Shown: piece by piece, positions 1 to 64,000 of the stretch
How the letters are laid out: each line of letters begins with the position of its first letter
Numbering within the stretch: position 1 is the stretch's first letter
DNA from: Burkholderia ubonensis
GTDB lineage: Bacteria > Pseudomonadota > Gammaproteobacteria > Burkholderiales > Burkholderiaceae
Direction: 5' to 3'
Length of the DNA stretch: 64,000 nucleotides
NCBI RefSeq assembly: GCF_001718695.1
Contig: NZ_CP013420.1
Coordinates: forward strand, 1,798,001 to 1,862,000
The notes under the pieces: generated by a model
Database searches by the model: none
The model's input: only the letters and a program-made list of their open reading frames with translations
Told to the model about the DNA's origin: nothing
Translations under genes and position numbers: made by a program

Positions 1-792
1 CCGGTCTGGCAGCTCGACAAGCTGGAGCTGTCGAACCCGGCGGCGAAGCTCACCGCGACCGGCAACTGGCGCACGTCGCGCCGGGCGCTCGCGCGCGGCG
101 TCGACGAAGCCGACGCGCCGCGCCGCAGCGTGTTCGACTTCAAGCTCGACATCGACAACGCGGGCGCGCTGCTCGACCGCGTCGGCCTGCCCCGCACGGT
201 CGGGGACGGCCACGGCACGCTGACCGGCAAGGTCGGCTGGCGCGGCGGCCCGACTGCGCTCGACTACCCGTCGCTCAACGGCCATCTCGCGCTCGAACTC
301 GAGCACGGCGAGATCCTGAAGGTCGATCCGGGCGCGGCGAAGCTGCTCGGCGTGCTGAGCCTGCAGAGCCTCGCGCGCTTCCTGACGCTCAATTTCCGCG
401 AAGTGGTCGGCAAGGGGCTGCCGTTCGACAAGATCACCGGCACCGGCCAGATCACCAACGGCATCGCGCGCACCGACGATTTCGAGATGACGACGTCGCC
501 CGCGAAGGTCACGCTGAAGGGCTCGGTCGACCTCGGCGCGGAGACGCAGGACCTGCGCGCGCACGTTGCGCCGAAGATCGGCGCCGGCACGGCGGCGATC
601 GCGGCCGCGATCGTCAACCCGCTGCTCGGCATCGGCGTGCTGGCCGCGAACTACGCGTTGTCGGAGACGCTGTCGCGCGCGTTCGCGATCGACTACGCGA
701 TCAACGGCTCGTGGGCGCATCCGCACATCGAGCGGGTGCGGGGCGATCAGGGTAAGATGAATCACGACGCGGCCGGCACGTCGAACCCCTGA
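1..792 (+). CDS. yhdP: YhdP/AsmA-like protein, C-terminal part (5' end outside window)
   Basis: The reading frame is open from the first base, giving about 263 C-terminal residues of a much longer protein. YhdP-family proteins (TIGR02099, AsmA-like C-terminal domain) span the periplasm from an inner-membrane anchor. In E. coli they act with TamB and YdbH in phospholipid transport to the outer membrane. The piece shows family hallmarks: a GTLTGKVGWRGGP repeat strand near base 215, a GEILKVDPGAAKLLGVLSLQ segment near base 308, and a hydrophobic AAIAAAIVNPLLGIGVL stretch close to the C-terminus. It is followed after 44 bases by the Nit-type amidase gene. The length of the missing part cannot be judged here. 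Confidence 0.85.
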   Translation, partial: PVWQLDKLELSNPAAKLTATGNWRTSRRALARGVDEADAPRRSVFDFKLDIDNAGALLDRVGLPRTVGDGHGTLTGKVGWRGGPTALDYPSLNGHLALELEHGEILKVDPGAAKLLGVLSLQSLARFLTLNFREVVGKGLPFDKITGTGQITNGIARTDDFEMTTSPAKVTLKGSVDLGAETQDLRAHVAPKIGAGTAAIAAAIVNPLLGIGVLAANYALSETLSRAFAIDYAINGSWAHPHIERVRGDQGKMNHDAAGTSNP

Positions 793-836
793 GCCGCAAC
801 GGGCCGCACCCCATTTATGACGCAACCGAACTCGCG

Positions 837-1664
837 ATGACCGACCCCACCCTTTCCGCCACGCCCGTCCGGGTTGCCGCGCTGCAGATGGTGAGCACGC
901 CGGATGTCGCGCGCAATCTCGCCGAGGCGCGCCGCCTGATCGCGGAGGCCGCCGGCGAAGGCGCGCAGCTCGTGCTGCTGCCCGAGTATTTCTGCTTCAT
1001 GGGGCACCAGGACACCGACAAGCTCGCGCTCGCCGAAGCCTACCGGGACGGCCCGATCCAGCAGTTCCTCGCCGACGCCGCGCGCCGCCACGGCATCTGG
1101 GTGATCGGCGGCACGCTGCCGCTGAAGGCGCCGGAGGCGAACCGCGTGCTGAACACGACGCTCGTGTTCGATCCGTCCGGAACCGAGGCGGCCCGCTACG
1201 ACAAGATCCACCTGTTCAGCTTCGAGAAGGGCGACGAGTCGTTCGACGAGGCGCGCACGATCCGCCCGGGCGACACGGTCGTCACGTTCGGCGCGCCGTT
1301 CGGCCGCGTCGGGCTGTCGGTCTGTTACGATCTGCGCTTTCCGGAGCTGTACCGCAAGATGGGCGACTGCGCGCTGGTCGTCGTGCCGTCGGCGTTCACC
1401 TACACCACCGGCCGCGCGCACTGGGAAACGCTGCTGCGCGCGCGGGCGGTCGAGAACCAGTGCTACGTGCTCGCGGCCGCGCAGGGCGGCAGGCACGAGA
1501 ACGGCCGGCGCACCTGGGGTCACAGCATGCTGGTCGACCCGTGGGGCGAGATCGTCGCGGAGCGCGCCGAAGGCGCGAGCGTCGTGATCGGCACGCTCGA
1601 CCCGCAACGCATCGCGGACGTGCGCCAGAGCCTGCCCGCATGGCGGCACCGCGTGCTCGGCTGA
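837..1664 (+). CDS. Carbon-nitrogen hydrolase, Nit1/YbeM-like (deaminated glutathione amidase type)
   Basis: A 275-residue nitrilase-superfamily protein. The catalytic triad is visible: Glu50 in LLPEYF, Lys123 in YDKIHLFS and Cys163 in SVCYDLRFPE. The CYDLRFPE context is typical of the Nit1 branch, whose characterised members hydrolyse deaminated glutathione as metabolite repair. Nitrile hydrolysis is therefore unlikely. The protein should be cytosolic, since no signal peptide is seen. It lies between yhdP and tldD on the same strand, an order common in betaproteobacteria, and may share their transcript. The ATG at 837 gives the usual family length. Exact substrate is inferred from the family. 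Confidence 0.88.
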   Translation: MTDPTLSATPVRVAALQMVSTPDVARNLAEARRLIAEAAGEGAQLVLLPEYFCFMGHQDTDKLALAEAYRDGPIQQFLADAARRHGIWVIGGTLPLKAPEANRVLNTTLVFDPSGTEAARYDKIHLFSFEKGDESFDEARTIRPGDTVVTFGAPFGRVGLSVCYDLRFPELYRKMGDCALVVVPSAFTYTTGRAHWETLLRARAVENQCYVLAAAQGGRHENGRRTWGHSMLVDPWGEIVAERAEGASVVIGTLDPQRIADVRQSLPAWRHRVLG

Positions 1665-1764
1665 CGCCCGCCGTCACCGGCCCGCCCCCTTGAAACCCCG
1701 GCCCGCGCGAACCATCTGCCCCCTATCCGCACCCGACAATTTTTTGAGAAACCCCGATACCCGC

Positions 1765-3231
1765 ATGAACATCATCGAACCCGGCATCCGCAACCTGGCG
1801 CTGGCGAAGGACATCCTGCTCACGCCCTATGGCCTCGACGAGAGCCTCCTGACGCGCACGATCGCCGACATCTTCACGCATCGCGTCGACTACGCGGACC
1901 TGTACTTCCAGGCGACCCGCAGCGAAGCGTGGAGCCTCGAGGAAGGCATCGTCAAATCGGGCAGCTTCAGCATCGACCAGGGCGTCGGCGTGCGCGCGGT
2001 CGCGGGCGACCGCACCGCGTTCGCGTATTCCGACGACCTGTCTCCCGAAGCGATCGCACAGGCGGCCGCGGCCACCAAGGCAATCGCGGCCGCGGGCGGC
2101 GGCCGCCAGAAGATCAAGGCGGCCACGTCGCTGAAGGGCATCTCGGGCCGCGACCTGTACCTGCCGTCCGACCCGCTCGCGTCGCTCGACGCCACGGCCA
2201 AGGTCAGGCTGCTCGAGCGCATCGAGCAGATGGCGCGCGGCCGCGACCCGCGCATCACGCAGGTGATGGCGGGCCTCGCCGGCGAATACGATGTCGTGCT
2301 CGTCGCGCGCAGCGACGGCGCGCTCGCGGCGGACATCCGCCCGCTGGTGCGCGTGTCGGTGACGGTGATCGCCGAGCAGAACGGCCGCCGCGAGATCGGC
2401 ACCGGCGGCGGCGGCGGCCGCTTCGACTACGGCTACTTCACGGACGACGTGCTGTCGCGCTACGTCGACGACGCGGTGCACGCGGCGCTCGTGAACCTCG
2501 ATGCGCGCCCGGCGCCGGCCGGCGCGATGACGGTCGTGCTCGGGCCGGGCTGGCCGGGCGTGCTGCTGCACGAGGCGATCGGCCACGGCCTCGAGGGCGA
2601 CTTCAATCGCAAGGGCTCGTCGGCGTTCGCGGGCCGGATCGGCGAGCAGGTCGCCGCGAAGGGCGTGACCGTCGTCGACGACGGCACGCTGCCGAACCGC
2701 CGCGGCTCGCTGAACATCGACGACGAAGGCAACCCGACCCAGTGCACGACGCTGATCGAGGACGGCATCCTGAAGGGCTACATCCAGGACACGCTGAACG
2801 CGCGCCTGATGAAGATGCCCGTCACCGGCAACGCGCGGCGCGAGTCGTACGCGGCGCTGCCGATGCCGCGCATGACCAACACCTACATGCTGAACGGCGA
2901 CAAGGACCCACAGGAAATCATCGCGTCGGTGAAGAACGGCCTGTATGCGGTGAACTTCGGCGGCGGCCAGGTCGACATCACGAACGGCAAGTTCGTGTTC
3001 TCGGCGTCCGAGGCGTACATGATCGAGAACGGCAAGGTGACGTATCCGGTCAAGGGCGCGACGCTGATCGGCAGCGGCCCGGAATCGCTGAAGTACGTGA
3101 GCATGATCGGCAACGACATGTCGCTCGACACCGGCGTCGGCGTGTGCGGCAAGGAAGGCCAGAGCGTGCCGGTCGGCGTCGGCCAGCCGACCCTCCGGAT
3201 CGACAAGATGACGGTCGGCGGTACGGCATAA
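1765..3231 (+). CDS. tldD: Metalloprotease TldD
   Basis: TldD is the catalytic half of the TldD/TldE (PmbA) zinc metalloprotease, which cleaves unfolded peptides and trims microcin B17 and CcdA in E. coli. The 488-residue product matches the family length (E. coli about 481). The active-site helix HEAIGH starts at residue 269 (HExxxH), followed by GLEGDFNRKGSSAF. The C-terminus has the conserved GQSVPVGVGQPTLRI. I chose the ATG at 1765 because it begins MNIIEPGIRNLALAKDILL. The frame extends upstream to a TTG at 1690, but those 25 codons look unlike protein. The gene is cytosolic and is followed by an inverted repeat and then the aroG promoter. Confidence 0.95.
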   Translation: MNIIEPGIRNLALAKDILLTPYGLDESLLTRTIADIFTHRVDYADLYFQATRSEAWSLEEGIVKSGSFSIDQGVGVRAVAGDRTAFAYSDDLSPEAIAQAAAATKAIAAAGGGRQKIKAATSLKGISGRDLYLPSDPLASLDATAKVRLLERIEQMARGRDPRITQVMAGLAGEYDVVLVARSDGALAADIRPLVRVSVTVIAEQNGRREIGTGGGGGRFDYGYFTDDVLSRYVDDAVHAALVNLDARPAPAGAMTVVLGPGWPGVLLHEAIGHGLEGDFNRKGSSAFAGRIGEQVAAKGVTVVDDGTLPNRRGSLNIDDEGNPTQCTTLIEDGILKGYIQDTLNARLMKMPVTGNARRESYAALPMPRMTNTYMLNGDKDPQEIIASVKNGLYAVNFGGGQVDITNGKFVFSASEAYMIENGKVTYPVKGATLIGSGPESLKYVSMIGNDMSLDTGVGVCGKEGQSVPVGVGQPTLRIDKMTVGGTA

Positions 3232-3246
3232 CCGCATCGCCGCGCA

Positions 3247-3284
3247 GACATTCCGCGCATTTTGCGAAAAACGCGCGGAATGTC
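3247..3284. repeat. 12-bp inverted repeat after tldD
   Basis: GACATTCCGCGC at 3247-3258 is repeated inverted at 3273-3284, with a 14-base loop that itself contains TTTT/AAAA. It sits 16 bases after the tldD stop and just before the aroG promoter. It may terminate tldD transcripts, although no U-run follows directly. Confidence 0.5.
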
Positions 3285-3305
3285 CGCATTTTCGTCGCCC
3301 CCTGG

Positions 3306-3334
3306 TTGCCAGCCGCGCGGCGAGCGGGTATAAA
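3306..3334 (+). promoter_or_regulatory. Probable sigma-70 promoter of aroG leader
   Basis: A -35 box TTGCCA at 3306-3311 and a -10 box TATAAA at 3329-3334 are separated by exactly 17 bases. Transcription would start near 3341, about 30 bases before the leader-peptide ATG. The fit to consensus is good, but the promoter is predicted from sequence only. Confidence 0.7.
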
Positions 3335-3371
3335 TTCCGAATCAACTTTTTTGACGAACCCACTTTCCGTC

Positions 3372-3437
3372 ATGTCCGCCAAGTTTTACTTTTACTTTTT
3401 TTGGCATCTCAGACCGCTGGCGGATCGAGAGGGTTGA
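3372..3437 (+). CDS. Leader peptide upstream of aroG (aromatic-rich, 21 residues)
   Basis: This short ORF encodes MSAKFYFYFFWHLRPLADREG. Residues 5-11 are F-Y-F-Y-F-F-W: four Phe, two Tyr and one Trp codon in a row. Such a run is the hallmark of ribosome-stalling attenuators that sense charged tRNA, as in pheL and trpL. It starts about 30 bases after a good promoter. It ends 30 bases before the A-run of an intrinsic terminator and 192 bases before aroG. No strong ribosome binding site is visible. The peptide is presumably a regulatory device with no function of its own. It probably reports on all three aromatic amino acids, although Phe codons dominate. Confidence 0.8.
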   Translation: MSAKFYFYFFWHLRPLADREG

Positions 3438-3484
3438 TGGCGCGTAAAGCGCAACCAAAATTCCCGAAAAAAAAACCGCCGGCG
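3415..3484 (+). promoter_or_regulatory. Antiterminator pairing of aroG attenuator
   Basis: CGCTGGCGG at 3415-3423, inside the distal leader codons, can pair over nine positions (one G-U) with CCGCCGGCG at 3476-3484, the 5' arm of the terminator. A ribosome stalled on the codons at 3384-3404 would leave 3415-3423 free to form this antiterminator. A ribosome reaching the stop at 3437 would cover it and let the terminator fold. A small hairpin (GCGC at 3440-3443 with 3449-3452) lies between the two. Confidence 0.7.
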
Positions 3485-3502
3485 AACCCGGCGGTTTTTT
3501 TT
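3467..3502 (+). terminator. Intrinsic terminator (attenuator) before aroG
   Basis: The stem CCGCCGG (3476-3482) pairs with CCGGCGG (3488-3494) around a five-base loop. It is preceded by nine A and followed by eight T. Its position between the leader ORF and aroG, with no other gene ending here, indicates an attenuator. Confidence 0.85.
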
Positions 3503-3629
3503 CGCCCTTCGCCCCTGGTCGCCGCCGAAGTCGTCCCGCAGCGCCGGCCGAAACGACTGAATTGCCTGAATTGATGAATTTGCCGCCCGCGCACTGACCG
3601 AACGGCTAGCCCTATCAAGGAGAAACAGC

Positions 3630-4703
3630 ATGCCCCCGCACAATACCGACGACGTCCGCATTCGTGAACTCAAGGAGCTGACGCCGCCCGCCCACCTGAT
3701 CCGCGAGTTCGCGTGCTCCGAAGCCGCGTCCGAGCTGATCTACAACGCGCGGCAGTCGATGCACCGGATCCTGCACGGGATGGACGACCGGCTGATCGTC
3801 GTGATCGGGCCGTGCTCGATCCATGACACGAAGGCGGCGCTCGAGTACGCGGGGCGACTCGTCAAGGAGCGCGAGCGCTTCAAGAACGAGCTGGAAATCG
3901 TGATGCGCGTGTACTTCGAGAAACCGCGCACGACGGTCGGCTGGAAGGGGCTCATCAACGATCCGCACCTCGACAACAGCTTCAAGATCAACGAAGGGCT
4001 GCGCACCGCGCGCGAGCTGCTGCTGCACATCAACGAAATGGGGCTGCCGGCCGGGACCGAATACCTCGACATGATCAGCCCGCAGTACATCGCGGACCTG
4101 ATCTCGTGGGGCGCGATCGGCGCACGCACGACCGAATCGCAGGTGCACCGCGAGTTGGCGTCGGGGCTGTCGTGCCCGGTCGGCTTCAAGAACGGCACCG
4201 ACGGCAACGTGAAGATCGCGGTCGACGCGATCAAGGCGTCGTCGCAGCCGCACCATTTCCTGTCGGTGACGAAGGGCGGCCACTCGGCGATCGTGTCGAC
4301 GGCCGGCAACGAGGATTGCCACGTGATCCTGCGCGGCGGCAAGACGCCGAACTACGACGCGGAAAGCGTGAATGCCGCGTGCGCGGACATCGGCAAGGCC
4401 GGCCTCGCCGCGCGCCTGATGATCGACGCGAGCCACGCGAACAGCTCGAAGAAGCACGAGAACCAGATTCCGGTATGCGCGGACATCGGCCGCCAGATCG
4501 CGGCGGGCGACGAGCGCATCGTCGGCGTGATGGTCGAGTCGCACCTCGTCGAAGGCCGCCAGGACCTGAAGGAAGGCTGCCCGCTGACCTACGGCCAGAG
4601 CATCACCGATGCATGCATCGCCTGGGAGGACAGCGTCAAGGTGCTCGAAGGCCTCGCGGAATCCGTCAAGGCGCGGCGCGTCGCGCGCGGCAGCGGGAAC
4701 TGA
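3630..4703 (+). CDS. aroG: 3-deoxy-7-phosphoheptulonate synthase (DAHP synthase, class I)
   Basis: Condenses phosphoenolpyruvate and erythrose 4-phosphate into DAHP, the first step of the shikimate pathway. The 357-residue protein aligns closely with E. coli AroG/AroF. The metal ligands are in place: Cys62 (GPCSIHD), His269 (IDASHANS), Glu303 (VESHLVEG) and Asp327 (SITDACI). The KPRTTVGWKGL phosphate-binding motif lies near residue 98. A strong ribosome binding site (AAGGAG) precedes the ATG. The gene sits alone between an upstream attenuator with an F/Y/W leader peptide and a downstream terminator. That suggests transcriptional control by aromatic amino acid supply besides the family's usual feedback inhibition. 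Which amino acid inhibits the enzyme cannot be read with certainty. Confidence 0.95.
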   Translation: MPPHNTDDVRIRELKELTPPAHLIREFACSEAASELIYNARQSMHRILHGMDDRLIVVIGPCSIHDTKAALEYAGRLVKERERFKNELEIVMRVYFEKPRTTVGWKGLINDPHLDNSFKINEGLRTARELLLHINEMGLPAGTEYLDMISPQYIADLISWGAIGARTTESQVHRELASGLSCPVGFKNGTDGNVKIAVDAIKASSQPHHFLSVTKGGHSAIVSTAGNEDCHVILRGGKTPNYDAESVNAACADIGKAGLAARLMIDASHANSSKKHENQIPVCADIGRQIAAGDERIVGVMVESHLVEGRQDLKEGCPLTYGQSITDACIAWEDSVKVLEGLAESVKARRVARGSGN

Positions 4704-4761
4704 CGGCCAGCGGGCCGCGGGCCGGCGCATGCCGCGCGCGGCCCGATCGATGCCCCAATAA

Positions 4762-4790
4762 GACAAGCCCGGCTCGCGCCGGGCTTTGTC
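4762..4790. terminator. Terminator between aroG and hmp
   Basis: GACAAGCCCGGC at 4762-4773 and GCCGGGCTTTGTC near 4778-4790 form a strong stem with a short TCGC loop between the convergent aroG (+) and hmp (-). It could serve both directions. Confidence 0.7.
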
Positions 4791-4829
4791 GTTGCGTCGC
4801 TGCATCGGCCGCCACCGGCCAAGCGGTCG

Positions 4830-6038
4830 TTACTCGAGCGCGCCCGAGCCGAAGATCTCGGTGTTGATACGTTCCGGCGCGACACCCAGCGCGATGAGCG
4901 CATCGCGCTGCGCCTGCATGAACGCGATCGGGCCGCAGATGTAATAGTCGGCGTCCGGCACCAGCGCATGGTGCTTCACCCGCTCCGGCGTGAGCCGCCC
5001 TTCGAGATCGTGATCGATGCCCGCGCGGTCGTTCGGCCCGACCAGCTCGTACAGCACGGTCCGCTTGACGTTGGCGTGCTCGCGCACCGTGTCGTTGAGC
5101 CAGTCGCGGAACGCGTGCACCGCGCCCGAACGGCATGCATGGATGAAGCGCACTTCGCGCGGGCTGCCTTGCGCGACCAGCGTCGACGCCATCGACACCA
5201 TCGGCGTGAGGCCGACGCCGCCGGAGATCAGTACGACCGGCGTCGGCACGTCGCGCTTCAGCGAGAACTCGCCCATCGGCGCGGTCACCTCGACGATCGC
5301 GCCCTCTTCGACGCCGTCGTGCATCAGCGTCGACACCTTGCCCGCCGGGATCGCCTCGGGCCGGCCCGCCTCGCGCTTCACCGAAATGCGCAGCCACGTG
5401 CCGTTCGGCGCGTCGGACAGGCTGTACTGGCGCGGCTGATCGACGCCCAGGTCGCCGACGAAGCGCTTCACGGTCACGTACTGGCCCGGCTCGAACGTCG
5501 GCGCCTGGCCGCCGTCGGCCGGCCTCAGGTAGAACGACGTGATCTCGTCGCTCTCGCGCACCTTGCGCGCGACCTTGAACGGACGGAAGCCACTCCACGC
5601 CGCGCCCGCGTACAGGTCCGCCTCGGCGCCGATCAGGATCTGCGCGAGCTGGCCGTATGCGACGCGCCACGCTTCGAGCGTGTCCGCATCGACCGCGTCG
5701 CCGAGCACTTCGACGATCGACGCGAGCAGGTTCTCGCCGACGATCGGGTAATGCTCGGGGCGGATGTTCAGGCTCGCGTGCTTGTGCGCGATGTGCGACA
5801 CCGCACCGCCGAGCGCCCCCAGGTTGTCGATGTTCGCCGCATACGCGTAGACCGCCTTCGCGAGCGTCTCGGGCTGGCTGCCGGTCTTCTGGTGCGTCTG
5901 GTTGAACAGGTTCTTCAGTTCCGGGTGACGCGCGAACATGCGCCCGTAGAAATGCTTCGTGATCGTCGCGCCGTGCTCGGCGAGGACGGGGGCGGTGGCT
6001 TTCACGCGGGCCATCTGGTCGGCGGTGATGTGGGTCAT
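4830..6038 (-). CDS. hmp: Flavohemoprotein, nitric oxide dioxygenase
   Basis: Converts nitric oxide to nitrate using O2 and NAD(P)H, protecting against nitrosative stress. The 402-residue protein has the full three-domain layout. The globin domain (about 1-140) has the distal Tyr31 and proximal His87, equivalent to E. coli Tyr29 and His85. The FAD domain contains QPRQYSLSDAP. The NAD domain contains ISGGVGLTPMVS and YICGPIAFMQ. GGAGAACGAAC before the ATG supplies the ribosome binding site. A sequence resembling an NsrR operator lies just upstream. It faces aroG and is probably transcribed alone. Confidence 0.96.
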   Translation of the reverse strand: MTHITADQMARVKATAPVLAEHGATITKHFYGRMFARHPELKNLFNQTHQKTGSQPETLAKAVYAYAANIDNLGALGGAVSHIAHKHASLNIRPEHYPIVGENLLASIVEVLGDAVDADTLEAWRVAYGQLAQILIGAEADLYAGAAWSGFRPFKVARKVRESDEITSFYLRPADGGQAPTFEPGQYVTVKRFVGDLGVDQPRQYSLSDAPNGTWLRISVKREAGRPEAIPAGKVSTLMHDGVEEGAIVEVTAPMGEFSLKRDVPTPVVLISGGVGLTPMVSMASTLVAQGSPREVRFIHACRSGAVHAFRDWLNDTVREHANVKRTVLYELVGPNDRAGIDHDLEGRLTPERVKHHALVPDADYYICGPIAFMQAQRDALIALGVAPERINTEIFGSGALE

Positions 6039-6052
6039 GTTCGTTCTCCGTT

Positions 6053-6076
6053 AAACATGCCCATACAATACATCTT
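6053..6076 (-). promoter_or_regulatory. Candidate NsrR operator upstream of hmp
   Basis: Read on the minus strand, AAGATGTATT is followed by an imperfect inverted half ending CATGTTT. NsrR sites upstream of hmp genes have the form AAGATGYATTT-N-AAATRCATCTT. One half matches well and the other poorly. The site is 15 to 38 bases before the hmp start. Confidence 0.5.
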
Positions 6077-6128
6077 TAAAAATCGCGGCCCCTCGGGCAA
6101 ATTGTCGCAGCGCGGGAAGGCGCGCGCC

Positions 6129-6680
6129 TCAGCGCACGCGCCCTCGCTCCCACAGCACGTCCGCGCCGCCGTCCGCGCGGTTCAGCACGCGCGCGAGCAC
6201 GAACAGCAGGTCGGACAGCCGGTTCACGTACCGGCGCGGCGTCTCCTGCAGCGTTTCGACGCGGCCGAGCGCGACGATCGCGCGCTCCGCGCGCCGGCAC
6301 ACGGTCCGGCACACGTGCGCGAGCGCCGCCGCGCGCGAACCAGCGGGCAGGATGAATTCCTTCAGCGGCGGCAGCGTCGCGTTGTAGCCGGCCAGCCACT
6401 GGTCGAGGCGCGCGAGATGCGCATCGCCGAGCACCGTGTGGCCCGGAATGCACAGCTCGCCGCCCAGGTCGAACAGGTCGTGCTGGATCGTGACGAGCGC
6501 CGCGCGCACGTCGTCGGGCAGCGTTTCGGCGAGCAGCACGCCGATGGTCGAATTCAGTTCGTCGACGTCGCCGATCGCGGCGATCCGCACGTCGTCCTTG
6601 CCGACGCGCCGCCCGTCGCCCAGGCCGGTGGTACCGTCGTCGCCGGTGCGCGTGGCGATCTTGCTCAAGCGGTTGCCCAT
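6129..6680 (-). CDS. Cob(I)alamin adenosyltransferase, PduO/MMAB type
   Basis: Transfers the adenosyl group of ATP to cob(I)alamin, giving the coenzyme B12 form. The 183-residue protein starts MGNRLSKIATRTGDDGTTGL. TRTGDDGTTGLGDG (about residues 9-22) is the ATP-binding signature of the PduO family. The later RRAERAIVALGR (near residue 134) contains the conserved Arg-Arg-Ala-Glu-Arg active-site helix. It is often annotated cobO, but this is the PduO fold and not CobA/BtuR. No other cobalamin gene is nearby. It is divergent from the D-lactate dehydrogenase-like gene, with 268 bases between them. Confidence 0.92.
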   Translation of the reverse strand: MGNRLSKIATRTGDDGTTGLGDGRRVGKDDVRIAAIGDVDELNSTIGVLLAETLPDDVRAALVTIQHDLFDLGGELCIPGHTVLGDAHLARLDQWLAGYNATLPPLKEFILPAGSRAAALAHVCRTVCRRAERAIVALGRVETLQETPRRYVNRLSDLLFVLARVLNRADGGADVLWERGRVR

Positions 6681-6948
6681 GCGAAGTCCTCTCGTGCTCG
6701 GCCGCGGCGCGGCCCGGGTTGCATTGCAAGCCGATTATCGCAGCCTGCCGCGCGGCTCGCAGCAGGTGTTCCAGCGTAGAATGAAAGCAGACCGCCCCGC
6801 CCGCCGCGGTACCGCCCGGCAAGCTGTCGGACCTTGCACGGGACCAGGCGCAAAGCGCGGGGCCGGAATCGGTGCCGAGGCGCTCGCAGCCCTGCATGGG
6901 ACCGCAACCCGGTGCCGATGCGCCCATGCTGATCGAGAGGAGACTTGC

Positions 6949-8367
6949 GTGAATCACCCCGCCCCGCCGGCCGCACCGACCGGAACGCGCCGCCCCCTGC
7001 CCCCCGCCCTGCTCGATGCGCTGCGCGCCGCGTTCGGCGAGCGCGTGTCGACGGCCGACGCAGTGCGTGCGCATCACGGCCGCGACGAATCGCCGTTCGA
7101 CCCGCAGTTGCCCGACGCGGTCGTGTTCGCGCACAGCGCCGACGACGTCCGGCAGGTCGTCGCGCTCTGCGCGCTCTACGGCGTGCCGCTGATCCCGTAC
7201 GGCGCGGGCTCGTCGCTCGAGGGCCACCTGCTCGCGGTGCGCGGCGGCGTGTCGCTCGACCTGTCCGACATGAACCGCGTGCTGTCGATCAACGCGGAAG
7301 ACCTGACCGTAACCGTCGAGCCCGGCATCACGCGCAAGGCGCTCAATGAAGCGCTGCGCGACACGGGCCTGTTCTTCCCGATCGACCCCGGCGCCGACGC
7401 CAGCATCGGCGGCATGACCGCGACCCGCGCGTCCGGCACCAACGCCGTGCGCTACGGCACGATGCGCGAGAACGTGCTCGGCCTGACCGCGGTGCTCGCC
7501 GACGGCCGCGTCGTGAAGACCGGCTCGCGCGCGCGCAAGTCGTCGGCCGGCTACGACCTCACGCGCCTGTTCGTCGGCTCCGAAGGCACGCTCGGCGTGA
7601 TCACCGAAATCACGCTGCGCCTGCACCCGCTGCCGGAAGCCGTGTCGGCCGCGACCTGCACGTTCCCGTCGATGGGCGACGCAGTGCGCACCGTGATCGA
7701 GACGATCCAGATCGGCGTGCCGATCGCGCGCGTCGAATTCGTCGATGCGCTCGCCATCCGCTCGATCAACCGCCACTCGAACCTGACGCTCGCCGAGGCG
7801 CCGACGCTGTTCTTCGAATTCCACGGCACCGAGGCCGGCGTGAAGGAACAGGCCGAACTGGTCGAGGCCCTCGCGGGCCAGAACCACGGCCAGGGATTCG
7901 AATGGGCGACCCGGCCCGAAGACCGCAGCCGGCTCTGGGCCGCGCGCCACAACGCGTTCTTCGCGATGCTGCAGCTGAAGCCCGGCTGCCGCGCGGTGAC
8001 GACCGACGTCTGCGTGCCGATCTCGCAGCTCGCCGCGTGCGTCGAGGAAACCGAGACCGACCTGCGCGCGTCGTCGCTGCCGTGCCCGATCGTCGGCCAC
8101 GTCGGCGACGGCAATTTCCACGTCGCGATCCTGATCGATCCCGACCGGCCCGAGGAGCTCGACGAAGCGGAACGCATCAACGACCGGATCGTCGAGCGCG
8201 CGCTGCGCATGGGCGGCACCTGCACCGGCGAGCACGGCGTCGGCCTGCACAAGATGCGCTTCCTGCCGAAGGAGCACGGCGACGACGCGATCGACGCGAT
8301 GCGCGCGATCAAGCTCGCGCTCGACCCGCGCAACCTGATGAATCCCGGCAAGATCTTCACGTGCTGA
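6949..8367 (+). CDS. FAD-linked D-2-hydroxyacid dehydrogenase (D-lactate dehydrogenase, cytochrome type)
   Basis: A 472-residue flavoprotein with an N-terminal PCMH FAD-binding domain (PYGAGSSLEGH near residue 83, DPGADASIGGMTATRASGT near 147) and an FAD-oxidase C-terminal domain (GHVGDGNFHVAI near 382, GTCTGEHGVGLHKM near 424). This arrangement matches mitochondrial and bacterial Dld1-like D-lactate:cytochrome oxidoreductases. The frame extends upstream, but the GTG at 6949 has a good ribosome binding site (AGAGGAG) and starts at the conserved region. It lies 17 bases before glcD, so the two are probably co-transcribed. A TAGAAT box at 6777-6782 may be its promoter. The exact substrate (D-lactate or another 2-hydroxyacid) is inferred. 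Confidence 0.85.
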   Translation: MNHPAPPAAPTGTRRPLPPALLDALRAAFGERVSTADAVRAHHGRDESPFDPQLPDAVVFAHSADDVRQVVALCALYGVPLIPYGAGSSLEGHLLAVRGGVSLDLSDMNRVLSINAEDLTVTVEPGITRKALNEALRDTGLFFPIDPGADASIGGMTATRASGTNAVRYGTMRENVLGLTAVLADGRVVKTGSRARKSSAGYDLTRLFVGSEGTLGVITEITLRLHPLPEAVSAATCTFPSMGDAVRTVIETIQIGVPIARVEFVDALAIRSINRHSNLTLAEAPTLFFEFHGTEAGVKEQAELVEALAGQNHGQGFEWATRPEDRSRLWAARHNAFFAMLQLKPGCRAVTTDVCVPISQLAACVEETETDLRASSLPCPIVGHVGDGNFHVAILIDPDRPEELDEAERINDRIVERALRMGGTCTGEHGVGLHKMRFLPKEHGDDAIDAMRAIKLALDPRNLMNPGKIFTC

Positions 8368-8384
8368 CCCACGCAGGAGACCTC

Positions 8385-9875
8385 ATGAACGCCCCCGAAC
8401 TGTCGGCCGAGATGCGCGCGCAGCGCCAGCGCGAAGTCGTGCAGGCGCTGATGGCCGTGCTGCCGACGCATTGCCTGCTGTATCGCGAGGAAGACACCGC
8501 GCCATACGAATGCGATGGCCTGTCCGCGTACCGGCGCCTGCCGCTCGCGGTCGCGCTGCCCGAGACGGAATCGCAGGTGCAGCGCATCGTGCAGATCTGC
8601 CGGCGCATGGAAGTGCCGATCGTGCCGCGCGGCGCGGGCACGAGCCTGTCGGGCGGCGCGCTGCCGATCTCGCTCGGCGTCGTGCTGTCGCTCGCGCGCT
8701 TCACGCGAATCGTCGAGGTCGACCCGTATGCGCGCACCGCGACCGTGCAGCCCGGCGTGCGCAACCTCGCGATCTCCGAGGCCGCCGCGCCGTACGGCCT
8801 GTATTACGCGCCCGACCCGTCGTCGCAGATCGCCTGCACGATCGGCGGCAACGTCGCCGAGAATTCCGGCGGCGTGCACTGCCTGAAGTACGGCCTGACC
8901 GTGCACAACGTGATGCGCGTGCGCGCGGTGACGATCGACGGCGAAATCGTCGAATTCGGCTCGCTCGCGCTCGACACGCCGGGCCTCGACCTGCTCGCGG
9001 TCACGATCGGCAGCGAGGGCATGTTCGCGATCGTCACCGAAGTCACGGTGAGGCTGATCCCGAAACCGCAGACCGCGCAGCTCGTGATGGCGAGCTTCGA
9101 CAACGTGGTCAAGGGCGGCGAGGCGGTCGCGGCGATCATCGCGTCGGGGATCATCCCGGCCGGCCTCGAGATGATGGACAAGCCGGCGACGCAGGCGGTC
9201 GAGGCGTTCACGCACGCAGGCTACGACCTCGACGCGAAGGCGATCCTGCTGTGCGAATCGGACGGCACGCCCGAGGAGGTCGCCGAGGAGATCGTCCGGA
9301 TGACGGCGGTGCTGCGCGAGCACGGCGCGACGCGCATCCAGGTGTCGCGCAACGAAAGCGAGCGGCTGCGCTTCTGGTCCGGCCGCAAGAACGCGTTTCC
9401 GGCCGCCGGGCGGATTTCCCCCGACTATTACTGCATGGACGGCACCGTGCCGCGCCGCGCGATCGGGCCGCTGCTCGCGCGCATCGAGCAGCTGGAGGCG
9501 CGCTACGGGCTGCGCTGCATCAACGTGTTCCACGCGGGCGACGGCAACATGCATCCGCTGATCCTGTACAACGCGAACGATCCGGACGAGCTGCACCGCG
9601 TCGAGCTGTTCGGCGCGGACATCCTCGAGTGCTGCGTCGAATTCGGCGGCACCGTGACGGGCGAGCACGGCGTCGGCGTCGAGAAGCTCAACTCGATGTG
9701 CGTGCAGTTTTCGCCGCAGGAGCGCGACGCGTTCTTCGCGGTCAAGCGCGCGTTCGATCCGCCCGGGCTGCTCAATCCCGACAAGGGCATCCCGACCCGC
9801 GCGCGCTGCGCCGAATACGGCCGCCAGCACGTCCGAGGCGGACTGCTGCCGCACCCCGACCTGCCGCGCTTCTGA
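8385..9875 (+). CDS. glcD: Glycolate oxidase subunit GlcD
   Basis: FAD-binding catalytic subunit of the membrane-associated glycolate dehydrogenase GlcDEF, which oxidises glycolate to glyoxylate. The 496-residue length is typical. Visible motifs are PRGAGTSLSGGALP (near residue 82), TIGGNVAENSGGVHCLKYG (near 152), FHAGDGNMHPL (near 382) and GTVTGEHGVGVEKL (near 420). CAGGAGA before the ATG at 8385 supports the start. It follows the Dld-like paralogue closely. The gap to glcE holds a large inverted repeat and a possible second promoter. Confidence 0.95.
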   Translation: MNAPELSAEMRAQRQREVVQALMAVLPTHCLLYREEDTAPYECDGLSAYRRLPLAVALPETESQVQRIVQICRRMEVPIVPRGAGTSLSGGALPISLGVVLSLARFTRIVEVDPYARTATVQPGVRNLAISEAAAPYGLYYAPDPSSQIACTIGGNVAENSGGVHCLKYGLTVHNVMRVRAVTIDGEIVEFGSLALDTPGLDLLAVTIGSEGMFAIVTEVTVRLIPKPQTAQLVMASFDNVVKGGEAVAAIIASGIIPAGLEMMDKPATQAVEAFTHAGYDLDAKAILLCESDGTPEEVAEEIVRMTAVLREHGATRIQVSRNESERLRFWSGRKNAFPAAGRISPDYYCMDGTVPRRAIGPLLARIEQLEARYGLRCINVFHAGDGNMHPLILYNANDPDELHRVELFGADILECCVEFGGTVTGEHGVGVEKLNSMCVQFSPQERDAFFAVKRAFDPPGLLNPDKGIPTRARCAEYGRQHVRGGLLPHPDLPRF

Positions 9876-9911
9876 GCCGCCGGCGCGGCACACGCGCCGC
9901 CGCCCGAGCCG

Positions 9912-9963
9912 GCCCGGTCCGGTTCCGGCGGCGTGGCCGCGCGCCGCCGGAACCGGACCGGGC
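9912..9963. repeat. 22-bp perfect inverted repeat between glcD and glcE
   Basis: Bases 9912-9933 are the exact reverse complement of 9942-9963, with an eight-base loop TGGCCGCG. The arms begin GCCCGGTCCGG. No U-run follows on either strand, so it is not a standard intrinsic terminator. It could block exonucleases or adjust glcD against glcE mRNA levels. Confidence 0.8.
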
Positions 9964-10044
9964 TTAGGGATAGTCGCGATGTGCATTCGCGCGACCCCGG
10001 TACAATCGACCGGACAACGACACGAGACGAAACGACAACCGATC

Positions 10045-11133
10045 ATGGAAGAGGACGACATCGTCGCCGGCTGGGCCGAGCGCGTTCGCGCGGCCAGCGC
10101 CGACGGCCGGCCGCTGCGCCTGCGCGGCGGCGGCACCAAGGACTGGTACGGCCAGGCGCTCGAGGGCGAGATACTCGATACGCGCGCGTTTCACGGCATC
10201 GTGTCGTACGACCCGGCCGAACTCGTCGTCACGGTCCGCGCGGGCACCCCGCTCGCGCAGCTCGAAGCCATCCTCGGCGAGCGCGGCCAGATGCTGCCGT
10301 TCGAGCCGCCGCATTTCGGCCGCGCGGCCACGGTCGGCGGCTGCATCGCGGCGGGGCTCGCCGGCCCGCGGCGCGCAGCCTGCGGCGCGCCGCGCGACTT
10401 CGTGCTGGGCGTCGAACTGATGAACGGCCGCGGCGAAGTGCTGCGGTTCGGCGGCCAGGTCGTGAAGAACGTCGCCGGCTACGACGTGTCGCGCCTGATG
10501 GCCGGCTCGCTCGGCACGCTCGGGCTGATGCTCGAGCTGTCGATCAAGGTGCTGCCGGTGCCCGTCGCCGAAATCACGCTGAAGTTCGAGATGAGCGCGA
10601 CCGATGCGGTGCGCAAGCTCAATGAATGGGGCGGCCACCCGCTGCCCGTCAGCGCGAGCGCGTGGCGCAACGGCACCCTCGTGCTGCGCCTGTCCGGCGC
10701 CGAGGCCGCGGTGAAGGCCGCGAAGACGCTGCTCGGCGGCGAAGTCGTCGACGCGGTCGAAGCCGAGCGCTTCTGGGCCGGCCTGCGCGAGCACACCGAT
10801 CCGTTCTTCAACGGCATTCCGCCGGGCTTCGCGCTGTGGCGCCTGTCGCTGCCGAGCATCACCGAGCCGATGCACCTGCCGGGCACCCAGCTGATGGAAT
10901 GGGGCGGCGCACAGCGCTGGTGGATCACCGACGCCGATGCGCAGACCGTCCGCATGAGCGCGAAACAGGCGGGCGGCCATGCGACGCTGTTCCGCGCGGG
11001 CGAATCGTACGACCGCAGCGCCGGCGTGTTCACGCCGCTGCCCGCGCCGCTGATGAAAATCCACCGCGGGCTGAAGGCGGCGTTCGATCCGGCGCGCATC
11101 TTCAATCGCGGCCGGCTCTACCCCGATCTCTGA
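10045..11133 (+). CDS. glcE: Glycolate oxidase subunit GlcE
   Basis: Second FAD-binding subunit of glycolate dehydrogenase, 362 residues, shorter than GlcD because it has a reduced C-terminal domain. It has the PCMH motifs RLRGGGTKDWYG (near residue 25), VGGCIAAGLAGPRR (near 96) and GQVVKNVAGYDVSRLMAGS (near 138). It ends with KIHRGLKAAFDPARIFNRGR, typical of GlcE. The ATG at 10045 is chosen over an upstream in-frame start at 9979. A TACAAT box at 10001-10006 may provide a promoter inside the operon. It ends seven bases before glcF. Confidence 0.95.
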   Translation: MEEDDIVAGWAERVRAASADGRPLRLRGGGTKDWYGQALEGEILDTRAFHGIVSYDPAELVVTVRAGTPLAQLEAILGERGQMLPFEPPHFGRAATVGGCIAAGLAGPRRAACGAPRDFVLGVELMNGRGEVLRFGGQVVKNVAGYDVSRLMAGSLGTLGLMLELSIKVLPVPVAEITLKFEMSATDAVRKLNEWGGHPLPVSASAWRNGTLVLRLSGAEAAVKAAKTLLGGEVVDAVEAERFWAGLREHTDPFFNGIPPGFALWRLSLPSITEPMHLPGTQLMEWGGAQRWWITDADAQTVRMSAKQAGGHATLFRAGESYDRSAGVFTPLPAPLMKIHRGLKAAFDPARIFNRGRLYPDL

Positions 11134-11140
11134 GGGCTCG

Positions 11141-12367
11141 ATGCAGACGAACCTCGCCGATTTCATCCGCAATACGCCCGACGGCGACGAAGCCGACGCG
11201 ATCCTGCGCAAGTGCGTGCATTGCGGGTTTTGCACCGCGACCTGCCCGACCTACCAGCTGCTCGGCGACGAGCTCGACGGCCCCCGCGGGCGCATCTACC
11301 TGATCAAGCAGATGGTCGAGGGCGCCCCCGTGACGCGCAGCACGCAACAGCACCTCGATCGCTGCCTCACGTGCCGCAGCTGCGAGACGACGTGCCCGTC
11401 CGGCGTCCAGTACGGCCGCCTCGTCGAGATCGGCCGCAAGCACGTCGAGGCGCAGGTGCGGCGCCCGCTGTCGCAGCGGCTCGTGCGCCGCGCGCTCGCG
11501 AGCTTCGTGCCGAACAGCGCGCTGTTCTCGCCGGTGATGCGGCTCGGCCAGCACGTGCGGCCGCTGCTGCCGAAGCGCCTGCGCGACAAGGTGCCGCCGC
11601 GCACGAAGCTGCTCGAATGGCCGAACCGCCCCCATCCCCGCAAGATGCTGATGCTGGCCGGCTGCGTGCAGCCGTCGATGCTGCCGAACATCAACATCGC
11701 GACCGCGCGCGTGCTCGACGCGCTCGGCGTCGAGACGATCGTCGCGCCCGAGGCCGGCTGCTGCGGCGCGATCCGGCTGCACCTGAACTATCACGACGAG
11801 GCGCTCGACGACGTGCGCCGCAACATCGATGCGTGGTGGCCCTACGTCGAGCAGGGCGTCGAGGCGATCGTGATGAACGCGTCCGGCTGCGGCGCGACGG
11901 TGCTCGAATACGCGCACCTGCTGCGCGACGATCCGGCCTATGCGGAGAAGGCGCAGCGCATCGTCGCGCTGACGCGCGACGTGTCCGACGTGCTGCTCGC
12001 GTTCGAGGCCGAGCTCGCGACGCTCGCGCGGCGCCGCGCGATCCATACCGTCGCCTACCACCCGCCGTGCACGCTGCAGCACGGCCAGCAGTCGCGCGGC
12101 AAGGTCGAGCGGCTGCTCGAGACGCTCGGCATCGACGTGCGCCTGCCTGCCGACAGCCACCTGTGCTGCGGCTCGGCCGGCACCTATTCGCTGACGCAGC
12201 CGTCGCTGTCGTACAAGCTGCGCAAGCAGAAGCTCGCGAAGCTGCAGGCGCTCGAGCCGCAGATGATCGTCTCCGCGAACGTCGGCTGCATCGCGCACCT
12301 GCAAAGCGGCACGCAGATACCGGTCGCGCACTGGGTCCAGCTGGTCGAGCACCTGCTGTACGGCTGA
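11141..12367 (+). CDS. glcF: Glycolate oxidase iron-sulfur subunit GlcF
   Basis: Iron-sulfur electron-transfer subunit of glycolate dehydrogenase, passing electrons from the GlcD/GlcE flavins toward quinone. The 408-residue protein has two 4Fe-4S motifs, CVHCGFCTATCPTYQ (near residue 25) and CLTCRSCETTCPSG (near 75). Two CCG (DUF224) domains follow: CCGAIRLH near 207, and YHPPCTLQHG plus CCGSAGTYS near 307-350. It is the last gene of the lactate/glycolate block. No terminator with a U-run is seen directly after it. Confidence 0.96.
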   Translation: MQTNLADFIRNTPDGDEADAILRKCVHCGFCTATCPTYQLLGDELDGPRGRIYLIKQMVEGAPVTRSTQQHLDRCLTCRSCETTCPSGVQYGRLVEIGRKHVEAQVRRPLSQRLVRRALASFVPNSALFSPVMRLGQHVRPLLPKRLRDKVPPRTKLLEWPNRPHPRKMLMLAGCVQPSMLPNINIATARVLDALGVETIVAPEAGCCGAIRLHLNYHDEALDDVRRNIDAWWPYVEQGVEAIVMNASGCGATVLEYAHLLRDDPAYAEKAQRIVALTRDVSDVLLAFEAELATLARRRAIHTVAYHPPCTLQHGQQSRGKVERLLETLGIDVRLPADSHLCCGSAGTYSLTQPSLSYKLRKQKLAKLQALEPQMIVSANVGCIAHLQSGTQIPVAHWVQLVEHLLYG

Positions 12368-12509
12368 CGCGAGCGGCGGCCCGCTGCGGCGCGGCGCGCC
12401 GTCCGCCTGCCGTCCGTCCGCGTGCCGTCCGTATAATGGGCGCTTTGCTGCGGCGCATGCGGTGCCGCAGCGCGCCGTCTCCGCTTCAGTGCCAGCTTCC
12501 GTGCCCGTC

Positions 12510-13208
12510 ATGTCCGATCTCGCCGTTCGCCTCGAATCCGTCCACCGCCGCATCGCCGACGCCGCCCGCGCAGCCGGGCGCGACCCCGCCGCCGTCACGC
12601 TGCTCGCCGTCTCGAAGACCTTCCCCGCCGATGCGGTGCGCGCCGCACACGCAGCCGGCCAGCGCGCGTTCGGCGAGAACTACGTGCAGGAGTCGATCGA
12701 CAAGATCGACGCGCTCGCCGATCTGCGCGCGGCGCTCGAATGGCATTTCATCGGGCCGCTGCAGTCGAACAAGACGCGCCCCGTCGCCGAACGCTTCGAC
12801 TGGGTGCATTCGATCGACCGGCTGAAGATCGCGCAGCGGCTCGCCGAGCAGCGGCCCGCGCATCTGCCGCCGCTCAACGTGTGCGTGCAGGTGAACATCA
12901 GCGGCGAGGCGTCGAAGAGCGGCGTCGCGCCGGCCGACGTCGCCGAGGTCGCGCACGCGGTGGCCGCGCTGCCGTCGCTGCGGCTGCGCGGCCTGATGGC
13001 GATCCCCGAACCCGCGGGCGACGCCGACGCGCAGCGCGCGCCGCATCGCGCGCTGCGCGCGCTGTTCGACGCGCTGCGCGCGGATGGGCTGCCGCTCGAT
13101 ACGCTGTCGATGGGCATGTCCGCCGATCTCGAGGCGGCCGTGCTCGAAGGCGCGACGATCGTGCGAGTCGGCACCGCGATCTTCGGCGCGCGCGACTATT
13201 CCCATTGA
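12510..13208 (+). CDS. yggS: PLP homeostasis protein, YggS/PLPBP family
   Basis: Cytosolic single-domain pyridoxal-phosphate carrier that affects vitamin B6 and amino acid homeostasis; no catalytic activity is known. The 232-residue length and fold-III alanine-racemase-like motifs fit: LLAVSKTFP with the PLP Lys36, FGENYVQE (near 53), W-HFIGPLQSNK (near 77) and SMGMSADLEAAV (near 200). I chose the ATG at 12510; an upstream ATG at 12462 adds 16 residues without similarity. A TATAAT box lies at 12432-12437. It stands directly before proC, the widespread yggS-proC pair. Confidence 0.93.
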   Translation: MSDLAVRLESVHRRIADAARAAGRDPAAVTLLAVSKTFPADAVRAAHAAGQRAFGENYVQESIDKIDALADLRAALEWHFIGPLQSNKTRPVAERFDWVHSIDRLKIAQRLAEQRPAHLPPLNVCVQVNISGEASKSGVAPADVAEVAHAVAALPSLRLRGLMAIPEPAGDADAQRAPHRALRALFDALRADGLPLDTLSMGMSADLEAAVLEGATIVRVGTAIFGARDYSH

Positions 13209-13231
13209 TCCACTTCTCATTCCCCGACATC

Positions 13232-14044
13232 ATGAAGATTGCATTCATCGGCAGCGGCAACATGGCCGCGGCATTGATCGGCGGCCTCGTCAAGCGCGGC
13301 GTCGGCGCGGACGGCCTGTACGCGATCGACGTCAACGAAGACGTCCGCGCGCGCGCCGCGCAGCAATTCGGCATCCGCACCGGCGCGGCCATCGACGCGA
13401 CGCTCGCGGATTACGACGCGGTCGTGCTCGCGGTCAAGCCGCAGGTGCTGAAGGACGTCGCGCAGGCGCTCGCGCCGCACCTGAAGACCCAGCTCGTGAT
13501 CAGCATCGCGGCGGGCATCCGCGGCACGGATCTGGCGCGCTGGCTCGGCGATTACGCGCGCGTCGTGCGCACGATGCCGAACACGCCGGCGCTCGTCGGC
13601 ATGGGCGTGACGGGGCTCGCCGCGCTGCCGGGCGTCGACGCGGCGGGCCGCGAACTGGCGTCGAACGTGCTCGGCGCGGTCGGCGAGATCGTCTGGTTCG
13701 ACGACGAGTCGCAGCTCGACGCGGTCACCGCGATCTCGGGCAGCGGCCCCGCGTACGTGTTCTATTTCATCGAAGCGCTGCAGGAAGCGGCGTGCCGCCT
13801 CGGGATGAACGACGAGCAGGGCCGCGCGCTCGCGGTCGCGACGTTCACGGGCGCCGCGCAGCTCGCCGCGCAATCCGGCGAGCCGGCCAGCGTGCTGCGC
13901 GAGCGCGTGACGTCGAAGGGCGGCACGACGGCGGCCGCGCTCGCGTCGTTCGACGCGCAGGGCGTCAAGGAAGCGATCGTGCGCGGCGCGCTCGCGGCCG
14001 CGGCGCGCGCGAAGGAAATGGGCGACGAGCTCGGGCGCGATTAA
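13232..14044 (+). CDS. proC: Pyrroline-5-carboxylate reductase
   Basis: Last step of proline synthesis: reduces pyrroline-5-carboxylate to proline with NAD(P)H. The 270-residue protein has the N-terminal dinucleotide fold FIGSGNMAAALIGG (residues 5-18). It also has AVKPQ (near 68), RTMPNTPALVGMGVTGL (near 112) and the substrate-site stretch ISGSGPAYVFYFIEALQEAA (near 169). The C-terminal RVTSKGGTTAAAL is also conserved. It follows yggS by 23 bases and probably shares its transcript. A palindromic terminator follows. Confidence 0.96.
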   Translation: MKIAFIGSGNMAAALIGGLVKRGVGADGLYAIDVNEDVRARAAQQFGIRTGAAIDATLADYDAVVLAVKPQVLKDVAQALAPHLKTQLVISIAAGIRGTDLARWLGDYARVVRTMPNTPALVGMGVTGLAALPGVDAAGRELASNVLGAVGEIVWFDDESQLDAVTAISGSGPAYVFYFIEALQEAACRLGMNDEQGRALAVATFTGAAQLAAQSGEPASVLRERVTSKGGTTAAALASFDAQGVKEAIVRGALAAAARAKEMGDELGRD

Positions 14045-14096
14045 ACGGTACGTGCGCGGCGGTTGCGGCTCCGCACCCCCGCTCGCCCCTTCGCGC

Positions 14097-14134
14097 AAAA
14101 AGAGAAAGCGGCCCGCGGGCCGCTTTCTCTTTTT
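14097..14134. terminator. 38-bp palindromic bidirectional terminator, proC/ubiA
   Basis: Bases 14097-14134 form a perfect palindrome centred on GGCCCGCGGGCC, flanked by A-rich and T-rich ends (AAAAAGAGAAAG and CTTTCTCTTTTT). It lies between convergent proC and ubiA and can terminate both. Confidence 0.85.
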
Positions 14135-14165
14135 CCGGCGCAGGATGCGCCGCCGTCACCGGCGC

Positions 14166-15029
14166 TCAGAGCCCGGCCACCGCGTAATGCGCGGCGATCC
14201 CCGCGAACAGCACGCCGCCGAGCCAGTTGTTGTGCCGGAACGCAGCGAAGCACGGCATCCGCTCGCGATCCTTGATCAGCGTGTAGTGATACACCGCGCA
14301 GCCGGCCGCCGCCGCCCACCCCGCCCAGTAGACGAGGCCGAAGCCGAGCGTCAGCCCGACCCACACGTAGATGCCGAGCGTGGCCGCATAGCATGCCATC
14401 ACCGCCGCGACGTCGAAGCGGCCGAACGTGAGCGCCGACGTGCGAATGCCGATCTTGATGTCGTCGTCGCGATCGACCATCGCGTATTCGGTGTCGTAGG
14501 CGACCGACCAGAACACGTTCGCGATCAGCATGACCCACGCGAGCATCGGCACCGTGTCCTGCACGGCCGCGAACGCCATCGGGATGCCGAAGCCGAACGC
14601 GATGCCGAGGTACGCCTGCGGGATCGCGAAGAAGCGCTTCATGAACGGATAGGTGCCCGCGACGATCACCGCGACTACCGACAGCTCCTTCGTCAGCGTA
14701 TTGAGCGGCAGGATCAGCAGGAACGCGACGAGCGCCAGCCCGACCGCGATCGCGATCGCTTCCCACGCCCGGATCTTGCCGGACGTCAGCGGACGGTCGG
14801 CCGTGCGCTTCACGTGGCGGTCGAAGTCGCGGTCCGCGTAGTCGTTGATCGCGCAGCCGGCCGAACGCATCAGCAGCGTGCCGAGCGCGAAGATCACGAG
14901 CAGCGACCAGCGCGGCTGGCCGTTCGACGCGATCCACAGCGCGTTGAGCGTCGGCCAGAGCAGCAGCAGGCTGCCGATCGGCTTGTCCATCCGGACGAGC
15001 CGCAGATACAGGGGAAAGCGGGCGAGCAT
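14166..15029 (-). CDS. ubiA: 4-hydroxybenzoate octaprenyltransferase
   Basis: Membrane prenyltransferase joining a polyprenyl chain to 4-hydroxybenzoate in ubiquinone synthesis. The 287-residue protein is highly hydrophobic with about eight or nine membrane segments. Both Mg-diphosphate motifs are present: NDYADRDFD (near residue 70) and [13 protein letters not shown] (near 180). The start at 15029 ([20 protein letters not shown]) matches the family; the frame opens ten codons earlier. A TAAAAT box at 15058-15063 on the same strand could be the -10. No ubiC lies beside it in this window. Confidence 0.95.
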
Positions 15030-15167
15030 GGCGAAGCACCGGGAAGATAACCCCGGCATTTTAGAGCCGGGCAGCGGTTCGCGTCATGTCGGGGCGGCTC
15101 GCGCCCGGCGCCCGCCCGCGCAGCGGGGATCGTGATCGGCCCCCTCGAGCGAAACGGGTTCGCGCGC

Positions 15168-15332
15168 TCAACCGGCCGCGACGGCGGCGACGTGGTGCAG
15201 CGCCTGCGCGACCAGCACGGCCGCGCCGCCGCCGGCGATCGCGAAGCCGACGAAGCGCCGCAGCGCGGCCGCAGGCGCGCGCGTCACCGGCGCGGCGAGC
15301 GCGACGCGCATATCCATCATCAATTGCGTCAT
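15168..15332 (-). CDS. Small membrane protein, 54 residues, unknown
   Basis: I do not recognise this product. The ORF has a clear ribosome binding site (GAAGGAGTCACGATC before ATG). It encodes a peptide with a basic N-terminal half (RVALAAPVTRAPAAALRR) and one likely membrane segment, FVGFAIAGGGAAVLVAQAL. It lies downstream of katG on the same strand but beyond a strong terminator, so it may have its own promoter or depend on read-through. The frame starts earlier at 15368, but the ribosome binding site favours 15332. Confidence 0.5.
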   Translation of the reverse strand: MTQLMMDMRVALAAPVTRAPAAALRRFVGFAIAGGGAAVLVAQALHHVAAVAAG

Positions 15333-15379
15333 GATCGTGACTCCTTCAAACAGAACGACAAAATCCATCCGTCAGACGA

Positions 15380-15407
15380 AAACGGCCGGTCTCGCGACCG
15401 GCCGTTT
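15380..15407 (-). terminator. Terminator after katG
   Basis: AAACGGCCGGTC (15380-15391) and its perfect inverse (15396-15407) form a 12-bp stem with a four-base loop between katG and the 54-codon ORF. On the minus strand it ends in GTTTTCGTC. Confidence 0.75.
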
Positions 15408-15415
15408 CCCCGTTA

Positions 15416-17740
<2,325 letters not shown>

Positions 17741-17802
17741 CTATCGGATGTCGTGCGTCGTGGCCGCAGCGCGGCTGGCCCGCCGATCCTGCGCGGCGGC
17801 TC

Positions 17803-17940
17803 TCATCCGCCGTACGCGCGGTCCGCGAGATACGCATACGCGAGCGGGCCCAGGCTGCGGGCCGCGGCCCGCGCACGATTGACGACTTCATCGCGCAACG
17901 GCATGTTCCGCCGCGCGTGCTCCAATACCGATCGCATCAT
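17803..17940 (-). CDS. Small ORF between oxyR and katG, 45 residues
   Basis: This product matches no family I know. It has a good ribosome binding site (AGGGGAGGATGTC before ATG) and encodes a basic, soluble peptide beginning [20 protein letters not shown] and ending [10 protein letters not shown]. It lies 164 bases upstream of katG on the same strand and 55 bases or more downstream of the predicted promoter and OxyR-like site. If that promoter is right, it is the first gene of the katG transcript. It could be a real small protein of the peroxide response or just part of a long leader. Confidence 0.5.
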
Positions 17941-18011
17941 GACATCCTCCCCTGACCCTTGCACCCAGCGTGCAGACCGCGTTTGACCGGCCTGCTGCAT
18001 CCATGTCGACC

Positions 18012-18059
18012 ATTCTATTTTCATCTATCGACATTTTGAATTTGATAACTTTTATCTAT
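18012..18059 (-). promoter_or_regulatory. Candidate katG promoter with OxyR-like site
   Basis: On the minus strand, TTCAAA (18035-18040) and TAGAAT (18012-18017) are 17 bases apart. Just upstream, ATAG-N7-TTAT-N7-AAAA (18059 down to 18034) follows the OxyR spacing ATAG-N7-CTAT-N7-ATAG, with nine of twelve positions matching. Overlap with the -35 fits activation by OxyR. The region is strikingly AT-rich for this genome. Confidence 0.5.
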
Positions 18060-18069
18060 GCGATAGGGA

Positions 18070-18097
18070 AAAATAAACGGGGCCTCGGAACCCCGTT
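18070..18097 (-). terminator. Terminator after oxyR
   Basis: ACGGGG (18077-18082) pairs with CCCCGT (18091-18096) around an eight-base loop. On the minus strand it is followed by TTATTTTT. It lies 34 bases after the oxyR stop. Confidence 0.65.
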
Positions 18098-18130
18098 CAT
18101 CGGCCGGCGCACGGCGTACGCCACGTGTGC

Positions 18131-19090
18131 TCAGTTCATCGTCGCCGGCATGTCGAGCTTTGCGACGCCCGGCAGCTCGCACGCGGCGATCGCCTCGCTG
18201 ATCGCGTCGATCGCGGGCATCCGCGTGAAGCTCTTGCGCCACACGAGCACGACGCGGCGGTCCGGCACCGGCTCGTTGAACGGCACGTACGACAGCAGCT
18301 CGGCGTCCGGGCCGTTCGCGCGCGGGCCGATCTCGGCGACCGACATCCGCGGCAGCACGGTGATGCCGACACCGCTCGCGACCATGTGGCGGATCGTTTC
18401 GAGCGACGAGCCCTCGAAGGTCTTCTGGATGCCGTCGGCCGTCTGCGAGAAGCGCATCAGTTCGGGGCACACGCCGAGCACGTGGTCGCGGAAGCAATGG
18501 CCGTTGCCGAGCAGCAGCATCGTTTCCTGCTTCAGGTCCTCCGCGTCGATCTGGTTGCGCTTCTCCCACGGATGCCCGGCCGGCAGCGCGACGACGAACG
18601 GCTCGTCGTACAGCGGCCGCACCATCAGCCCCGTTTCCGGGAACGGCAGCGCCATGATCGCGGCGTCGATCTCGCCCTGCTTCAGCAGTTCGAGCAGCTT
18701 GAGCGTGTAGTTCTCCTGCAGCATCAGCGGCATCTGCGGCACCCGCTGGATCATCTGCTTGACGAGCGTCGGCAGCAGGTACGGCCCGATCGTGTAGATC
18801 ACGCCGAGCCGGAACGGCCCGATGAGCGGGTCCTTGCCCTGCTTCGCGATCTCCTTGATCGCGAAGGTCTGCTCCAGCACGCGCTGTGCCTGCGTGACGA
18901 TCTGGTCGCCGATCGGCGTGACGCTCACTTCGCTCGCGCCGCGCTCGAATATCTGTACGTTGAGCTCGTCTTCCAGCTTCTTGATCGCCACCGACAGCGT
19001 CGGCTGGCTCACGAAGCACGCTTCGGCCGCGCGGCCGAAATGCCGTTCGCGCGCAACCGCGACGATGTATTTCAGTTCAGTCAGTGTCAT
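18131..19090 (-). CDS. oxyR: Hydrogen peroxide-sensing regulator OxyR
   Basis: LysR-family regulator that forms an intramolecular disulfide on H2O2 exposure and controls peroxide defence genes. The 319-residue protein has the winged helix-turn-helix at the N-terminus (residues about 3-60). The two redox cysteines, Cys199 (GNGHCFRDH) and Cys208 (LGVCPE), are at exactly the E. coli OxyR positions, which separates it from other LysR proteins. It lies upstream of katG on the same strand, ending before a terminator, so katG has its own promoter. An OxyR-like site overlaps its own promoter region, suggesting autoregulation. Confidence 0.96.
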   Translation of the reverse strand: MTLTELKYIVAVARERHFGRAAEACFVSQPTLSVAIKKLEDELNVQIFERGASEVSVTPIGDQIVTQAQRVLEQTFAIKEIAKQGKDPLIGPFRLGVIYTIGPYLLPTLVKQMIQRVPQMPLMLQENYTLKLLELLKQGEIDAAIMALPFPETGLMVRPLYDEPFVVALPAGHPWEKRNQIDAEDLKQETMLLLGNGHCFRDHVLGVCPELMRFSQTADGIQKTFEGSSLETIRHMVASGVGITVLPRMSVAEIGPRANGPDAELLSYVPFNEPVPDRRVVLVWRKSFTRMPAIDAISEAIAACELPGVAKLDMPATMN

Positions 19091-19106
19091 TGCGGGTCAA
19101 TCAAAT

Positions 19107-19132
19107 ATATACAGGCGATAGGTTTATTTTAT
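19107..19132. promoter_or_regulatory. Candidate OxyR site upstream of oxyR
   Basis: ATAT-N7-ATAG-N7-TTAT occupies 19107-19132, matching ten of twelve positions of the OxyR pattern CTAT-N7-ATAG-N7-CTAT. It lies 17 to 42 bases upstream of the oxyR start, a natural place for autorepression. Confidence 0.5.
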
Positions 19133-19215
19133 ACACCCTGTGGTGCCGGTTCGCCAAGTTTCTCCGCATCCTGACGCGCGAAACGGCGCTTTTAAATCCG
19201 GCCCTCAATCCGCCA

Positions 19216-21528
19216 TCACGCTTTCAGGTACTGCTCGCGCGCGCCGAGCCAGCGCGCGAGATGCTGCGTGACGACGTCCGGGTACGCGGCGATCAGCCGC
19301 GCCGCCGCTTCGCGGGCCGGCTCGATCAGCCAGCCGTCGGTTTCGAGGTTCGCGAAGCGCAGCATCGCGGCGCCCGACTGGCGCGCGCCGAGGAATTCCC
19401 CCGGCCCGCGGATCTCGAGGTCGCGCCGCGCGATCTCGAAGCCGTCGGTGGTCTCGCGCATCGTCTTCAGCCGCGCGCGGCCCGCGAGCGACAGCGGCCC
19501 GCTGTACAGCAGCACGCACACCGACGCCGCGGTGCCGCGCCCCACCCGGCCGCGCAGCTGGTGCAGCTGCGCGAGGCCGAAGCGCTCCGCGTGCTCGATC
19601 ACCATCAGCGACGCGTTCGGCACGTCGACGCCGACCTCGATCACCGTCGTCGCGACGAGCAGCTGCACCTCGTTGCGCGTGAACGCGTCCATCACCGCCG
19701 CCTTGTCGGCGGTCGACAGGCGCCCGTGCACGAGGCCGACCTTCAGCTCGGGCAGCGCGGCGACGAGCGTCTCGTAGGTTTCGACGGCCGTCTGCAGCTG
19801 CAGCGTCTCGCTTTCCTCGATCAGCGGGCAGACCCAGTAGACCTGGCGGCCCGTCAGCGCGGCCTCGCGCACCCGCGCGATCACCTCTTCGCGCCGCGCG
19901 TCGCCGACGAGGCGCGTCAGGATCGGCGTGCGGCCCGGCGGCAATTCGTCGATCGTCGACACGTCGAGATCCGCGTAGTAGGTCATCGCGAGCGTGCGCG
20001 GGATCGGCGTCGCCGACATCATCAGCTGGTGCGGCTGGAAGCCCTGCGCGCCGTCCGCGGCGTTGGCGGCCTTCGCGCGCAGCGCAAGGCGCTGCTCGAC
20101 GCCGAAGCGATGCTGCTCGTCGACGATCACGAGGCCGAGCCGCGCGAATTCGACCGCGTCCTGGATGATCGCGTGCGTGCCGATCACGAGCTGCGCGGTG
20201 CCGAGCGCGGCGGCTTCGATCGCCGCGCGCTTTTCCTTCGCCTTCAGGCTGCCCGCGAGCCACGCAACCGACACGCCGAGCGGCTCGAGCCAGCCGCGCA
20301 GCTTGCGCGCATGCTGCTCCGCGAGGATTTCGGTCGGCGCCATCAGCGCGGCCTGGTAGCCGGCGTCGATCGCCTGCGCGGCCGCGAGCGCCGCGACCAC
20401 GGTCTTGCCGCTGCCGACGTCGCCCTGCAGCAGGCGCTGCATCGGGTGCGGCAGCGTCAGGTCGTGCGCGATCTCGTCGACGACGCGCGCCTGCGCGCCC
20501 GTCAGCGTGAACGGCAGCGCCGCGTAGAGCCGCGTCGTCAACGCGCCGGCGTCGCCCGCCGCGCGGCGCGGCATCGCGGGCGCGGCGCGCGTGCGGCGCT
20601 CCTCGTGCGCGCGCTTGAGCGACAGCTGCTGCGCGAGCAGCTCGTCGAACTTGATGCGCGTCCATGCGGGATGCGAGCCGTCCATCAGCGCGGGTTCGTC
20701 GGAGTCGACGCCCGGGTGGTGCAGGATTCGCACGGCGTCCGCGAGCGACGGCACGCCGAGCGGCTTCAGGTACGCACGGTCGATCTCGGGGGGCAGCAAC
20801 TCGGGCAGCGGCGTGCGCTCGACCGCGTTCTCGATCGCCTTGCGCAGGTACGCCTGCGACACGCCCGCCGTGCTCGGATAGACGGGCGTGAGCACCTGCG
20901 GCAGCGGCGCGTGCTCGTCGACGACCCGCACCGCCGGATGCACCATCTCCATTCCGAAGAAGCCGCCGCGCACGTCGCCGCGCACGCGCAGCCGCTGGCC
21001 GACGGCCATCTGCTTGACCTGCGAGCCGTAGAAATTCAGGAAGCGCAGCACGAGCTGCGCGCCGTCGTCGTCCTGGATCTTCACGACGAGCTGGCGGCGC
21101 GGCCGGTATGCGACCTCGTTGTCGAACACGACGCCTTCCGTCTGCGCAATGCCGCCGGGCAGCAGCTCATCGATCGGCGTGAGCGTGGTCTCGTCCTCGT
21201 AGCGCATCGGCAGGTGCAGCACGAGATCGATCGAGCGCGTGAGGCCGAGCTTCGCGAGCTTGTCGGCGGTCTTCACCGGCTTGTCGGCCGCGGCTTTCTT
21301 GCGCTTCGGCGCGGCCGGCTCAGGCGCGGACGCCTCCGATGCGGCAGGCTCGGCCGTCACGTCGGGCGCGGCCGCCGCCGGCTGCGCGAGCCGGCCGTCC
21401 GCGCCACGACGCGGCGCCGCGCGGCGCGCCCCCGTGCGGGGCGCGGGCGGCGCGGCCTCGCCCGCGTCGAACGGGTCGGCGGGATCGTCAACGGCGGCGG
21501 CGGTGGAACGGCGTGGTGACACAGGCAT
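19216..21528 (-). CDS. recG: ATP-dependent DNA helicase RecG
   Basis: Remodels stalled forks and branched recombination intermediates. The 770-residue protein contains the wedge domain in its N-terminal third, then helicase motifs: Walker [17 protein letters not shown] (near 367), DEQHRFG (near 477), MSATPIPRT (near 510) and the C-terminal QLRGRVGRG (near 675). An alanine/lysine-rich N-terminal extension of about 80 residues makes it longer than E. coli RecG (693), as is common in Burkholderia. I chose the ATG at 21528; the frame opens at a TTG at 21597, but that overlaps a -10-like box for the divergent queA. It ends 126 bases before oxyR. Confidence 0.95.
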
Positions 21529-21688
21529 CGGATCGGCAGAGGGCTTCGCAAGTACAATAGCGGCTTTCACGTCGTCCGAACGAGCGACGCCGGCCAAGCC
21601 GCGACTCCGCCATCATAGCGGCTCGCGCGCCCCATTTACGCGTTTTAGCCTATCGGCAGCGCGCGCCGGCCGCTTCGAACCAGCCCGC

Positions 21689-24053
<2,365 letters not shown>

Positions 24054-24107
24054 ACGGACGGCGCGCCGGCCGTGCATGCGCGCGGCCCGTATCACGACCG
24101 GCATAAC

Positions 24108-24143
24108 AGCCCGTATCGCAGCCCGTATCGCAACCCGTTTCGC
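24108..24143. repeat. Three tandem copies of a 12-bp unit
   Basis: AGCCCGTATCGC at 24108-24119 is repeated exactly at 24120-24131 and with two changes at 24132-24143, in the gap between tgt and yajC. A related GGCCCGTATCAC lies just upstream. No function is evident. Confidence 0.7.
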
Positions 24144-24324
24144 GCGCCGCAACCGGCAGTCGCGGCCGGCGAATATTACAATCAGCTTTCCAGACGCGCG
24201 ACAGCGGTGCCGGTTCGTGCTTTAACAGCTTGATCCCAAAGCGCATTTGCCGTGCCGTCGCAGCTTGGGGCCGGTGGTAGAATAACCGGCTTAATTTTCG
24301 ATCTTCCCTTACGGAGAGACCAAC

Positions 24325-24651
24325 GTGCCGTTCATTTCCAATGCCTTCGCGCAAGGTGCCGCGGGTGGCGCCGAATCGAGCCTGATGAGCTTCCTGCCGC
24401 TCATCCTGATGTTCGCCGTGCTCTATTTCATCATGATCCGCCCGCAGATGAAGCGCCAGAAGGAGCACCGCAACATGCTCTCGGCCATGGCCAAGGGCGA
24501 CGAGGTCGTCACGAGCGGCGGGCTCGTCGGCAAGGTGACGAAGGTGTCGGAAGCCTACATCGGCGTCGAGATCGCCGAAGGCACCGAAATCACCGTGCAG
24601 AAGGCCGCTGTCACGACCATTCTGCCGAAGGGCACGATCAAGTCGCTGTAA
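24325..24651 (+). CDS. yajC: Sec translocon accessory protein YajC
   Basis: Small inner-membrane partner of SecDF. The 108-residue protein starts with GTG after GGAGAGACC. It has one membrane segment, LMSFLPLILMFAVLYFIMI (about 22-40), followed by RPQMKRQKEHRNM and the conserved GDEVVTSGGLVGKV (near 60). A TAGAAT box at 24278-24283 may be the promoter of yajC-secD-secF. It is 106 bases before secD. Confidence 0.95.
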   Translation: MPFISNAFAQGAAGGAESSLMSFLPLILMFAVLYFIMIRPQMKRQKEHRNMLSAMAKGDEVVTSGGLVGKVTKVSEAYIGVEIAEGTEITVQKAAVTTILPKGTIKSL

Positions 24652-24757
24652 GCCCTGGTCCGAGCGTCCGGCTCCCCGCGCCGCGCCCGCCCGAGAAGCG
24701 GGCCGACGCGGCGCCGGACGCGACGCTTTCAAGCCAACTATCCCGTTCGGCCCCCTC

Positions 24758-26785
24758 ATGAATCGTTACCCAATCTGGAAATATGTCGTGATGGTCGTGG
24801 CGCTCGCCATCGGCTTTCTGTACACATTGCCCAATTTCTTCGGCGAAGCGCCGGCGGTGCAGGTGTCGAGCGGCAAGGCCACGGTCAAGCTCGACTCGGC
24901 GACGCTGAGCCAGGTCGAAGCCGCGCTGACGGCCGCGCAGATCAAGCCGGACGACGTCACCTTCGAGAACACGGCCGCCAACGCGAACATCCGCGTGCGC
25001 CTGAAGGACACCGATACGCAGCTGCGCGTGAAGGACCTGCTGCAGAAAGCGCTGAACGCCGACCCGAGCGATCCGCAGTACGTCGTCGCGCTGAACCTGC
25101 AGAGCGCGTCGCCGCGCTGGCTGACCGCACTGCACGCGCTGCCGATGTATCTCGGCCTCGACCTGCGCGGCGGCGTCCACTTCCTGCTGCAGGTCGACAT
25201 GACGGGCGCGCTGACGAAGAAGCTCGATTCCGACGCGTCCGACGCCCGCACGCTGCTGCGTGACAAGAACATCCGCGACGGCGGCGTGAGCCGCGTCGAT
25301 CAATCCGTCGTCGTCAACTTCAGCGATCCGCAGACGGCCGAAGACGCCCGCAAGGCGCTCGCGTCGTCGGTCACCGAGCTGCAATGGGCGACCCAGCCCG
25401 GCGGCGGCGGCGTCCAGGTGGTCGGCACGTTCACGCCGGCCGTGCAGAAGGCCGTCGAAGACGCGGCGCTCAAGCAGAACCTCACCACGCTCCACAACCG
25501 GGTCAACGAGCTCGGCGTGTCGGAGCCGATCCTGCAGCAGCAGGGCAGCGACCGCATCGTCGTCGAGCTGCCGGGCGTGCAGGACACCGCGAAGGCGAAG
25601 GACATCATCGGCCGCACCGCGACGCTCGAAGCGCGCCTCGCCGATCCGATCAACACGCACCCGAACCCGAACGACCCCGTGCCGCCGGGCGAGGAACTGT
25701 TCACGCAGGGCAACCAGGCGCCCGTGCTGCTGAAGAAGGACGTGATCTTCACCGGCGACCGCATCATCGACGCGTCGGCCGGCTTCGACGAGCACCAGCG
25801 CCCGTCGGTCAACATCCGCCTCGACTCGGCAGGCGGCCGCGCGGTGCGCGCGGTGTCGCGCGAGAACATCGGCAAGCCGATGGCGATGGTGCTGTTCGAG
25901 AAGGGCAAGGGCGAGGTGCTGACCGTCGCGACGATCCAGTCGGAACTCGGCGACCGCTTCCAGATCACCGGCCAGCCGACCCCGCAGGCCGCAGCCGACC
26001 TCGCGCTGCTGCTGCGCGCCGGCTCGCTCGCCGCGCCGATGGACATCATCGAGGAACGCACGATCGGCCCGAGCCTCGGCGCCGACAACATCAAGATGGG
26101 CGTGCACTCGGTGATCTGGGGCTTCGTCGCGATCGCCGTGTTCATGATCCTGTACTACATGCTGTTCGGCATGATCTCGGTGATCGGCCTGTCGGTGAAC
26201 CTGCTGCTGCTGGTCGCGGTGCTGTCGCTGATGCAGGCGACGCTGACGCTGCCCGGCATCGCCGCCATCGCGCTCGCGCTCGGCATGGCGATCGACTCGA
26301 ACGTGCTGATCAACGAGCGCGTGCGCGAGGAACTGCGCGCCGGCCACCCGCCGCAGCTCGCGATCCAGGCCGGCTACTCGCACGCGTGGGCGACGATTCT
26401 CGACTCGAACGTCACGACGCTGATCGCCGGCCTCGCGCTGCTCGCGTTCGGCTCGGGCCCGGTGCGCGCGTTCGCGATCGTGCACTGCCTCGGCATCCTG
26501 ACGTCGATGTTCTCCGCGGTGTTCTTCTCGCGCGGGCTCGTCAACCTCTGGTACGGCGGCCGCAAGAAGCTGAAGTCGCTCGCGATCGGCCAGGTGTGGA
26601 AGCCGGAAGGCGCGACCGCCGGCGCCGCCGCGTCGTTCGACGCCGCCGACGAAGCGACCGACACCGCGCGCGCCGCGAAGCTCGCCGCGCCCGCGAAGGG
26701 CAACGCGCCGCGCACCGGCAAGCCGCAATTGCGCAACCGTGCGCAGGCCGGCCTGCCGCCGAAGAAACCGGGCTCGACCCAATAA
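24758..26785 (+). CDS. secD: Protein translocase subunit SecD
   Basis: RND-type membrane subunit that uses the proton gradient to assist protein export at SecYEG. The 675-residue protein has an N-terminal membrane segment (IWKYVVMVVALAIGFLYTLP), a large periplasmic P1 region with GLDLRGGVHFLLQVDM (near 130) and five C-terminal segments. These include the SecD motif AIALALGMAIDSNVLINERVRE in the fourth helix (near 506). An Ala/Lys-rich cytoplasmic tail of about 60 residues follows TM6, longer than in E. coli. It ends 16 bases before secF. Start ATG at 24758 matches MNRYPIWKY. Confidence 0.97.
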   Translation: MNRYPIWKYVVMVVALAIGFLYTLPNFFGEAPAVQVSSGKATVKLDSATLSQVEAALTAAQIKPDDVTFENTAANANIRVRLKDTDTQLRVKDLLQKALNADPSDPQYVVALNLQSASPRWLTALHALPMYLGLDLRGGVHFLLQVDMTGALTKKLDSDASDARTLLRDKNIRDGGVSRVDQSVVVNFSDPQTAEDARKALASSVTELQWATQPGGGGVQVVGTFTPAVQKAVEDAALKQNLTTLHNRVNELGVSEPILQQQGSDRIVVELPGVQDTAKAKDIIGRTATLEARLADPINTHPNPNDPVPPGEELFTQGNQAPVLLKKDVIFTGDRIIDASAGFDEHQRPSVNIRLDSAGGRAVRAVSRENIGKPMAMVLFEKGKGEVLTVATIQSELGDRFQITGQPTPQAAADLALLLRAGSLAAPMDIIEERTIGPSLGADNIKMGVHSVIWGFVAIAVFMILYYMLFGMISVIGLSVNLLLLVAVLSLMQATLTLPGIAAIALALGMAIDSNVLINERVREELRAGHPPQLAIQAGYSHAWATILDSNVTTLIAGLALLAFGSGPVRAFAIVHCLGILTSMFSAVFFSRGLVNLWYGGRKKLKSLAIGQVWKPEGATAGAAASFDAADEATDTARAAKLAAPAKGNAPRTGKPQLRNRAQAGLPPKKPGSTQ

Positions 26786-26801
26786 GGCCCCGGAGACGAT
26801 C

Positions 26802-27752
26802 ATGGAATTTTTCCGCATCCGTAAAGACATCCCGTTCATGCGGCACGCGCTGGTGTTCAACGTGGTCTCGCTGGTCACGTTCCTCGCCGCCGTGTTCTTC
26901 CTGCTCCATCGCGGGCTGCACCTGTCCGTCGAGTTCACCGGCGGCACGGTGATCGAGGTCCAGTACCAGCAGGCCGCGCAGCTCGAGCCCGTGCGCGCGA
27001 CGCTCGGCAAGCTCGGCTACGCCGACGCGCAGGTGCAGAACTTCGGCACGTCGCGCAACGTGCTGATCCGCCTGCAGCTCAAGCAGGGCCTCACGTCCGC
27101 GCAGCAGAGCGACCAGGTGATGACCGCGCTGAAGGCGCAAAGCCCGGACGTGACGCTGCAGCGCGTCGAGTTCGTCGGCCCGCAGGTCGGCCGGGAGCTC
27201 GCGACCGACGGCCTGCTCGCGCTCGCGTGCGTCGTGATCGGCATCGTGATCTACCTGTCGTTCCGCTTCGAATGGAAGTACGCGGTCGCCGGCATCATCG
27301 CGAACCTGCACGACGTGGTGATCATTCTCGGCTTCTTCGCGTTCTTCCAGTGGGAGTTCTCGCTCGCGGTGCTCGCCGCGATCCTCGCGGTGCTCGGCTA
27401 CTCGGTGAACGAGTCGGTCGTCATCTTCGACCGGATCCGCGAGACGTTCCGCCGCGAACGCAAGATGAGCGTGCAGGAAGTGATCAACCATGCGATCACG
27501 ACCACGATGTCGCGGACGATCATCACGCACACGTCGACCGAAATGATGGTGCTGTCGATGTTCTTCTTCGGCGGCCCGACGCTGCACTATTTCGCGCTCG
27601 CGCTGACGGTCGGCATCCTGTTCGGCATCTACTCGTCGGTGTTCGTCGCGGGCTCGCTCGCGATGTGGCTCGGCATCAAGCGCGAAGACCTGATCAAGGA
27701 AAAGAAGCTCGCGCACGATCCGGACGATCCGAACGCGGGCGCGCAGGTGTAA
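26802..27752 (+). CDS. secF: Protein translocase subunit SecF
   Basis: Partner of SecD in the SecDF complex of the inner membrane. The 316-residue protein begins MEFFRIRKDIPFMRHALVFN. It has a first membrane segment near residue 20, the SVEFTGGTVIEVQYQ periplasmic start (near 44), and five further segments with GYSVNESVVIFDRIRETFR (near 201). THTSTEMMVLSMFFFGG (near 244) is also typical. CCCCGGAGACG before the ATG at 26802 is its ribosome binding site. It ends the yajC-secD-secF unit, followed by a terminator. Confidence 0.97.
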   Translation: MEFFRIRKDIPFMRHALVFNVVSLVTFLAAVFFLLHRGLHLSVEFTGGTVIEVQYQQAAQLEPVRATLGKLGYADAQVQNFGTSRNVLIRLQLKQGLTSAQQSDQVMTALKAQSPDVTLQRVEFVGPQVGRELATDGLLALACVVIGIVIYLSFRFEWKYAVAGIIANLHDVVIILGFFAFFQWEFSLAVLAAILAVLGYSVNESVVIFDRIRETFRRERKMSVQEVINHAITTTMSRTIITHTSTEMMVLSMFFFGGPTLHYFALALTVGILFGIYSSVFVAGSLAMWLGIKREDLIKEKKLAHDPDDPNAGAQV

Positions 27753-27776
27753 GCGCGTCGCTGCCTCGGCAAACGG

Positions 27777-27807
27777 AAAAGGCCGGTTCGCTCGAACCGG
27801 CCTTTTT
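27777..27807. terminator. Terminator after secF (bidirectional form)
   Basis: GGCCGGTTCG (27781-27790) pairs with CGAACCGGCC (27793-27802). AAAA precedes it and TTTTT follows it, so it can also stop transcripts from the other strand. Confidence 0.85.
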
Positions 27808-27998
27808 GCTTGTGCGCGCCGCCCTGCTCCGCTTCACCGGAACCCGAACCGCCTGCGCAGCACGGGCAATCTCCTCGTCCTCGTTGTTCGTTCGCGTTCG
27901 CGCGGCGGCGCGGCCCGCGCGCCGCCGTCGACGGTTCGGGCGATTATAGACGGCCCGCCTGCGCTGCCTGCACGGCCGGCGCGCCGGCGGCGCGCAAT

Positions 27999-28037
27999 AA
28001 AAAAACCGCCGCGCCCGGCAACGGAGCGCGGCGGTTT
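27999..28037 (-). terminator. Terminator after the first yceI gene
   Basis: CCGCCGCGC (28006-28014) pairs with GCGCGGCGG (28026-28034). On the minus strand seven T follow, ending the yceI-yceI-cybB unit. Confidence 0.85.
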
Positions 28038-28078
28038 CCCGCAGGCGGCCGGCGCGATCGGCGCCGGCGCGGCCCGGC

Positions 28079-28672
28079 TTACTGCTTGGCGGCGTCCTGC
28101 TTGACCGCTTCTGCCGTGATCAGCAGCTTGGTCTGCATCTTGAAGCCGTACTGCTTGCCGTAGTCGAGGCCGAATTCGTCACGGCTGAACTCGCCCACCG
28201 CGTCGATGCCGCACACTTCGCGCTTGAGCATCGGGTGCGGCATGCACTTGAACGAATCGATCTTCAGCGTCAGCGGCTTGGTCACGCCGTGCAGCGTCAG
28301 GTTGCCGACCACTTCGGCCGGCTTGTCGCCCTTGAACTTCACGGTGCCCTTGTAGACCGCGTCCGGATACTTCGCGACGTCGAAGAACTCGTTCGTCTGC
28401 AGGTGCTCGTCGAGCTTCGTGTTGCCGGTGCTGATCGACGCGAGCTGGGTCGTCACGTCGACCGTGCCCGTCTTCGCGGCGCGATCGAGCGTCACCGTGC
28501 CGCTCGACTTGTCGAACTTGCCGCGCCACACCGACAGGCCGCCGAAGTGGTCGGCCTCGAAGCTCGGGTACGTGTGGGTCGGGTCGAACTGGTACGTCGA
28601 CACGTCGGCGAACGCCGGGAACGACAGGGCTGCGGCGAGCGCGCCCGCCGCGATCATCAGATGCTTTTTCAA
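28079..28672 (-). CDS. YceI family periplasmic protein (distal copy)
   Basis: YceI proteins are lipocalin-like beta-barrels that bind polyisoprenoids; the periplasmic role is poorly understood, though several are induced by stress. The 197-residue precursor has a clear signal peptide ([20 protein letters not shown], cleaved after AFA). The barrel core follows: [20 protein letters not shown] (near 28) and [16 protein letters not shown] (near 122). A characteristic Cys pair [12 protein letters not shown] lies near 144. It is the last gene of a three-gene unit with a second yceI and cytochrome b561. Confidence 0.93.
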
Positions 28673-28754
28673 CTTTTTCTCCTTGGAACGGCGCCGCGCG
28701 CTTGCGCGGCATTCGGGTGAGGCACGTGATACGGGTGATGCGGGACCCCGCCGC

Positions 28755-29315
28755 TTACTTCGTCGCGACGAGATGGAACTTGATCTGCACCTCGTCGGCG
28801 ACGATCGACGTGTCCTTCCATTCGCCGGTGCCGACGTTGAACGCCGAGCGCTTGATCGGCAGCACGCCGTCGAAGGCCTGCGTCGCGCCGCTCTGCGTGA
28901 CGGTGACCGGCACGGTCAGCGTCTCGGTCTTGCCCTTGATCGTCAGCTTGCCGGTCACGTTGTACTTGTTGCCGCCGGCGGGCGCGATCGCGGTCGACTG
29001 GAAGGTCGCCTGCGGGTACGCCTTCGCGTCGAACCAGTCCTTGCCGGCGACCTGGTCGTTGTACATCTTGTCGCCGAGGTCGTAGCTCGCGATGTCGATC
29101 GCCACCTGCGCGCTGCCCTGCGCGGCCTTCGCGGGATCGAACTTGATCTGCGCGCTGAATTTCTTGAACACGCCTTCGGTCGGCACGTTCATCTGCTTCG
29201 ACACGGCGGACACCTTGCTTTTCGCCAGATCGACGTCGGCATGCGCGGCGCCCGACGCGGCGAACGACGCCGCGGCGAACGCGGCCAGCACGGAGCGGGA
29301 GAAAGACACTTTCAT
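28755..29315 (-). CDS. YceI family periplasmic protein (proximal copy)
   Basis: A second YceI-family lipocalin-like protein, 186 residues, with a signal peptide ([20 protein letters not shown], cleaved around AHA). The mature part contains [20 protein letters not shown] and [17 protein letters not shown]. It is clearly diverged from its neighbour 82 bases downstream and lacks the [10 protein letters not shown] signature, so this is an old duplication. The ATG at 29315 has AAGGA before it; a possible upstream ATG at 29327 would add four residues. It starts eight bases after the cytochrome b561 gene. Confidence 0.92.
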
Positions 29316-29323
29316 GGGATCCT

Positions 29324-29884
29324 TCATTTGGCAGAGGGGAGCATCCGCGACAGCAGGCCGTCGCGGTCCAACAACTGATGCTTGACCACCGCGAGCACGT
29401 GCAGCGCGACGAGCGCAAGCAAAATGTAATTCAAGGACACGTGGAGCGTCTTGAAGGTTTCCTTCAGCGCCGGGTCGGGATCGATCAGGCGCGGCAGCGG
29501 CACGATGCCGAGATACACGACCGGGATGTTCGATGCGGAGCTGTACAGGTAGCCCGTCACCGGGATCACGATCATCAGCACGTACAGCAGCATGTGCACG
29601 CCGTGCGCGGCGATGCGCTGCAGCGCCGGCATGCCCGCGGGCGCCGGCGGCGGCACGTGGGTCGCGCGCCACAGCACGCGCACGGCGGCCAGCGCGAACA
29701 CGGTCACGCCGATCCACTTGTGCCACGAGAAATACTTGAGCTTCGTCGGCGTGAAGCCGGGGATGTCGGTCATCACCCAGCCGAGCGCGAAGCCGCAGAC
29801 GATCAGCAGTGCGATCAGCCAGTGCAGCGCGATCGCGGTGCTCGTATAGCGGGCCGGTGCGGCCGGCAGCGAATTCGATGCCAT
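29324..29884 (-). CDS. Cytochrome b561 (CybB family)
   Basis: Four-helix di-haem membrane protein, thought to pass electrons from ubiquinol to periplasmic partners; E. coli CybB can be a superoxide:ubiquinone oxidoreductase. The 186-residue protein shows four hydrophobic segments. Haem-ligand histidines lie in IALHWLIALLIVCGFALGW (near 18), SWHKWIGVTVFALAAVRV (near 53), HGVHMLLYVLMIVIPVTGYL (near 94) and YILLALVALHVLAVVKHQ (near 153). It is first in an operon with two yceI genes. CybB-YceI pairing recurs in proteobacteria and suggests a joint role in quinone or isoprenoid redox chemistry, which is inference. Confidence 0.93.
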   Translation of the reverse strand: MASNSLPAAPARYTSTAIALHWLIALLIVCGFALGWVMTDIPGFTPTKLKYFSWHKWIGVTVFALAAVRVLWRATHVPPPAPAGMPALQRIAAHGVHMLLYVLMIVIPVTGYLYSSASNIPVVYLGIVPLPRLIDPDPALKETFKTLHVSLNYILLALVALHVLAVVKHQLLDRDGLLSRMLPSAK

Positions 29885-30137
29885 GGATTCCTCAATTCAG
29901 CGAACGGCCGCGCCATCAATCGTCCGGCGCATGCCAAGGGCGCCATGCTACCGCAACCTTTCTCGACGCGCGGACTCTGAGGACAGGCACGCCAGCCGGC
30001 TGTCACGTTCGCGCCATGTTACCGGCCGGTCACCGCGCGCCCGGGCATTGACACCGCCGAAAAACCGATTTGGTAAGATTGGCGCGGGTTCCGGCCCCGC
30101 CGACGCGTGTCCCTGCCGTCGCTCAACCGCTTTCCCC

Positions 30138-31427
30138 ATGCATCGAAACGACCTGATTGCCTGCCACGAATGCGACGCACTGTTGCACAAACCGCGTCTT
30201 AGCGGTCGCGACGTCGCGCATTGCCCGCGCTGCGACGCGGTGCTCTACCGCAGCAGCTCGGCCCAGCTCGAGCGGATCTGCGCGCTCGCGCTCGCAGGGC
30301 TGATCACGTTCGTGATCGCGCAGGCGTTCCCGATCCTCGAGATGGACGTGAACGGCAACCGCGTGCAGACGACGCTGCTCGGCGCGATCGAATCGCTGTG
30401 GCGCCAGGACATGGCGCTCGTCGCCGTGATGGTGTTCTGCTCGACCGTCTTGTTTCCGCTCGTCGAGATGGCCGCGCTGCTGTACCTGCTGTTCCCGATG
30501 CGGCGCGGGCGCGTGCCGCCCGGGTTCAACTTCGTGCTGCGCGCGATCCAGCTGGTGCGCCCGTGGGGGATGATCGAGGTGTTCATGCTCGGCATCATCG
30601 TGACCATCGTCAAGATGGTCTCGCTCGCGCGCGTCGTGCCGGAAGCCGCGCTGTTCGCGTTCGCCGCGCTGACGCTGATGATCGCCGTCGTGCTGATGTT
30701 CGACCCAGCGGCTGTGGGACATCGCCGACGAGCTGCGCGACGGGCCCGGCGACGACGAAGCGCCGCTGCCGGAGGCGCCCCGCCGATGACGACGCCGACC
30801 GCCGCCCGCGAGGGCCTCGCCAGCTGCCATACGTGCGGGCTCGTGCAGCCACTTGACCGCACGCGCACGCATGCGCACGCGCACTGCGCGCGCTGCGGCG
30901 CCGCGCTCCATTTCCGCACGCCGAACAGCATCGCGCGCACCTGGGCGCTGCTGCTCGCCGCCGCGATCCTCTACATTCCGGCGAACCTGCTGCCGATCAT
31001 GCGCACGTCGTCGCTCGTCGGCGCTCAGCAGGACACGATCATGAGCGGCGTCGTCTATTTCTGGACCTCGGGCGAGTGGCCGCTCGCCGTCGTCGTGTTC
31101 GTCGCGAGCATCCTCGTGCCGATGCTCAAGCTCGGCGTGCTCGTGATCCTCGTGATCAGCGCGCAGCGCCGCTCCGCGTGGCGGCCGCTGCAGCGCACGC
31201 GCCTGTTCCGGATCGTCGAGCGCATCGGCCGCTGGTCGATGCTCGACATCTTCGTCGTGACGCTCACCGTCGCGCTCGTCCACTTTCGTTCACTGGCCGT
31301 GATCACGGCCGGCCCCGGCGCGCTCGCGTTCGGCTCGGTCGTGATCCTCACGATGCTGGCGTCGATGCAGTTCGATCCCCGCCTGATCTGGGATCCTGTC
31401 GAAAACTCAGGGAAACACCATGAATAG
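30138..31427 (+). CDS. pqiA: Paraquat-inducible protein A (two PqiA domains fused by a probable 1-base insertion)
   Basis: Inner-membrane component of the PqiABC lipid transport system. As read, one 429-residue ORF has two PqiA units, each starting with a zinc-ribbon-like pair: CHECDALL...CPRCDAVL (near 10-35) and CHTCGLVQ...CARCGAAL (near 233-256). Four membrane segments follow each. The joint is suspicious. After MFDP (30696-30707) the frame becomes Arg-rich nonsense (GHRRRAARRARRRR) for about 25 codons. Removing one base near 30707 gives DPRLWDIADELRDGPGDDEA, ending at a TGA (30787-30789) that overlaps an ATG at 30786. The second unit ends with the matching FDPRLIWDP. The ancestral state was therefore probably two genes, 30138-30789 and 30786-31427. 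Confidence 0.85.
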   Translation: MHRNDLIACHECDALLHKPRLSGRDVAHCPRCDAVLYRSSSAQLERICALALAGLITFVIAQAFPILEMDVNGNRVQTTLLGAIESLWRQDMALVAVMVFCSTVLFPLVEMAALLYLLFPMRRGRVPPGFNFVLRAIQLVRPWGMIEVFMLGIIVTIVKMVSLARVVPEAALFAFAALTLMIAVVLMFDPAAVGHRRRAARRARRRRSAAAGGAPPMTTPTAAREGLASCHTCGLVQPLDRTRTHAHAHCARCGAALHFRTPNSIARTWALLLAAAILYIPANLLPIMRTSSLVGAQQDTIMSGVVYFWTSGEWPLAVVVFVASILVPMLKLGVLVILVISAQRRSAWRPLQRTRLFRIVERIGRWSMLDIFVVTLTVALVHFRSLAVITAGPGALAFGSVVILTMLASMQFDPRLIWDPVENSGKHHE

Positions 31428-33039
31428 TCCGCAAGGCCCGCAGCACGACCGGCCCCGGCCACCCGATCCGGCGATCTCGACGAAAAGCGGCTGGCTGCCG
31501 TCGCTCGTCTGGCTCGTGCCGCTGGTCGCCGCGCTGATCGGCATCGGCCTCGTGATCAAGTCCGTGCGCGAGCGCGGCCCGGAAATCACGATCAGCTTCC
31601 GCAGCGCCGAGGGCCTCGAGCCCGGCAAGACCCAGGTCAAGTACAAGGACGTCGAGATCGGCATCGTCAAGACGATCACGCTGTCGAAGGACCTGGCGCG
31701 CGTGCTGGTCGACGTGCAGCTCAAGAAGGAGGCCGAGGACTTCGCGGTCAAGGGCTCGCGCTTCTGGGTCGTGCGTCCGCGGATCGGTGCGACCGGCGTG
31801 TCGGGGCTCGGCACGCTGCTGTCGGGCGCGTACATCGGCGTCGACGCCGGCCGCTCGCAGGAAGGGCAAACCGACTTCACGGGCCTCGAGACGCCGCCGC
31901 CCGTCACCGGCGACCAGAAGGGCACGCAGTACGTGCTGCGCGGCGCGTCGCTCGGCTCCGTCGACATCGGCTCGCCGGTCTACTACCGGCGCGTGCAGGT
32001 CGGCCAGGTGGTCGGCTTCTCGCTCGACAAGGACGGCACGGGCGTCACCGTCAACGTGTTCGTCAACGCGCCGTACGACCAGTACGTCGGCGTCAATTCG
32101 CGCTGGTGGCAGGCGAGCGGCGTCGACCTGCGGCTCGATTCGAGCGGCCTGAAGCTGAACACGCAGTCGCTCGCGACGGTGATCCTCGGCGGCATCGCGT
32201 TCCAGGCGCCGCCCGGCCAGGGCAGCGGCGCGGCCGCGCCGAACAACACGGTGTTCCACCTCGGCTCCGACGAGGCCGACGCGATGCGCGAGCCGGACGG
32301 CCCGCCGCTGCAGGTCGTGATGAACTTCAACCAGTCGCTGCGCGGCCTTGCCGTCGGCGCGCCGGTCGACTTCCGCGGCATCGTGCTCGGCGAAGTCACG
32401 AACATCGGCATCGACTACGATCCGAAGGCGAAGAACTTCACGATGCCGGTGACGATGAACCTCTATCCGGAACGGCTCGGCCGGCGCTTCCGCGAAACGA
32501 TCGAGAGCAAGGGCGAGGCCGCCCGCCGCGGGATCGTCGAGCGGCTCGTCGAGCGCGGGCTGCGCGGCCAGCTGCGCACCGGCAACCTGCTGACGAGCCA
32601 GCTCTACGTCGCGCTCGACTTCTTCCCGAAGGCAACGACCGCGAAGATCGACCCGTCGCGCCAGCCGCTCGAGCTGCCGACCGTGCCGAACGAGCTCGAG
32701 GAGCTGCAGGTGGTGGTCGCCGACATCGCGAAGAAGCTCGGCAAGGTGCCGTTCGACCAGATCGGCGCGAACCTGAACAGCACGCTCGCGAACGCCGACA
32801 GGCTGTTCAGGCAGCTCGACACGCAGGTCGCGCCCGAGGCGCGCGACACGCTGTCGGCCGCGAAGCAGACCTTCTCGGCCGCCGAGGCGACGCTGCAGCA
32901 GGATTCGCCGCTGCAGTCCGACGTGCGCGGCGCGCTGAAGGAACTCACACGCACGCTGCAATCGCTGAACGCGCTCTCGGACTATCTGGAGCGCCACCCC
33001 GAATCGCTGCTCAAGGGCAAGCCAGGAGACAAGCAATGA
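31420..33039 (+). CDS. pqiB: Intermembrane transport protein PqiB (MCE family)
   Basis: Membrane-anchored, periplasm-spanning MCE protein that with PqiA and PqiC moves lipids between inner and outer membranes. The 539-residue protein has one N-terminal membrane helix (LPSLVWLVPLVAALIGIGLV, about 27-46). Three MCE repeats follow, recognisable at SFRSAEGLEPGKTQVKYKDVEIG (near 62), GSVDIGSPVYYRRVQVGQVV (near 179) and LRGLAVGAPVDFRGIVLGEV (near 308). A C-terminal coiled region (AKQTFSAAEATLQQ) forms the needle. It overlaps pqiA by eight bases and pqiC by four, showing tight co-translation. Confidence 0.95.
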   Translation: MNSPQGPQHDRPRPPDPAISTKSGWLPSLVWLVPLVAALIGIGLVIKSVRERGPEITISFRSAEGLEPGKTQVKYKDVEIGIVKTITLSKDLARVLVDVQLKKEAEDFAVKGSRFWVVRPRIGATGVSGLGTLLSGAYIGVDAGRSQEGQTDFTGLETPPPVTGDQKGTQYVLRGASLGSVDIGSPVYYRRVQVGQVVGFSLDKDGTGVTVNVFVNAPYDQYVGVNSRWWQASGVDLRLDSSGLKLNTQSLATVILGGIAFQAPPGQGSGAAAPNNTVFHLGSDEADAMREPDGPPLQVVMNFNQSLRGLAVGAPVDFRGIVLGEVTNIGIDYDPKAKNFTMPVTMNLYPERLGRRFRETIESKGEAARRGIVERLVERGLRGQLRTGNLLTSQLYVALDFFPKATTAKIDPSRQPLELPTVPNELEELQVVVADIAKKLGKVPFDQIGANLNSTLANADRLFRQLDTQVAPEARDTLSAAKQTFSAAEATLQQDSPLQSDVRGALKELTRTLQSLNALSDYLERHPESLLKGKPGDKQ

Positions 33040-33776
33040 CGACACGCGTGAACGGATTCGCGAGCGGCGCGGCGGTGGTTCTCGCCGCGCTGGCGCTCGC
33101 CGCGTGCAGCTCGCCGCCCGCGCGGTTCTATACGCTCACCCCCGCCGACGCGGCGCTCGCGGTGCGTACGGCGCCCGCCAACCCGCCGTTCCTGATCGAG
33201 GTGCCGTCCGTCGGCGTCCCCGAGCAGGTCGCGAAGAACCAGCTCGTCGTGCAGAAGAACGCCGCGCAGGTCGACGTGCTCGAGCTGGAACGCTGGGCGT
33301 CGCCGCCCGCCGACGAGATCCGCCGCGCGCTGTCCGACGACCTCGCCGCGCAGCTCGGCACGATCGACGTCGTGAATTCCGCGTATCCGGCAGGCGTGCC
33401 CGTGTACCGGGTCAGCGTCAACGTGCAGCGCTTCGAGTCGTGGCCGGCCAAGCGCGCGGCGATCGACGCGGTGTGGAGCGTGCGCGCGGTCGGCACGCAG
33501 GTTGTGATGACCTGCCGCACGAGCGTCGCCGAGCCGGTCGGCGACGGCTACGACGCGCTCGTCGCCGGTCATCGGCGCGCGCTCGACGCGATCGCGACGC
33601 AGGCGGCCGCCGGCGTGCGCGCGCTGGCCGCGCGGCGTGGGGTGGCGGCGAGTGGAGCGAGCGCGGTGGCAGGCGGCAAGACGACGGTCGCCGCGACGGC
33701 CGTGCCGGTCGTGCCCTGCCCGGCCAATCCGGCGCCCGGCGGCGACGCAGGCGCGACCGGCAAGTCGGGCGCGTAA
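33036..33776 (+). CDS. pqiC: PqiC/YmbA family outer-membrane lipoprotein
   Basis: Lipoprotein partner of PqiB (DUF330/ABC-type transport auxiliary family). The 246-residue precursor has a lipoprotein signal ending LALAACSSPP, with the lipidated Cys near residue 25. The family start PARFYTLTP follows directly. The middle part contains FLIEVPSVGVPEQVAKNQLV and VYRVSVNVQRFESWPAK. Start ATG at 33036 overlaps the pqiB stop (ATGA). The C-terminal 50 residues are Ala/Gly-rich and probably disordered. It closes the pqiABC operon; no clear terminator follows. Confidence 0.92.
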   Translation: MTTRVNGFASGAAVVLAALALAACSSPPARFYTLTPADAALAVRTAPANPPFLIEVPSVGVPEQVAKNQLVVQKNAAQVDVLELERWASPPADEIRRALSDDLAAQLGTIDVVNSAYPAGVPVYRVSVNVQRFESWPAKRAAIDAVWSVRAVGTQVVMTCRTSVAEPVGDGYDALVAGHRRALDAIATQAAAGVRALAARRGVAASGASAVAGGKTTVAATAVPVVPCPANPAPGGDAGATGKSGA

Positions 33777-34358
33777 GCCGGCGGCGGGGTGCGCGTGGAT
33801 GCGAGCGCATGGGGGGTGTGGGTGCGTGGCTCGTATGGACGTATGGGGTGTGTAGCCGCGTCGTTCGTGTCGTTCGTGAAGCTCGCGGAGTCCATATCGC
33901 CCGTGTCGCTCACTGCGTAACCCGTCTGGTCCGCGCGTCCCCTGTAACTCGTCCGGCCCACCTGACCCGGTAACCCGTTCCAGCAGCATCACCGATCACG
34001 ACCGCCGGCCGCACCGCCCACGCCCGATCTCTGCCATCGCCCGCCTCGCCTCGCTCGTCGAAATCGGCAAAAACCGGCGTCACGCAACGCGGTCAGCTTG
34101 CCTTTTCGCGGCCAATTGACGATCCTACGCTGTCCCCGACCCGCGCCGCCTGTCGTGCGGGCCAGCCGATGGCGCACCGCCCCGGTCCGACCGACCGCCG
34201 CGCGAGCGCAGGCCCGCGACGGCCCACGCACGGCGCGTGGCGACCGTCCGCCCATCGTCCGGCTTGCCCGACCCGCGTCACCGTTGCCCTCGGCGCCGCG
34301 CCGCGTTTCCGGCCGGCATCCCGAACCCGCCCACCCGTGGGCTTTCGCTATTCCGTTT
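33777..34358. other. Intergenic region without a supported gene
   Basis: About 580 bases between pqiC and the recombinase-family gene. I find no credible ORF on either strand; the long open frames have the Arg/Pro-rich composition typical of GC-driven shadows. It contains a short tandem repeat (GTCGTTCGT twice, 33860-33877) and some lower-GC sequence near 33820-33930. No terminator with a U-run and no convincing promoter were found. Confidence 0.5.
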
Positions 34359-36482
34359 ATGTTCCGTTCCCTGACGACCCTGATCAAGAAGTGGCGCGCG
34401 TCGCGCAGTGCGAGCCACCAGCTCGACGCGCTGCTGGCGCACGCCGACGCCGACGCGCCCTACGCCGAGCGCAGCGAATGGCTGATCGAGCTCGCGCACT
34501 GGCTGCGCCGCAGCGGCGCGATGCAGGCCGCGGCGCAGGACGCCGCCGAACGCGACGACGACGCGCGCACGTTCCCCGCGCATGCGCGGCTGCGCTACCT
34601 GTTCCACGTGCTCGACCGCAACCCGGCGTGGAAATCGCATGCCGCGCGAATCCTGCGCGGCATCCTGCGCGAATGCGACGGCATCTCGCTGCTGTGCGAC
34701 GCCGGCATGCCGGTGCACTCGGGCTTCTTCGGCGCACTGTTCGAGCGGCTCGACTCGTCGATGATCCCGCCCGCGCCGAACCGCCGCGAACTGTCCGCGC
34801 TGTTCACGCTGATGTTCCCGGCGCCGGAAGATGCCCAGTGGATCGGCGCGCTGCCCGACGACCTGCTCGCGCGCCTCGCCGCGCTGCTGTCGTTCGACGT
34901 GACCGACGACGAGCGTCACGAGCCCGGCTCGCTTTCTCGCGACCTGCTCGCGGCGCTGCACAACCTGACCTGCCAGATCAGCTCGACCGGCCTGTCGCAG
35001 ACCGTGCGCAGCCGCCTGTCCGACGACGACGCGCCCAAGCCGCTCGAAGCGCAGCCGTTCTACCGGCTGACGGGCGCGATGCTCGCGGTCGAATCCGCGC
35101 ACGCCGCGGTCGAGGAAGGCGGCGCCCCGAGCAAGCTGCTGCACGAGGTCAACTACCTGCGCGTGCTGCTCGACGAATGCCGGATCGCGGTCGACGACGT
35201 GTTCGCGCACCTGTACCGCAACGGCGTGTCGGTCGACATCGTGTTCCAGGTCGAGCGGATGCGGATGCGCATCCAGCGCGCGGAAATGCTGCTGAACGCG
35301 TGGATGGCGCGCGACGACCTGCGCGGGACCGCGCGCCTCACGGCCGAGCTCGTCGATGCGAACCAGAACAGCCAGAGCGTGTCGCACCTCGTGCGCAGCA
35401 ATTTCTCGCTGTTCGCGCGCAAGCTCGTCGAGACCAACGCGGACACCGGCGAGCACTACATCACGCGCGGCCGCGCCGAGTACCTGAAGATGCTGCGGAT
35501 GGCCGCGGGCGGCGGGCTCGTCACCGTCGCGACGGTCTGCCTGAAGTTCGCGGTCACCGGCGCGCACCTGCAGTCGATGCTCGAAGGGCTGCTCGCCGGC
35601 GTCAACTACGCGGCGAGCTTCATGGTGATGCACTTCCTGCACTTCACGCTCGCGACCAAGCAGCCGGCGATGACCGCGCCGACGCTCGCGCGCGAGCTCG
35701 ACGGCACGACCCACGACGACGGCGTGAAGCATTTCGTGTCGTCGGTGATCGCGCTGATCCGCACGCAGGCGGCGGCGATCTGCGGCAACGTGCTCGTCGT
35801 GCTGCCGGTGTGCCTGCTCGTGCAGCTATTCGCGGGCGGCGTGCTGCATGCGAACCTGATCTCGGCGCAGAAGGCGCATGCGACGCTGCAGTCGTTCTCG
35901 CTGCTCGGCCCGACGCCGCTCTATGCGGCGCTCACGGGCGTGCTGCTGTGGTCGTCGAGCCTGCTCGCCGGCTGGGCGGACAACTGGTTCGTGCTGCATC
36001 GGGTCGGCGACGCGCTCGCGTACAACCGCCGGCTGCGCCTCACGCTCGGCGCGGCCGGCGCGGCCAAGCTCGCGCATTTCTGCCGCTCGAACGTCGCCGG
36101 CGTGGTCGGCAACGTCGGCCTCGGCCTGATGCTCGGCCTCGTGCCGGCGATCGTCACCGCCGTCGCGTTTTCGTTCGAGGTGCGTCACGTGACGCTGTCC
36201 GCGGGCTCGATCGGCATCGCGCTCGGCGTGCTCGGCAAGGACACGCTCGGCTCGCCCGAGCTGTGGTGGGCGGCGGCGGGCGTGCTCAGCATGGCGATCC
36301 TCAACGTCGCGGTGAGCTTCGCGCTCGCGTTCACGATGGCCGTGCGCTCGCGCAGCCTGCGGCCGACCAAGGTGCGCGCGCTCGTCGCCGCGATCGGCCG
36401 GGCGGTGCTCGCGAATCCGCTCGTGCTGGTCTGGCCGGCAGCCGGCGCGACGGCCCGCACGGGGCAGTCGGGGTCGCACTGA
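34359..36482 (+). CDS. SpecificRecomb-family membrane protein (annotated site-specific recombinase)
   Basis: A 707-residue protein of the SpecificRecomb family (PF10136, gonococcal Gcr-like). Despite the name, no catalytic motif of tyrosine or serine recombinases is visible. The N-terminal two thirds is soluble and helical. From about residue 385 there are several membrane segments, for example MAAGGGLVTVATVCLKFAV, ICGNVLVVLPVCLLVQLFAG and NVGLGLMLGLVPAIVTAVAF. I therefore regard it as an inner-membrane protein of unknown function. The ATG at 34359 (MFRSLTTLIKKWRASRSAS) is chosen; the frame extends upstream with unlikely sequence. It stands alone, with no mobile element around it. Confidence 0.85.
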   Translation: MFRSLTTLIKKWRASRSASHQLDALLAHADADAPYAERSEWLIELAHWLRRSGAMQAAAQDAAERDDDARTFPAHARLRYLFHVLDRNPAWKSHAARILRGILRECDGISLLCDAGMPVHSGFFGALFERLDSSMIPPAPNRRELSALFTLMFPAPEDAQWIGALPDDLLARLAALLSFDVTDDERHEPGSLSRDLLAALHNLTCQISSTGLSQTVRSRLSDDDAPKPLEAQPFYRLTGAMLAVESAHAAVEEGGAPSKLLHEVNYLRVLLDECRIAVDDVFAHLYRNGVSVDIVFQVERMRMRIQRAEMLLNAWMARDDLRGTARLTAELVDANQNSQSVSHLVRSNFSLFARKLVETNADTGEHYITRGRAEYLKMLRMAAGGGLVTVATVCLKFAVTGAHLQSMLEGLLAGVNYAASFMVMHFLHFTLATKQPAMTAPTLARELDGTTHDDGVKHFVSSVIALIRTQAAAICGNVLVVLPVCLLVQLFAGGVLHANLISAQKAHATLQSFSLLGPTPLYAALTGVLLWSSSLLAGWADNWFVLHRVGDALAYNRRLRLTLGAAGAAKLAHFCRSNVAGVVGNVGLGLMLGLVPAIVTAVAFSFEVRHVTLSAGSIGIALGVLGKDTLGSPELWWAAAGVLSMAILNVAVSFALAFTMAVRSRSLRPTKVRALVAAIGRAVLANPLVLVWPAAGATARTGQSGSH

Positions 36483-36674
36483 GCGCGGCGTGCGGCGCGG
36501 CCCGCTGGGTCGGGCCGCACGCAGCCGCACGCCGAACAGATTCCACGGGGGGCGGGCGGCCGGCCGCTTCAAACCGGCCTCTCGCGGCCGCCGGCCGCCC
36601 TCGCGGCACGACGCGCCGGCCCTGCCGCCCGCGCCGCGTACAATAATGGACTTTTGTCCGTCTTCCCCCGCCTT

Positions 36675-37973
36675 ATGTCCTCGCCCACCCAGTACGAATT
36701 CTTCGCTCCCTGCCCGCGCGGCCTCGAAGCGGCGCTTGCCGCCGAGCTGGCCGAGATCGCCGGCAGCCATCTGAACGGCGCGCCGTTCGCCGCGGGCGCG
36801 CAGGTGCCGGGCGGCGTCCATTTCCGGGGCGGCTGGGCCGCCGGGATGGCCGCGAACCTGCATTCGCGGATCGCGAGCCGCGTGCTGCTGAAGATCGCGC
36901 ACCGCCCGTACCGCAATGAGCAGGACGTCTACGCGCTCGCGCTCGAGCAGCCGTGGGAGCGCTGGTTCGCGGCGACGCAGACGCTGCGCGTCGACATCAC
37001 CGCGATCAAGTCGCCGCTCAAGAGCCTCGAGTTCGCGACGCTGCGCGTGAAGGACGCGATCTGCGACCGCATGCGCGACAAGACCGGCGCGCGCCCGAGC
37101 ATCGACACCGGCGCGCCCGACGTGCGCGTGTTCGCGTTCCTGACCGCCACCGACTGCACACTGTACCTCGACACGTCCGGCGAGCCGCTGTTCAAGCGCG
37201 GCTGGCGCCTCGACAAGGGCGCGGCGCCGCTGCGCGAGAACCTCGCGGCCGGCATCCTGCGCCTGACCGGCTGGACTCCCGGCACGCCGCTGTACGACCC
37301 GATGTGCGGCAGCGGCACCTTCCTCGCGGAAGCGGCGCAGATCGCGCTCGGCGTGGCGCCGGGCGTCGAGCGCCGCTTCGGCTTCGAAAAGCTCAAGCAG
37401 TACGACATCACCGCGTGGCAGGGCCTGAAGGTCGCGGCGCTGGACGCGAAGCGCGCGGCGCGCGGCAAGCGCGACGATCTGCTGGTCTACGGCAGCGACA
37501 TCTCCGGCGACATGCTCGAGAAGGCGCGCGCGAACCTCGAACGCGCGGGCGTGCCGTCGCTGTGGCTCAAGCAAGTCGACGCGCGCGCGATGACGCCGCC
37601 GTGCGACGCGCCGGGGATCATCGTCGCGAACCCGCCGTACGGCGAGCGGATCGAAGTGCGCGGCCGCGGCCCGCGCGGCGATGCGCGCGAGACGGGCCGC
37701 AATCGCGGCAACGACGACGCGTTCCGCCGCACCCACACCGACGCGCCCGACAGCGAGTTCTTCAACGCGCTCGGCGACGCGCTGAAGCAGCGCTTCGCCG
37801 GCTGGCAGGCGTTCCTGCTGACGTCCGACCGCGCGCTGCCCGGCCAGCTCCGGCTGCGCGAATCGGCCAAGACGCCGCTCTTCAACGGCGCGCTCGAATG
37901 CCGGCTGTTCCGCTTCGACCTGATCGCGGGCAGCGTGAAGGCGCGTCCGGCCGCTGCGGAAGGCGACGCGTGA
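36675..37973 (+). CDS. Class I SAM-dependent 23S rRNA-type methyltransferase (RlmL N-domain-like, THUMP)
   Basis: A 432-residue RNA methyltransferase related to the N-terminal half of E. coli RlmKL, which makes m2G2445 in 23S rRNA. It has an N-terminal ferredoxin-like/THUMP region (EFFAPCPRGLEAALAAEL at the start). The methyltransferase fold shows YDPMCGSGTFLAEAAQIALG (near 211) and the catalytic IVANPPYGERIEV (near 316). The RlmK half is absent, as is usual for this betaproteobacterial subfamily. A TACAAT box at 36639-36644 lies upstream. Start ATG at 36675 gives MSSPTQYEFF. Target base is inferred from the family. Confidence 0.88.
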   Translation: MSSPTQYEFFAPCPRGLEAALAAELAEIAGSHLNGAPFAAGAQVPGGVHFRGGWAAGMAANLHSRIASRVLLKIAHRPYRNEQDVYALALEQPWERWFAATQTLRVDITAIKSPLKSLEFATLRVKDAICDRMRDKTGARPSIDTGAPDVRVFAFLTATDCTLYLDTSGEPLFKRGWRLDKGAAPLRENLAAGILRLTGWTPGTPLYDPMCGSGTFLAEAAQIALGVAPGVERRFGFEKLKQYDITAWQGLKVAALDAKRAARGKRDDLLVYGSDISGDMLEKARANLERAGVPSLWLKQVDARAMTPPCDAPGIIVANPPYGERIEVRGRGPRGDARETGRNRGNDDAFRRTHTDAPDSEFFNALGDALKQRFAGWQAFLLTSDRALPGQLRLRESAKTPLFNGALECRLFRFDLIAGSVKARPAAAEGDA

Positions 37974-38027
37974 CGCGCCGCTCCCGCGCACCGGCCGCTG
38001 CGGCCGGCTGCTGACAGCCAGTCCCCG

Positions 38028-38052
38028 ACGCCCGGCATTCGCCGGGCGTTGT
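38028..38052 (+). terminator. Terminator after the RNA methyltransferase gene
   Basis: ACGCCCGGC (38028-38036) pairs with GCCGGGCGT (38041-38049) around a four-base loop and is followed by TGTT. The short U-run makes it moderate. Confidence 0.6.
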
Positions 38053-38199
38053 TACTTGCGGCGCCGATGCGTGCGCCGCTTCGTCTGCCGTACCTTCCAC
38101 CCCACCGTCCGCTTCGGCGCTGCGCTGCGCGCCGGCTGCCGCCGCGCGACGCGCGAAGCGCGAACGGGCAGGCGCTTTCCACACCGGCGCGCGGTGCGT

Positions 38200-38237
38200 T
38201 GTCAGTACCGCCATCACTACTGACAGCACGCTGTCAG
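38200..38237. promoter_or_regulatory. Candidate operator cluster upstream of VOC gene
   Basis: Three copies of TGTCAG in alternating orientation: 38200-38205 (+), 38220-38225 (as CTGACA) and 38232-38237 (+). The last two form the perfect palindrome CTGACAG-CACG-CTGTCAG. The first two form GTCAGTA-N10-TACTGAC. The cluster is about 80 bases before the VOC start, in an otherwise plain 342-base gap. The downstream WYL regulator is an obvious but unproven candidate to bind it. Confidence 0.5.
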
Positions 38238-38315
38238 CAGCCCTCGATCACACTGCAATCCCGGCGCAATGCAACGCCGGTTTCCATCAAGAATCCGAAC
38301 AACAAGGAGCTCGTC

Positions 38316-38732
38316 ATGACGTCCGCGACTGCAAACGCAAACGCACCCGCAACCCTCGACCGTGCCATCGCCTGGTTCGACATTCCGTCCCTCGATTTCG
38401 ACCGCGCGATCCGCTTCTACGAAACCGTGCTGCAGACGACGCTGCATCGCGACGTGATCGGCGGCGTGCCGATGGCCGTGTTCGGCCACGAAGCGTCGGC
38501 CACCGGCGGCAGCATCGTCTACGACCCGCAGCAGATGAAGCCGAGCGCGACCGGCGTGCTCGTCTACCTGAACGCGGGCGAATCGGTCGTCGCGGCGCTC
38601 GACCGCGCGAAGCGCGCGGGCGGCGTCGTGCAGGGGTCGGTCGTCGAACTGCCGAACAACTACGGTTACATCGGCTACCTGATCGATACCGAAGGCAACC
38701 GCGTCGGCCTGCACGCGCCGAAATGCCACTGA
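38316..38732 (+). CDS. VOC family (glyoxalase/bleomycin resistance-like) protein
   Basis: A 138-residue vicinal-oxygen-chelate fold protein: IAWFDIPSLDFDRAIRFYET (near 18) is the first beta-alpha unit and YLIDTEGNRVGLHAPK the last strand. Members include glyoxalases, dioxygenases and resistance proteins; the specific activity cannot be told from this sequence. A strong ribosome binding site (AACAAGGAG) precedes the ATG at 38316. A palindromic operator-like cluster lies upstream and a WYL-domain regulator gene lies 73 bases downstream on the same strand. That suggests a small regulated pair responding to an unknown small molecule or stress. Confidence 0.88.
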   Translation: MTSATANANAPATLDRAIAWFDIPSLDFDRAIRFYETVLQTTLHRDVIGGVPMAVFGHEASATGGSIVYDPQQMKPSATGVLVYLNAGESVVAALDRAKRAGGVVQGSVVELPNNYGYIGYLIDTEGNRVGLHAPKCH

Positions 38733-38805
38733 CGGCGTCCACCGGGCGGCGGGCGCGGCGCTATCATCGCGGTGTCGCCGCTTTTGAAGGAATCGAGGTG
38801 CAGCA

Positions 38806-39492
38806 ATGACGCGTCGTGCCGATCGCCTGTTCCAGATCGCCGAGCTGCTGCGCGGGCGTCGCCTGACGACCGCGCAGCAGCTCGCCGACTGGCTGTCGGT
38901 GTCGCCGCGCACCGTGTACCGCGACGTGCGCGACCTGCAGTTGTCAGGGGTGCCGATCGAAGGCGAGGCCGGCATCGGCTACCGGCTGAACCGCAATGCG
39001 AGCCTGCCGCCGCTCACCTTCACCGCGGAGGAGCTCGCGGCGCTCGCCGCCGGCGCGCGGATGCTCGAGACCTGGGGCGGCGCGCGCTTCGCGGGCGGCG
39101 CCCGTTCGGCGCTCGCGAAGATCGCGTCGGCGATGCCGGCCGACAAGCGCAACGCGCTCGACCGCCTGCCGGTGTTCGCGCCGTCGTTCCACATCGACGC
39201 GGCGTTCTGCGCGAAAGTCGATGCGATCCACCAGGCGGTGGACACGCGGCACGTCGTCAGCTTCGCGTATCGCGACCGCCTCGGCGCGAACACGCAGCGC
39301 CGCGTGTGGCCGCTTGGGCTCGTGTACTGGGGCGGGCGCTGGACGATCGGCGCGTGGTGCGAGCTGCGCGACGACTTTCGCACCTTCGACATCGCGCGGA
39401 TGGGCGACATCACCGTGCACGAGCAGTTTCCGGACATGGAAGGGCGCCGGATCGCGGATTACATGCGGATCGCGGAAGCGCCGATGCGCTGA
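38806..39492 (+). CDS. YafY-family transcriptional regulator (HTH-WYL)
   Basis: A 228-residue DNA-binding regulator. The N-terminal winged helix is DeoR-like: RLFQIAELLRGRRLTTAQQL then SVSPRTVYRDVRDLQ (residues about 6-46). The C-terminal ligand-binding WYL domain spans about residues 137-222 and includes HVVSFAYRDRLGANTQRRVW. WYL proteins often sense nucleotides or other small ligands. It follows the VOC gene closely, and YafY-VOC pairs are frequent, so it probably controls that gene and perhaps itself. A TATCAT box at 38762-38767 might give it its own promoter. Confidence 0.9.
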   Translation: MTRRADRLFQIAELLRGRRLTTAQQLADWLSVSPRTVYRDVRDLQLSGVPIEGEAGIGYRLNRNASLPPLTFTAEELAALAAGARMLETWGGARFAGGARSALAKIASAMPADKRNALDRLPVFAPSFHIDAAFCAKVDAIHQAVDTRHVVSFAYRDRLGANTQRRVWPLGLVYWGGRWTIGAWCELRDDFRTFDIARMGDITVHEQFPDMEGRRIADYMRIAEAPMR

Positions 39493-39548
39493 CGCGCCCG
39501 GGCAGGCGGCACGCAGCGGCACGGTTGCGCGCGCCGCCGCCGGTTCGC

Positions 39549-40472
39549 TCATTCCCCGAACACCACCGCTCGCTTCGGTCGTTCGTCCACGTGCAGCGAG
39601 AACACGTCGGCGCGCGCATAGTGCCCGACCACGTCGAAGTCGTAACGCGCGCGCACCAGCTCGTCGAGATCGATGCGCGCGGTGACGAGCCCCTCTTCCC
39701 CGATCAGCGGCTCGGCCAGCAGGTCGCCGAGCGGTCCGACGATCACGCTGCCGCCGCGGATCAGCGGCCGCTCCGGGTCCCAGCCCGGCACGTCGATCCC
39801 GAGCGCGCGCGGCGACGGCAGCACCTGGCACGCGCTCACGACAAAGCAGCGCCCCTCGTGCGCGATATGGCGCATCGAGCTTTGCCAGACGTCGCGCTCG
39901 TCGACGGTCGGCGCGCACCAAATCTGCACGCCCTTCGCATACATCGCGCAGCGCAACAACGGCATGTGGTTCTCCCAGCAGATCACGGCGCCGGCCCGCC
40001 CCGCGGCGGTCTCGACGATGGGCAGCGTCGAGCCGTCGCCCTGCCCCCAGATCAGCCGCTCGGTGCCGGTCGGCATCAGCTTGCGATGCTTCGCGACGAG
40101 CCCGTCGCGCGGGTCGAAAAACAGCGCCGTGCAATAGAGCGTGCTGCCGCCGCGCTCGATCACGCCGACCACGAGGCTCGCGGCGGTGCGCTGCGACAGC
40201 GCGGCCAGCTCGTCCGTTTCCGGCCCCGGCACGTCGATCGCTTGCGCGGCGTAGCGCGCATACGCGTCGCGGCCTTCGGGCAGCCGGTAGCCGAGCCGCG
40301 TGCCGAAGATCTCGCCTTTCGGATAGCCGCCTAGCACGGCTTCGGGCAGCACCACGAGCGATGCGCCGCAATCGCGGATCGCCGCTTCGTAGCCGAGGAT
40401 CTTGTCGAGCGTGGCGCGCGTGCCGGCGGGCGATGTGCCGAGCTGCAGCGCGGCGATGACCGAGGTGGACAT
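39549..40472 (-). CDS. Nitrilase
   Basis: A 307-residue nitrilase-branch enzyme that would hydrolyse organic nitriles to acids and ammonia. The triad is Glu44 ([13 protein letters not shown]), Lys131 ([12 protein letters not shown]) and Cys165 ([11 protein letters not shown]). CWENxxPLLR and the HRKLxPT motif are characteristic of true aliphatic/aromatic nitrilases, unlike the Nit1-type gene at the start of the window. It is divergent from a LysR regulator with a shared 80-base promoter region carrying a palindrome. It is therefore probably induced by a nitrile or related plant compound. Substrate is not predictable from sequence. Confidence 0.93.
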
Positions 40473-40518
40473 GACGGTGTCTCCGGTGATGGAAATGACG
40501 CCATCTTTGTCGATAAGA

Positions 40519-40541
40519 TTCCATCGATCAAATCGATGGAA
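40519..40541. promoter_or_regulatory. Palindromic LysR-type operator between nitrilase and regulator
   Basis: TTCCATCGAT (40519-40528) and ATCGATGGAA (40532-40541) form a perfect inverted repeat with a CAA spacer. It contains the LysR-type ATC-N9-GAT core and lies centrally between the divergent genes. It is 12 bases before the regulator start, so binding would also repress the regulator. Confidence 0.65.
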
Positions 40542-40552
40542 CGATAAGTGAT

Positions 40553-41473
40553 ATGAACGGTGATGATATCTCTCGCATCGACCTGAACCTGCTGAAGGTG
40601 TTCGAGGCGCTGTACGAGGAAGGCGGCGCGAGCCGCGCGGCGCTGCGGCTCGATCTGACGCAGTCGGCCGTCAGCGCGGCGCTCGCACGGCTGCGCGCGC
40701 TCTACGCCGATCCGCTGTTCGTGCGCACCGGCCGAGGGCTCGCGCCGACACCACGCGCGGACGAGCTGAAGCCGATCCTGTCCGACGCGCTCGACCGCTG
40801 CCGGCAGAGCCTCGCGATCGCCGCCGACAGCGGCGACCGGCTCGGCCGCACGATCTCGCTCGGGCTGTCGGACGACTTCGAGATCGCGCTCGGCAGCGCG
40901 CTGATCGCCGCGGTCGCGAAGGAGGCGGCCGGCATCCGGCTGATCTTCCGGCAGACGCACAGCGGCATCGCCGGCGACGCGCTGCTGCGGCACGGCGTCG
41001 ACCTCGCGATCGCGTCGGGCGGATTTTCGGCGAGCGGGCTGAGCCGGCGCGCGGTCGCGACCGGCGGCTACGCGTGCCTGATCGATCCGGCGGCGCGCGC
41101 ACGGCCGGCGCGCGCGCTGACACTCGCCGACTATCTGCGGCACGACCATCTGCTGGTGTCGTCAGGGGGCGTGATCGGCATCGTCGACGAAGCGCTGGCC
41201 GCGCTCGGCCACAAGCGGCGCGTCGCCGCGTCGACCACGCATTTCGCCGCACTGCCTTACCTGCTGCTCGGCACGGCCGCCATCGCGACGATCCCCGCGC
41301 ACGCGGCGCGGGCGATCGCGCGCACGACGCCGCTGCGCTGCGTCGCATGCCCGGTCGAACTGCCCGGCTATCCGGTAGAAATCGGCTGGCGCACGAGCAC
41401 GCAGCGCGATCCGGCGATCGTGCGCGTGCGCGACGCGATCGCAGCGTGCGTCGCGACGATCGTCGCGGCGTGA
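40553..41473 (+). CDS. LysR-family transcriptional regulator
   Basis: A 306-residue LysR-type regulator. The helix-turn-helix (residues about 7-66) contains [20 protein letters not shown] and [23 protein letters not shown], the NodD/NahR-like subgroup that favours LTQSAVSxxLxxLR. The rest is the periplasmic-binding-like effector domain. It is transcribed away from the nitrilase gene, and a palindromic operator lies between them, so it most likely controls nitrilase expression in response to the nitrile or its product. This role is inferred from position only. Confidence 0.9.
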
Positions 41474-41579
41474 CGGCCGGGGTGACTTGGCGACGCGGCG
41501 ACGTTTCGGGTCCAAAAGGGTCGGATAGATCACCCGACCGCCCGGCACCCGCCGGTCGCAACCGGTAAAATGCGATCCC

Positions 41580-42089
41580 ATGAAACCCGAAATCTGGACC
41601 CCGCACGTGACCGTCGCGGCGATCGTCGAGCGCGCCGGCCGCTTTCTCGTGATCGAGGAAGAAACCTCGGCGGGCCTGCGCATCAACCAGCCCGCCGGCC
41701 ACCTCGAAGCCGGCGAATCGCTCGCCGACGCCGTGATCCGCGAAACGCTCGAGGAAACCGCGCATCCGTTCGAGCCCGACGCGCTCGTGGGCGTGTACCT
41801 CGCCCACTACGACCGCCCCGGCAACGCGGGCGCCACCTATCTGCGCTTCACGTTCTGCGGCGCGGCGGGCGAGCCGCTGCCCGGGCACCCGCTCGACGAC
41901 GGCATCGTCCGCACGCGGTGGATGACGGCCGACGAGCTGCGCGCATGCAGCGACCGTCACCGCTCGCCCGCGGTAATGCGCTGCGTCGACGACTATCTCG
42001 CCGGGCGGCGCGTGCCGCTCGATTTCGTGCATACGCATTCGGTCGCGCCGCGGCCGGACGCATTCGATCGTCAGATGGTGAACAAATGA
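41580..42089 (+). CDS. Nudix hydrolase (NudJ-like phosphatase)
   Basis: A 169-residue Nudix protein. The Nudix box [20 protein letters not shown] runs from residue 40, with Ala in place of the usual Gly near its end. E. coli NudJ (YmfB), a nucleotide and thiamin pyrophosphate phosphatase, also sits next to mnmA, and the GHLE-type box fits it. The stop overlaps the mnmA start (ATGA), so the two are translationally linked. A TAAAAT -10 box ends only eight bases before the ATG, so the transcript may have almost no leader. No ribosome binding site is visible. Confidence 0.9.
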
Positions 42090-43225
42090 GCAAGCGACGT
42101 GTCGTGGTCGGCATGTCGGGCGGCGTCGATTCGTCGGTGACCGCGTGGCTGCTGAAGGAACAGGGATACGACGTCGTCGGCCTGTTCATGAAGAACTGGG
42201 AAGACGACGACGACGGCGAATACTGCTCGACGCGCCAGGACTGGATCGACGTCGTGTCGGTCGCCGACCTGATCGGCATCGACGTCGAGGCGGTCAACTT
42301 CGCCGCCGAATACAAGGACCGCGTGTTCGCCGAGTTCCTGCGCGAATATTCGGCCGGCCGCACGCCGAACCCGGACGTGCTGTGCAACGCCGAGATCAAG
42401 TTCAAGGCGTTCCTCGATCACGCGATGACGCTCGGCGCGGAAACGATCGCGACCGGCCACTACGCGCGCGTGCGCGAGCGCGACGGCCGCTTCGAACTGC
42501 TGAAGGCGTTCGATCACACGAAAGACCAGTCGTATTTCCTGCACCGGCTGAACCAGGCGCAGCTGTCGAAGACGATGTTCCCGCTCGGCGAGATCCCGAA
42601 GACGAAGGTGCGCGAGATCGCCGCGCAGATCGGGCTGCCGAATGCGAAGAAGAAGGATTCGACCGGCATCTGCTTCATCGGCGAGCGGCCGTTCCGCGAT
42701 TTCCTGAACCGCTATCTGCCGACGAAACCCGGCCCGATGAAGACGCCCGACGGCAAGACGGTCGGCGAGCACATCGGCCTCGCGTTCTACACGTTCGGCC
42801 AGCGCAAGGGCATCGGCCTCGGCGGCAGCAAGGACGGCAGCGGCGAGCCGTGGTTCGTCGCCGCGAAGGACATCCCGTCGAACACGCTTTACGTCGTGCA
42901 GGGCCACGACCATCCGTGGCTGCTGTCGCGCCGGCTCGTCGCCGGCAACGTGAGCTGGACCGCCGGCGAGCCGCCGGCCGACGGCTTCGCGTGCGGTGCG
43001 AAGACCCGCTACCGGCAGGCGGACGCGGGCTGCTCGTTCGCCCTTGCCGGCGGCGAGCGCTTCTCGCTGACCTTCGACGACGCGCAATGGGCGGTCACGC
43101 CCGGCCAGTCGGCGGTGCTGTACGACGGCGAGATCTGCCTCGGCGGCGGCATCATCGAGCACGCGGCCAGCGGCCGCGATGCTGCTGCTGCGGCCCCCGC
43201 AGCGGCACTCGTCGAAGCACGCTGA
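42086..43225 (+). CDS. mnmA: tRNA-specific 2-thiouridylase MnmA
   Basis: Thiolates uridine 34 of Lys, Glu and Gln tRNAs using sulfur relayed from IscS. The 379-residue protein has the PP-loop [10 protein letters not shown] (residues 9-18). The two catalytic cysteines are Cys100 ([12 protein letters not shown]) and Cys196 ([13 protein letters not shown]). The tRNA-interacting GHYARV (near 124) is also present. The start at 42086 overlaps the Nudix stop. The last 15 residues are Ala-rich and variable. Confidence 0.96.
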
Positions 43226-43340
43226 CACCCATTCGGTTTAGACTTGCGGCACGCCGCGCCCGGCGCAACACGATTGCACCGAGGCCGGCGCGCCGCCGTC
43301 GCAGCGTACGCATGGCGGCCTACTTTCACGGAGTTCCCCC

Positions 43341-44960
43341 ATGCTTTCCAGACGTTACCTCGCGATGTGGGGTGCCGTGCTGTTGCTCGCCGCCGCAGCC
43401 GCACTCGCGTCGATCCATGCGCTGTCCTGGCTGTGGATCATTGTCCCCGCCGCCCTCGTTGCCCTCGGCCTGTACGACCTGAACCAGGACCGTCACGCGA
43501 TCCTGCGCAACTACCCGCTGTGGGGCCACCTGCGCTTCCTGTTCGAATTCATCCGGCCGGAAATCCGCCAGTACTTCGTCGAGGACGACACCGACGAGAA
43601 ACCGTTTTCACGCGCGCAGCGCAGCCTCGTCTACCAGCGCGCGAAGAACGTCGGCGACAACCGCCCGTACGGCACCGAGCTGAACGTGAAGGCGCTCGCG
43701 CACGAATGGATCAGCCATTCGCTCGCGCCGACCAAGCTGCCGAACCACGATTTCCGCATTCGCGTCGGCGCGGGCCGCGCGCAGCCGTACGACATCTCGA
43801 TCTTCAACATCTCGGCGATGAGCTTCGGCTCGTTGTCCGCGAACGCGATCCGCTCGCTGAACCTCGGCGCGAAGAAAGGCGGCTTCGCGCACGACACGGG
43901 CGAAGGCTCGCTGTCGAAATACCACCGCGAGCACGGCGGCGACATCATCTGGGAAATCGCGTCCGGCTACTTCGGCTGCCGCAACGACGACGGCACGTTC
44001 AGCCCGGACAAGTTCGCGAAGCAGGCGGCCGATCCGCAGGTGAAGATGATCGAGATCAAGCTGTCGCAGGGCGCGAAGCCGGGCCACGGCGGCGTGCTGC
44101 CGGCCGCGAAGATCACGCCCGAGATCGCCGAGACGCGCGGCGTGCCGATGGGCAAGGACTGCATCTCGCCGGCGACGCACTCGGAATTCTCGACGCCGCG
44201 CGGGCTGCTCGAATTCGTCGAGCGGCTGCGCACGCTGTCCGGCGGCAAGCCGACCGGCTTCAAGCTGTGCATCGGCCATCCGTGGGAGTTCTTCGGCATC
44301 GCGAAGGCGATGCTCGAGACCGGCATCGTGCCGGACTTCATCGTCGTCGACGGCGCCGAGGGCGGCACCGGCGCGGCGCCGCTCGAATTTACCGATCACG
44401 TCGGCGTGCCGCTGCAGGAAGGGCTGCTGCTCGTGCACAACACGCTCGTCGGGATCGGCGTGCGCGACCGCGTGAAGATCGGCGCGAGCGGCAAGATCAT
44501 CACCGCGTTCGACGTCGCGCGCACGCTCGCGATCGGCGCCGACTGGGTGAACTCCGCGCGCGGCTTCATGTTCGCGGTCGGCTGCATCCAGGCGCAGACC
44601 TGCCACACCGGCCGCTGCCCGACCGGCGTCGCGACGCAGGACCCGGTGCGCCAGCGCGCGCTCGTCGTGCCGGACAAGGCCGACCGCGTGTACAACTTCC
44701 ACCGCAACACGCTGCACGCGCTGCAGGAGCTCGTGCAGGCGGCCGGCCTCGCACATCCGTCCGAGCTGCGCGCGCATCACATCGTGCAGCGCATCGCGCC
44801 GCACGAGGTCCGGCTGATGTCCCAGCTGCTCAAGTACCTGAAGCCCGGCGCGCTGCTCGACGGCGGCCACTGCGGCTTTACGCTGTACGAGAAATGGTGG
44901 CCGCTCGCGCGCAGCGACTCGTTCACGCTCGGCGACGCCGTCTACGCGTCGATCGAGTGA
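43341..44960 (+). CDS. FMN-binding glutamate synthase-like membrane protein
   Basis: A 539-residue protein with two N-terminal hydrophobic segments (MWGAVLLLAAAAALASIHAL and LWIIVPAALVALGLYDL) anchoring a glutamate-synthase central domain. FMN-site motifs are FNISAMSFGSLS (near 154) and VVDGAEGGTGAAPLEF (near 335). A 3Fe-4S cluster motif, CIQAQTCHTGRCPTG, lies near 415. It lacks the glutaminase domain of GltB, so it cannot be an ordinary glutamate synthase alone. Such stand-alone proteins are widespread and poorly characterised. GGAG precedes the ATG; a terminator follows. Confidence 0.9.
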   Translation: MLSRRYLAMWGAVLLLAAAAALASIHALSWLWIIVPAALVALGLYDLNQDRHAILRNYPLWGHLRFLFEFIRPEIRQYFVEDDTDEKPFSRAQRSLVYQRAKNVGDNRPYGTELNVKALAHEWISHSLAPTKLPNHDFRIRVGAGRAQPYDISIFNISAMSFGSLSANAIRSLNLGAKKGGFAHDTGEGSLSKYHREHGGDIIWEIASGYFGCRNDDGTFSPDKFAKQAADPQVKMIEIKLSQGAKPGHGGVLPAAKITPEIAETRGVPMGKDCISPATHSEFSTPRGLLEFVERLRTLSGGKPTGFKLCIGHPWEFFGIAKAMLETGIVPDFIVVDGAEGGTGAAPLEFTDHVGVPLQEGLLLVHNTLVGIGVRDRVKIGASGKIITAFDVARTLAIGADWVNSARGFMFAVGCIQAQTCHTGRCPTGVATQDPVRQRALVVPDKADRVYNFHRNTLHALQELVQAAGLAHPSELRAHHIVQRIAPHEVRLMSQLLKYLKPGALLDGGHCGFTLYEKWWPLARSDSFTLGDAVYASIE

Positions 44961-44977
44961 CGGCGCCGGCCGGCAAG

Positions 44978-45007
44978 AAAAAAAACGCGCCTCGGGGCGC
45001 GTTTTTT
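44978..45007. terminator. Bidirectional terminator between gltB-like gene and GST
   Basis: ACGCGCC (44985-44991) pairs with GGCGCGT (44996-45002) around TCGG. An eight-base A-run precedes it and six T follow, so it serves the convergent genes on both strands. Confidence 0.9.
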
Positions 45008-45057
45008 CATCTGCGGAATGCGCGGGCGGCAGCGGCGCCTGCCGATTCAGCCGCGAC

Positions 45058-45672
45058 TCAGCCCCGCGGCACCGTGTCGATGAACGACTGGCGCTGCATC
45101 AGCTTCACGAAGTGCTTGTCGAGGTTCGGGTGGCGCTCGCGCCAGTTCAGCTCGGGCATCCGGAAGTCGAGATAGCCGAGCGCGCAGCCGAGCGCGACGT
45201 CGGCGAGCGTGTAATGATTACCGACGCACCACATCTTGCCGCCGAGGCCCTGCGACATTGCGACGAGCGCGTCGTCGATCTTGCGCTGCTGGCGGGCGAT
45301 CCAGCTCTCGCTGCGCTGATGCGCGTCGCGCTGCACGTTTTCGATGCGGATCGCGACCGACGCGTCGAGCGCGCCGTCGCACAGCGCCTCCCAGCAGCGC
45401 ACCTCGACGCGCTCGCGGCCCGACGGCGGAATCAGCTTGCCGACCGGCGACAGCGTGTCGACGTATTCGCAGATCACGCGGGAATCGAACACCGCGGCGC
45501 CGTCTTCCATCACGAGACACGGAACCTTGCCGAGCGGGTTCGAGGCATGAATGTTCGTGTCCGGCGCCCAGACGTTCTCGAGCTCCAGCTTGTAGTCGAT
45601 CTTCTTTTCAGCAAGCACGATCCGCGCCTTTCGGACGAACGGGCTGCTGAGCGAACCGATTAATTTCATCAT
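45058..45672 (-). CDS. Glutathione S-transferase family protein
   Basis: A 204-residue GST with the thioredoxin-like N-domain MKLIGSLSSPFVRKARIVLA (Ser in the SSPFVRK position as catalytic residue) and cis-Pro region NPLGKVPCLVMEDG. The helical C-domain ends ELNWRERHPNLDKHFVKLMQ. The SSPFVRKARI start is typical of the YibF/GstA-like group. Two ATGs occur in a row (45672, 45669); AAAGGCAG precedes the first. Its substrate is unknown. It is divergent from pepP with 180 bases between. Confidence 0.92.
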   Translation of the reverse strand: MMKLIGSLSSPFVRKARIVLAEKKIDYKLELENVWAPDTNIHASNPLGKVPCLVMEDGAAVFDSRVICEYVDTLSPVGKLIPPSGRERVEVRCWEALCDGALDASVAIRIENVQRDAHQRSESWIARQQRKIDDALVAMSQGLGGKMWCVGNHYTLADVALGCALGYLDFRMPELNWRERHPNLDKHFVKLMQRQSFIDTVPRG

Positions 45673-45852
45673 CTGCCTTTGTTGAGGAACCGCCGAGAGT
45701 ATACGTTGTCGCCGATCATAACCGGCCGGCGACAGCCGGTAGAAAATCGCCCATTCGGCCTGTGGATGGTTTGCAACAACCGCGCCAGCGCCGTTGCGGC
45801 CCCGTCCCCACGCCCTCTCACGCGCCGCGTCCGGCGGCGCTACAATCGCACG

Positions 45853-47250
45853 ATGAATGCGCCCCACGAATCCGCCATCGCCGTCGACGTCTACCGCCAG
45901 CGCCGCGAGCGCGTGCTTGCCGCACTGCGCGCCGCGGGCGGCGGCGTCGCCATCGTTCCCACCGCGCCGGAAGTGATGCGCAACCGCGACACGGGCTATC
46001 CGTATCGCCACGACAGCTACTTCTACTACCTGACGGGCTTCGCCGAGCCGGACGCCGTGCTCGTGCTGAACGCGTCCGCGCCGCACGGCGCGCCGCAATC
46101 GATCCTGTTCTGCCGCGCGAAGAATCCCGACCTCGAGATCTGGGAAGGCTTCCACTACGGCCCGGAGGCTGCGCGCGACGCGTTCGGCGTCGACGCGGCA
46201 TACGCCGCCGACGCGCTCGACACGGAAATGCCGCGCCTGCTCGCCGATGCGGGCACCGTGCACTACCGGTTCGGCGCGTCGGCCGAGTTCGACCGCCAGC
46301 TCGGCCGCTGGCTCGACGCGGTGCGCGCGCGGGCGCGCACGGGCGTCGCAGCGCCCGACGCGCTGCTCGACCTCACGCCGCTCGTCGACGACATGCGGCT
46401 CGTCAAGGACGAGCACGAGCTCGCGATCATGATGCGCGCCGCGCACATCTCGGCGCTCGCGCATCGCCGCGCGATGCAGGCGTGCCGGCCGGGCGTGCGC
46501 GAATACGAACTCGAGGCCGAGCTGCTCTACACGTTCCGCAAGCACGGCGCGCAGGCGCCGGCCTACGGCTCGATCGTCGCGGCGGGCGCGAACGCGTGCG
46601 TGCTGCATTACCCGGCCGGCTACGCGGCCGCGCGCGACGGCGACCTGATCCTGATCGACGCGGCGTGCGAGCTCGACGGCTACGCGTCGGACATCACCCG
46701 CACGTTCCCGGCCAACGGGCGCTTCTCGCCCGCGCAGCGCACGCTGTACGACATCGTGCTCGCCGCGCAGCAGGCGGCGATCGACGCGACGCGCGCCGGC
46801 GTGCCGTTCGAGGCGCCGCACGACGCCGCCGTGCGCGTGCTCGCGCAGGGCCTGCTCGACACCGGCATCATCCCGAAGACGCGCTTCTCGAACGTCGACG
46901 ACGTGATCGCGGAGCGTGCGTATGCGCGCTTCTACATGCACCGCACCGGCCACTGGCTCGGCATGGACGTGCACGACTGCGGCGACTACCGCGAGCGGCT
47001 CGCCGAGCGCGACGCCAACGGCGCGCTGCCGTGGCGCACGCTGCAGGCCGGCATGGCGCTGACCGTCGAGCCGGGCCTGTACGTGCGCGCCGCCGACGAC
47101 GTGCCGCCCGAATACTGGAACATCGGCATCCGCATTGAAGACGACGCGATCGTGCGCGAGCAGGGCTGCGAGCTGATTTCGCGCGACGTGCCCGTCGCGG
47201 CCGCCGAGATCGAGGCGCTGATGCGCGCAGGCGCGGCGCACGGCGCCTGA
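45853..47250 (+). CDS. pepP: Xaa-Pro aminopeptidase (aminopeptidase P)
   Basis: Removes N-terminal residues before proline. The 465-residue protein has the AMP_N domain (TGYPYRHDSYFYYLTGFAEP near 48) and a pita-bread metalloprotease domain. Metal ligands lie in LIDAACELDGYASDITRTF (two Asp), HRTGHWLGMDVHD (His), TVEPGLYV (Glu) and GIRIEDDAIV (Glu). A TACAAT box at 45841-45846 ends six bases before the ATG, suggesting a leaderless transcript. pepP followed by ubiH is the same order as in E. coli. Confidence 0.96.
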   Translation: MNAPHESAIAVDVYRQRRERVLAALRAAGGGVAIVPTAPEVMRNRDTGYPYRHDSYFYYLTGFAEPDAVLVLNASAPHGAPQSILFCRAKNPDLEIWEGFHYGPEAARDAFGVDAAYAADALDTEMPRLLADAGTVHYRFGASAEFDRQLGRWLDAVRARARTGVAAPDALLDLTPLVDDMRLVKDEHELAIMMRAAHISALAHRRAMQACRPGVREYELEAELLYTFRKHGAQAPAYGSIVAAGANACVLHYPAGYAAARDGDLILIDAACELDGYASDITRTFPANGRFSPAQRTLYDIVLAAQQAAIDATRAGVPFEAPHDAAVRVLAQGLLDTGIIPKTRFSNVDDVIAERAYARFYMHRTGHWLGMDVHDCGDYRERLAERDANGALPWRTLQAGMALTVEPGLYVRAADDVPPEYWNIGIRIEDDAIVREQGCELISRDVPVAAAEIEALMRAGAAHGA

Positions 47251-47290
47251 GCAGGCGGCGCCGACCGTTTCATCCGTTTCACGATTCCTG

Positions 47291-48469
47291 ATGACGACCG
47301 ATTCCTCCCCGGCCACGCCGGACCACGACATCGCCATCGTCGGCGCGGGCCCCGTCGGGCTCGCGCTGGCCGGCTGGCTCGCGCGGCGCAGCGCGACGCG
47401 GCACTGGTCGATCGCGCTGATCGACGCGCGCGAGCCCGCCGCAAGCGCGAACGATCCGCGCGCGATCGCGGTGTCGCACGGCAGCCGCGTGCTGCTCGAC
47501 ACGCTCGCGTGGCCCGCCGACGCGACGCCGATCGAACACATCCACGTGTCGCAGCGCGGCCATTTCGGCCGCACGCTGATCGACCGCGACGAGCACGACG
47601 TGGCGGCGCTCGGCTACGTCGTGCGCTACGGCTCGATCGTGCAGGCGCTGGCGGGCGCGGTGCGCGGCACGCGCGTCGACTGGCTCACGTCGACCTCGGC
47701 GCGCGCGCCGCGGCAGGACGCCGACGGCGTCACGCTGACGCTCGACGGACCGCAGGGCGAACGCACGCTGCGCGCGCGGATCGTCGTCAATGCCGAAGGC
47801 GGGCTGTTCCACGAGCAGCGGGACGACGGCGGCAAGCACCGCCGCGACTACGGCCAGACTGCGCTCGTCGGCACGGTGACGGTGTCCGCGCCGCGCCCGA
47901 ACGTCGCGTGGGAGCGCTTCACGCACGAAGGCCCGCTCGCGCTGCTGCCGCTCGGCGGCGCCGATTACGCGCTGGTGTGGTGCTGCGAGCCCGGCGAAGC
48001 CGCTCGCCGCGCCGCGCTGCCCGACGACGCGTTCCTGCGCGAGCTCGGCATCGCGTTCGGCGAGCGCATGGGCCGCTTCGTCGCGATCGCCGGGCGCGCG
48101 TCGTTCCCGCTCGGCCTGAACGCCGCGCAGACGCTCGTCGACCGCCGCACCGCGATCGTCGGCAATGCCGCGCAGACGCTGCACCCGGTCGCGGGCCAGG
48201 GGCTCAACCTCGGCCTGCGCGACGCGCATACGCTCGTCGACACGCTGTCCTGGCACGGCGCCGAGCCGGCCGCGCTCGCTGCCTTCAACGCGCGGCGCGC
48301 GCTCGACCGGCGCTTCACGATCGGCGCGACCGACACGCTCGCGCGGCTGTTCACGATCGAGGCGGGCCCGCTCACGCTGCTGCGCGGCGCGGCGCTGACC
48401 GCGCTCGAACTCGTGCCGCCGCTCAAGGCCGCGATCGCCCGCCAGATGATGTTCGGCCAGCGCCGCTGA
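47291..48469 (+). CDS. ubiH: UbiH/UbiF/VisC-family FAD monooxygenase (ubiquinone synthesis)
   Basis: Flavin hydroxylase of the ubiquinone ring. The 392-residue protein has the N-terminal dinucleotide motif IAIVGAGPVGLALAGWL (near 13-29). The second FAD motif is RTAIVGNAAQTLHPVAGQGL (near 283), which leads into the family signature NLGLRDAHTL. It follows pepP by 40 bases as in E. coli pepP-ubiH, so I favour UbiH; UbiF or UbiI-like specificity cannot be excluded because betaproteobacterial enzymes of this group have mixed positional specificity. Confidence 0.88.
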   Translation: MTTDSSPATPDHDIAIVGAGPVGLALAGWLARRSATRHWSIALIDAREPAASANDPRAIAVSHGSRVLLDTLAWPADATPIEHIHVSQRGHFGRTLIDRDEHDVAALGYVVRYGSIVQALAGAVRGTRVDWLTSTSARAPRQDADGVTLTLDGPQGERTLRARIVVNAEGGLFHEQRDDGGKHRRDYGQTALVGTVTVSAPRPNVAWERFTHEGPLALLPLGGADYALVWCCEPGEAARRAALPDDAFLRELGIAFGERMGRFVAIAGRASFPLGLNAAQTLVDRRTAIVGNAAQTLHPVAGQGLNLGLRDAHTLVDTLSWHGAEPAALAAFNARRALDRRFTIGATDTLARLFTIEAGPLTLLRGAALTALELVPPLKAAIARQMMFGQRR

Positions 48470-48637
48470 CGCGCGCGCCGCCACCCCCGCCGCACCGCGC
48501 GGTGTCCGATGCGCGCCACGCGCAGCGCGCCGGACAAACCGGGTCAAATCGGCGCGGCAGGGGAATACGGTAAAATGCGCGTTTCCCTCCGCCGTTTTCA
48601 TGCCCGCGCTGGTCGGTCCGCGGGCGATGTCATTGCG

Positions 48638-49708
48638 ATGCCCGTTATCGGCTCTCACGTATTGCGCAACAACCTGTTCGTCGCCCCGATGGCCGGCGTG
48701 ACGGACCGGCCGTTCCGCCAGCTGTGCAAGCGGCTGGGGGCCGGCTATGCCGTGTCCGAAATGGTCGCGTCCAACGCCCAGCTGTGGAAAAGCGCCAAGA
48801 CGATGCGGCGCGCGAACCACGAAGGCGAGGTCGAGCCGATCGCCGTGCAGATCGCCGGCGCCGACCCGGCGATGATGGCCGAAGCCGCCCGCTACAACGT
48901 CGACAACGGCGCGCAGATCATCGACATCAACATGGGCTGCCCGGCGAAGAAGGTGTGCAACGTCGCCGCGGGCTCCGCGCTGCTGCAGAACGAGCCGCTC
49001 GTGAAGCAGATCGTCGAGGCGGTCGTCGGCGCGGTCGGCACGGGGCCCGACGCCGTGCCCGTCACGCTGAAGATCCGCACCGGCTGGGACCGCGAGCACA
49101 AGAACGCGATCACGGTCGCGCGCCTCGCCGAGGCCGCCGGCATCTCGATGCTCACCGTGCACGGCCGCACGCGCGCCGACCTGTACCGCGGCGAAGCCGA
49201 ATACGAAACCATCGCGGCCGTGAAGGCGGCGGTCGGCATTCCGGTCGTCGCGAACGGCGACATCACGTCGCCGCAGAAGGCGAAGGCGGTGCTCGACGCG
49301 ACCGGCGCCGACGCACTGATGATCGGTCGCGCCGCGCAAGGCCGGCCGTGGCTGTTCCGTGAAATCGATCATTTCCTGCAAACCGGCGAGCTGCTGCCGC
49401 CGCCGCTGATCGACGAGATCCAGCAGGTGATGAACGAGCATCTGGAAGATCACTACGCGTTCTACGGAGAATTCACGGGAGTCCGTACTGCGCGCAAGCA
49501 CATCGGCTGGTACACTCGCGGCCTTTCCGGCGCCAACGGGTTCCGGCACCGGATGAACACGCTCGATTCCACCCGCGAGCAGCTCGCCGCCGTCAATGCA
49601 TTCTTCGAAGCGCAGAAGGCGCTGTCCGATCACCTCGTCTACGTCGACGAGGACGGGGATGAGGATGACCACGGCGAGTCGGACGACCATAACCAGTTAG
49701 CAGCATGA
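48638..49708 (+). CDS. dusB: tRNA-dihydrouridine synthase B
   Basis: FMN enzyme reducing uridine 17 in tRNA D-loops. The 356-residue protein begins [20 protein letters not shown], with [13 protein letters not shown] (near 17) and the catalytic-Cys region [12 protein letters not shown] (near 99). It also has [15 protein letters not shown] (near 175) and [14 protein letters not shown] (near 206). The frame extends upstream to 48509, including an ATG at 48575, but 48638 fits the family. A TAAAAT box lies at 48571-48576. It overlaps fis by four bases, the dusB-fis pair conserved across proteobacteria. Confidence 0.96.
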
Positions 49709-49938
49709 GCAAGCACAACATCGAACAATGTGTCCGCGAGAGCCTGGACGTGTATTTCCGGGATCTAGACGGCTCCAATCCGCACGACGTCTACGAAATG
49801 GTGATGTCCTGCGTCGAAAAGCCGATGCTCGAGGTCGTGCTCGAACAGGCGGGCGGCAACCAGTCGCTCGCCGCGGAGTACCTCGGCATCAACCGCAATA
49901 CGCTGCGCAAGAAGCTGCAGCAGCACGGCCTGCTGTAG
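49705..49938 (+). CDS. fis: DNA-binding protein Fis
   Basis: Nucleoid-associated regulator of rRNA and growth-phase genes. The 77-residue protein is shorter than E. coli Fis (98), lacking part of the N-terminal beta-hairpin arm, as is usual in Burkholderia. The C-terminal helix-turn-helix is clear: [20 protein letters not shown] (residues 51-70). The start overlaps the dusB stop (ATGA), so it is translationally coupled. purH follows 44 bases on. Confidence 0.96.
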
Positions 49939-49982
49939 CCGGCCGCCTTGTCCCCGTTTCCCTGGCTATTGGTGGTTCCATC

Positions 49983-51548
49983 ATGATCAAGCAAGCGCTC
50001 ATTTCCGTTTCCGACAAGACCGGCATCGTCGACTTTGCGAAGTCGCTGTCCGACCTCGGCGTCAAGCTGCTGTCGACCGGCGGCACCGCGAAACTGCTGG
50101 CCGACGCGGGCCTGCCCGTCACCGAGGTGGCCGACTACACCGGCTTCCCGGAAATGCTCGATGGGCGCGTGAAGACGCTGCATCCGAAGGTGCACGGCGG
50201 CATCCTGGCGCGCCGCGACCTGCCCGAGCACATGCAGGCGCTCGCCGCGCACGACATCCCGACGATCGACCTGCTCGTCGTGAACCTGTACCCGTTCGTC
50301 GCGACGATCGCGAAGGACGACTGCACGCTCGCGGACGCGATCGAGAACATCGACATCGGCGGCCCGACGATGCTGCGCTCGGCCGCGAAGAACCACCGCG
50401 ACGTGACGGTGATCGTCGATCCGGCCGACTACGCGGTCGTGCTCGACGAGATGAAGGCGAACGGCAACACGGTCGGCTATCCGACCAACTTCCGTCTCGC
50501 GACCAAGGTGTTCGCGCACACCGCGCAGTACGACGGCGCGATCACGAACTACCTGACGAGCCTGACCGACGAGCTCAAGCACACGTCGCGCAACCCGTAC
50601 CCGGCAACGCTGAACATGGCGTTCGACAAGGTGCAGGACCTGCGCTACGGCGAGAACCCGCACCAGAGCGCCGCGTTCTACCGCGACGTCGCGACGCCCG
50701 CCGGCGCGCTCGCGAACTACCGCCAGCTGCAGGGCAAGGAACTGTCGTACAACAACATCGCCGATTCGGATGCCGCGTGGGAATGCGTGAAGACGTTCGA
50801 TGCGCCGGCCTGCGTGATCATCAAGCACGCGAACCCGTGCGGCGTCGCGGTCGGCAACGACTCGGCCGACGCCTACGCGAAGGCGTTCCAGACCGATCCG
50901 ACGTCGGCGTTCGGCGGCATCATCGCGTTCAACCGCGAAGTCGACGAAGCGGCCGCGCAGGCCGTCGCGAAGCAGTTCGTCGAAGTGCTGATCGCGCCGT
51001 CGTTCACCGACGCCGCGAAGCAGGTGTTCGCCGCGAAGCAGAACGTGCGCCTGCTTGAGATCGCACTGGGCGAAGGCCATAACGCGTTCGACCTGAAGCG
51101 CGTCGGCGGCGGCCTGCTGGTGCAGTCGCTCGATGCGAAGAACGTGCAGCCGCACGAGCTGCGCGTCGTCACGAAGCGCCACCCGACGCCGAAGGAAATG
51201 GGCGACCTGCTGTTCGCGTGGCGCGTCGCGAAGTACGTGAAGTCGAACGCTATCGTGTTCTGCGGCAACGGCATGACGCTCGGCGTCGGCGCGGGCCAGA
51301 TGAGCCGCGTCGACTCGGCGCGCATCGCGAGCATCAAGGCGCAAAATGCGGGCCTCACGCTCGCGGGCTCGGCAGTCGCGTCGGATGCGTTCTTCCCGTT
51401 CCGCGACGGCCTCGACGTCGTCGTGGCGGCGGGCGCGACCTGCGTAATCCAGCCGGGCGGCTCGGTGCGCGACGACGAAGTGATCGCGGCGGCCGACGAG
51501 CACAACATCGCGATGATCCTGACGGGCGTGCGCCACTTCCGTCACTGA
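49983..51548 (+). CDS. purH: Bifunctional AICAR formyltransferase/IMP cyclohydrolase
   Basis: Last two steps of purine synthesis to IMP. The 521-residue protein has the N-terminal cyclohydrolase (MGS-like) domain, [16 protein letters not shown] and [15 protein letters not shown], with the [16 protein letters not shown] motif (near 60). The C-terminal formyltransferase contains [14 protein letters not shown] (Lys-His, near 278) and ends [19 protein letters not shown]. It belongs to the dusB-fis-purH unit, which is closed by a terminator. Confidence 0.97.
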
Positions 51549-51585
51549 TCGACGGCGCGCGGCCCGCGGGGCCGCGATACACGAG

Positions 51586-51615
51586 CCCGGCGGCGTCGCA
51601 CCCGCCGGGTTTTTT
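51586..51615 (+). terminator. Terminator after purH
   Basis: CCCGGCGG (51586-51593) pairs with CCGCCGGG (51602-51609) and six T follow directly. Confidence 0.9.
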
Positions 51616-51690
51616 GTTGCGCGGCCGCATCGCGGCGGCGTGCCGCGCCTTTCGTTGTAGTATCGCTGCATCACGCAATTCCCTCCTGAC

Positions 51691-52233
51691 ATGCGAATTC
51701 TCGGCATCGACCCCGGCCTGCGCGTCACCGGCTTTGGCGTCATCGACGTCAGCGGCCACCGGCTCGCCTACGTCACGAGCGGCGTGATCCGCACGCCGAC
51801 GGCCGATCTGGCCACCCGGCTCGGCACGATCTTCCAGGGCGTCTCGACGCTCGTGCGCGAACACGCGCCCGATCAGGCCGCGATCGAAAAGGTGTTCGTC
51901 AACGTCAACCCGCAGTCGACGCTGCTGCTCGGCCAGGCGCGCGGCGCCGCGATCTGCGGGCTCGTCACGGGCGGGCTGCCGGTCGCCGAATACACCGCGC
52001 TGCAGCTCAAGCAGGCTGTCGTCGGCTACGGCCGCGCGACCAAGGCGCAGATGCAGGAAATGGTCACGCGGCTCCTGAATCTCTCCGGCCAGCCCGGCAC
52101 CGACGCGGCCGACGCGCTCGGCATGGCGATCTGCCACGCCCACGGCGGCAACACGCTCGGCACGCTCGGCGGCCTCGCGCCGGCGCTCGCGAAGAAGGGG
52201 CTGCGCGTGCGGCGCGGCCGGCTCGTCGGCTGA
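51691..52233 (+). CDS. ruvC: Holliday junction endonuclease RuvC
   Basis: Cuts Holliday junctions in homologous recombination. The 180-residue protein has the RNase H-like start [17 protein letters not shown] with the first catalytic Asp (residue 7). The Glu lies in [15 protein letters not shown] (near 66) and the C-terminal acidic/His site in [16 protein letters not shown] (near 137). It is first in ruvC-ruvA-ruvB, with 125 bases before ruvA. Confidence 0.97.
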
Positions 52234-52358
52234 CGCCCGGCGGCGCGCACCGGGCGATCGCCCTGCCGCGCGCCCTGCTTCCGGCCGAACGGCCGGCCCA
52301 TCGGTTTTCCGCCGCGCGTGCGCTACACTCGCGCTTTCCTCATCGCCTCGCTCAATCC

Positions 52359-52940
52359 ATGATCGGTCGCATCGCCGGCATCCTCCTCGAAAAGAACCCG
52401 CCTCACCTGCTCGTCGACTGCAACGGCGTCGGCTATGAAATCGACGTGCCGATGAGCACCTTCTACAACCTGCCGCAGACCGGCGAGCGGGTCGTGCTGC
52501 TCACGCAGCAGATCGTCCGCGAGGACGCGCACCTGCTGTATGGTTTCCTGAGCCCGCAGGAGCGCACGACCTTCCGCGAGCTGCTGAAGATCACCGGCAT
52601 CGGCGCGCGCATGGCGCTCGCCGTGCTGTCCGGCATGAGCGTGCAGGAGCTCGCGCAGGCGGTGACGATGCAGGACGCCGCCCGCCTGACCCGCCTGCCC
52701 GGGATCGGCAAGAAGACCGCCGAGCGCCTGCTGCTGGAACTGAAGGGCAAGCTCGGCGCCGACCTCGGCACGCTCGCCGGCGCCGCGTCGCCGTCCGACC
52801 ACGCGACCGACATCCTCAACGCGCTGCTCGCGCTCGGCTACTCGGAGAAGGAAGGCCTCGCCGCGATCAAGAACGTGCCGGCCGGCACCGGCGTGTCCGA
52901 AGGCATCAAGCTCGCGCTGAAGGCGCTGTCGAAGGCGTAA
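52359..52940 (+). CDS. ruvA: Holliday junction branch-migration protein RuvA
   Basis: Tetrameric junction-binding subunit that loads RuvB. The 193-residue protein has the OB-fold domain I ([20 protein letters not shown]) and tandem helix-hairpin-helix motifs ([18 protein letters not shown] near 70; [20 protein letters not shown] near 108). The C-terminal RuvB-binding domain is [26 protein letters not shown] box at 52324-52329 may provide a promoter. Confidence 0.97.
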
Positions 52941-53027
52941 CGGCCACGCGTCCGACGCAGTGTCGCGCCGCCGCGCGCGGCGCGCCAGTCGGCCGTTCGG
53001 CCAGGTTTGCCGGTCGGCCGCGCGCGG

Positions 53028-53033
53028 TACAAT
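53028..53033 (+). promoter_or_regulatory. -10 box of ruvB, adjacent to start codon
   Basis: GGTACAAT places TACAAT at 53028-53033, six bases before the ruvB ATG. Transcription would begin at or next to the start codon. No good -35 is seen, but a G two bases before the box resembles an extended -10. Confidence 0.45.
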
Positions 53034-53039
53034 GGCCGC

Positions 53040-54107
53040 ATGATTGAAACCGACAAACTCGCCACCGAGCGGATCATCGCCGCCACGCCCGCCTCGTCGC
53101 ACGAGGAGGTGTTCGAACGCGCGCTGCGGCCGCGCCAGCTCGACGAATACGTCGGCCAGGAAAAGGTGCGCGGCCAGCTCGAGATCTTCATCGAGGCCGC
53201 GAAGCGCCGTTCCGAGCCGCTCGACCACGTGCTGCTGTTCGGCCCGCCCGGTCTCGGCAAGACGACGCTCGCGCACATCATCGCGCGCGAGATGGGCGTC
53301 AACCTGCGCCAGACGTCGGGCCCGGTGCTCGAGCGCGCGGGCGACCTCGCGGCGCTGCTGACGAACCTCGAAGCGAACGACGTGCTGTTCATCGACGAGA
53401 TCCACCGGCTGTCGCCGGTCGTCGAGGAAATCCTGTATCCGGCGCTCGAGGACTACCAGATCGACATCATGATCGGCGAGGGTCCGGCCGCGCGCAGCGT
53501 GAAGCTCGACCTGCAGCCGTTCACGCTCGTCGGCGCGACCACCCGCGCCGGGATGCTGACCAACCCGCTGCGCGACCGTTTCGGGATCGTCGCGCGCCTC
53601 GAGTTCTACGATGCGGAGCAGCTGTCGCGCATCGTGCGCCGCTCGGCGTCGCTGCTCAACGCGCAGATCGATCCGAACGGCGCGCTCGAAATCGCGAAGC
53701 GCTCGCGCGGCACGCCGCGAATCGCGAACCGGCTGCTGCGCCGCGTGCGCGACTACGCGGAAGTGAAGGCGGACGGCAACATCACCGCGGCCGTCGCCGA
53801 TGCGGCGCTCGCGATGCTCGACGTCGATCCGGTCGGCTTCGACCTGATGGACCGCAAGCTGCTCGAAGCGATCCTGTACAAGTTCGACGGCGGCCCGGTC
53901 GGCATCGACAACCTCGCCGCGGCAATCGGCGAGGAACGCGACACGATCGAGGACGTGCTCGAGCCGTACCTGATCCAGCAAGGCTTCCTGCAACGCACGC
54001 CGCGCGGGCGCGTCGCGACGCTGCTGACCTACCGCCACTTCGGGCTCGCCGCGCCGGATACGGGCTACCCGGTGCGCGGCGCATGGGAGGCGTCCGACGG
54101 GCAGTGA
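53040..54107 (+). CDS. ruvB: Holliday junction branch-migration helicase RuvB
   Basis: AAA+ motor that drives branch migration with RuvA. The 355-residue protein has Walker [13 protein letters not shown] (near 66), Walker [10 protein letters not shown] (near 117), sensor [19 protein letters not shown] (near 164) and the arginine-finger/sensor II region [18 protein letters not shown] (near 222). The C-terminal winged helix recognises DNA. No ribosome binding site precedes the ATG, and a -10 box ends six bases upstream, so a leaderless transcript besides the operon mRNA is possible. Confidence 0.97.
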
Positions 54108-54132
54108 CCGCCCGCCCGACGCTACACCGGCG

Positions 54133-55083
54133 ATGACGACGCCATCCAATCCGCCCCCCGGCGCGCCGGTGCCGCACCCGCGCTGGCTCGAGCCGATCCG
54201 CAAGCGGCTCGTGGCCGGCGTCACGCACCTGACGACGGGCAGCGGCCCGTCACTCGACTTTTCGTCGCCGCCCGGCGATCCGGGCCTGTTCGGCCCCGAC
54301 GCGGTCTGCTGGCGCGTGCATGCGGACTTCGCGTCGATGATGACGGGCGGCATCTCCGCGCTGCTGCTGCAGGCGCTGCATCCGCTCGCGCTCGCCGGCG
54401 TATGGGATCACTCGTCGTTTCGCACCGACATCCTCGGGCGGCTGCGGCGCACCGCGACGTTCATTTCCGGCACCACGTTCGGCAACCGCGCGGACGCGCT
54501 CGCGCTGATCGAGCGCGTGAAGGCGATTCACGCGAAGGTGCACGGCACCGCGCCCGACGGACGGCCCTACCGGGCCGACGATCCGGCGCTGCTGACCTGG
54601 GTGCACGTCGCGGAGGTATCGAGCTTTCTCGCCGCGCATCTGCGCTATGTGAACCCGGCCTTGCCGGGCGAGCTGCAGGACCGCTATTACGCGGAAACGG
54701 CGCGCATCGCCGAGATGCTCGGCGCGCAGGACGTGCCCCGCTCGCGCACCGAGATCGACGCGTATCTGGCGCGCATGCGGCCCGATCTCGAAGCCGGGCC
54801 GCGCACGTTCGAGGTGATGCGGATCCTGCTGAATGCGCCGGTCGCACGGCCGGCGATGCGGCCCGCCGCGACCCTCGTGATGCACGCCGGCATCGACCTG
54901 CTGCCGCCGTGGGCGCAGGACATGCTCGGGGTGTCGAGATTCGCGCCGCTGCGGCGCGCGGTGGTCCGGCCGGGCGTGCGCGTGGTCGCGCCGGTGCTGC
55001 GCTGGGCGCTCGTGAACGGCGTATCGAAACGCGCACGGCGCCGCGCCAGCTCAGCGCCGTCGGGCGGCGAGCCGCCTGCGTGA
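54133..55083 (+). CDS. Oxygenase MpaB-like protein (DUF2236)
   Basis: A 316-residue protein of the MpaB/latex-clearing-protein-like family (DUF2236). The family has a haem- or metal-linked oxygenase fold. HADFASMMTGGISALLLQAL (near 58) followed by HPLALAGVWDHSSF, and the helical TTFGNRADALALIERVKAIH, are typical. His residues at HPLA and WVHVAEVSSFLAAH are the likely ligands. It follows ruvB by 25 bases on the same strand and may be read with it, although no functional link is known. Substrate is unknown. The C-terminal 25 residues are Arg/Ser-rich. Confidence 0.85.
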   Translation: MTTPSNPPPGAPVPHPRWLEPIRKRLVAGVTHLTTGSGPSLDFSSPPGDPGLFGPDAVCWRVHADFASMMTGGISALLLQALHPLALAGVWDHSSFRTDILGRLRRTATFISGTTFGNRADALALIERVKAIHAKVHGTAPDGRPYRADDPALLTWVHVAEVSSFLAAHLRYVNPALPGELQDRYYAETARIAEMLGAQDVPRSRTEIDAYLARMRPDLEAGPRTFEVMRILLNAPVARPAMRPAATLVMHAGIDLLPPWAQDMLGVSRFAPLRRAVVRPGVRVVAPVLRWALVNGVSKRARRRASSAPSGGEPPA

Positions 55084-55193
55084 CGGTGAGTCGGTAAGTC
55101 GCTCAGTCGCTCAGTAGGTCAGAGTCACCAACGCGCGGCCGGATGCCGGCAACGCACTGACGCCCGTCAACCCGTCACGCCGATGCGACCGCC

Positions 55194-55856
55194 TCAAAGC
55201 ACCTTGCGGTACCCGTCGTCGTCGCTCGTTTCGTCGAGGTGCGACACGTCCGCCCACTGCACGACGTTCGCGCGTCCGTCCACGTAGTCGACGACGTTGA
55301 TGCTCGTGTTGAGCAGCTGATAGTTGCGGGGCGCGGCGAGATCGAGCCCGTTCGCGAACCGGTACACGCAGTCGAGCACGCCGCCGTGCGCGACGCAGGC
55401 GATCCGCCCGCCCGGATGCGCGGCGACGATCGGTTCGAGCGCGTGCAGCACGCGGTGGTAGAACGCACGCTGCGACTCGCCGCCTTCGGGCTCGAAGCCG
55501 GGGTCGCGCGTCTGCCACGCGGCGTACGCGTCGGGAAACCGCGCCTCGATCTCCGTGCTGTCGTGCCCCTGGAAGATGCCGTACGCACGCTCGCGCAAGC
55601 CTGCGCGCAGCACGAGCGGCAGGCCGAGCGCATCGGCGGCCGGCTGCGCGGTCTGCTGCGCACGCATCAGGTCGCTCGAATAGATCGCGTCGACGCGCGC
55701 CCCGTCGCGCGTTTCGCGCGCAAGACGCACGGCCAGCCGCTGCGCCTGCGCGAGGCCCGAGTCGGCCAGCGGAATGTCGATATGGCCCTGGATGCGCTTG
55801 ATGCGGTTCCAGGCCGTCTCGCCATGGCGGATGAAGAGGATCTGCGTGGTGGCCAT
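55194..55856 (-). CDS. Histidine phosphatase family protein (phosphoglycerate mutase-like)
   Basis: A 220-residue member of the histidine phosphatase superfamily. The catalytic His lies in LFIRHGETAWNRIKRIQGH (RHGE, near 10), with YSSDLMRAQQTAQ (near 60) and the second His in IACVAHGGVLDCVYR (near 152). It resembles cofactor-dependent GpmB/CobC-type phosphatases; most of these are phosphatases and not true mutases. It lies upstream-adjacent to nothing obvious on this strand: dtd and tyrS are just upstream and probably lead into it. Confidence 0.9.
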   Translation of the reverse strand: MATTQILFIRHGETAWNRIKRIQGHIDIPLADSGLAQAQRLAVRLARETRDGARVDAIYSSDLMRAQQTAQPAADALGLPLVLRAGLRERAYGIFQGHDSTEIEARFPDAYAAWQTRDPGFEPEGGESQRAFYHRVLHALEPIVAAHPGGRIACVAHGGVLDCVYRFANGLDLAAPRNYQLLNTSINVVDYVDGRANVVQWADVSHLDETSDDDGYRKVL

Positions 55857-55879
55857 CGCGGCGGCGCCTCCGGGAAGAA

Positions 55880-56338
55880 TCAGGGCCGCACTTGCAGCCA
55901 GAATGTCACGGGCCCGTCGTTGACGAGCGAAACCTGCATGTCGGCGCCGAACTCGCCGGTCGCGACGAGCGGATGACGCTCACGCGCCGCGTCGACGAAA
56001 TAGTCGAACAGGCGCGCGCCCTCGTCGGGCGGCGCCGCGGGCGTGAAGCTCGGACGCAGGCCGCTGTTGGTGTCCGCCGCGAGCGTGAACTGCGACACGA
56101 GCAGCAGGCCGCCCGCGCGCCCTGCGCCGTCGATGTTCGACACCGGCAGGTTCATCTTGCCGGCCGCATCGCTGAACACGCGATAGCCGAGCACCTTCGC
56201 GAGCAGCTTGTCGGCCGCCGCCTCGGTGTCGCCGCGCTCCGCGCAGACGAGCGCGAGCAGGCCCGCGCCGATCTCGCCCGTCACGCGCTCGCCGACGCGC
56301 ACGTCGGCGCGCTTCACGCGCTGGATCAGCGCGATCAT
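55880..56338 (-). CDS. dtd: D-aminoacyl-tRNA deacylase
   Basis: Removes D-amino acids mischarged on tRNA. The 152-residue protein begins [20 protein letters not shown]. It carries the active-site stretches [20 protein letters not shown] (near 77; the Ser-Gln motif) and [12 protein letters not shown] (Gly-cisPro-like region near 137). The ATG overlaps the tyrS stop (ATGA), so tyrS and dtd are translationally coupled. This fits a joint role, since tyrosyl-tRNA synthetase readily mischarges D-Tyr. The phosphatase gene follows 23 bases later. Confidence 0.96.
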
Positions 56339-57576
56339 GCGGTCAGCGTCACGCGCGCGAAGCGGCGCTTGCCGACCTGCACGACGTATTCGCCGGCCTC
56401 GATCTTGAGGCCCTTGTCCGTGATCGCCGTACCGTCGATCTTCACGCCGCCCTGCTCGATGTTGCGCAGCGCTTCGCTCGTCGACGGCACGAGGCCGGCC
56501 TGCTTCAGCAGCTGGCCGATCGCGAGCGGCGCGCCCGCGAGTGTCACCGACGGGATGTCGTCCGGCACGCCGCCCTTCGCGCGGTGGTTGAAGTCCTCGA
56601 GCGCGCGCTCGGCGTCGGCCTGCGAGTGGAAGCGCGCGACGATTTCCTGCGCGAGCAGCACCTTGAAGTCGCGCGGGTTGCGGCCGGTTTCGATCTCGCG
56701 GCGGAAGCCGACGATCTCGTCCATGCTGCGGAACGACAGCAGCTCGAAGTAACGCCACATCAGCGTGTCCGAGATGCTCATCAGCTTGCCGAACATGTCG
56801 TTCGGCTTCTCGCTGATGCCGACGTAGTTGCCCTTCGACTTCGACATCTTCTCGACGCCGTCGAGGCCTTCGAGCAGCGGCATCGTCAGGATGCACTGCT
56901 GCTCCTGGCCGTACTGCTTCTGCAGCTCGCGGCCGACCAGCAGGTTGAACTTCTGGTCGGTGCCGCCGAGCTCGAGGTCGGCGTTCAGCGCGACCGAGTC
57001 ATAGCCCTGCATCAGCGGGTACAGGAACTCGTGGATCGAGATCGGCACGCCGCTCTGGAAACGCTTCGTGAAGTCCTCGCGCTCGAGAATCCGCGCGACC
57101 GTGTAGCGCGACGCGAGCTTGATCATCCCGTCCGCGCCGAGCGGCATCGACCATTCGCTGTTGTAGCGGATCTCGGTCTTGTCGCGGTCGAGCACCAGCG
57201 CCGCCTGCTCGAAATAGGTCTTCGCGTTCGCCTCGATCTGCTCGCGCGTGAGCGGCGGGCGCGTCGCGTTGCGGCCGGACGGATCGCCGATCAGCGACGT
57301 GAAGTCGCCGATCAGGAAGATCACCGTATGGCCGAGGTCCTGCAGCTGACGCATCTTGTTCAGCACGACCGTGTGGCCGATGTGGATGTCCGGCGCGGTC
57401 GGGTCGAGGCCGAGCTTGATGCGCAGCGGCTTGCCCGTGGCCGCGCTGCGCGCGAGCTTCTGCGCGAACTCTTCCTCGATCAGCAGCTCGTCGACGCCGC
57501 GCTTCGTGACGGCGAGCGCATGCCGGACTTCATCGGTGATCGGGAAAACAGGCTTGGAACTGGGTTCGGTGCTCAT
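56335..57576 (-). CDS. tyrS: Tyrosyl-tRNA synthetase
   Basis: Attaches tyrosine to tRNA-Tyr. The 413-residue protein has the HIGH-type motif [18 protein letters not shown] (near 53), the [12 protein letters not shown] loop (near 231) and a C-terminal S4 RNA-binding domain ([10 protein letters not shown] and [14 protein letters not shown]). The HIGH and KMSKS forms match the TyrZ-like class found in Burkholderia, which differs from E. coli TyrS. I chose the ATG at 57576 ([20 protein letters not shown]); the frame extends upstream to 57717. Confidence 0.96.
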
Positions 57577-57717
57577 CGGTGCCAGGAAGAAGGTCGCAAA
57601 AACAGGGATTTTCCCATAACTTGCGCGCGCATCGCTTAACGGCGGCCCCGCTTGCGCGGATAATCGGCCGCACGGCGCGCGGCACCGGCCGCCGCCGCAC
57701 GATCCAGGAGGGTTCAC

Positions 57718-58866
57718 GTGCCGCTGCGACGTCCATCATCCGGCCATCCGGCCGACGGCGTTTATTTCGGATTGATGTCGGGAACGAGCATGGACGGCGT
57801 CGACGGCGTCGCCGTGCGCTTCGAGACCGGCAAGCCGCCGGCCGTGCTTGCCGAGGCCTTCGTCGGGTTCGCGCAGACGCTGCGCGACGCGCTGTTCGCG
57901 CTGCAGCAGCCGGGCGAAAACGAGATCGAGCGCGAGGCGCTGGCCGCCAATGCGCTCGCGGCCCGCTACGCGGTGTGCTGCCATGAACTGCAGCGCGCGG
58001 CCGGTCTTTCGCCCGACCAGGTGCGCGCGATCGGCGTGCACGGGCAAACGGTGCGCCACCGCCCCGAGCGCGGCTACACGCGGCAGACCAACAATCCGGC
58101 GCTGCTCGCCGAGCTGACGCACATCGACGTGATTGCCGACTTCCGCAGCCGCGACGTGGCCGCGGGCGGCCAAGGCGCGCCGCTCGTGCCAGCGTTCCAT
58201 GCGACGGTATTCGGTGCGCCGCGCGAGACGCGGGTCGTCTGCAATCTCGGCGGAATCAGCAACATCACGATCCTGCCCGGCGACGGCGGCGACGTTCGCG
58301 GCTTCGACTGCGGCCCCGCGAACGCGCTGATCGACGAATGGGCGAGCCGCCACCTCGGCAAGCCTTACGACGAAGGCGGCAAGTTCGCCGCGCGCGGCAC
58401 GGTCCATGCGCCGCTGCTCGATGCGCTGCTCGACGAGCCCTATTTCGACGCACCGCCGCCCAAGAGCACCGGACGCGACCTGTTCAATCCGGCCTGGCTC
58501 GATGCGAAGCTCGCCGCATTCGCGCAGCTCGCGCCGGAGGATGTGCAGGCCACGCTCACGGCGCTGACGGCCGTGTCGATCGCGCACGAAATCGCGCAGC
58601 ATGCGCCCGACTGCACGGCCGTCCATGTGTGCGGCGGCGGCGCCCGCAACCCCGTGCTGCTCGGCGCGCTTTCAAGCGCGCTGCGCGACCGCGGCGTGCT
58701 TGCGGCCGTCGACACGACCGCCGCGCTCGGCGTGCCGCCGCAGCAGGTCGAGGCGCTCGCGTTCGCGTGGCTCGCGTACCGCTTCGCCGCGCGCGAGCCG
58801 GGCAGCCTCGCGACGGTCACCGGCGCGGCCGGCGACCGCGTGCTGGGCGCGCTCTATCCGCGCTGA
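57718..58866 (+). CDS. anmK: Anhydro-N-acetylmuramic acid kinase
   Basis: Phosphorylates and opens 1,6-anhydro-MurNAc during cell-wall recycling. The 382-residue protein has the family start [20 protein letters not shown] (ATP/substrate loop near 16), [11 protein letters not shown] (near 102) and [14 protein letters not shown] (near 176). [14 protein letters not shown] and [15 protein letters not shown] are also present. It begins with GTG after a perfect AGGAGG. It is divergent from tyrS and ends at a bidirectional terminator. Confidence 0.96.
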
Positions 58867-58892
58867 AGCGGCATGCGCGCATCTTCCGGGCA

Positions 58893-58922
58893 TAAAAAAC
58901 GGGGCTTCATGCCCCGTTTTTT
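58893..58922. terminator. Bidirectional terminator between anmK and erpA
   Basis: ACGGGGC (58899-58905) pairs with GCCCCGT (58911-58917) around TTCAT. Six A precede and six T follow, so it serves both convergent genes. Confidence 0.9.
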
Positions 58923-58956
58923 CATTCCGGCGAACCGGATCGGACGCGTCGTGCGC

Positions 58957-59325
58957 TCAGACCGAGAACGACGAACCGCACCCGCAGGTGGTCGTCGCGT
59001 TCGGGTTCTTGATCACGAACTGCGCGCCGTTCAGATCGTCCTTGTAGTCGATCTCTGCACCGACCAGGTACTGGTAGCTCATCGAATCGATCAGCAACTG
59101 GACGCCGTTCTTGTTCATCACGGTGTCGTCCTCGTTGACTTCCTCGTCGAACGTGAAGCCGTACTGGAAGCCGGAGCAGCCGCCGCCCTGCACGAACACG
59201 CGCAGCTTCAGGTCGGGATTGCCTTCTTCGTCGATCAGTTGCTTCACCTTCTCGGCCGCCGCGTCGGTGAAGACGAACGGAGCCGGCATTTCGGTCGTGG
59301 CTGCGGATTCGGTAACAGCGTTCAT
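58957..59325 (-). CDS. erpA: Iron-sulfur cluster insertion protein ErpA
   Basis: A-type carrier that delivers Fe-S clusters to apoproteins. The 122-residue protein has the three conserved cysteines: [12 protein letters not shown] (near 52) and TTCGCGSSF at the C-terminus. The length and the extended N-terminus ([20 protein letters not shown]) fit ErpA better than IscA or SufA. It stands alone between terminators, upstream of nothing on its strand except rpsI-rplM, which end at their own terminator. Confidence 0.95.
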
Positions 59326-59465
59326 GCGAACTCTCCAAAAAGCTTTAGCCGCTATTGTAGGGCCGATCTCAAGATCGTGCCGAAGTCCATGAAATCAACA
59401 GGTTCTTGTCGATTTCGTCAAACCGGCGGCCGGCGGCGGCATGCAACCGCGAATCGGTCGCGCAT

Positions 59466-59499
59466 AAAAAAACCGCCAGCGCGAAAGCTGGCGGTTTTT
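59466..59499 (-). terminator. Terminator after rpsI
   Basis: CCGCCAGC (59473-59480) pairs with GCTGGCGG (59487-59494) around GCGAAA. On the minus strand seven T follow. Confidence 0.88.
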
Positions 59500-59541
59500 C
59501 CGGCGGACGCCGCCCGAAAGCGGCGCGGCCAAGAAGCGAAA

Positions 59542-59934
59542 TTAACGCTTCGAGAACTGCTTGGCGCGGCGTGCCTTGCGCAGACCGACCTTCTTACGCT
59601 CGACTTCACGTGCATCGCGCGTGACGAAGCCTGCGTTCGACAGCGACGGCTTCAGCGTCGCGTCGTAGTCGATCAGTGCACGGGTGATGCCGTGGCGCAC
59701 TGCGCCTGCCTGACCCGTTTCACCGCCGCCCGTCACGTTCACCTTGATGTCGAACGTCTGGCCGTGGTTCGTGAGTTCCAGCGGCTGACGCACGATCATC
59801 AGCGACGTTTCGCGCGAGAAGTAGTCAGCGATGGGCTTGCCGTTGACGACGATGTCGCCCTTGCCAGCCTTGATGAAGACACGAGCGACGGCGCTCTTGC
59901 GGCGGCCCGTACCGTAGTTCCAGTTACCGATCAT
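59542..59934 (-). CDS. rpsI: 30S ribosomal protein S9
   Basis: Small-subunit protein at the ribosomal P-site; its C-terminal tail touches tRNA. The 130-residue protein has [19 protein letters not shown] at the start, [19 protein letters not shown] in the middle and the conserved basic end [18 protein letters not shown]. It follows rplM by 11 bases, the universal L13-S9 operon. Confidence 0.98.
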
Positions 59935-59945
59935 GTGGGCTCCCC

Positions 59946-60374
59946 TTAGATCTCGAGCGCCTTCGGCTGTTGAGCCGAGTGCGGATGCGTCGCTTCAGCG
60001 TAGACCTTCAGCTTCTTGATCATCGCGTAGCCGAGCGGGCCCTTCGGCAGCATGCCCTTGACCGCCTTCTCGAGCGCGCGGCCCGGGAAGCGTTCCTGCA
60101 TCTTGCCGAACGTCGTTTCATAGATACCGCCCGGGTAGCCCGAGTGACGGTAGTACTTCTTGTCCAGAGTCTTGTTGCCCGTGACCTTCAACTTGCTCGC
60201 GTTGATGACGATGATGAAATCACCGGTGTCGACGTGCGGGGTGAACTCAGGCTTGTGCTTGCCGCGCAGACGGCGTGCCACTTCGCTGGCGACACGGCCG
60301 AGAACCTTATCCGTCGCGTCAATCACGTACCATTCGCGCGTCACCTCATGGGCTTTTGCGGAAAACGTCTTCAT
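59946..60374 (-). CDS. rplM: 50S ribosomal protein L13
   Basis: Early-assembly protein of the large subunit. The 142-residue protein begins [20 protein letters not shown] and contains [20 protein letters not shown] and [16 protein letters not shown] sequence ([14 protein letters not shown]). The family end [16 protein letters not shown] is also present. It is first in the operon with rpsI. A strong promoter lies about 115 bases upstream of the ATG, leaving a long leader that could carry autoregulation by L13 as known in E. coli. Confidence 0.98.
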
Positions 60375-60497
60375 GATCGATCCAAAAAAATTGCTGTGCC
60401 CGATGTGTTCTTTTCCTGCTTGTGTAGGTGCGCTTCGAGGCGCGGTGCAGGCTCTCCCTGTTCTTTTTCCGTGGGCATGAATGCGGAAAAGCCCTGA

Positions 60498-60527
60498 ATT
60501 ATAAAGGAATTGCCGCGCCGCGGTCAA
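60498..60527 (-). promoter_or_regulatory. Probable promoter of rplM-rpsI
   Basis: On the minus strand TTGACC (60522-60527) and TATAAT (60498-60503) are separated by 18 bases, a near-consensus sigma-70 promoter. Transcription would start near 60491, giving a leader of about 116 bases before rplM. Confidence 0.8.
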
Positions 60528-60670
60528 AGGGAATCCGCATCCGGGTGTCCGGCGCGCCGGAAATCGGCCAAAATCCGGTCCCGCCCCGTTATATCGAGCG
60601 ATTCCGAGCGCCCGGGGGTATCCATCGGCGCACGCGAGAACGTGCCGGACAAGGAAAAACAACAACCACG

Positions 60671-60910
60671 ATGAAGAAACGACTCACGCCACTCCTGGCG
60701 GCCGCCCTGCTGGGCAGCGCCGCATCGGCCGCCGCCGACCCGGCCGGCTGCAACGCGAAACTCGACGCGCTCGACGCACGCATCGCCGCCGCGCGCGAAG
60801 CGCGCGCCGATGACCGTATCGCGAAACTGCGCGCCGTGCGCGAACGGGTGCGCCATTTCTGCGCGCGCCGCCAAGGCCATGCATCGGCCGTCGCCGCCCC
60901 TGGCGCCTGA
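60671..60910 (+). CDS. Small secreted protein, DUF1090-like
   Basis: A 79-residue precursor with a signal peptide [20 protein letters not shown] (cleaved around AAADP). The mature part is helical and charged, with two cysteines: [20 protein letters not shown] and a later HFC. This resembles the periplasmic DUF1090 (YqjC) family but is much shorter than its usual length of about 120. Function is unknown. It is divergent from rplM, with AAGGAAAAAC as a weak ribosome binding site, and ends just before the minus-strand sRNA. Confidence 0.6.
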
Positions 60911-60955
60911 CGCTCGCGGGACGCGCACATTGCGCGCCGATGTTTGCATGGGACG

Positions 60956-61046
60956 AAAAAAAGCCCGAACGGCTGGTTCGGGCTTAATCCACCATAGGAG
61001 GAGGGTGGAGGAGACATGCGGAGGTTGTCGCAGCGCGACAACCAAT
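60956..61046 (-). ncRNA. Probable small RNA with anti-Shine-Dalgarno loops
   Basis: A complete minus-strand unit of about 91 nt. A promoter with TATAAT lies directly upstream. The RNA would start near 61046 with hairpin 1 (GGTTGTCGC with GCGACAACC, 61043 to 61023, nine pairs). The linker ATGTCTCCT follows. Hairpin 2 is CCACC/GGTGG (61008 to 60989), whose loop reads CTCCTCCTAT. The terminator hairpin is GCCCGAAC/GTTCGGGC (60983 to 60963), followed by seven T. The CUCCUCC motif in loop and linker is complementary to Shine-Dalgarno sequences, suggesting translational repression of many mRNAs. The plus strand has no U-run, so this strand is preferred. Identity with a described Burkholderia sRNA could not be checked. 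Confidence 0.75.
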
Positions 61047-61053
61047 GACTCGC

Positions 61054-61082
61054 ATTATACGAACGGGCAGCCGGCAGCACAA
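61054..61082 (-). promoter_or_regulatory. Promoter of the small RNA
   Basis: On the minus strand TTGTGC (61077-61082) and a perfect TATAAT (61054-61059) are 17 bases apart. The weak -35 suggests help from an activator binding the AT-rich stretch beyond it. Confidence 0.7.
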
Positions 61083-61200
61083 GAAAATTTGCATTGCGAA
61101 ATCAAAAACCACAATACGAAATTTCGTGACCGCGAGCCGCAAACCAAAATTTCACTTTAAAATCATATATTTGCAAATTCCCACGAGCCGAGTCGACAGC
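61083..61200. other. AT-rich regulatory-looking region between sRNA and osmC gene
   Basis: This stretch is far richer in A and T than its surroundings and contains no ORF. It holds the palindrome ACGAAATTTCGT (61116-61127) and a related TTGCGAAAT (61095-61103). A further palindrome-like ATTTGCAAAT lies near 61169-61178. These could be operator half-sites for the sRNA promoter next to it. The rest up to 61372 shows only a TACAAT box at 61327-61332 that probably serves the OsmC gene. Confidence 0.45.
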
Positions 61201-61372
61201 ATCCGACTAGAGCAAAACCCCTAAATCCCGAAGGGAATTCGCGTTCCTGCGCCCGGTCACGGAGCCCGCGTCGGCGCGCGCCGATCCGCATCGTGCGGCG
61301 CATCAGCCTGCCGCGGCCGTGCGGGCTACAATGCCGGATCGAATTCGAATCAGGCAACGCTGGAGCGCAAGC

Positions 61373-61795
61373 ATGGAATGCAAAGTTAGCTGGTTGGGTC
61401 AGGACGGCATGGCGTTTTCCGCCCAGACCGGAAGCGGGCACCTCGTCACGATGGACGGCGCACCCGAGGGCGGCGGCCACAATCTCGCGCCGCGGCCGAT
61501 GGAGATGGTGCTGCTCGGCACCGGCGGCTGCACCGCGTACGACGTCGTGCTGATCCTGAAGAAGAGCCGCCAGGAAGTCACCGGCTGCTCGGTCACGCTG
61601 AAGGCCGAACGCGCGAGCGAAGATCCGAAGGTCTTCACGAAGATCCACTTCCACTTCACCGTCACGGGCCGCAACCTGAACCCGGCGACGGTCGAGCGCG
61701 CGATCAACCTGTCGCACGACAAGTACTGCTCGGCATCGATCATGATCGCGAAGACGGCCGAGCTCACGCACTCGTTCGACATCGTCGCGGCCTGA
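61373..61795 (+). CDS. OsmC family protein (YhfA-like)
   Basis: A 140-residue OsmC/Ohr-fold protein. The family's thiol peroxidase cysteines correspond to Cys53 (LLGTGGCTAYDVVLILKKSR) and Cys119 (LSHDKYCSAS). The GTGGCTAYDVV and VTGCSVTL segments place it in the YhfA-like subgroup, whose substrate is uncertain; Ohr and OsmC reduce organic hydroperoxides. I chose the ATG at 61373 (MECKVSWLGQDGMAF); the frame opens at 61319. A TACAAT box at 61327-61332 is about 40 bases upstream. Confidence 0.9.
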   Translation: MECKVSWLGQDGMAFSAQTGSGHLVTMDGAPEGGGHNLAPRPMEMVLLGTGGCTAYDVVLILKKSRQEVTGCSVTLKAERASEDPKVFTKIHFHFTVTGRNLNPATVERAINLSHDKYCSASIMIAKTAELTHSFDIVAA

Positions 61796-61820
61796 TCGGG
61801 CGTCTCGCCTCAGCGGAAAG

Positions 61821-61858
61821 AAAAAGGGCCAGCGTCCCGCACGGAGACGCCGGCCCTG
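61821..61858 (-). terminator. Terminator of RNase P RNA gene
   Basis: GGGCCAGCGTC (61826-61836) pairs with GACGCCGGCCC (61846-61856) with one G-U. On the minus strand it is followed by TTTTTCTTT. It also faces the end of the OsmC gene. Confidence 0.75.
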
Positions 61859-61871
61859 TCGCATTCGAACG

Positions 61872-62284
<413 letters not shown>

Positions 62285-62314
62285 ACGCGCATTTTAGCAC
62301 CGTGCGTCCGGCCG

Positions 62315-63184
62315 TTACAGTGGCCGAGTCCGCCGCCCGCTGCGAAACACCGCGGAATCGTCGTAGAACCCGGGATCGGCGTTCGCCGCGCACCAGCCCG
62401 GCACGCCCAGCACCGGCAGCGGCGCGAAATCGCGGCTCGTCAGGTCTCGCGTCGCGAGCATCCGCGCGACCTGCGCATCGACATGCGCGGCCCGGCACGC
62501 GGCCGGCCACGAAAAATAGTCGTCGCTCACTTCGACGATCCACGCGTGCGCGGTGCAGGACTTGTACGGCGCGACGAGCTTCTCGAGCAGCGCATGCCCG
62601 ACGAGCCGCGCCTCGCAGCGCGCCCCCCACGCGTCGCGCGCGGCCACCAGCAGCGCGCGCCAGTCGAAGCCGCGCAGCGCATCGGCGAGTGCCGGATCGG
62701 CCGTCACGAACAGTGCGGCATTCTCGTCGAACAGCGTCAGCGCGTCGCGCAACGAGCCGCGCACGGGCCCGACGCCGCCCGCCGTATCGATCGCCGCGGC
62801 CTGGCGCGCGTTCAGCGCCGCCTTGATGCGCGGATACGCGAACCAGACGAGCGCATTGAAGAAATCGTGGAGATTGTGCCGGGTCGGCACGCCGCCCGTT
62901 GCGGCGATATGGGTCTCGTACGCGACGCCGGCCGGCAGGTCGGCCTGCGGCACGAAGCGCAGCGGCGCGCCGCGGCCGGTGACGAGCGGCGTGCCGCCCG
63001 TCGCGCCATTCAGTGCGCCATTCAGCGCGGCGAGCAGCGCGGACTCGCCGTCGAGCGCGCCCGCCTGCACGACGCGCCCCGTCGCGGCATAGCCCGCGAG
63101 CCACGGCGCGGACCAGTCGATCCGCGCGAACGCCGCCGCACCGCTGTCCGGCTCACCGGCCGCGCGCGGCGGCGCGGCGCTCAC
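62315..63184 (-). CDS. DUF3025 domain-containing protein
   Basis: A 289-residue protein of unknown function (DUF3025). Recognisable segments are [20 protein letters not shown] near residue 20, [20 protein letters not shown] (near 103) and [12 protein letters not shown] (near 221). The [12 protein letters not shown] stretch is the most conserved part of the family. The start is a GTG at 63184 whose bases overlap the pyrC stop (GTGA), so the two are translationally coupled. No membrane segment or signal peptide is seen. It ends 31 bases before the rnpB -10 region. Confidence 0.85.
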
Positions 63185-64000
63185 GCGAGTTTCCAGCCGA
63201 TCGCTTCGCCCGCGCGCAGCGGCACGACCGGCGTGTCGCCTGCGAGGATCTCGAGCGGCAGCTCCCACGGTTCGCGGCGCAGCGTGACCGTCTCGGCCGC
63301 GCGCGGGGCAGGCCGTAGAAATCGGCGCCGTAGAAGCTCGCGAAGCCTTCGAGCTTGTCGAGCGCGCCGGCGTTGTCGAACGCTTCCGCATACAGCTCGA
63401 GCGCGTGCAGCGCCGTGTAGCAGCCCGCGCAGCCGCACGCGGCTTCCTTCGCGTTGCGTGCATGCGGCGCGCTGTCGGTGCCGAGGAAGAAGCGCGGGTT
63501 GCCCGAGGTCGCCGCCTCGACGAGCGCGACGCGGTGCGTCTCGCGCTTGAGCACCGGCAGACAGTAGTAATGCGGACGAATCCCGCCGACGAAGATCGCG
63601 TTGCGGTTGTACAGCAGGTGATGCGCGGTGATCGTCGCGCCGATCAGGCCCGGCGCCGCGTCGGCGTCGCGCACGTAGTCGGCCGCATCCTTCGTCGTGA
63701 TGTGCTCGAACACGACCTTCAGGCCCGGGAAATCGCGGCGCAGCGGCGTCATCACGCGGTCGATGAAGACCTTCTCGCGGTCGAACAGGTCGATCGACGC
63801 GTCGGTCACCTCGCCGTGCACGAGCAGCGGCATCCCGACTGCCTGCATCGCCTCCAGCGTTTTCGCGCATTTCGCGAGATCGGTCACGCCGTGGTCCGAA
63901 TTGGTCGTCGCGCCCGCCGGATACAGCTTCACGCCGTGCACGAAGCCGCTTTCGCGCGCGCGGCGGATCTCGTCGGGCGGCGTGTTGTCGGTCAGGTACA
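63181..64000 (-). pseudogene. pyrC: Dihydroorotase PyrC, 3' part, frameshifted (5' end outside window)
   Basis: Cyclises carbamoyl-aspartate to dihydroorotate in pyrimidine synthesis. About 270 residues are visible from the minus strand. [17 protein letters not shown] is present, where the Lys of VKLYPAG is the carbamylated metal bridge. [24 protein letters not shown] and [21 protein letters not shown] are also typical of the class II PyrC type. After [11 protein letters not shown] the frame breaks near 63305-63318. A one-base loss or two-base gain in the CGCGCGCGG run must be corrected to reach the normal end [19 protein letters not shown] ... IGWKLA at 63181. Uncorrected, translation runs on to 63153. 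Only the last 40 or so residues are affected. Confidence 0.9.

Follow-up and report, generated by a model that had tools for sequence, protein, structure and literature searches.

A predicted transcription attenuator with a mixed aromatic leader peptide upstream of aroG in Burkholderiales

In Burkholderia ubonensis, the gene aroG, which encodes a 3-deoxy-7-phosphoheptulonate (DAHP) synthase, is preceded by a short open reading frame (ORF) with an unbroken run of aromatic codons. Does this leader set entry into the shikimate pathway by transcription attenuation and, if so, which amino acids would it read? The locus lies in a 64,000-nucleotide stretch of DNA (the window, to which all positions refer) on contig C1 of a three-contig genome of 6.68 Mb in total. 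In the attenuators pheL and trpL of Escherichia coli, a short leader ORF with control codons is followed by RNA that forms either a 2:3 antiterminator or a 3:4 terminator. Each of these leaders reads one aromatic amino acid and they control pheA or trpEDCBA, as described in the available part of PMC11802643. An earlier note on the window proposed attenuation control of aroG; this proposal is well supported by the anatomy of the upstream region and by its conservation in relatives, and comparison of sequences makes it very probable that aroG is controlled by a classical ribosome-mediated transcription attenuator.

Anatomy of the tldD–aroG gap

The upstream gene, tldD, ends at 3231, and a promoter-like pair, the leader ORF and a terminator occupy the gap between tldD and aroG. 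The features of the region are as follows.

3306–3334, forward strand: promoter-like pair, TTGCCA (3306–3311) and TATAAA (3329–3334) with a 17-base spacer, read from the sequence
3372–3437, forward strand: leader ORF of 21 codons, ATG 3372 to TGA 3437, MSAKFYFYFFWHLRPLADREG; read from the sequence, with an aromatic leader in 80 of the 80 best-scoring relatives
3375–3381, forward strand: possible region 1, UCCGCCA just after the leader ATG, able to pair with 3418–3424 (fold; helix of −9.6 kcal/mol)
3384–3404, forward strand: seven consecutive aromatic codons, F-Y-F-Y-F-F-W (TTT TAC TTT TAC TTT TTT TGG), all four Phe codons being TTT
3407–3430, forward strand: P1 hairpin, UCUC-NNN-CCG-CUGG-CGG-NNN-GAGA, an alternative (1:2) structure in which region 2 would be hidden (RNAalifold consensus)
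3415–3423, forward strand: region 2, CGCTGGCGG, which would form the 5′ strand of the antiterminator (its core pairing with region 3 is conserved)
3473–3502, forward strand: intrinsic terminator (regions 3 and 4) with U tract (sequence, folding and covariation)
3476–3484, forward strand: region 3, CCGCCGGCG, shared by the antiterminator (as 3′ strand) and the terminator (as 5′ arm)
3617–3622, forward strand: Shine–Dalgarno sequence AAGGAG of aroG, read from the sequence
3630–4703, forward strand: aroG, DAHP synthase of 357 amino acids (NCBIfam NF006723, AroG; 605.1 bits against a cut-off of 568)

The sequence bears out the promoter with 17-base spacing, the 21-codon ORF and the seven consecutive aromatic codons of the earlier note, together with its intrinsic terminator and its nine-position pairing between 3415–3423 and 3476–3484, of which eight positions are Watson–Crick pairs and one is G-U. 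FYFYFFW is the sole run of at least six F/Y/W codons in the six frames of the window. The terminator stem (3473–3482 with 3488–3497) has ten pairs and a five-base loop, runs into T3495–3502 and folds at −16.6 kcal/mol, or −21.8 kcal/mol with more of the flanking A/U pairs included. The RNA from 3340 to 3505 is more stable than any of 200 shuffles (z = −4.15). Nine complementary positions were reached by 145 of 20,000 mononucleotide shuffles of the leader tail, so chance alone would produce the region 2:3 pairing of a single sequence in as many as about 1 in 140 cases.

A simple promoter and terminator scanner missed both the promoter, because it demands a −10 box with T as its sixth base, and the leader terminator, probably because the stem runs into the T run; both were checked by eye and by folding. 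A promoter-like pair resembling that of the window, with the end of the −10 box 34–50 bases 5′ of the leader ATG, occurs at 57 of 81 loci under a loose pattern applied without a chance control. The gap also holds, after tldD, an inverted repeat at about 3244–3287 that matches its own reverse strand and is probably the tldD terminator.

Conservation and pairing of the leader RNA

A scan for relatives gave 586 loci, of which we analysed the best 80; these come from Burkholderia, Paraburkholderia, Caballeronia, Trinickia, Mycetohabitans, Pandoraea, Pararobbsia, Cupriavidus, Ralstonia and other Burkholderiaceae, with no Bordetella locus among them. Every one of these best 80 has an aromatic leader before aroG (a short ORF with four or more F/Y/W among nine residues) and, by patterns adjusted to what was seen, a terminator after the leader; the loss in close relatives that the earlier note held to speak against its reading was thus seen at none of them, Burkholderia and Ralstonia included. 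A stricter pattern missed the terminator at 3 of 81 loci and the tail motif at 3. Nineteen further upstream stretches from the same family gave leader and terminator in 11, leader only in 2 and neither in 6.

The window and its 80 relatives yielded 75 distinct leader–terminator sequences (alignment A1). In this alignment the tail codons that lie in P1 and region 2 are close to invariant (CTC, CTG, GCG and GAG each in 75/75, CCG in 74/75), and the third position of the first Tyr codon varies (TAT/TAC 39:30). Across the leader tail (3405–3431), the mean identity is 99.9% for 19 paired bases, a count that includes 3417–3420 and 3424 as partners of region 3 or of the start-codon region, against 79% for 8 unpaired bases; GGG at 3431–3433 is also conserved, though it lies outside the named pairings. 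Four leaders (L062, L078, L089 and L097) have the tail in another frame, so that the peptide is lost and the nucleotides are kept. Given the near-invariant tail codons, the difference between paired and unpaired bases and these four leaders, it seems to be the RNA, not the tail peptide, that is under conservation. Some of the four shifted frames could be sequencing errors in the T run.

The terminator is paired in 750 of 750 cells (100%) over the 75 sequences. Two-sided changes occur in three of its ten pairs, A-U to G-C in 10 and 5 sequences and C-G to U-A in 1, which makes 16 cells against a mean of 1.6 in shuffles made without regard to kinship; by pair types there is no excess (5, against 5.1 in shuffles). 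The antiterminator keeps its seven core region 2:3 pairs in 75/75 sequences, with two outer pairs failing in 25 and 5, and changes in the core are absorbed as U-G in 10 sequences (A-to-G in region 3) and as G-U in 3; no antiterminator pair has a two-sided change among these 75 close sequences. P1 is paired in 99.8% of cells over the 75 sequences, nearly invariant and without two-sided change, and because almost nothing varies its pairing is neither proved nor disproved by conservation.

Between families, a region 3 G goes with a region 2 C in 13 of 14 cases and a region 3 A with a region 2 T in 13 of 17, an association outside the window’s own family with Fisher p = 1.8 × 10−4, not corrected for kinship; for 17 of the 123 leaders, the region 2 motif search behind this test located no motif. 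In the own family, T persists in region 2 whichever state region 3 has (64 and 10), and 4 of the 31 leaders outside it place a region 2 C opposite a region 3 A, which is a mismatch. When region 2 was set against region 3 in 26 chosen leaders, most fitted the scheme, with varying length; region 2 was not located in L145, and in L134, L163, L180 and L205 the best complementarity was weak or other than the usual CTGGCGG.

A covariance model of the leader–terminator element (R1) has one strong place in its own genome, before aroG (137.9 bits), and the next scores 24.3 bits. That second match (window 59465–59559, reverse strand; E 0.21) is probably just a terminator. A second AroG in the same genome (contig C3, L122), 61% identical, is preceded over 500 bases by neither an aromatic leader nor a terminator under the rules used. 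Over 300 Burkholderiales genomes, R1 found 63 places in 60 genomes, the other 240 having no match, and 54 of the 63 are immediately upstream of aroG, among them the 30 top-scoring places and 51 of the top 52 (49 placed by tblastn of the flank and 5 by aroG coordinates). Under a four-in-eight rule, each of these 54 carries an aromatic leader. The nine places that are not before aroG look, as far as they were inspected, like lone terminators or chance: one in G270, second places in G385, G377 and G070 (the last being the reverse strand of its own element), and those in G165, G240, G300, G336 and G365.

A scan that makes no use of the model covered 68 stretches upstream of aroG in other families and found an aromatic ORF with a terminator in 21 of them, against 0 of 1,360 resampled stretches; the 68 are a subset of 97 aroG-bearing genomes, with L191 excluded as its ORF overlaps the terminator. 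Nine of 29 families were positive, and nothing was found in the other 20. Among 274 genomes of the class, the only R1 match outside the order at E 0.001 falls in family f63 (G607, locus L276). It too is a complete element, has the leader MNAARASFYFWYYFPKPLAEEGLRSP and stands upstream of an aroG with 70% identity; this copy may be old or transferred. The order of the aromatic residues varies between families, as expected if codon content and not the peptide is selected.

The locus thus has a short ORF rich in codons for end products of the downstream pathway, an intrinsic terminator, recognised by sequence and folding, between that ORF and aroG, and a conserved antiterminator, exclusive of the terminator, that joins the leader tail to the terminator 5′ arm. 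By most of the comparative tests available, the element appears to be under selection as an attenuator. It might be argued instead that the terminator is the mere end of the upstream tldD transcript and the leader ORF a by-product, as a stem with A and U tracts can act on both strands and this one is located in the tldD–aroG gap. We consider this highly improbable: tldD is followed by a separate inverted repeat of its own, aroG retains both leader and terminator throughout the best 80 of 586 loci and in several further families, changes in the terminator go along with changes in region 2 from one family to another, and the codon choice of the leader is biased.

Leader translation, ribosome position and the amino acids read

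From the parts of the element, their alternative pairings and their conservation, we infer how transcription, translation, stalling and the response to starvation would follow one another in an attenuator of this kind. Transcription would start at about 3341, and a ribosome would then translate the leader. When charged tRNA-Phe is short (or tRNA-Tyr and, in the window’s lineage, perhaps tRNA-Trp), the ribosome would halt within 3384–3404 with its edge no further than 3414, leaving region 2 free to pair with the emerging region 3; the terminator could then not form in time, and RNA polymerase would read into aroG. With all charged tRNAs plentiful, the ribosome would reach the stop codon and cover six of the nine bases of region 2, region 3 would pair with region 4 and transcription would end. 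Without translation, region 2 would pair with the start-codon region or within P1, and termination would be favoured too.

With the leading edge of a stalled ribosome taken to lie 12 bases 3′ of the A-site codon’s first base, a stall at the Trp codon (3402) would put that edge at 3414, one base 5′ of region 2. We calculated the probability of the antiterminator by folding the RNA ahead of a placed ribosome up to region 3, with the RNA behind it either covered or free. With the RNA behind covered, the probability in the window is 1.0 at every aromatic codon; the edge is not sharp, as a stall at the His codon still gives 1.0 and one at the Leu codon 0.51, before the value drops to 0. Under the same setting it is at least 0.9 at 81 of 81 loci for the first Phe, last Phe and first Tyr codons and at 66 of the 66 loci with Trp. 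With the RNA behind the ribosome free, the probability in the window is lower, 0.66 for a stall at the last Phe codon and 0.28 for one at the Trp codon.

For a ribosome at the stop codon, the antiterminator probability is 0.0 in the window, with a median of 0.0 over the 27 loci with the shortest tails (window included), a median of 0.12 in 2 loci and medians of 0.85–1.0 in 52 longer-tailed loci. In this model, the simple static picture would fit the window, and the longer-tailed relatives, which keep the antiterminator at the stop codon, would have to rest their off state on P1 or on timing. The full-length window transcript folds into the terminator in every ribosome state, so the switch would have to be kinetic.

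Translation of the leader is an assumption, because an SD-like four-mer is present 5′ of the leader ATG at 0 of 81 loci; one is present 5′ of aroG at 81 of 81. Leader peptide formation without a ribosome binding site is reported for C. glutamicum ilvBNC in the title of a study cited in PMC4046766. An in-frame TTG at 3351, 21 bases 5′ of the leader ATG and likewise without an obvious SD sequence, is an alternative candidate start.

The Phe codons of the leaders are strongly biased. In the window and its 80 relatives, TTT outnumbers TTC by 285 to 37 (89% TTT, n = 322), against 35 to 452 in the aroG genes of the 80 relatives (7% TTT, n = 487). UUU is thus a rare Phe codon, which would sensitise the leader to small shortages.

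The earlier note had the leader reading Phe, Tyr and Trp together, which is supported only in part. Across 123 distinct leaders of 12 families, Phe is present in 123, Tyr in 121 and Trp in 82. Most of those from beyond the own family were found with R1, which favours look-alikes. The leader cores hold 522 Phe, 257 Tyr and 85 Trp residues. In A1, the Trp column is TGG in 62 of 75 sequences and a Ser, Ala or Gly codon in the other 13; among the best 80 of 586 loci, the replacements include all 4 from Pandoraea and 7 of 11 from Cupriavidus, whereas Ralstonia and Cupriavidus pauculus have leaders with Trp. Tyr occupies its two positions in 69 and 70 of the 75. Leaders with Trp are distributed by family as follows.

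Own family: 60 of 75
f23: 7 of 7
f49: 5 of 5
f3: 4 of 5
f10: 2 of 5
f4: 1 of 7
f8: 1 of 6
f43: 0 of 4
f11: 0 of 4
f20: 0 of 3
f12: 1 of 1
f39: 1 of 1

On these sequences, Trp is a lineage-bound and not a constant part of the putative signal.

Our tentative reading, which we hold to be plausible and short of probable, is that one Burkholderiales leader RNA sets shikimate entry by integrating how far tRNA-Phe, tRNA-Tyr and, in several lineages, tRNA-Trp are charged, with initiation that does without an SD sequence, the rare codon UUU for sensitivity and a set of amino acids that is rewired between families while the RNA switch stays unchanged. Another reading, which we would likewise call possible but not favoured by the odds, keeps the same attenuator and makes it in practice a phenylalanine sensor, to which the Tyr codons contribute little and in which Trp is incidental. 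The presence of Phe in every distinct leader, with Tyr and Trp in fewer (most leaders outside the own family having come through R1), fits such a sensor, as does the replacement of Trp in close leaders; three of four f13 leaders found without R1 also have no Tyr in the aromatic cluster. The rare-codon bias, too, is strongest for Phe and weaker for Tyr (TAT in 83 of 184 leader codons from the window and 80 relatives, against 107 of 571 in aroG of the 80 relatives). In addition, the AroR leader of C. glutamicum is reported, in the available text of PMC11802643, to respond to a shortage of Phe but not to Tyr. However, a phenylalanine sensor sits less well with the retention of both Tyr positions and of TGG in most of the 75 close leaders, and region 2 would stay free at Tyr and Trp stalls as well, provided that RNA behind the ribosome is covered.

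Relation to known leaders

The attenuator proposed for aroG would share its mechanism with pheL and trpL of Escherichia coli; unlike them, its leader mixes aromatic codons. The earlier note set the mixed run apart from the textbook single-amino-acid leaders, but mixed leaders as such are nothing out of the ordinary. In E. coli, thrL (Thr/Ile) and ilvL (Ile/Val/Leu) are leaders in which one peptide reads several pathway products, a mixed-leader logic that the aroG element would share, although their residues are not aromatic. An aromatic mixture is known as well, in the AroR leader of C. glutamicum aroF, which carries Phe-Tyr-Phe (PMC11802643; predicted in PMC4046766). As described in the available parts of these papers, AroR resembles the present element in having a Phe-Tyr-Phe leader before a DAHP synthase gene, and the two would share attenuation by ribosome stalling. 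The likeness is one of description: AroR belongs to another phylum, has another leader and is reported to respond to Phe only, and the text at hand mentions no Trp.

Other leaders have been placed before DAHP synthase genes by computation. The uORFC-13-1 motif lies before aroF in Acholeplasma and environmental sequences and, in the available text of PMC8632094, likewise combines an upstream ORF that has one or more Phe codons with a terminator; it differs in that its U run codes for at least one Phe. The same text states that attenuation of E. coli aroF had been hypothesised (PMC8632094). For Shewanella, leader RNAs of DAHP synthase genes have been predicted, and a table gives a Tyr-tRNA attenuator for aroF (PMC2659441, as far as available). 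These predictions and those for Vibrio concern Proteobacteria, as here, and DAHP synthase genes; as their accessible text has it, they are computational and refer to Gammaproteobacteria. In Vibrio, aroAI is the DAHP synthase gene. A predicted leader RNA precedes aroAI-tyrA in two Vibrio species, according to the portion of PMC1173090 at hand.

We found no betaproteobacterial aroG leader among the papers that our searches listed; an earlier prediction may exist in Vitreschak 2004, Panina 2001, Neshat 2014 or supplementary tables. In the accessible main text of a transcription start site paper on B. cenocepacia J2315 (PMC4603805), words starting with ‘aro’ or ‘attenuat’ occur 0 times, as do ‘aroG’ and ‘leader’ in PMC10175445, and the available portions of PMC2965389, PMC1173090 and PMC1262725 do not describe the element.

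This type of switch has long been known; the aroG element recurs in several families of the order and matches no Rfam family searched. Its interest, which we judge to be moderate, lies in its spread, its shifting set of amino acids and a rare-codon leader that lacks an SD sequence. Several Burkholderiales families, including the metabolic engineering genera Cupriavidus and Paraburkholderia, gain a testable control of aromatic flux. The distinct leaders form a natural series in which the amino acids read change and the switch is kept; with this series one can ask how attenuator specificity evolves and whether Trp and Tyr codons in mixed leaders count. The element could also become an Rfam family.

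None of 4,227 Rfam models reaches its threshold on the element, which scores 21.5 bits against Phe_leader of pheL-pheA (RF01859) and 26.9 bits against Thr_leader (RF00506), each with a gathering score of 55. A relaxed search gave 28 sub-threshold matches, none of them convincing; ohsC (30.2 bits) and SpF25 (27.9 bits) match mainly the terminator. These searches also bear on whether the leader RNA is instead a riboswitch or T-box that binds an amino acid or tRNA directly and for which the leader ORF is irrelevant. Such an RNA would, like this one, be structured and conserved and have a terminator, yet no T-box or riboswitch family appears at the gathering score or among the relaxed matches, and conservation lies in the aromatic codons, the order of which varies between families, and in the alternative pairings. 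We give this explanation next to no weight and retain the ribosome-mediated attenuator.

In the whole window, the sole Rfam families above threshold are two on the reverse strand: a Betaproteobacteria toxic small RNA (RF02278) at 60955–61016, with 74.6 bits, and the class A RNase P RNA at 61870–62281, with 287.6 bits.
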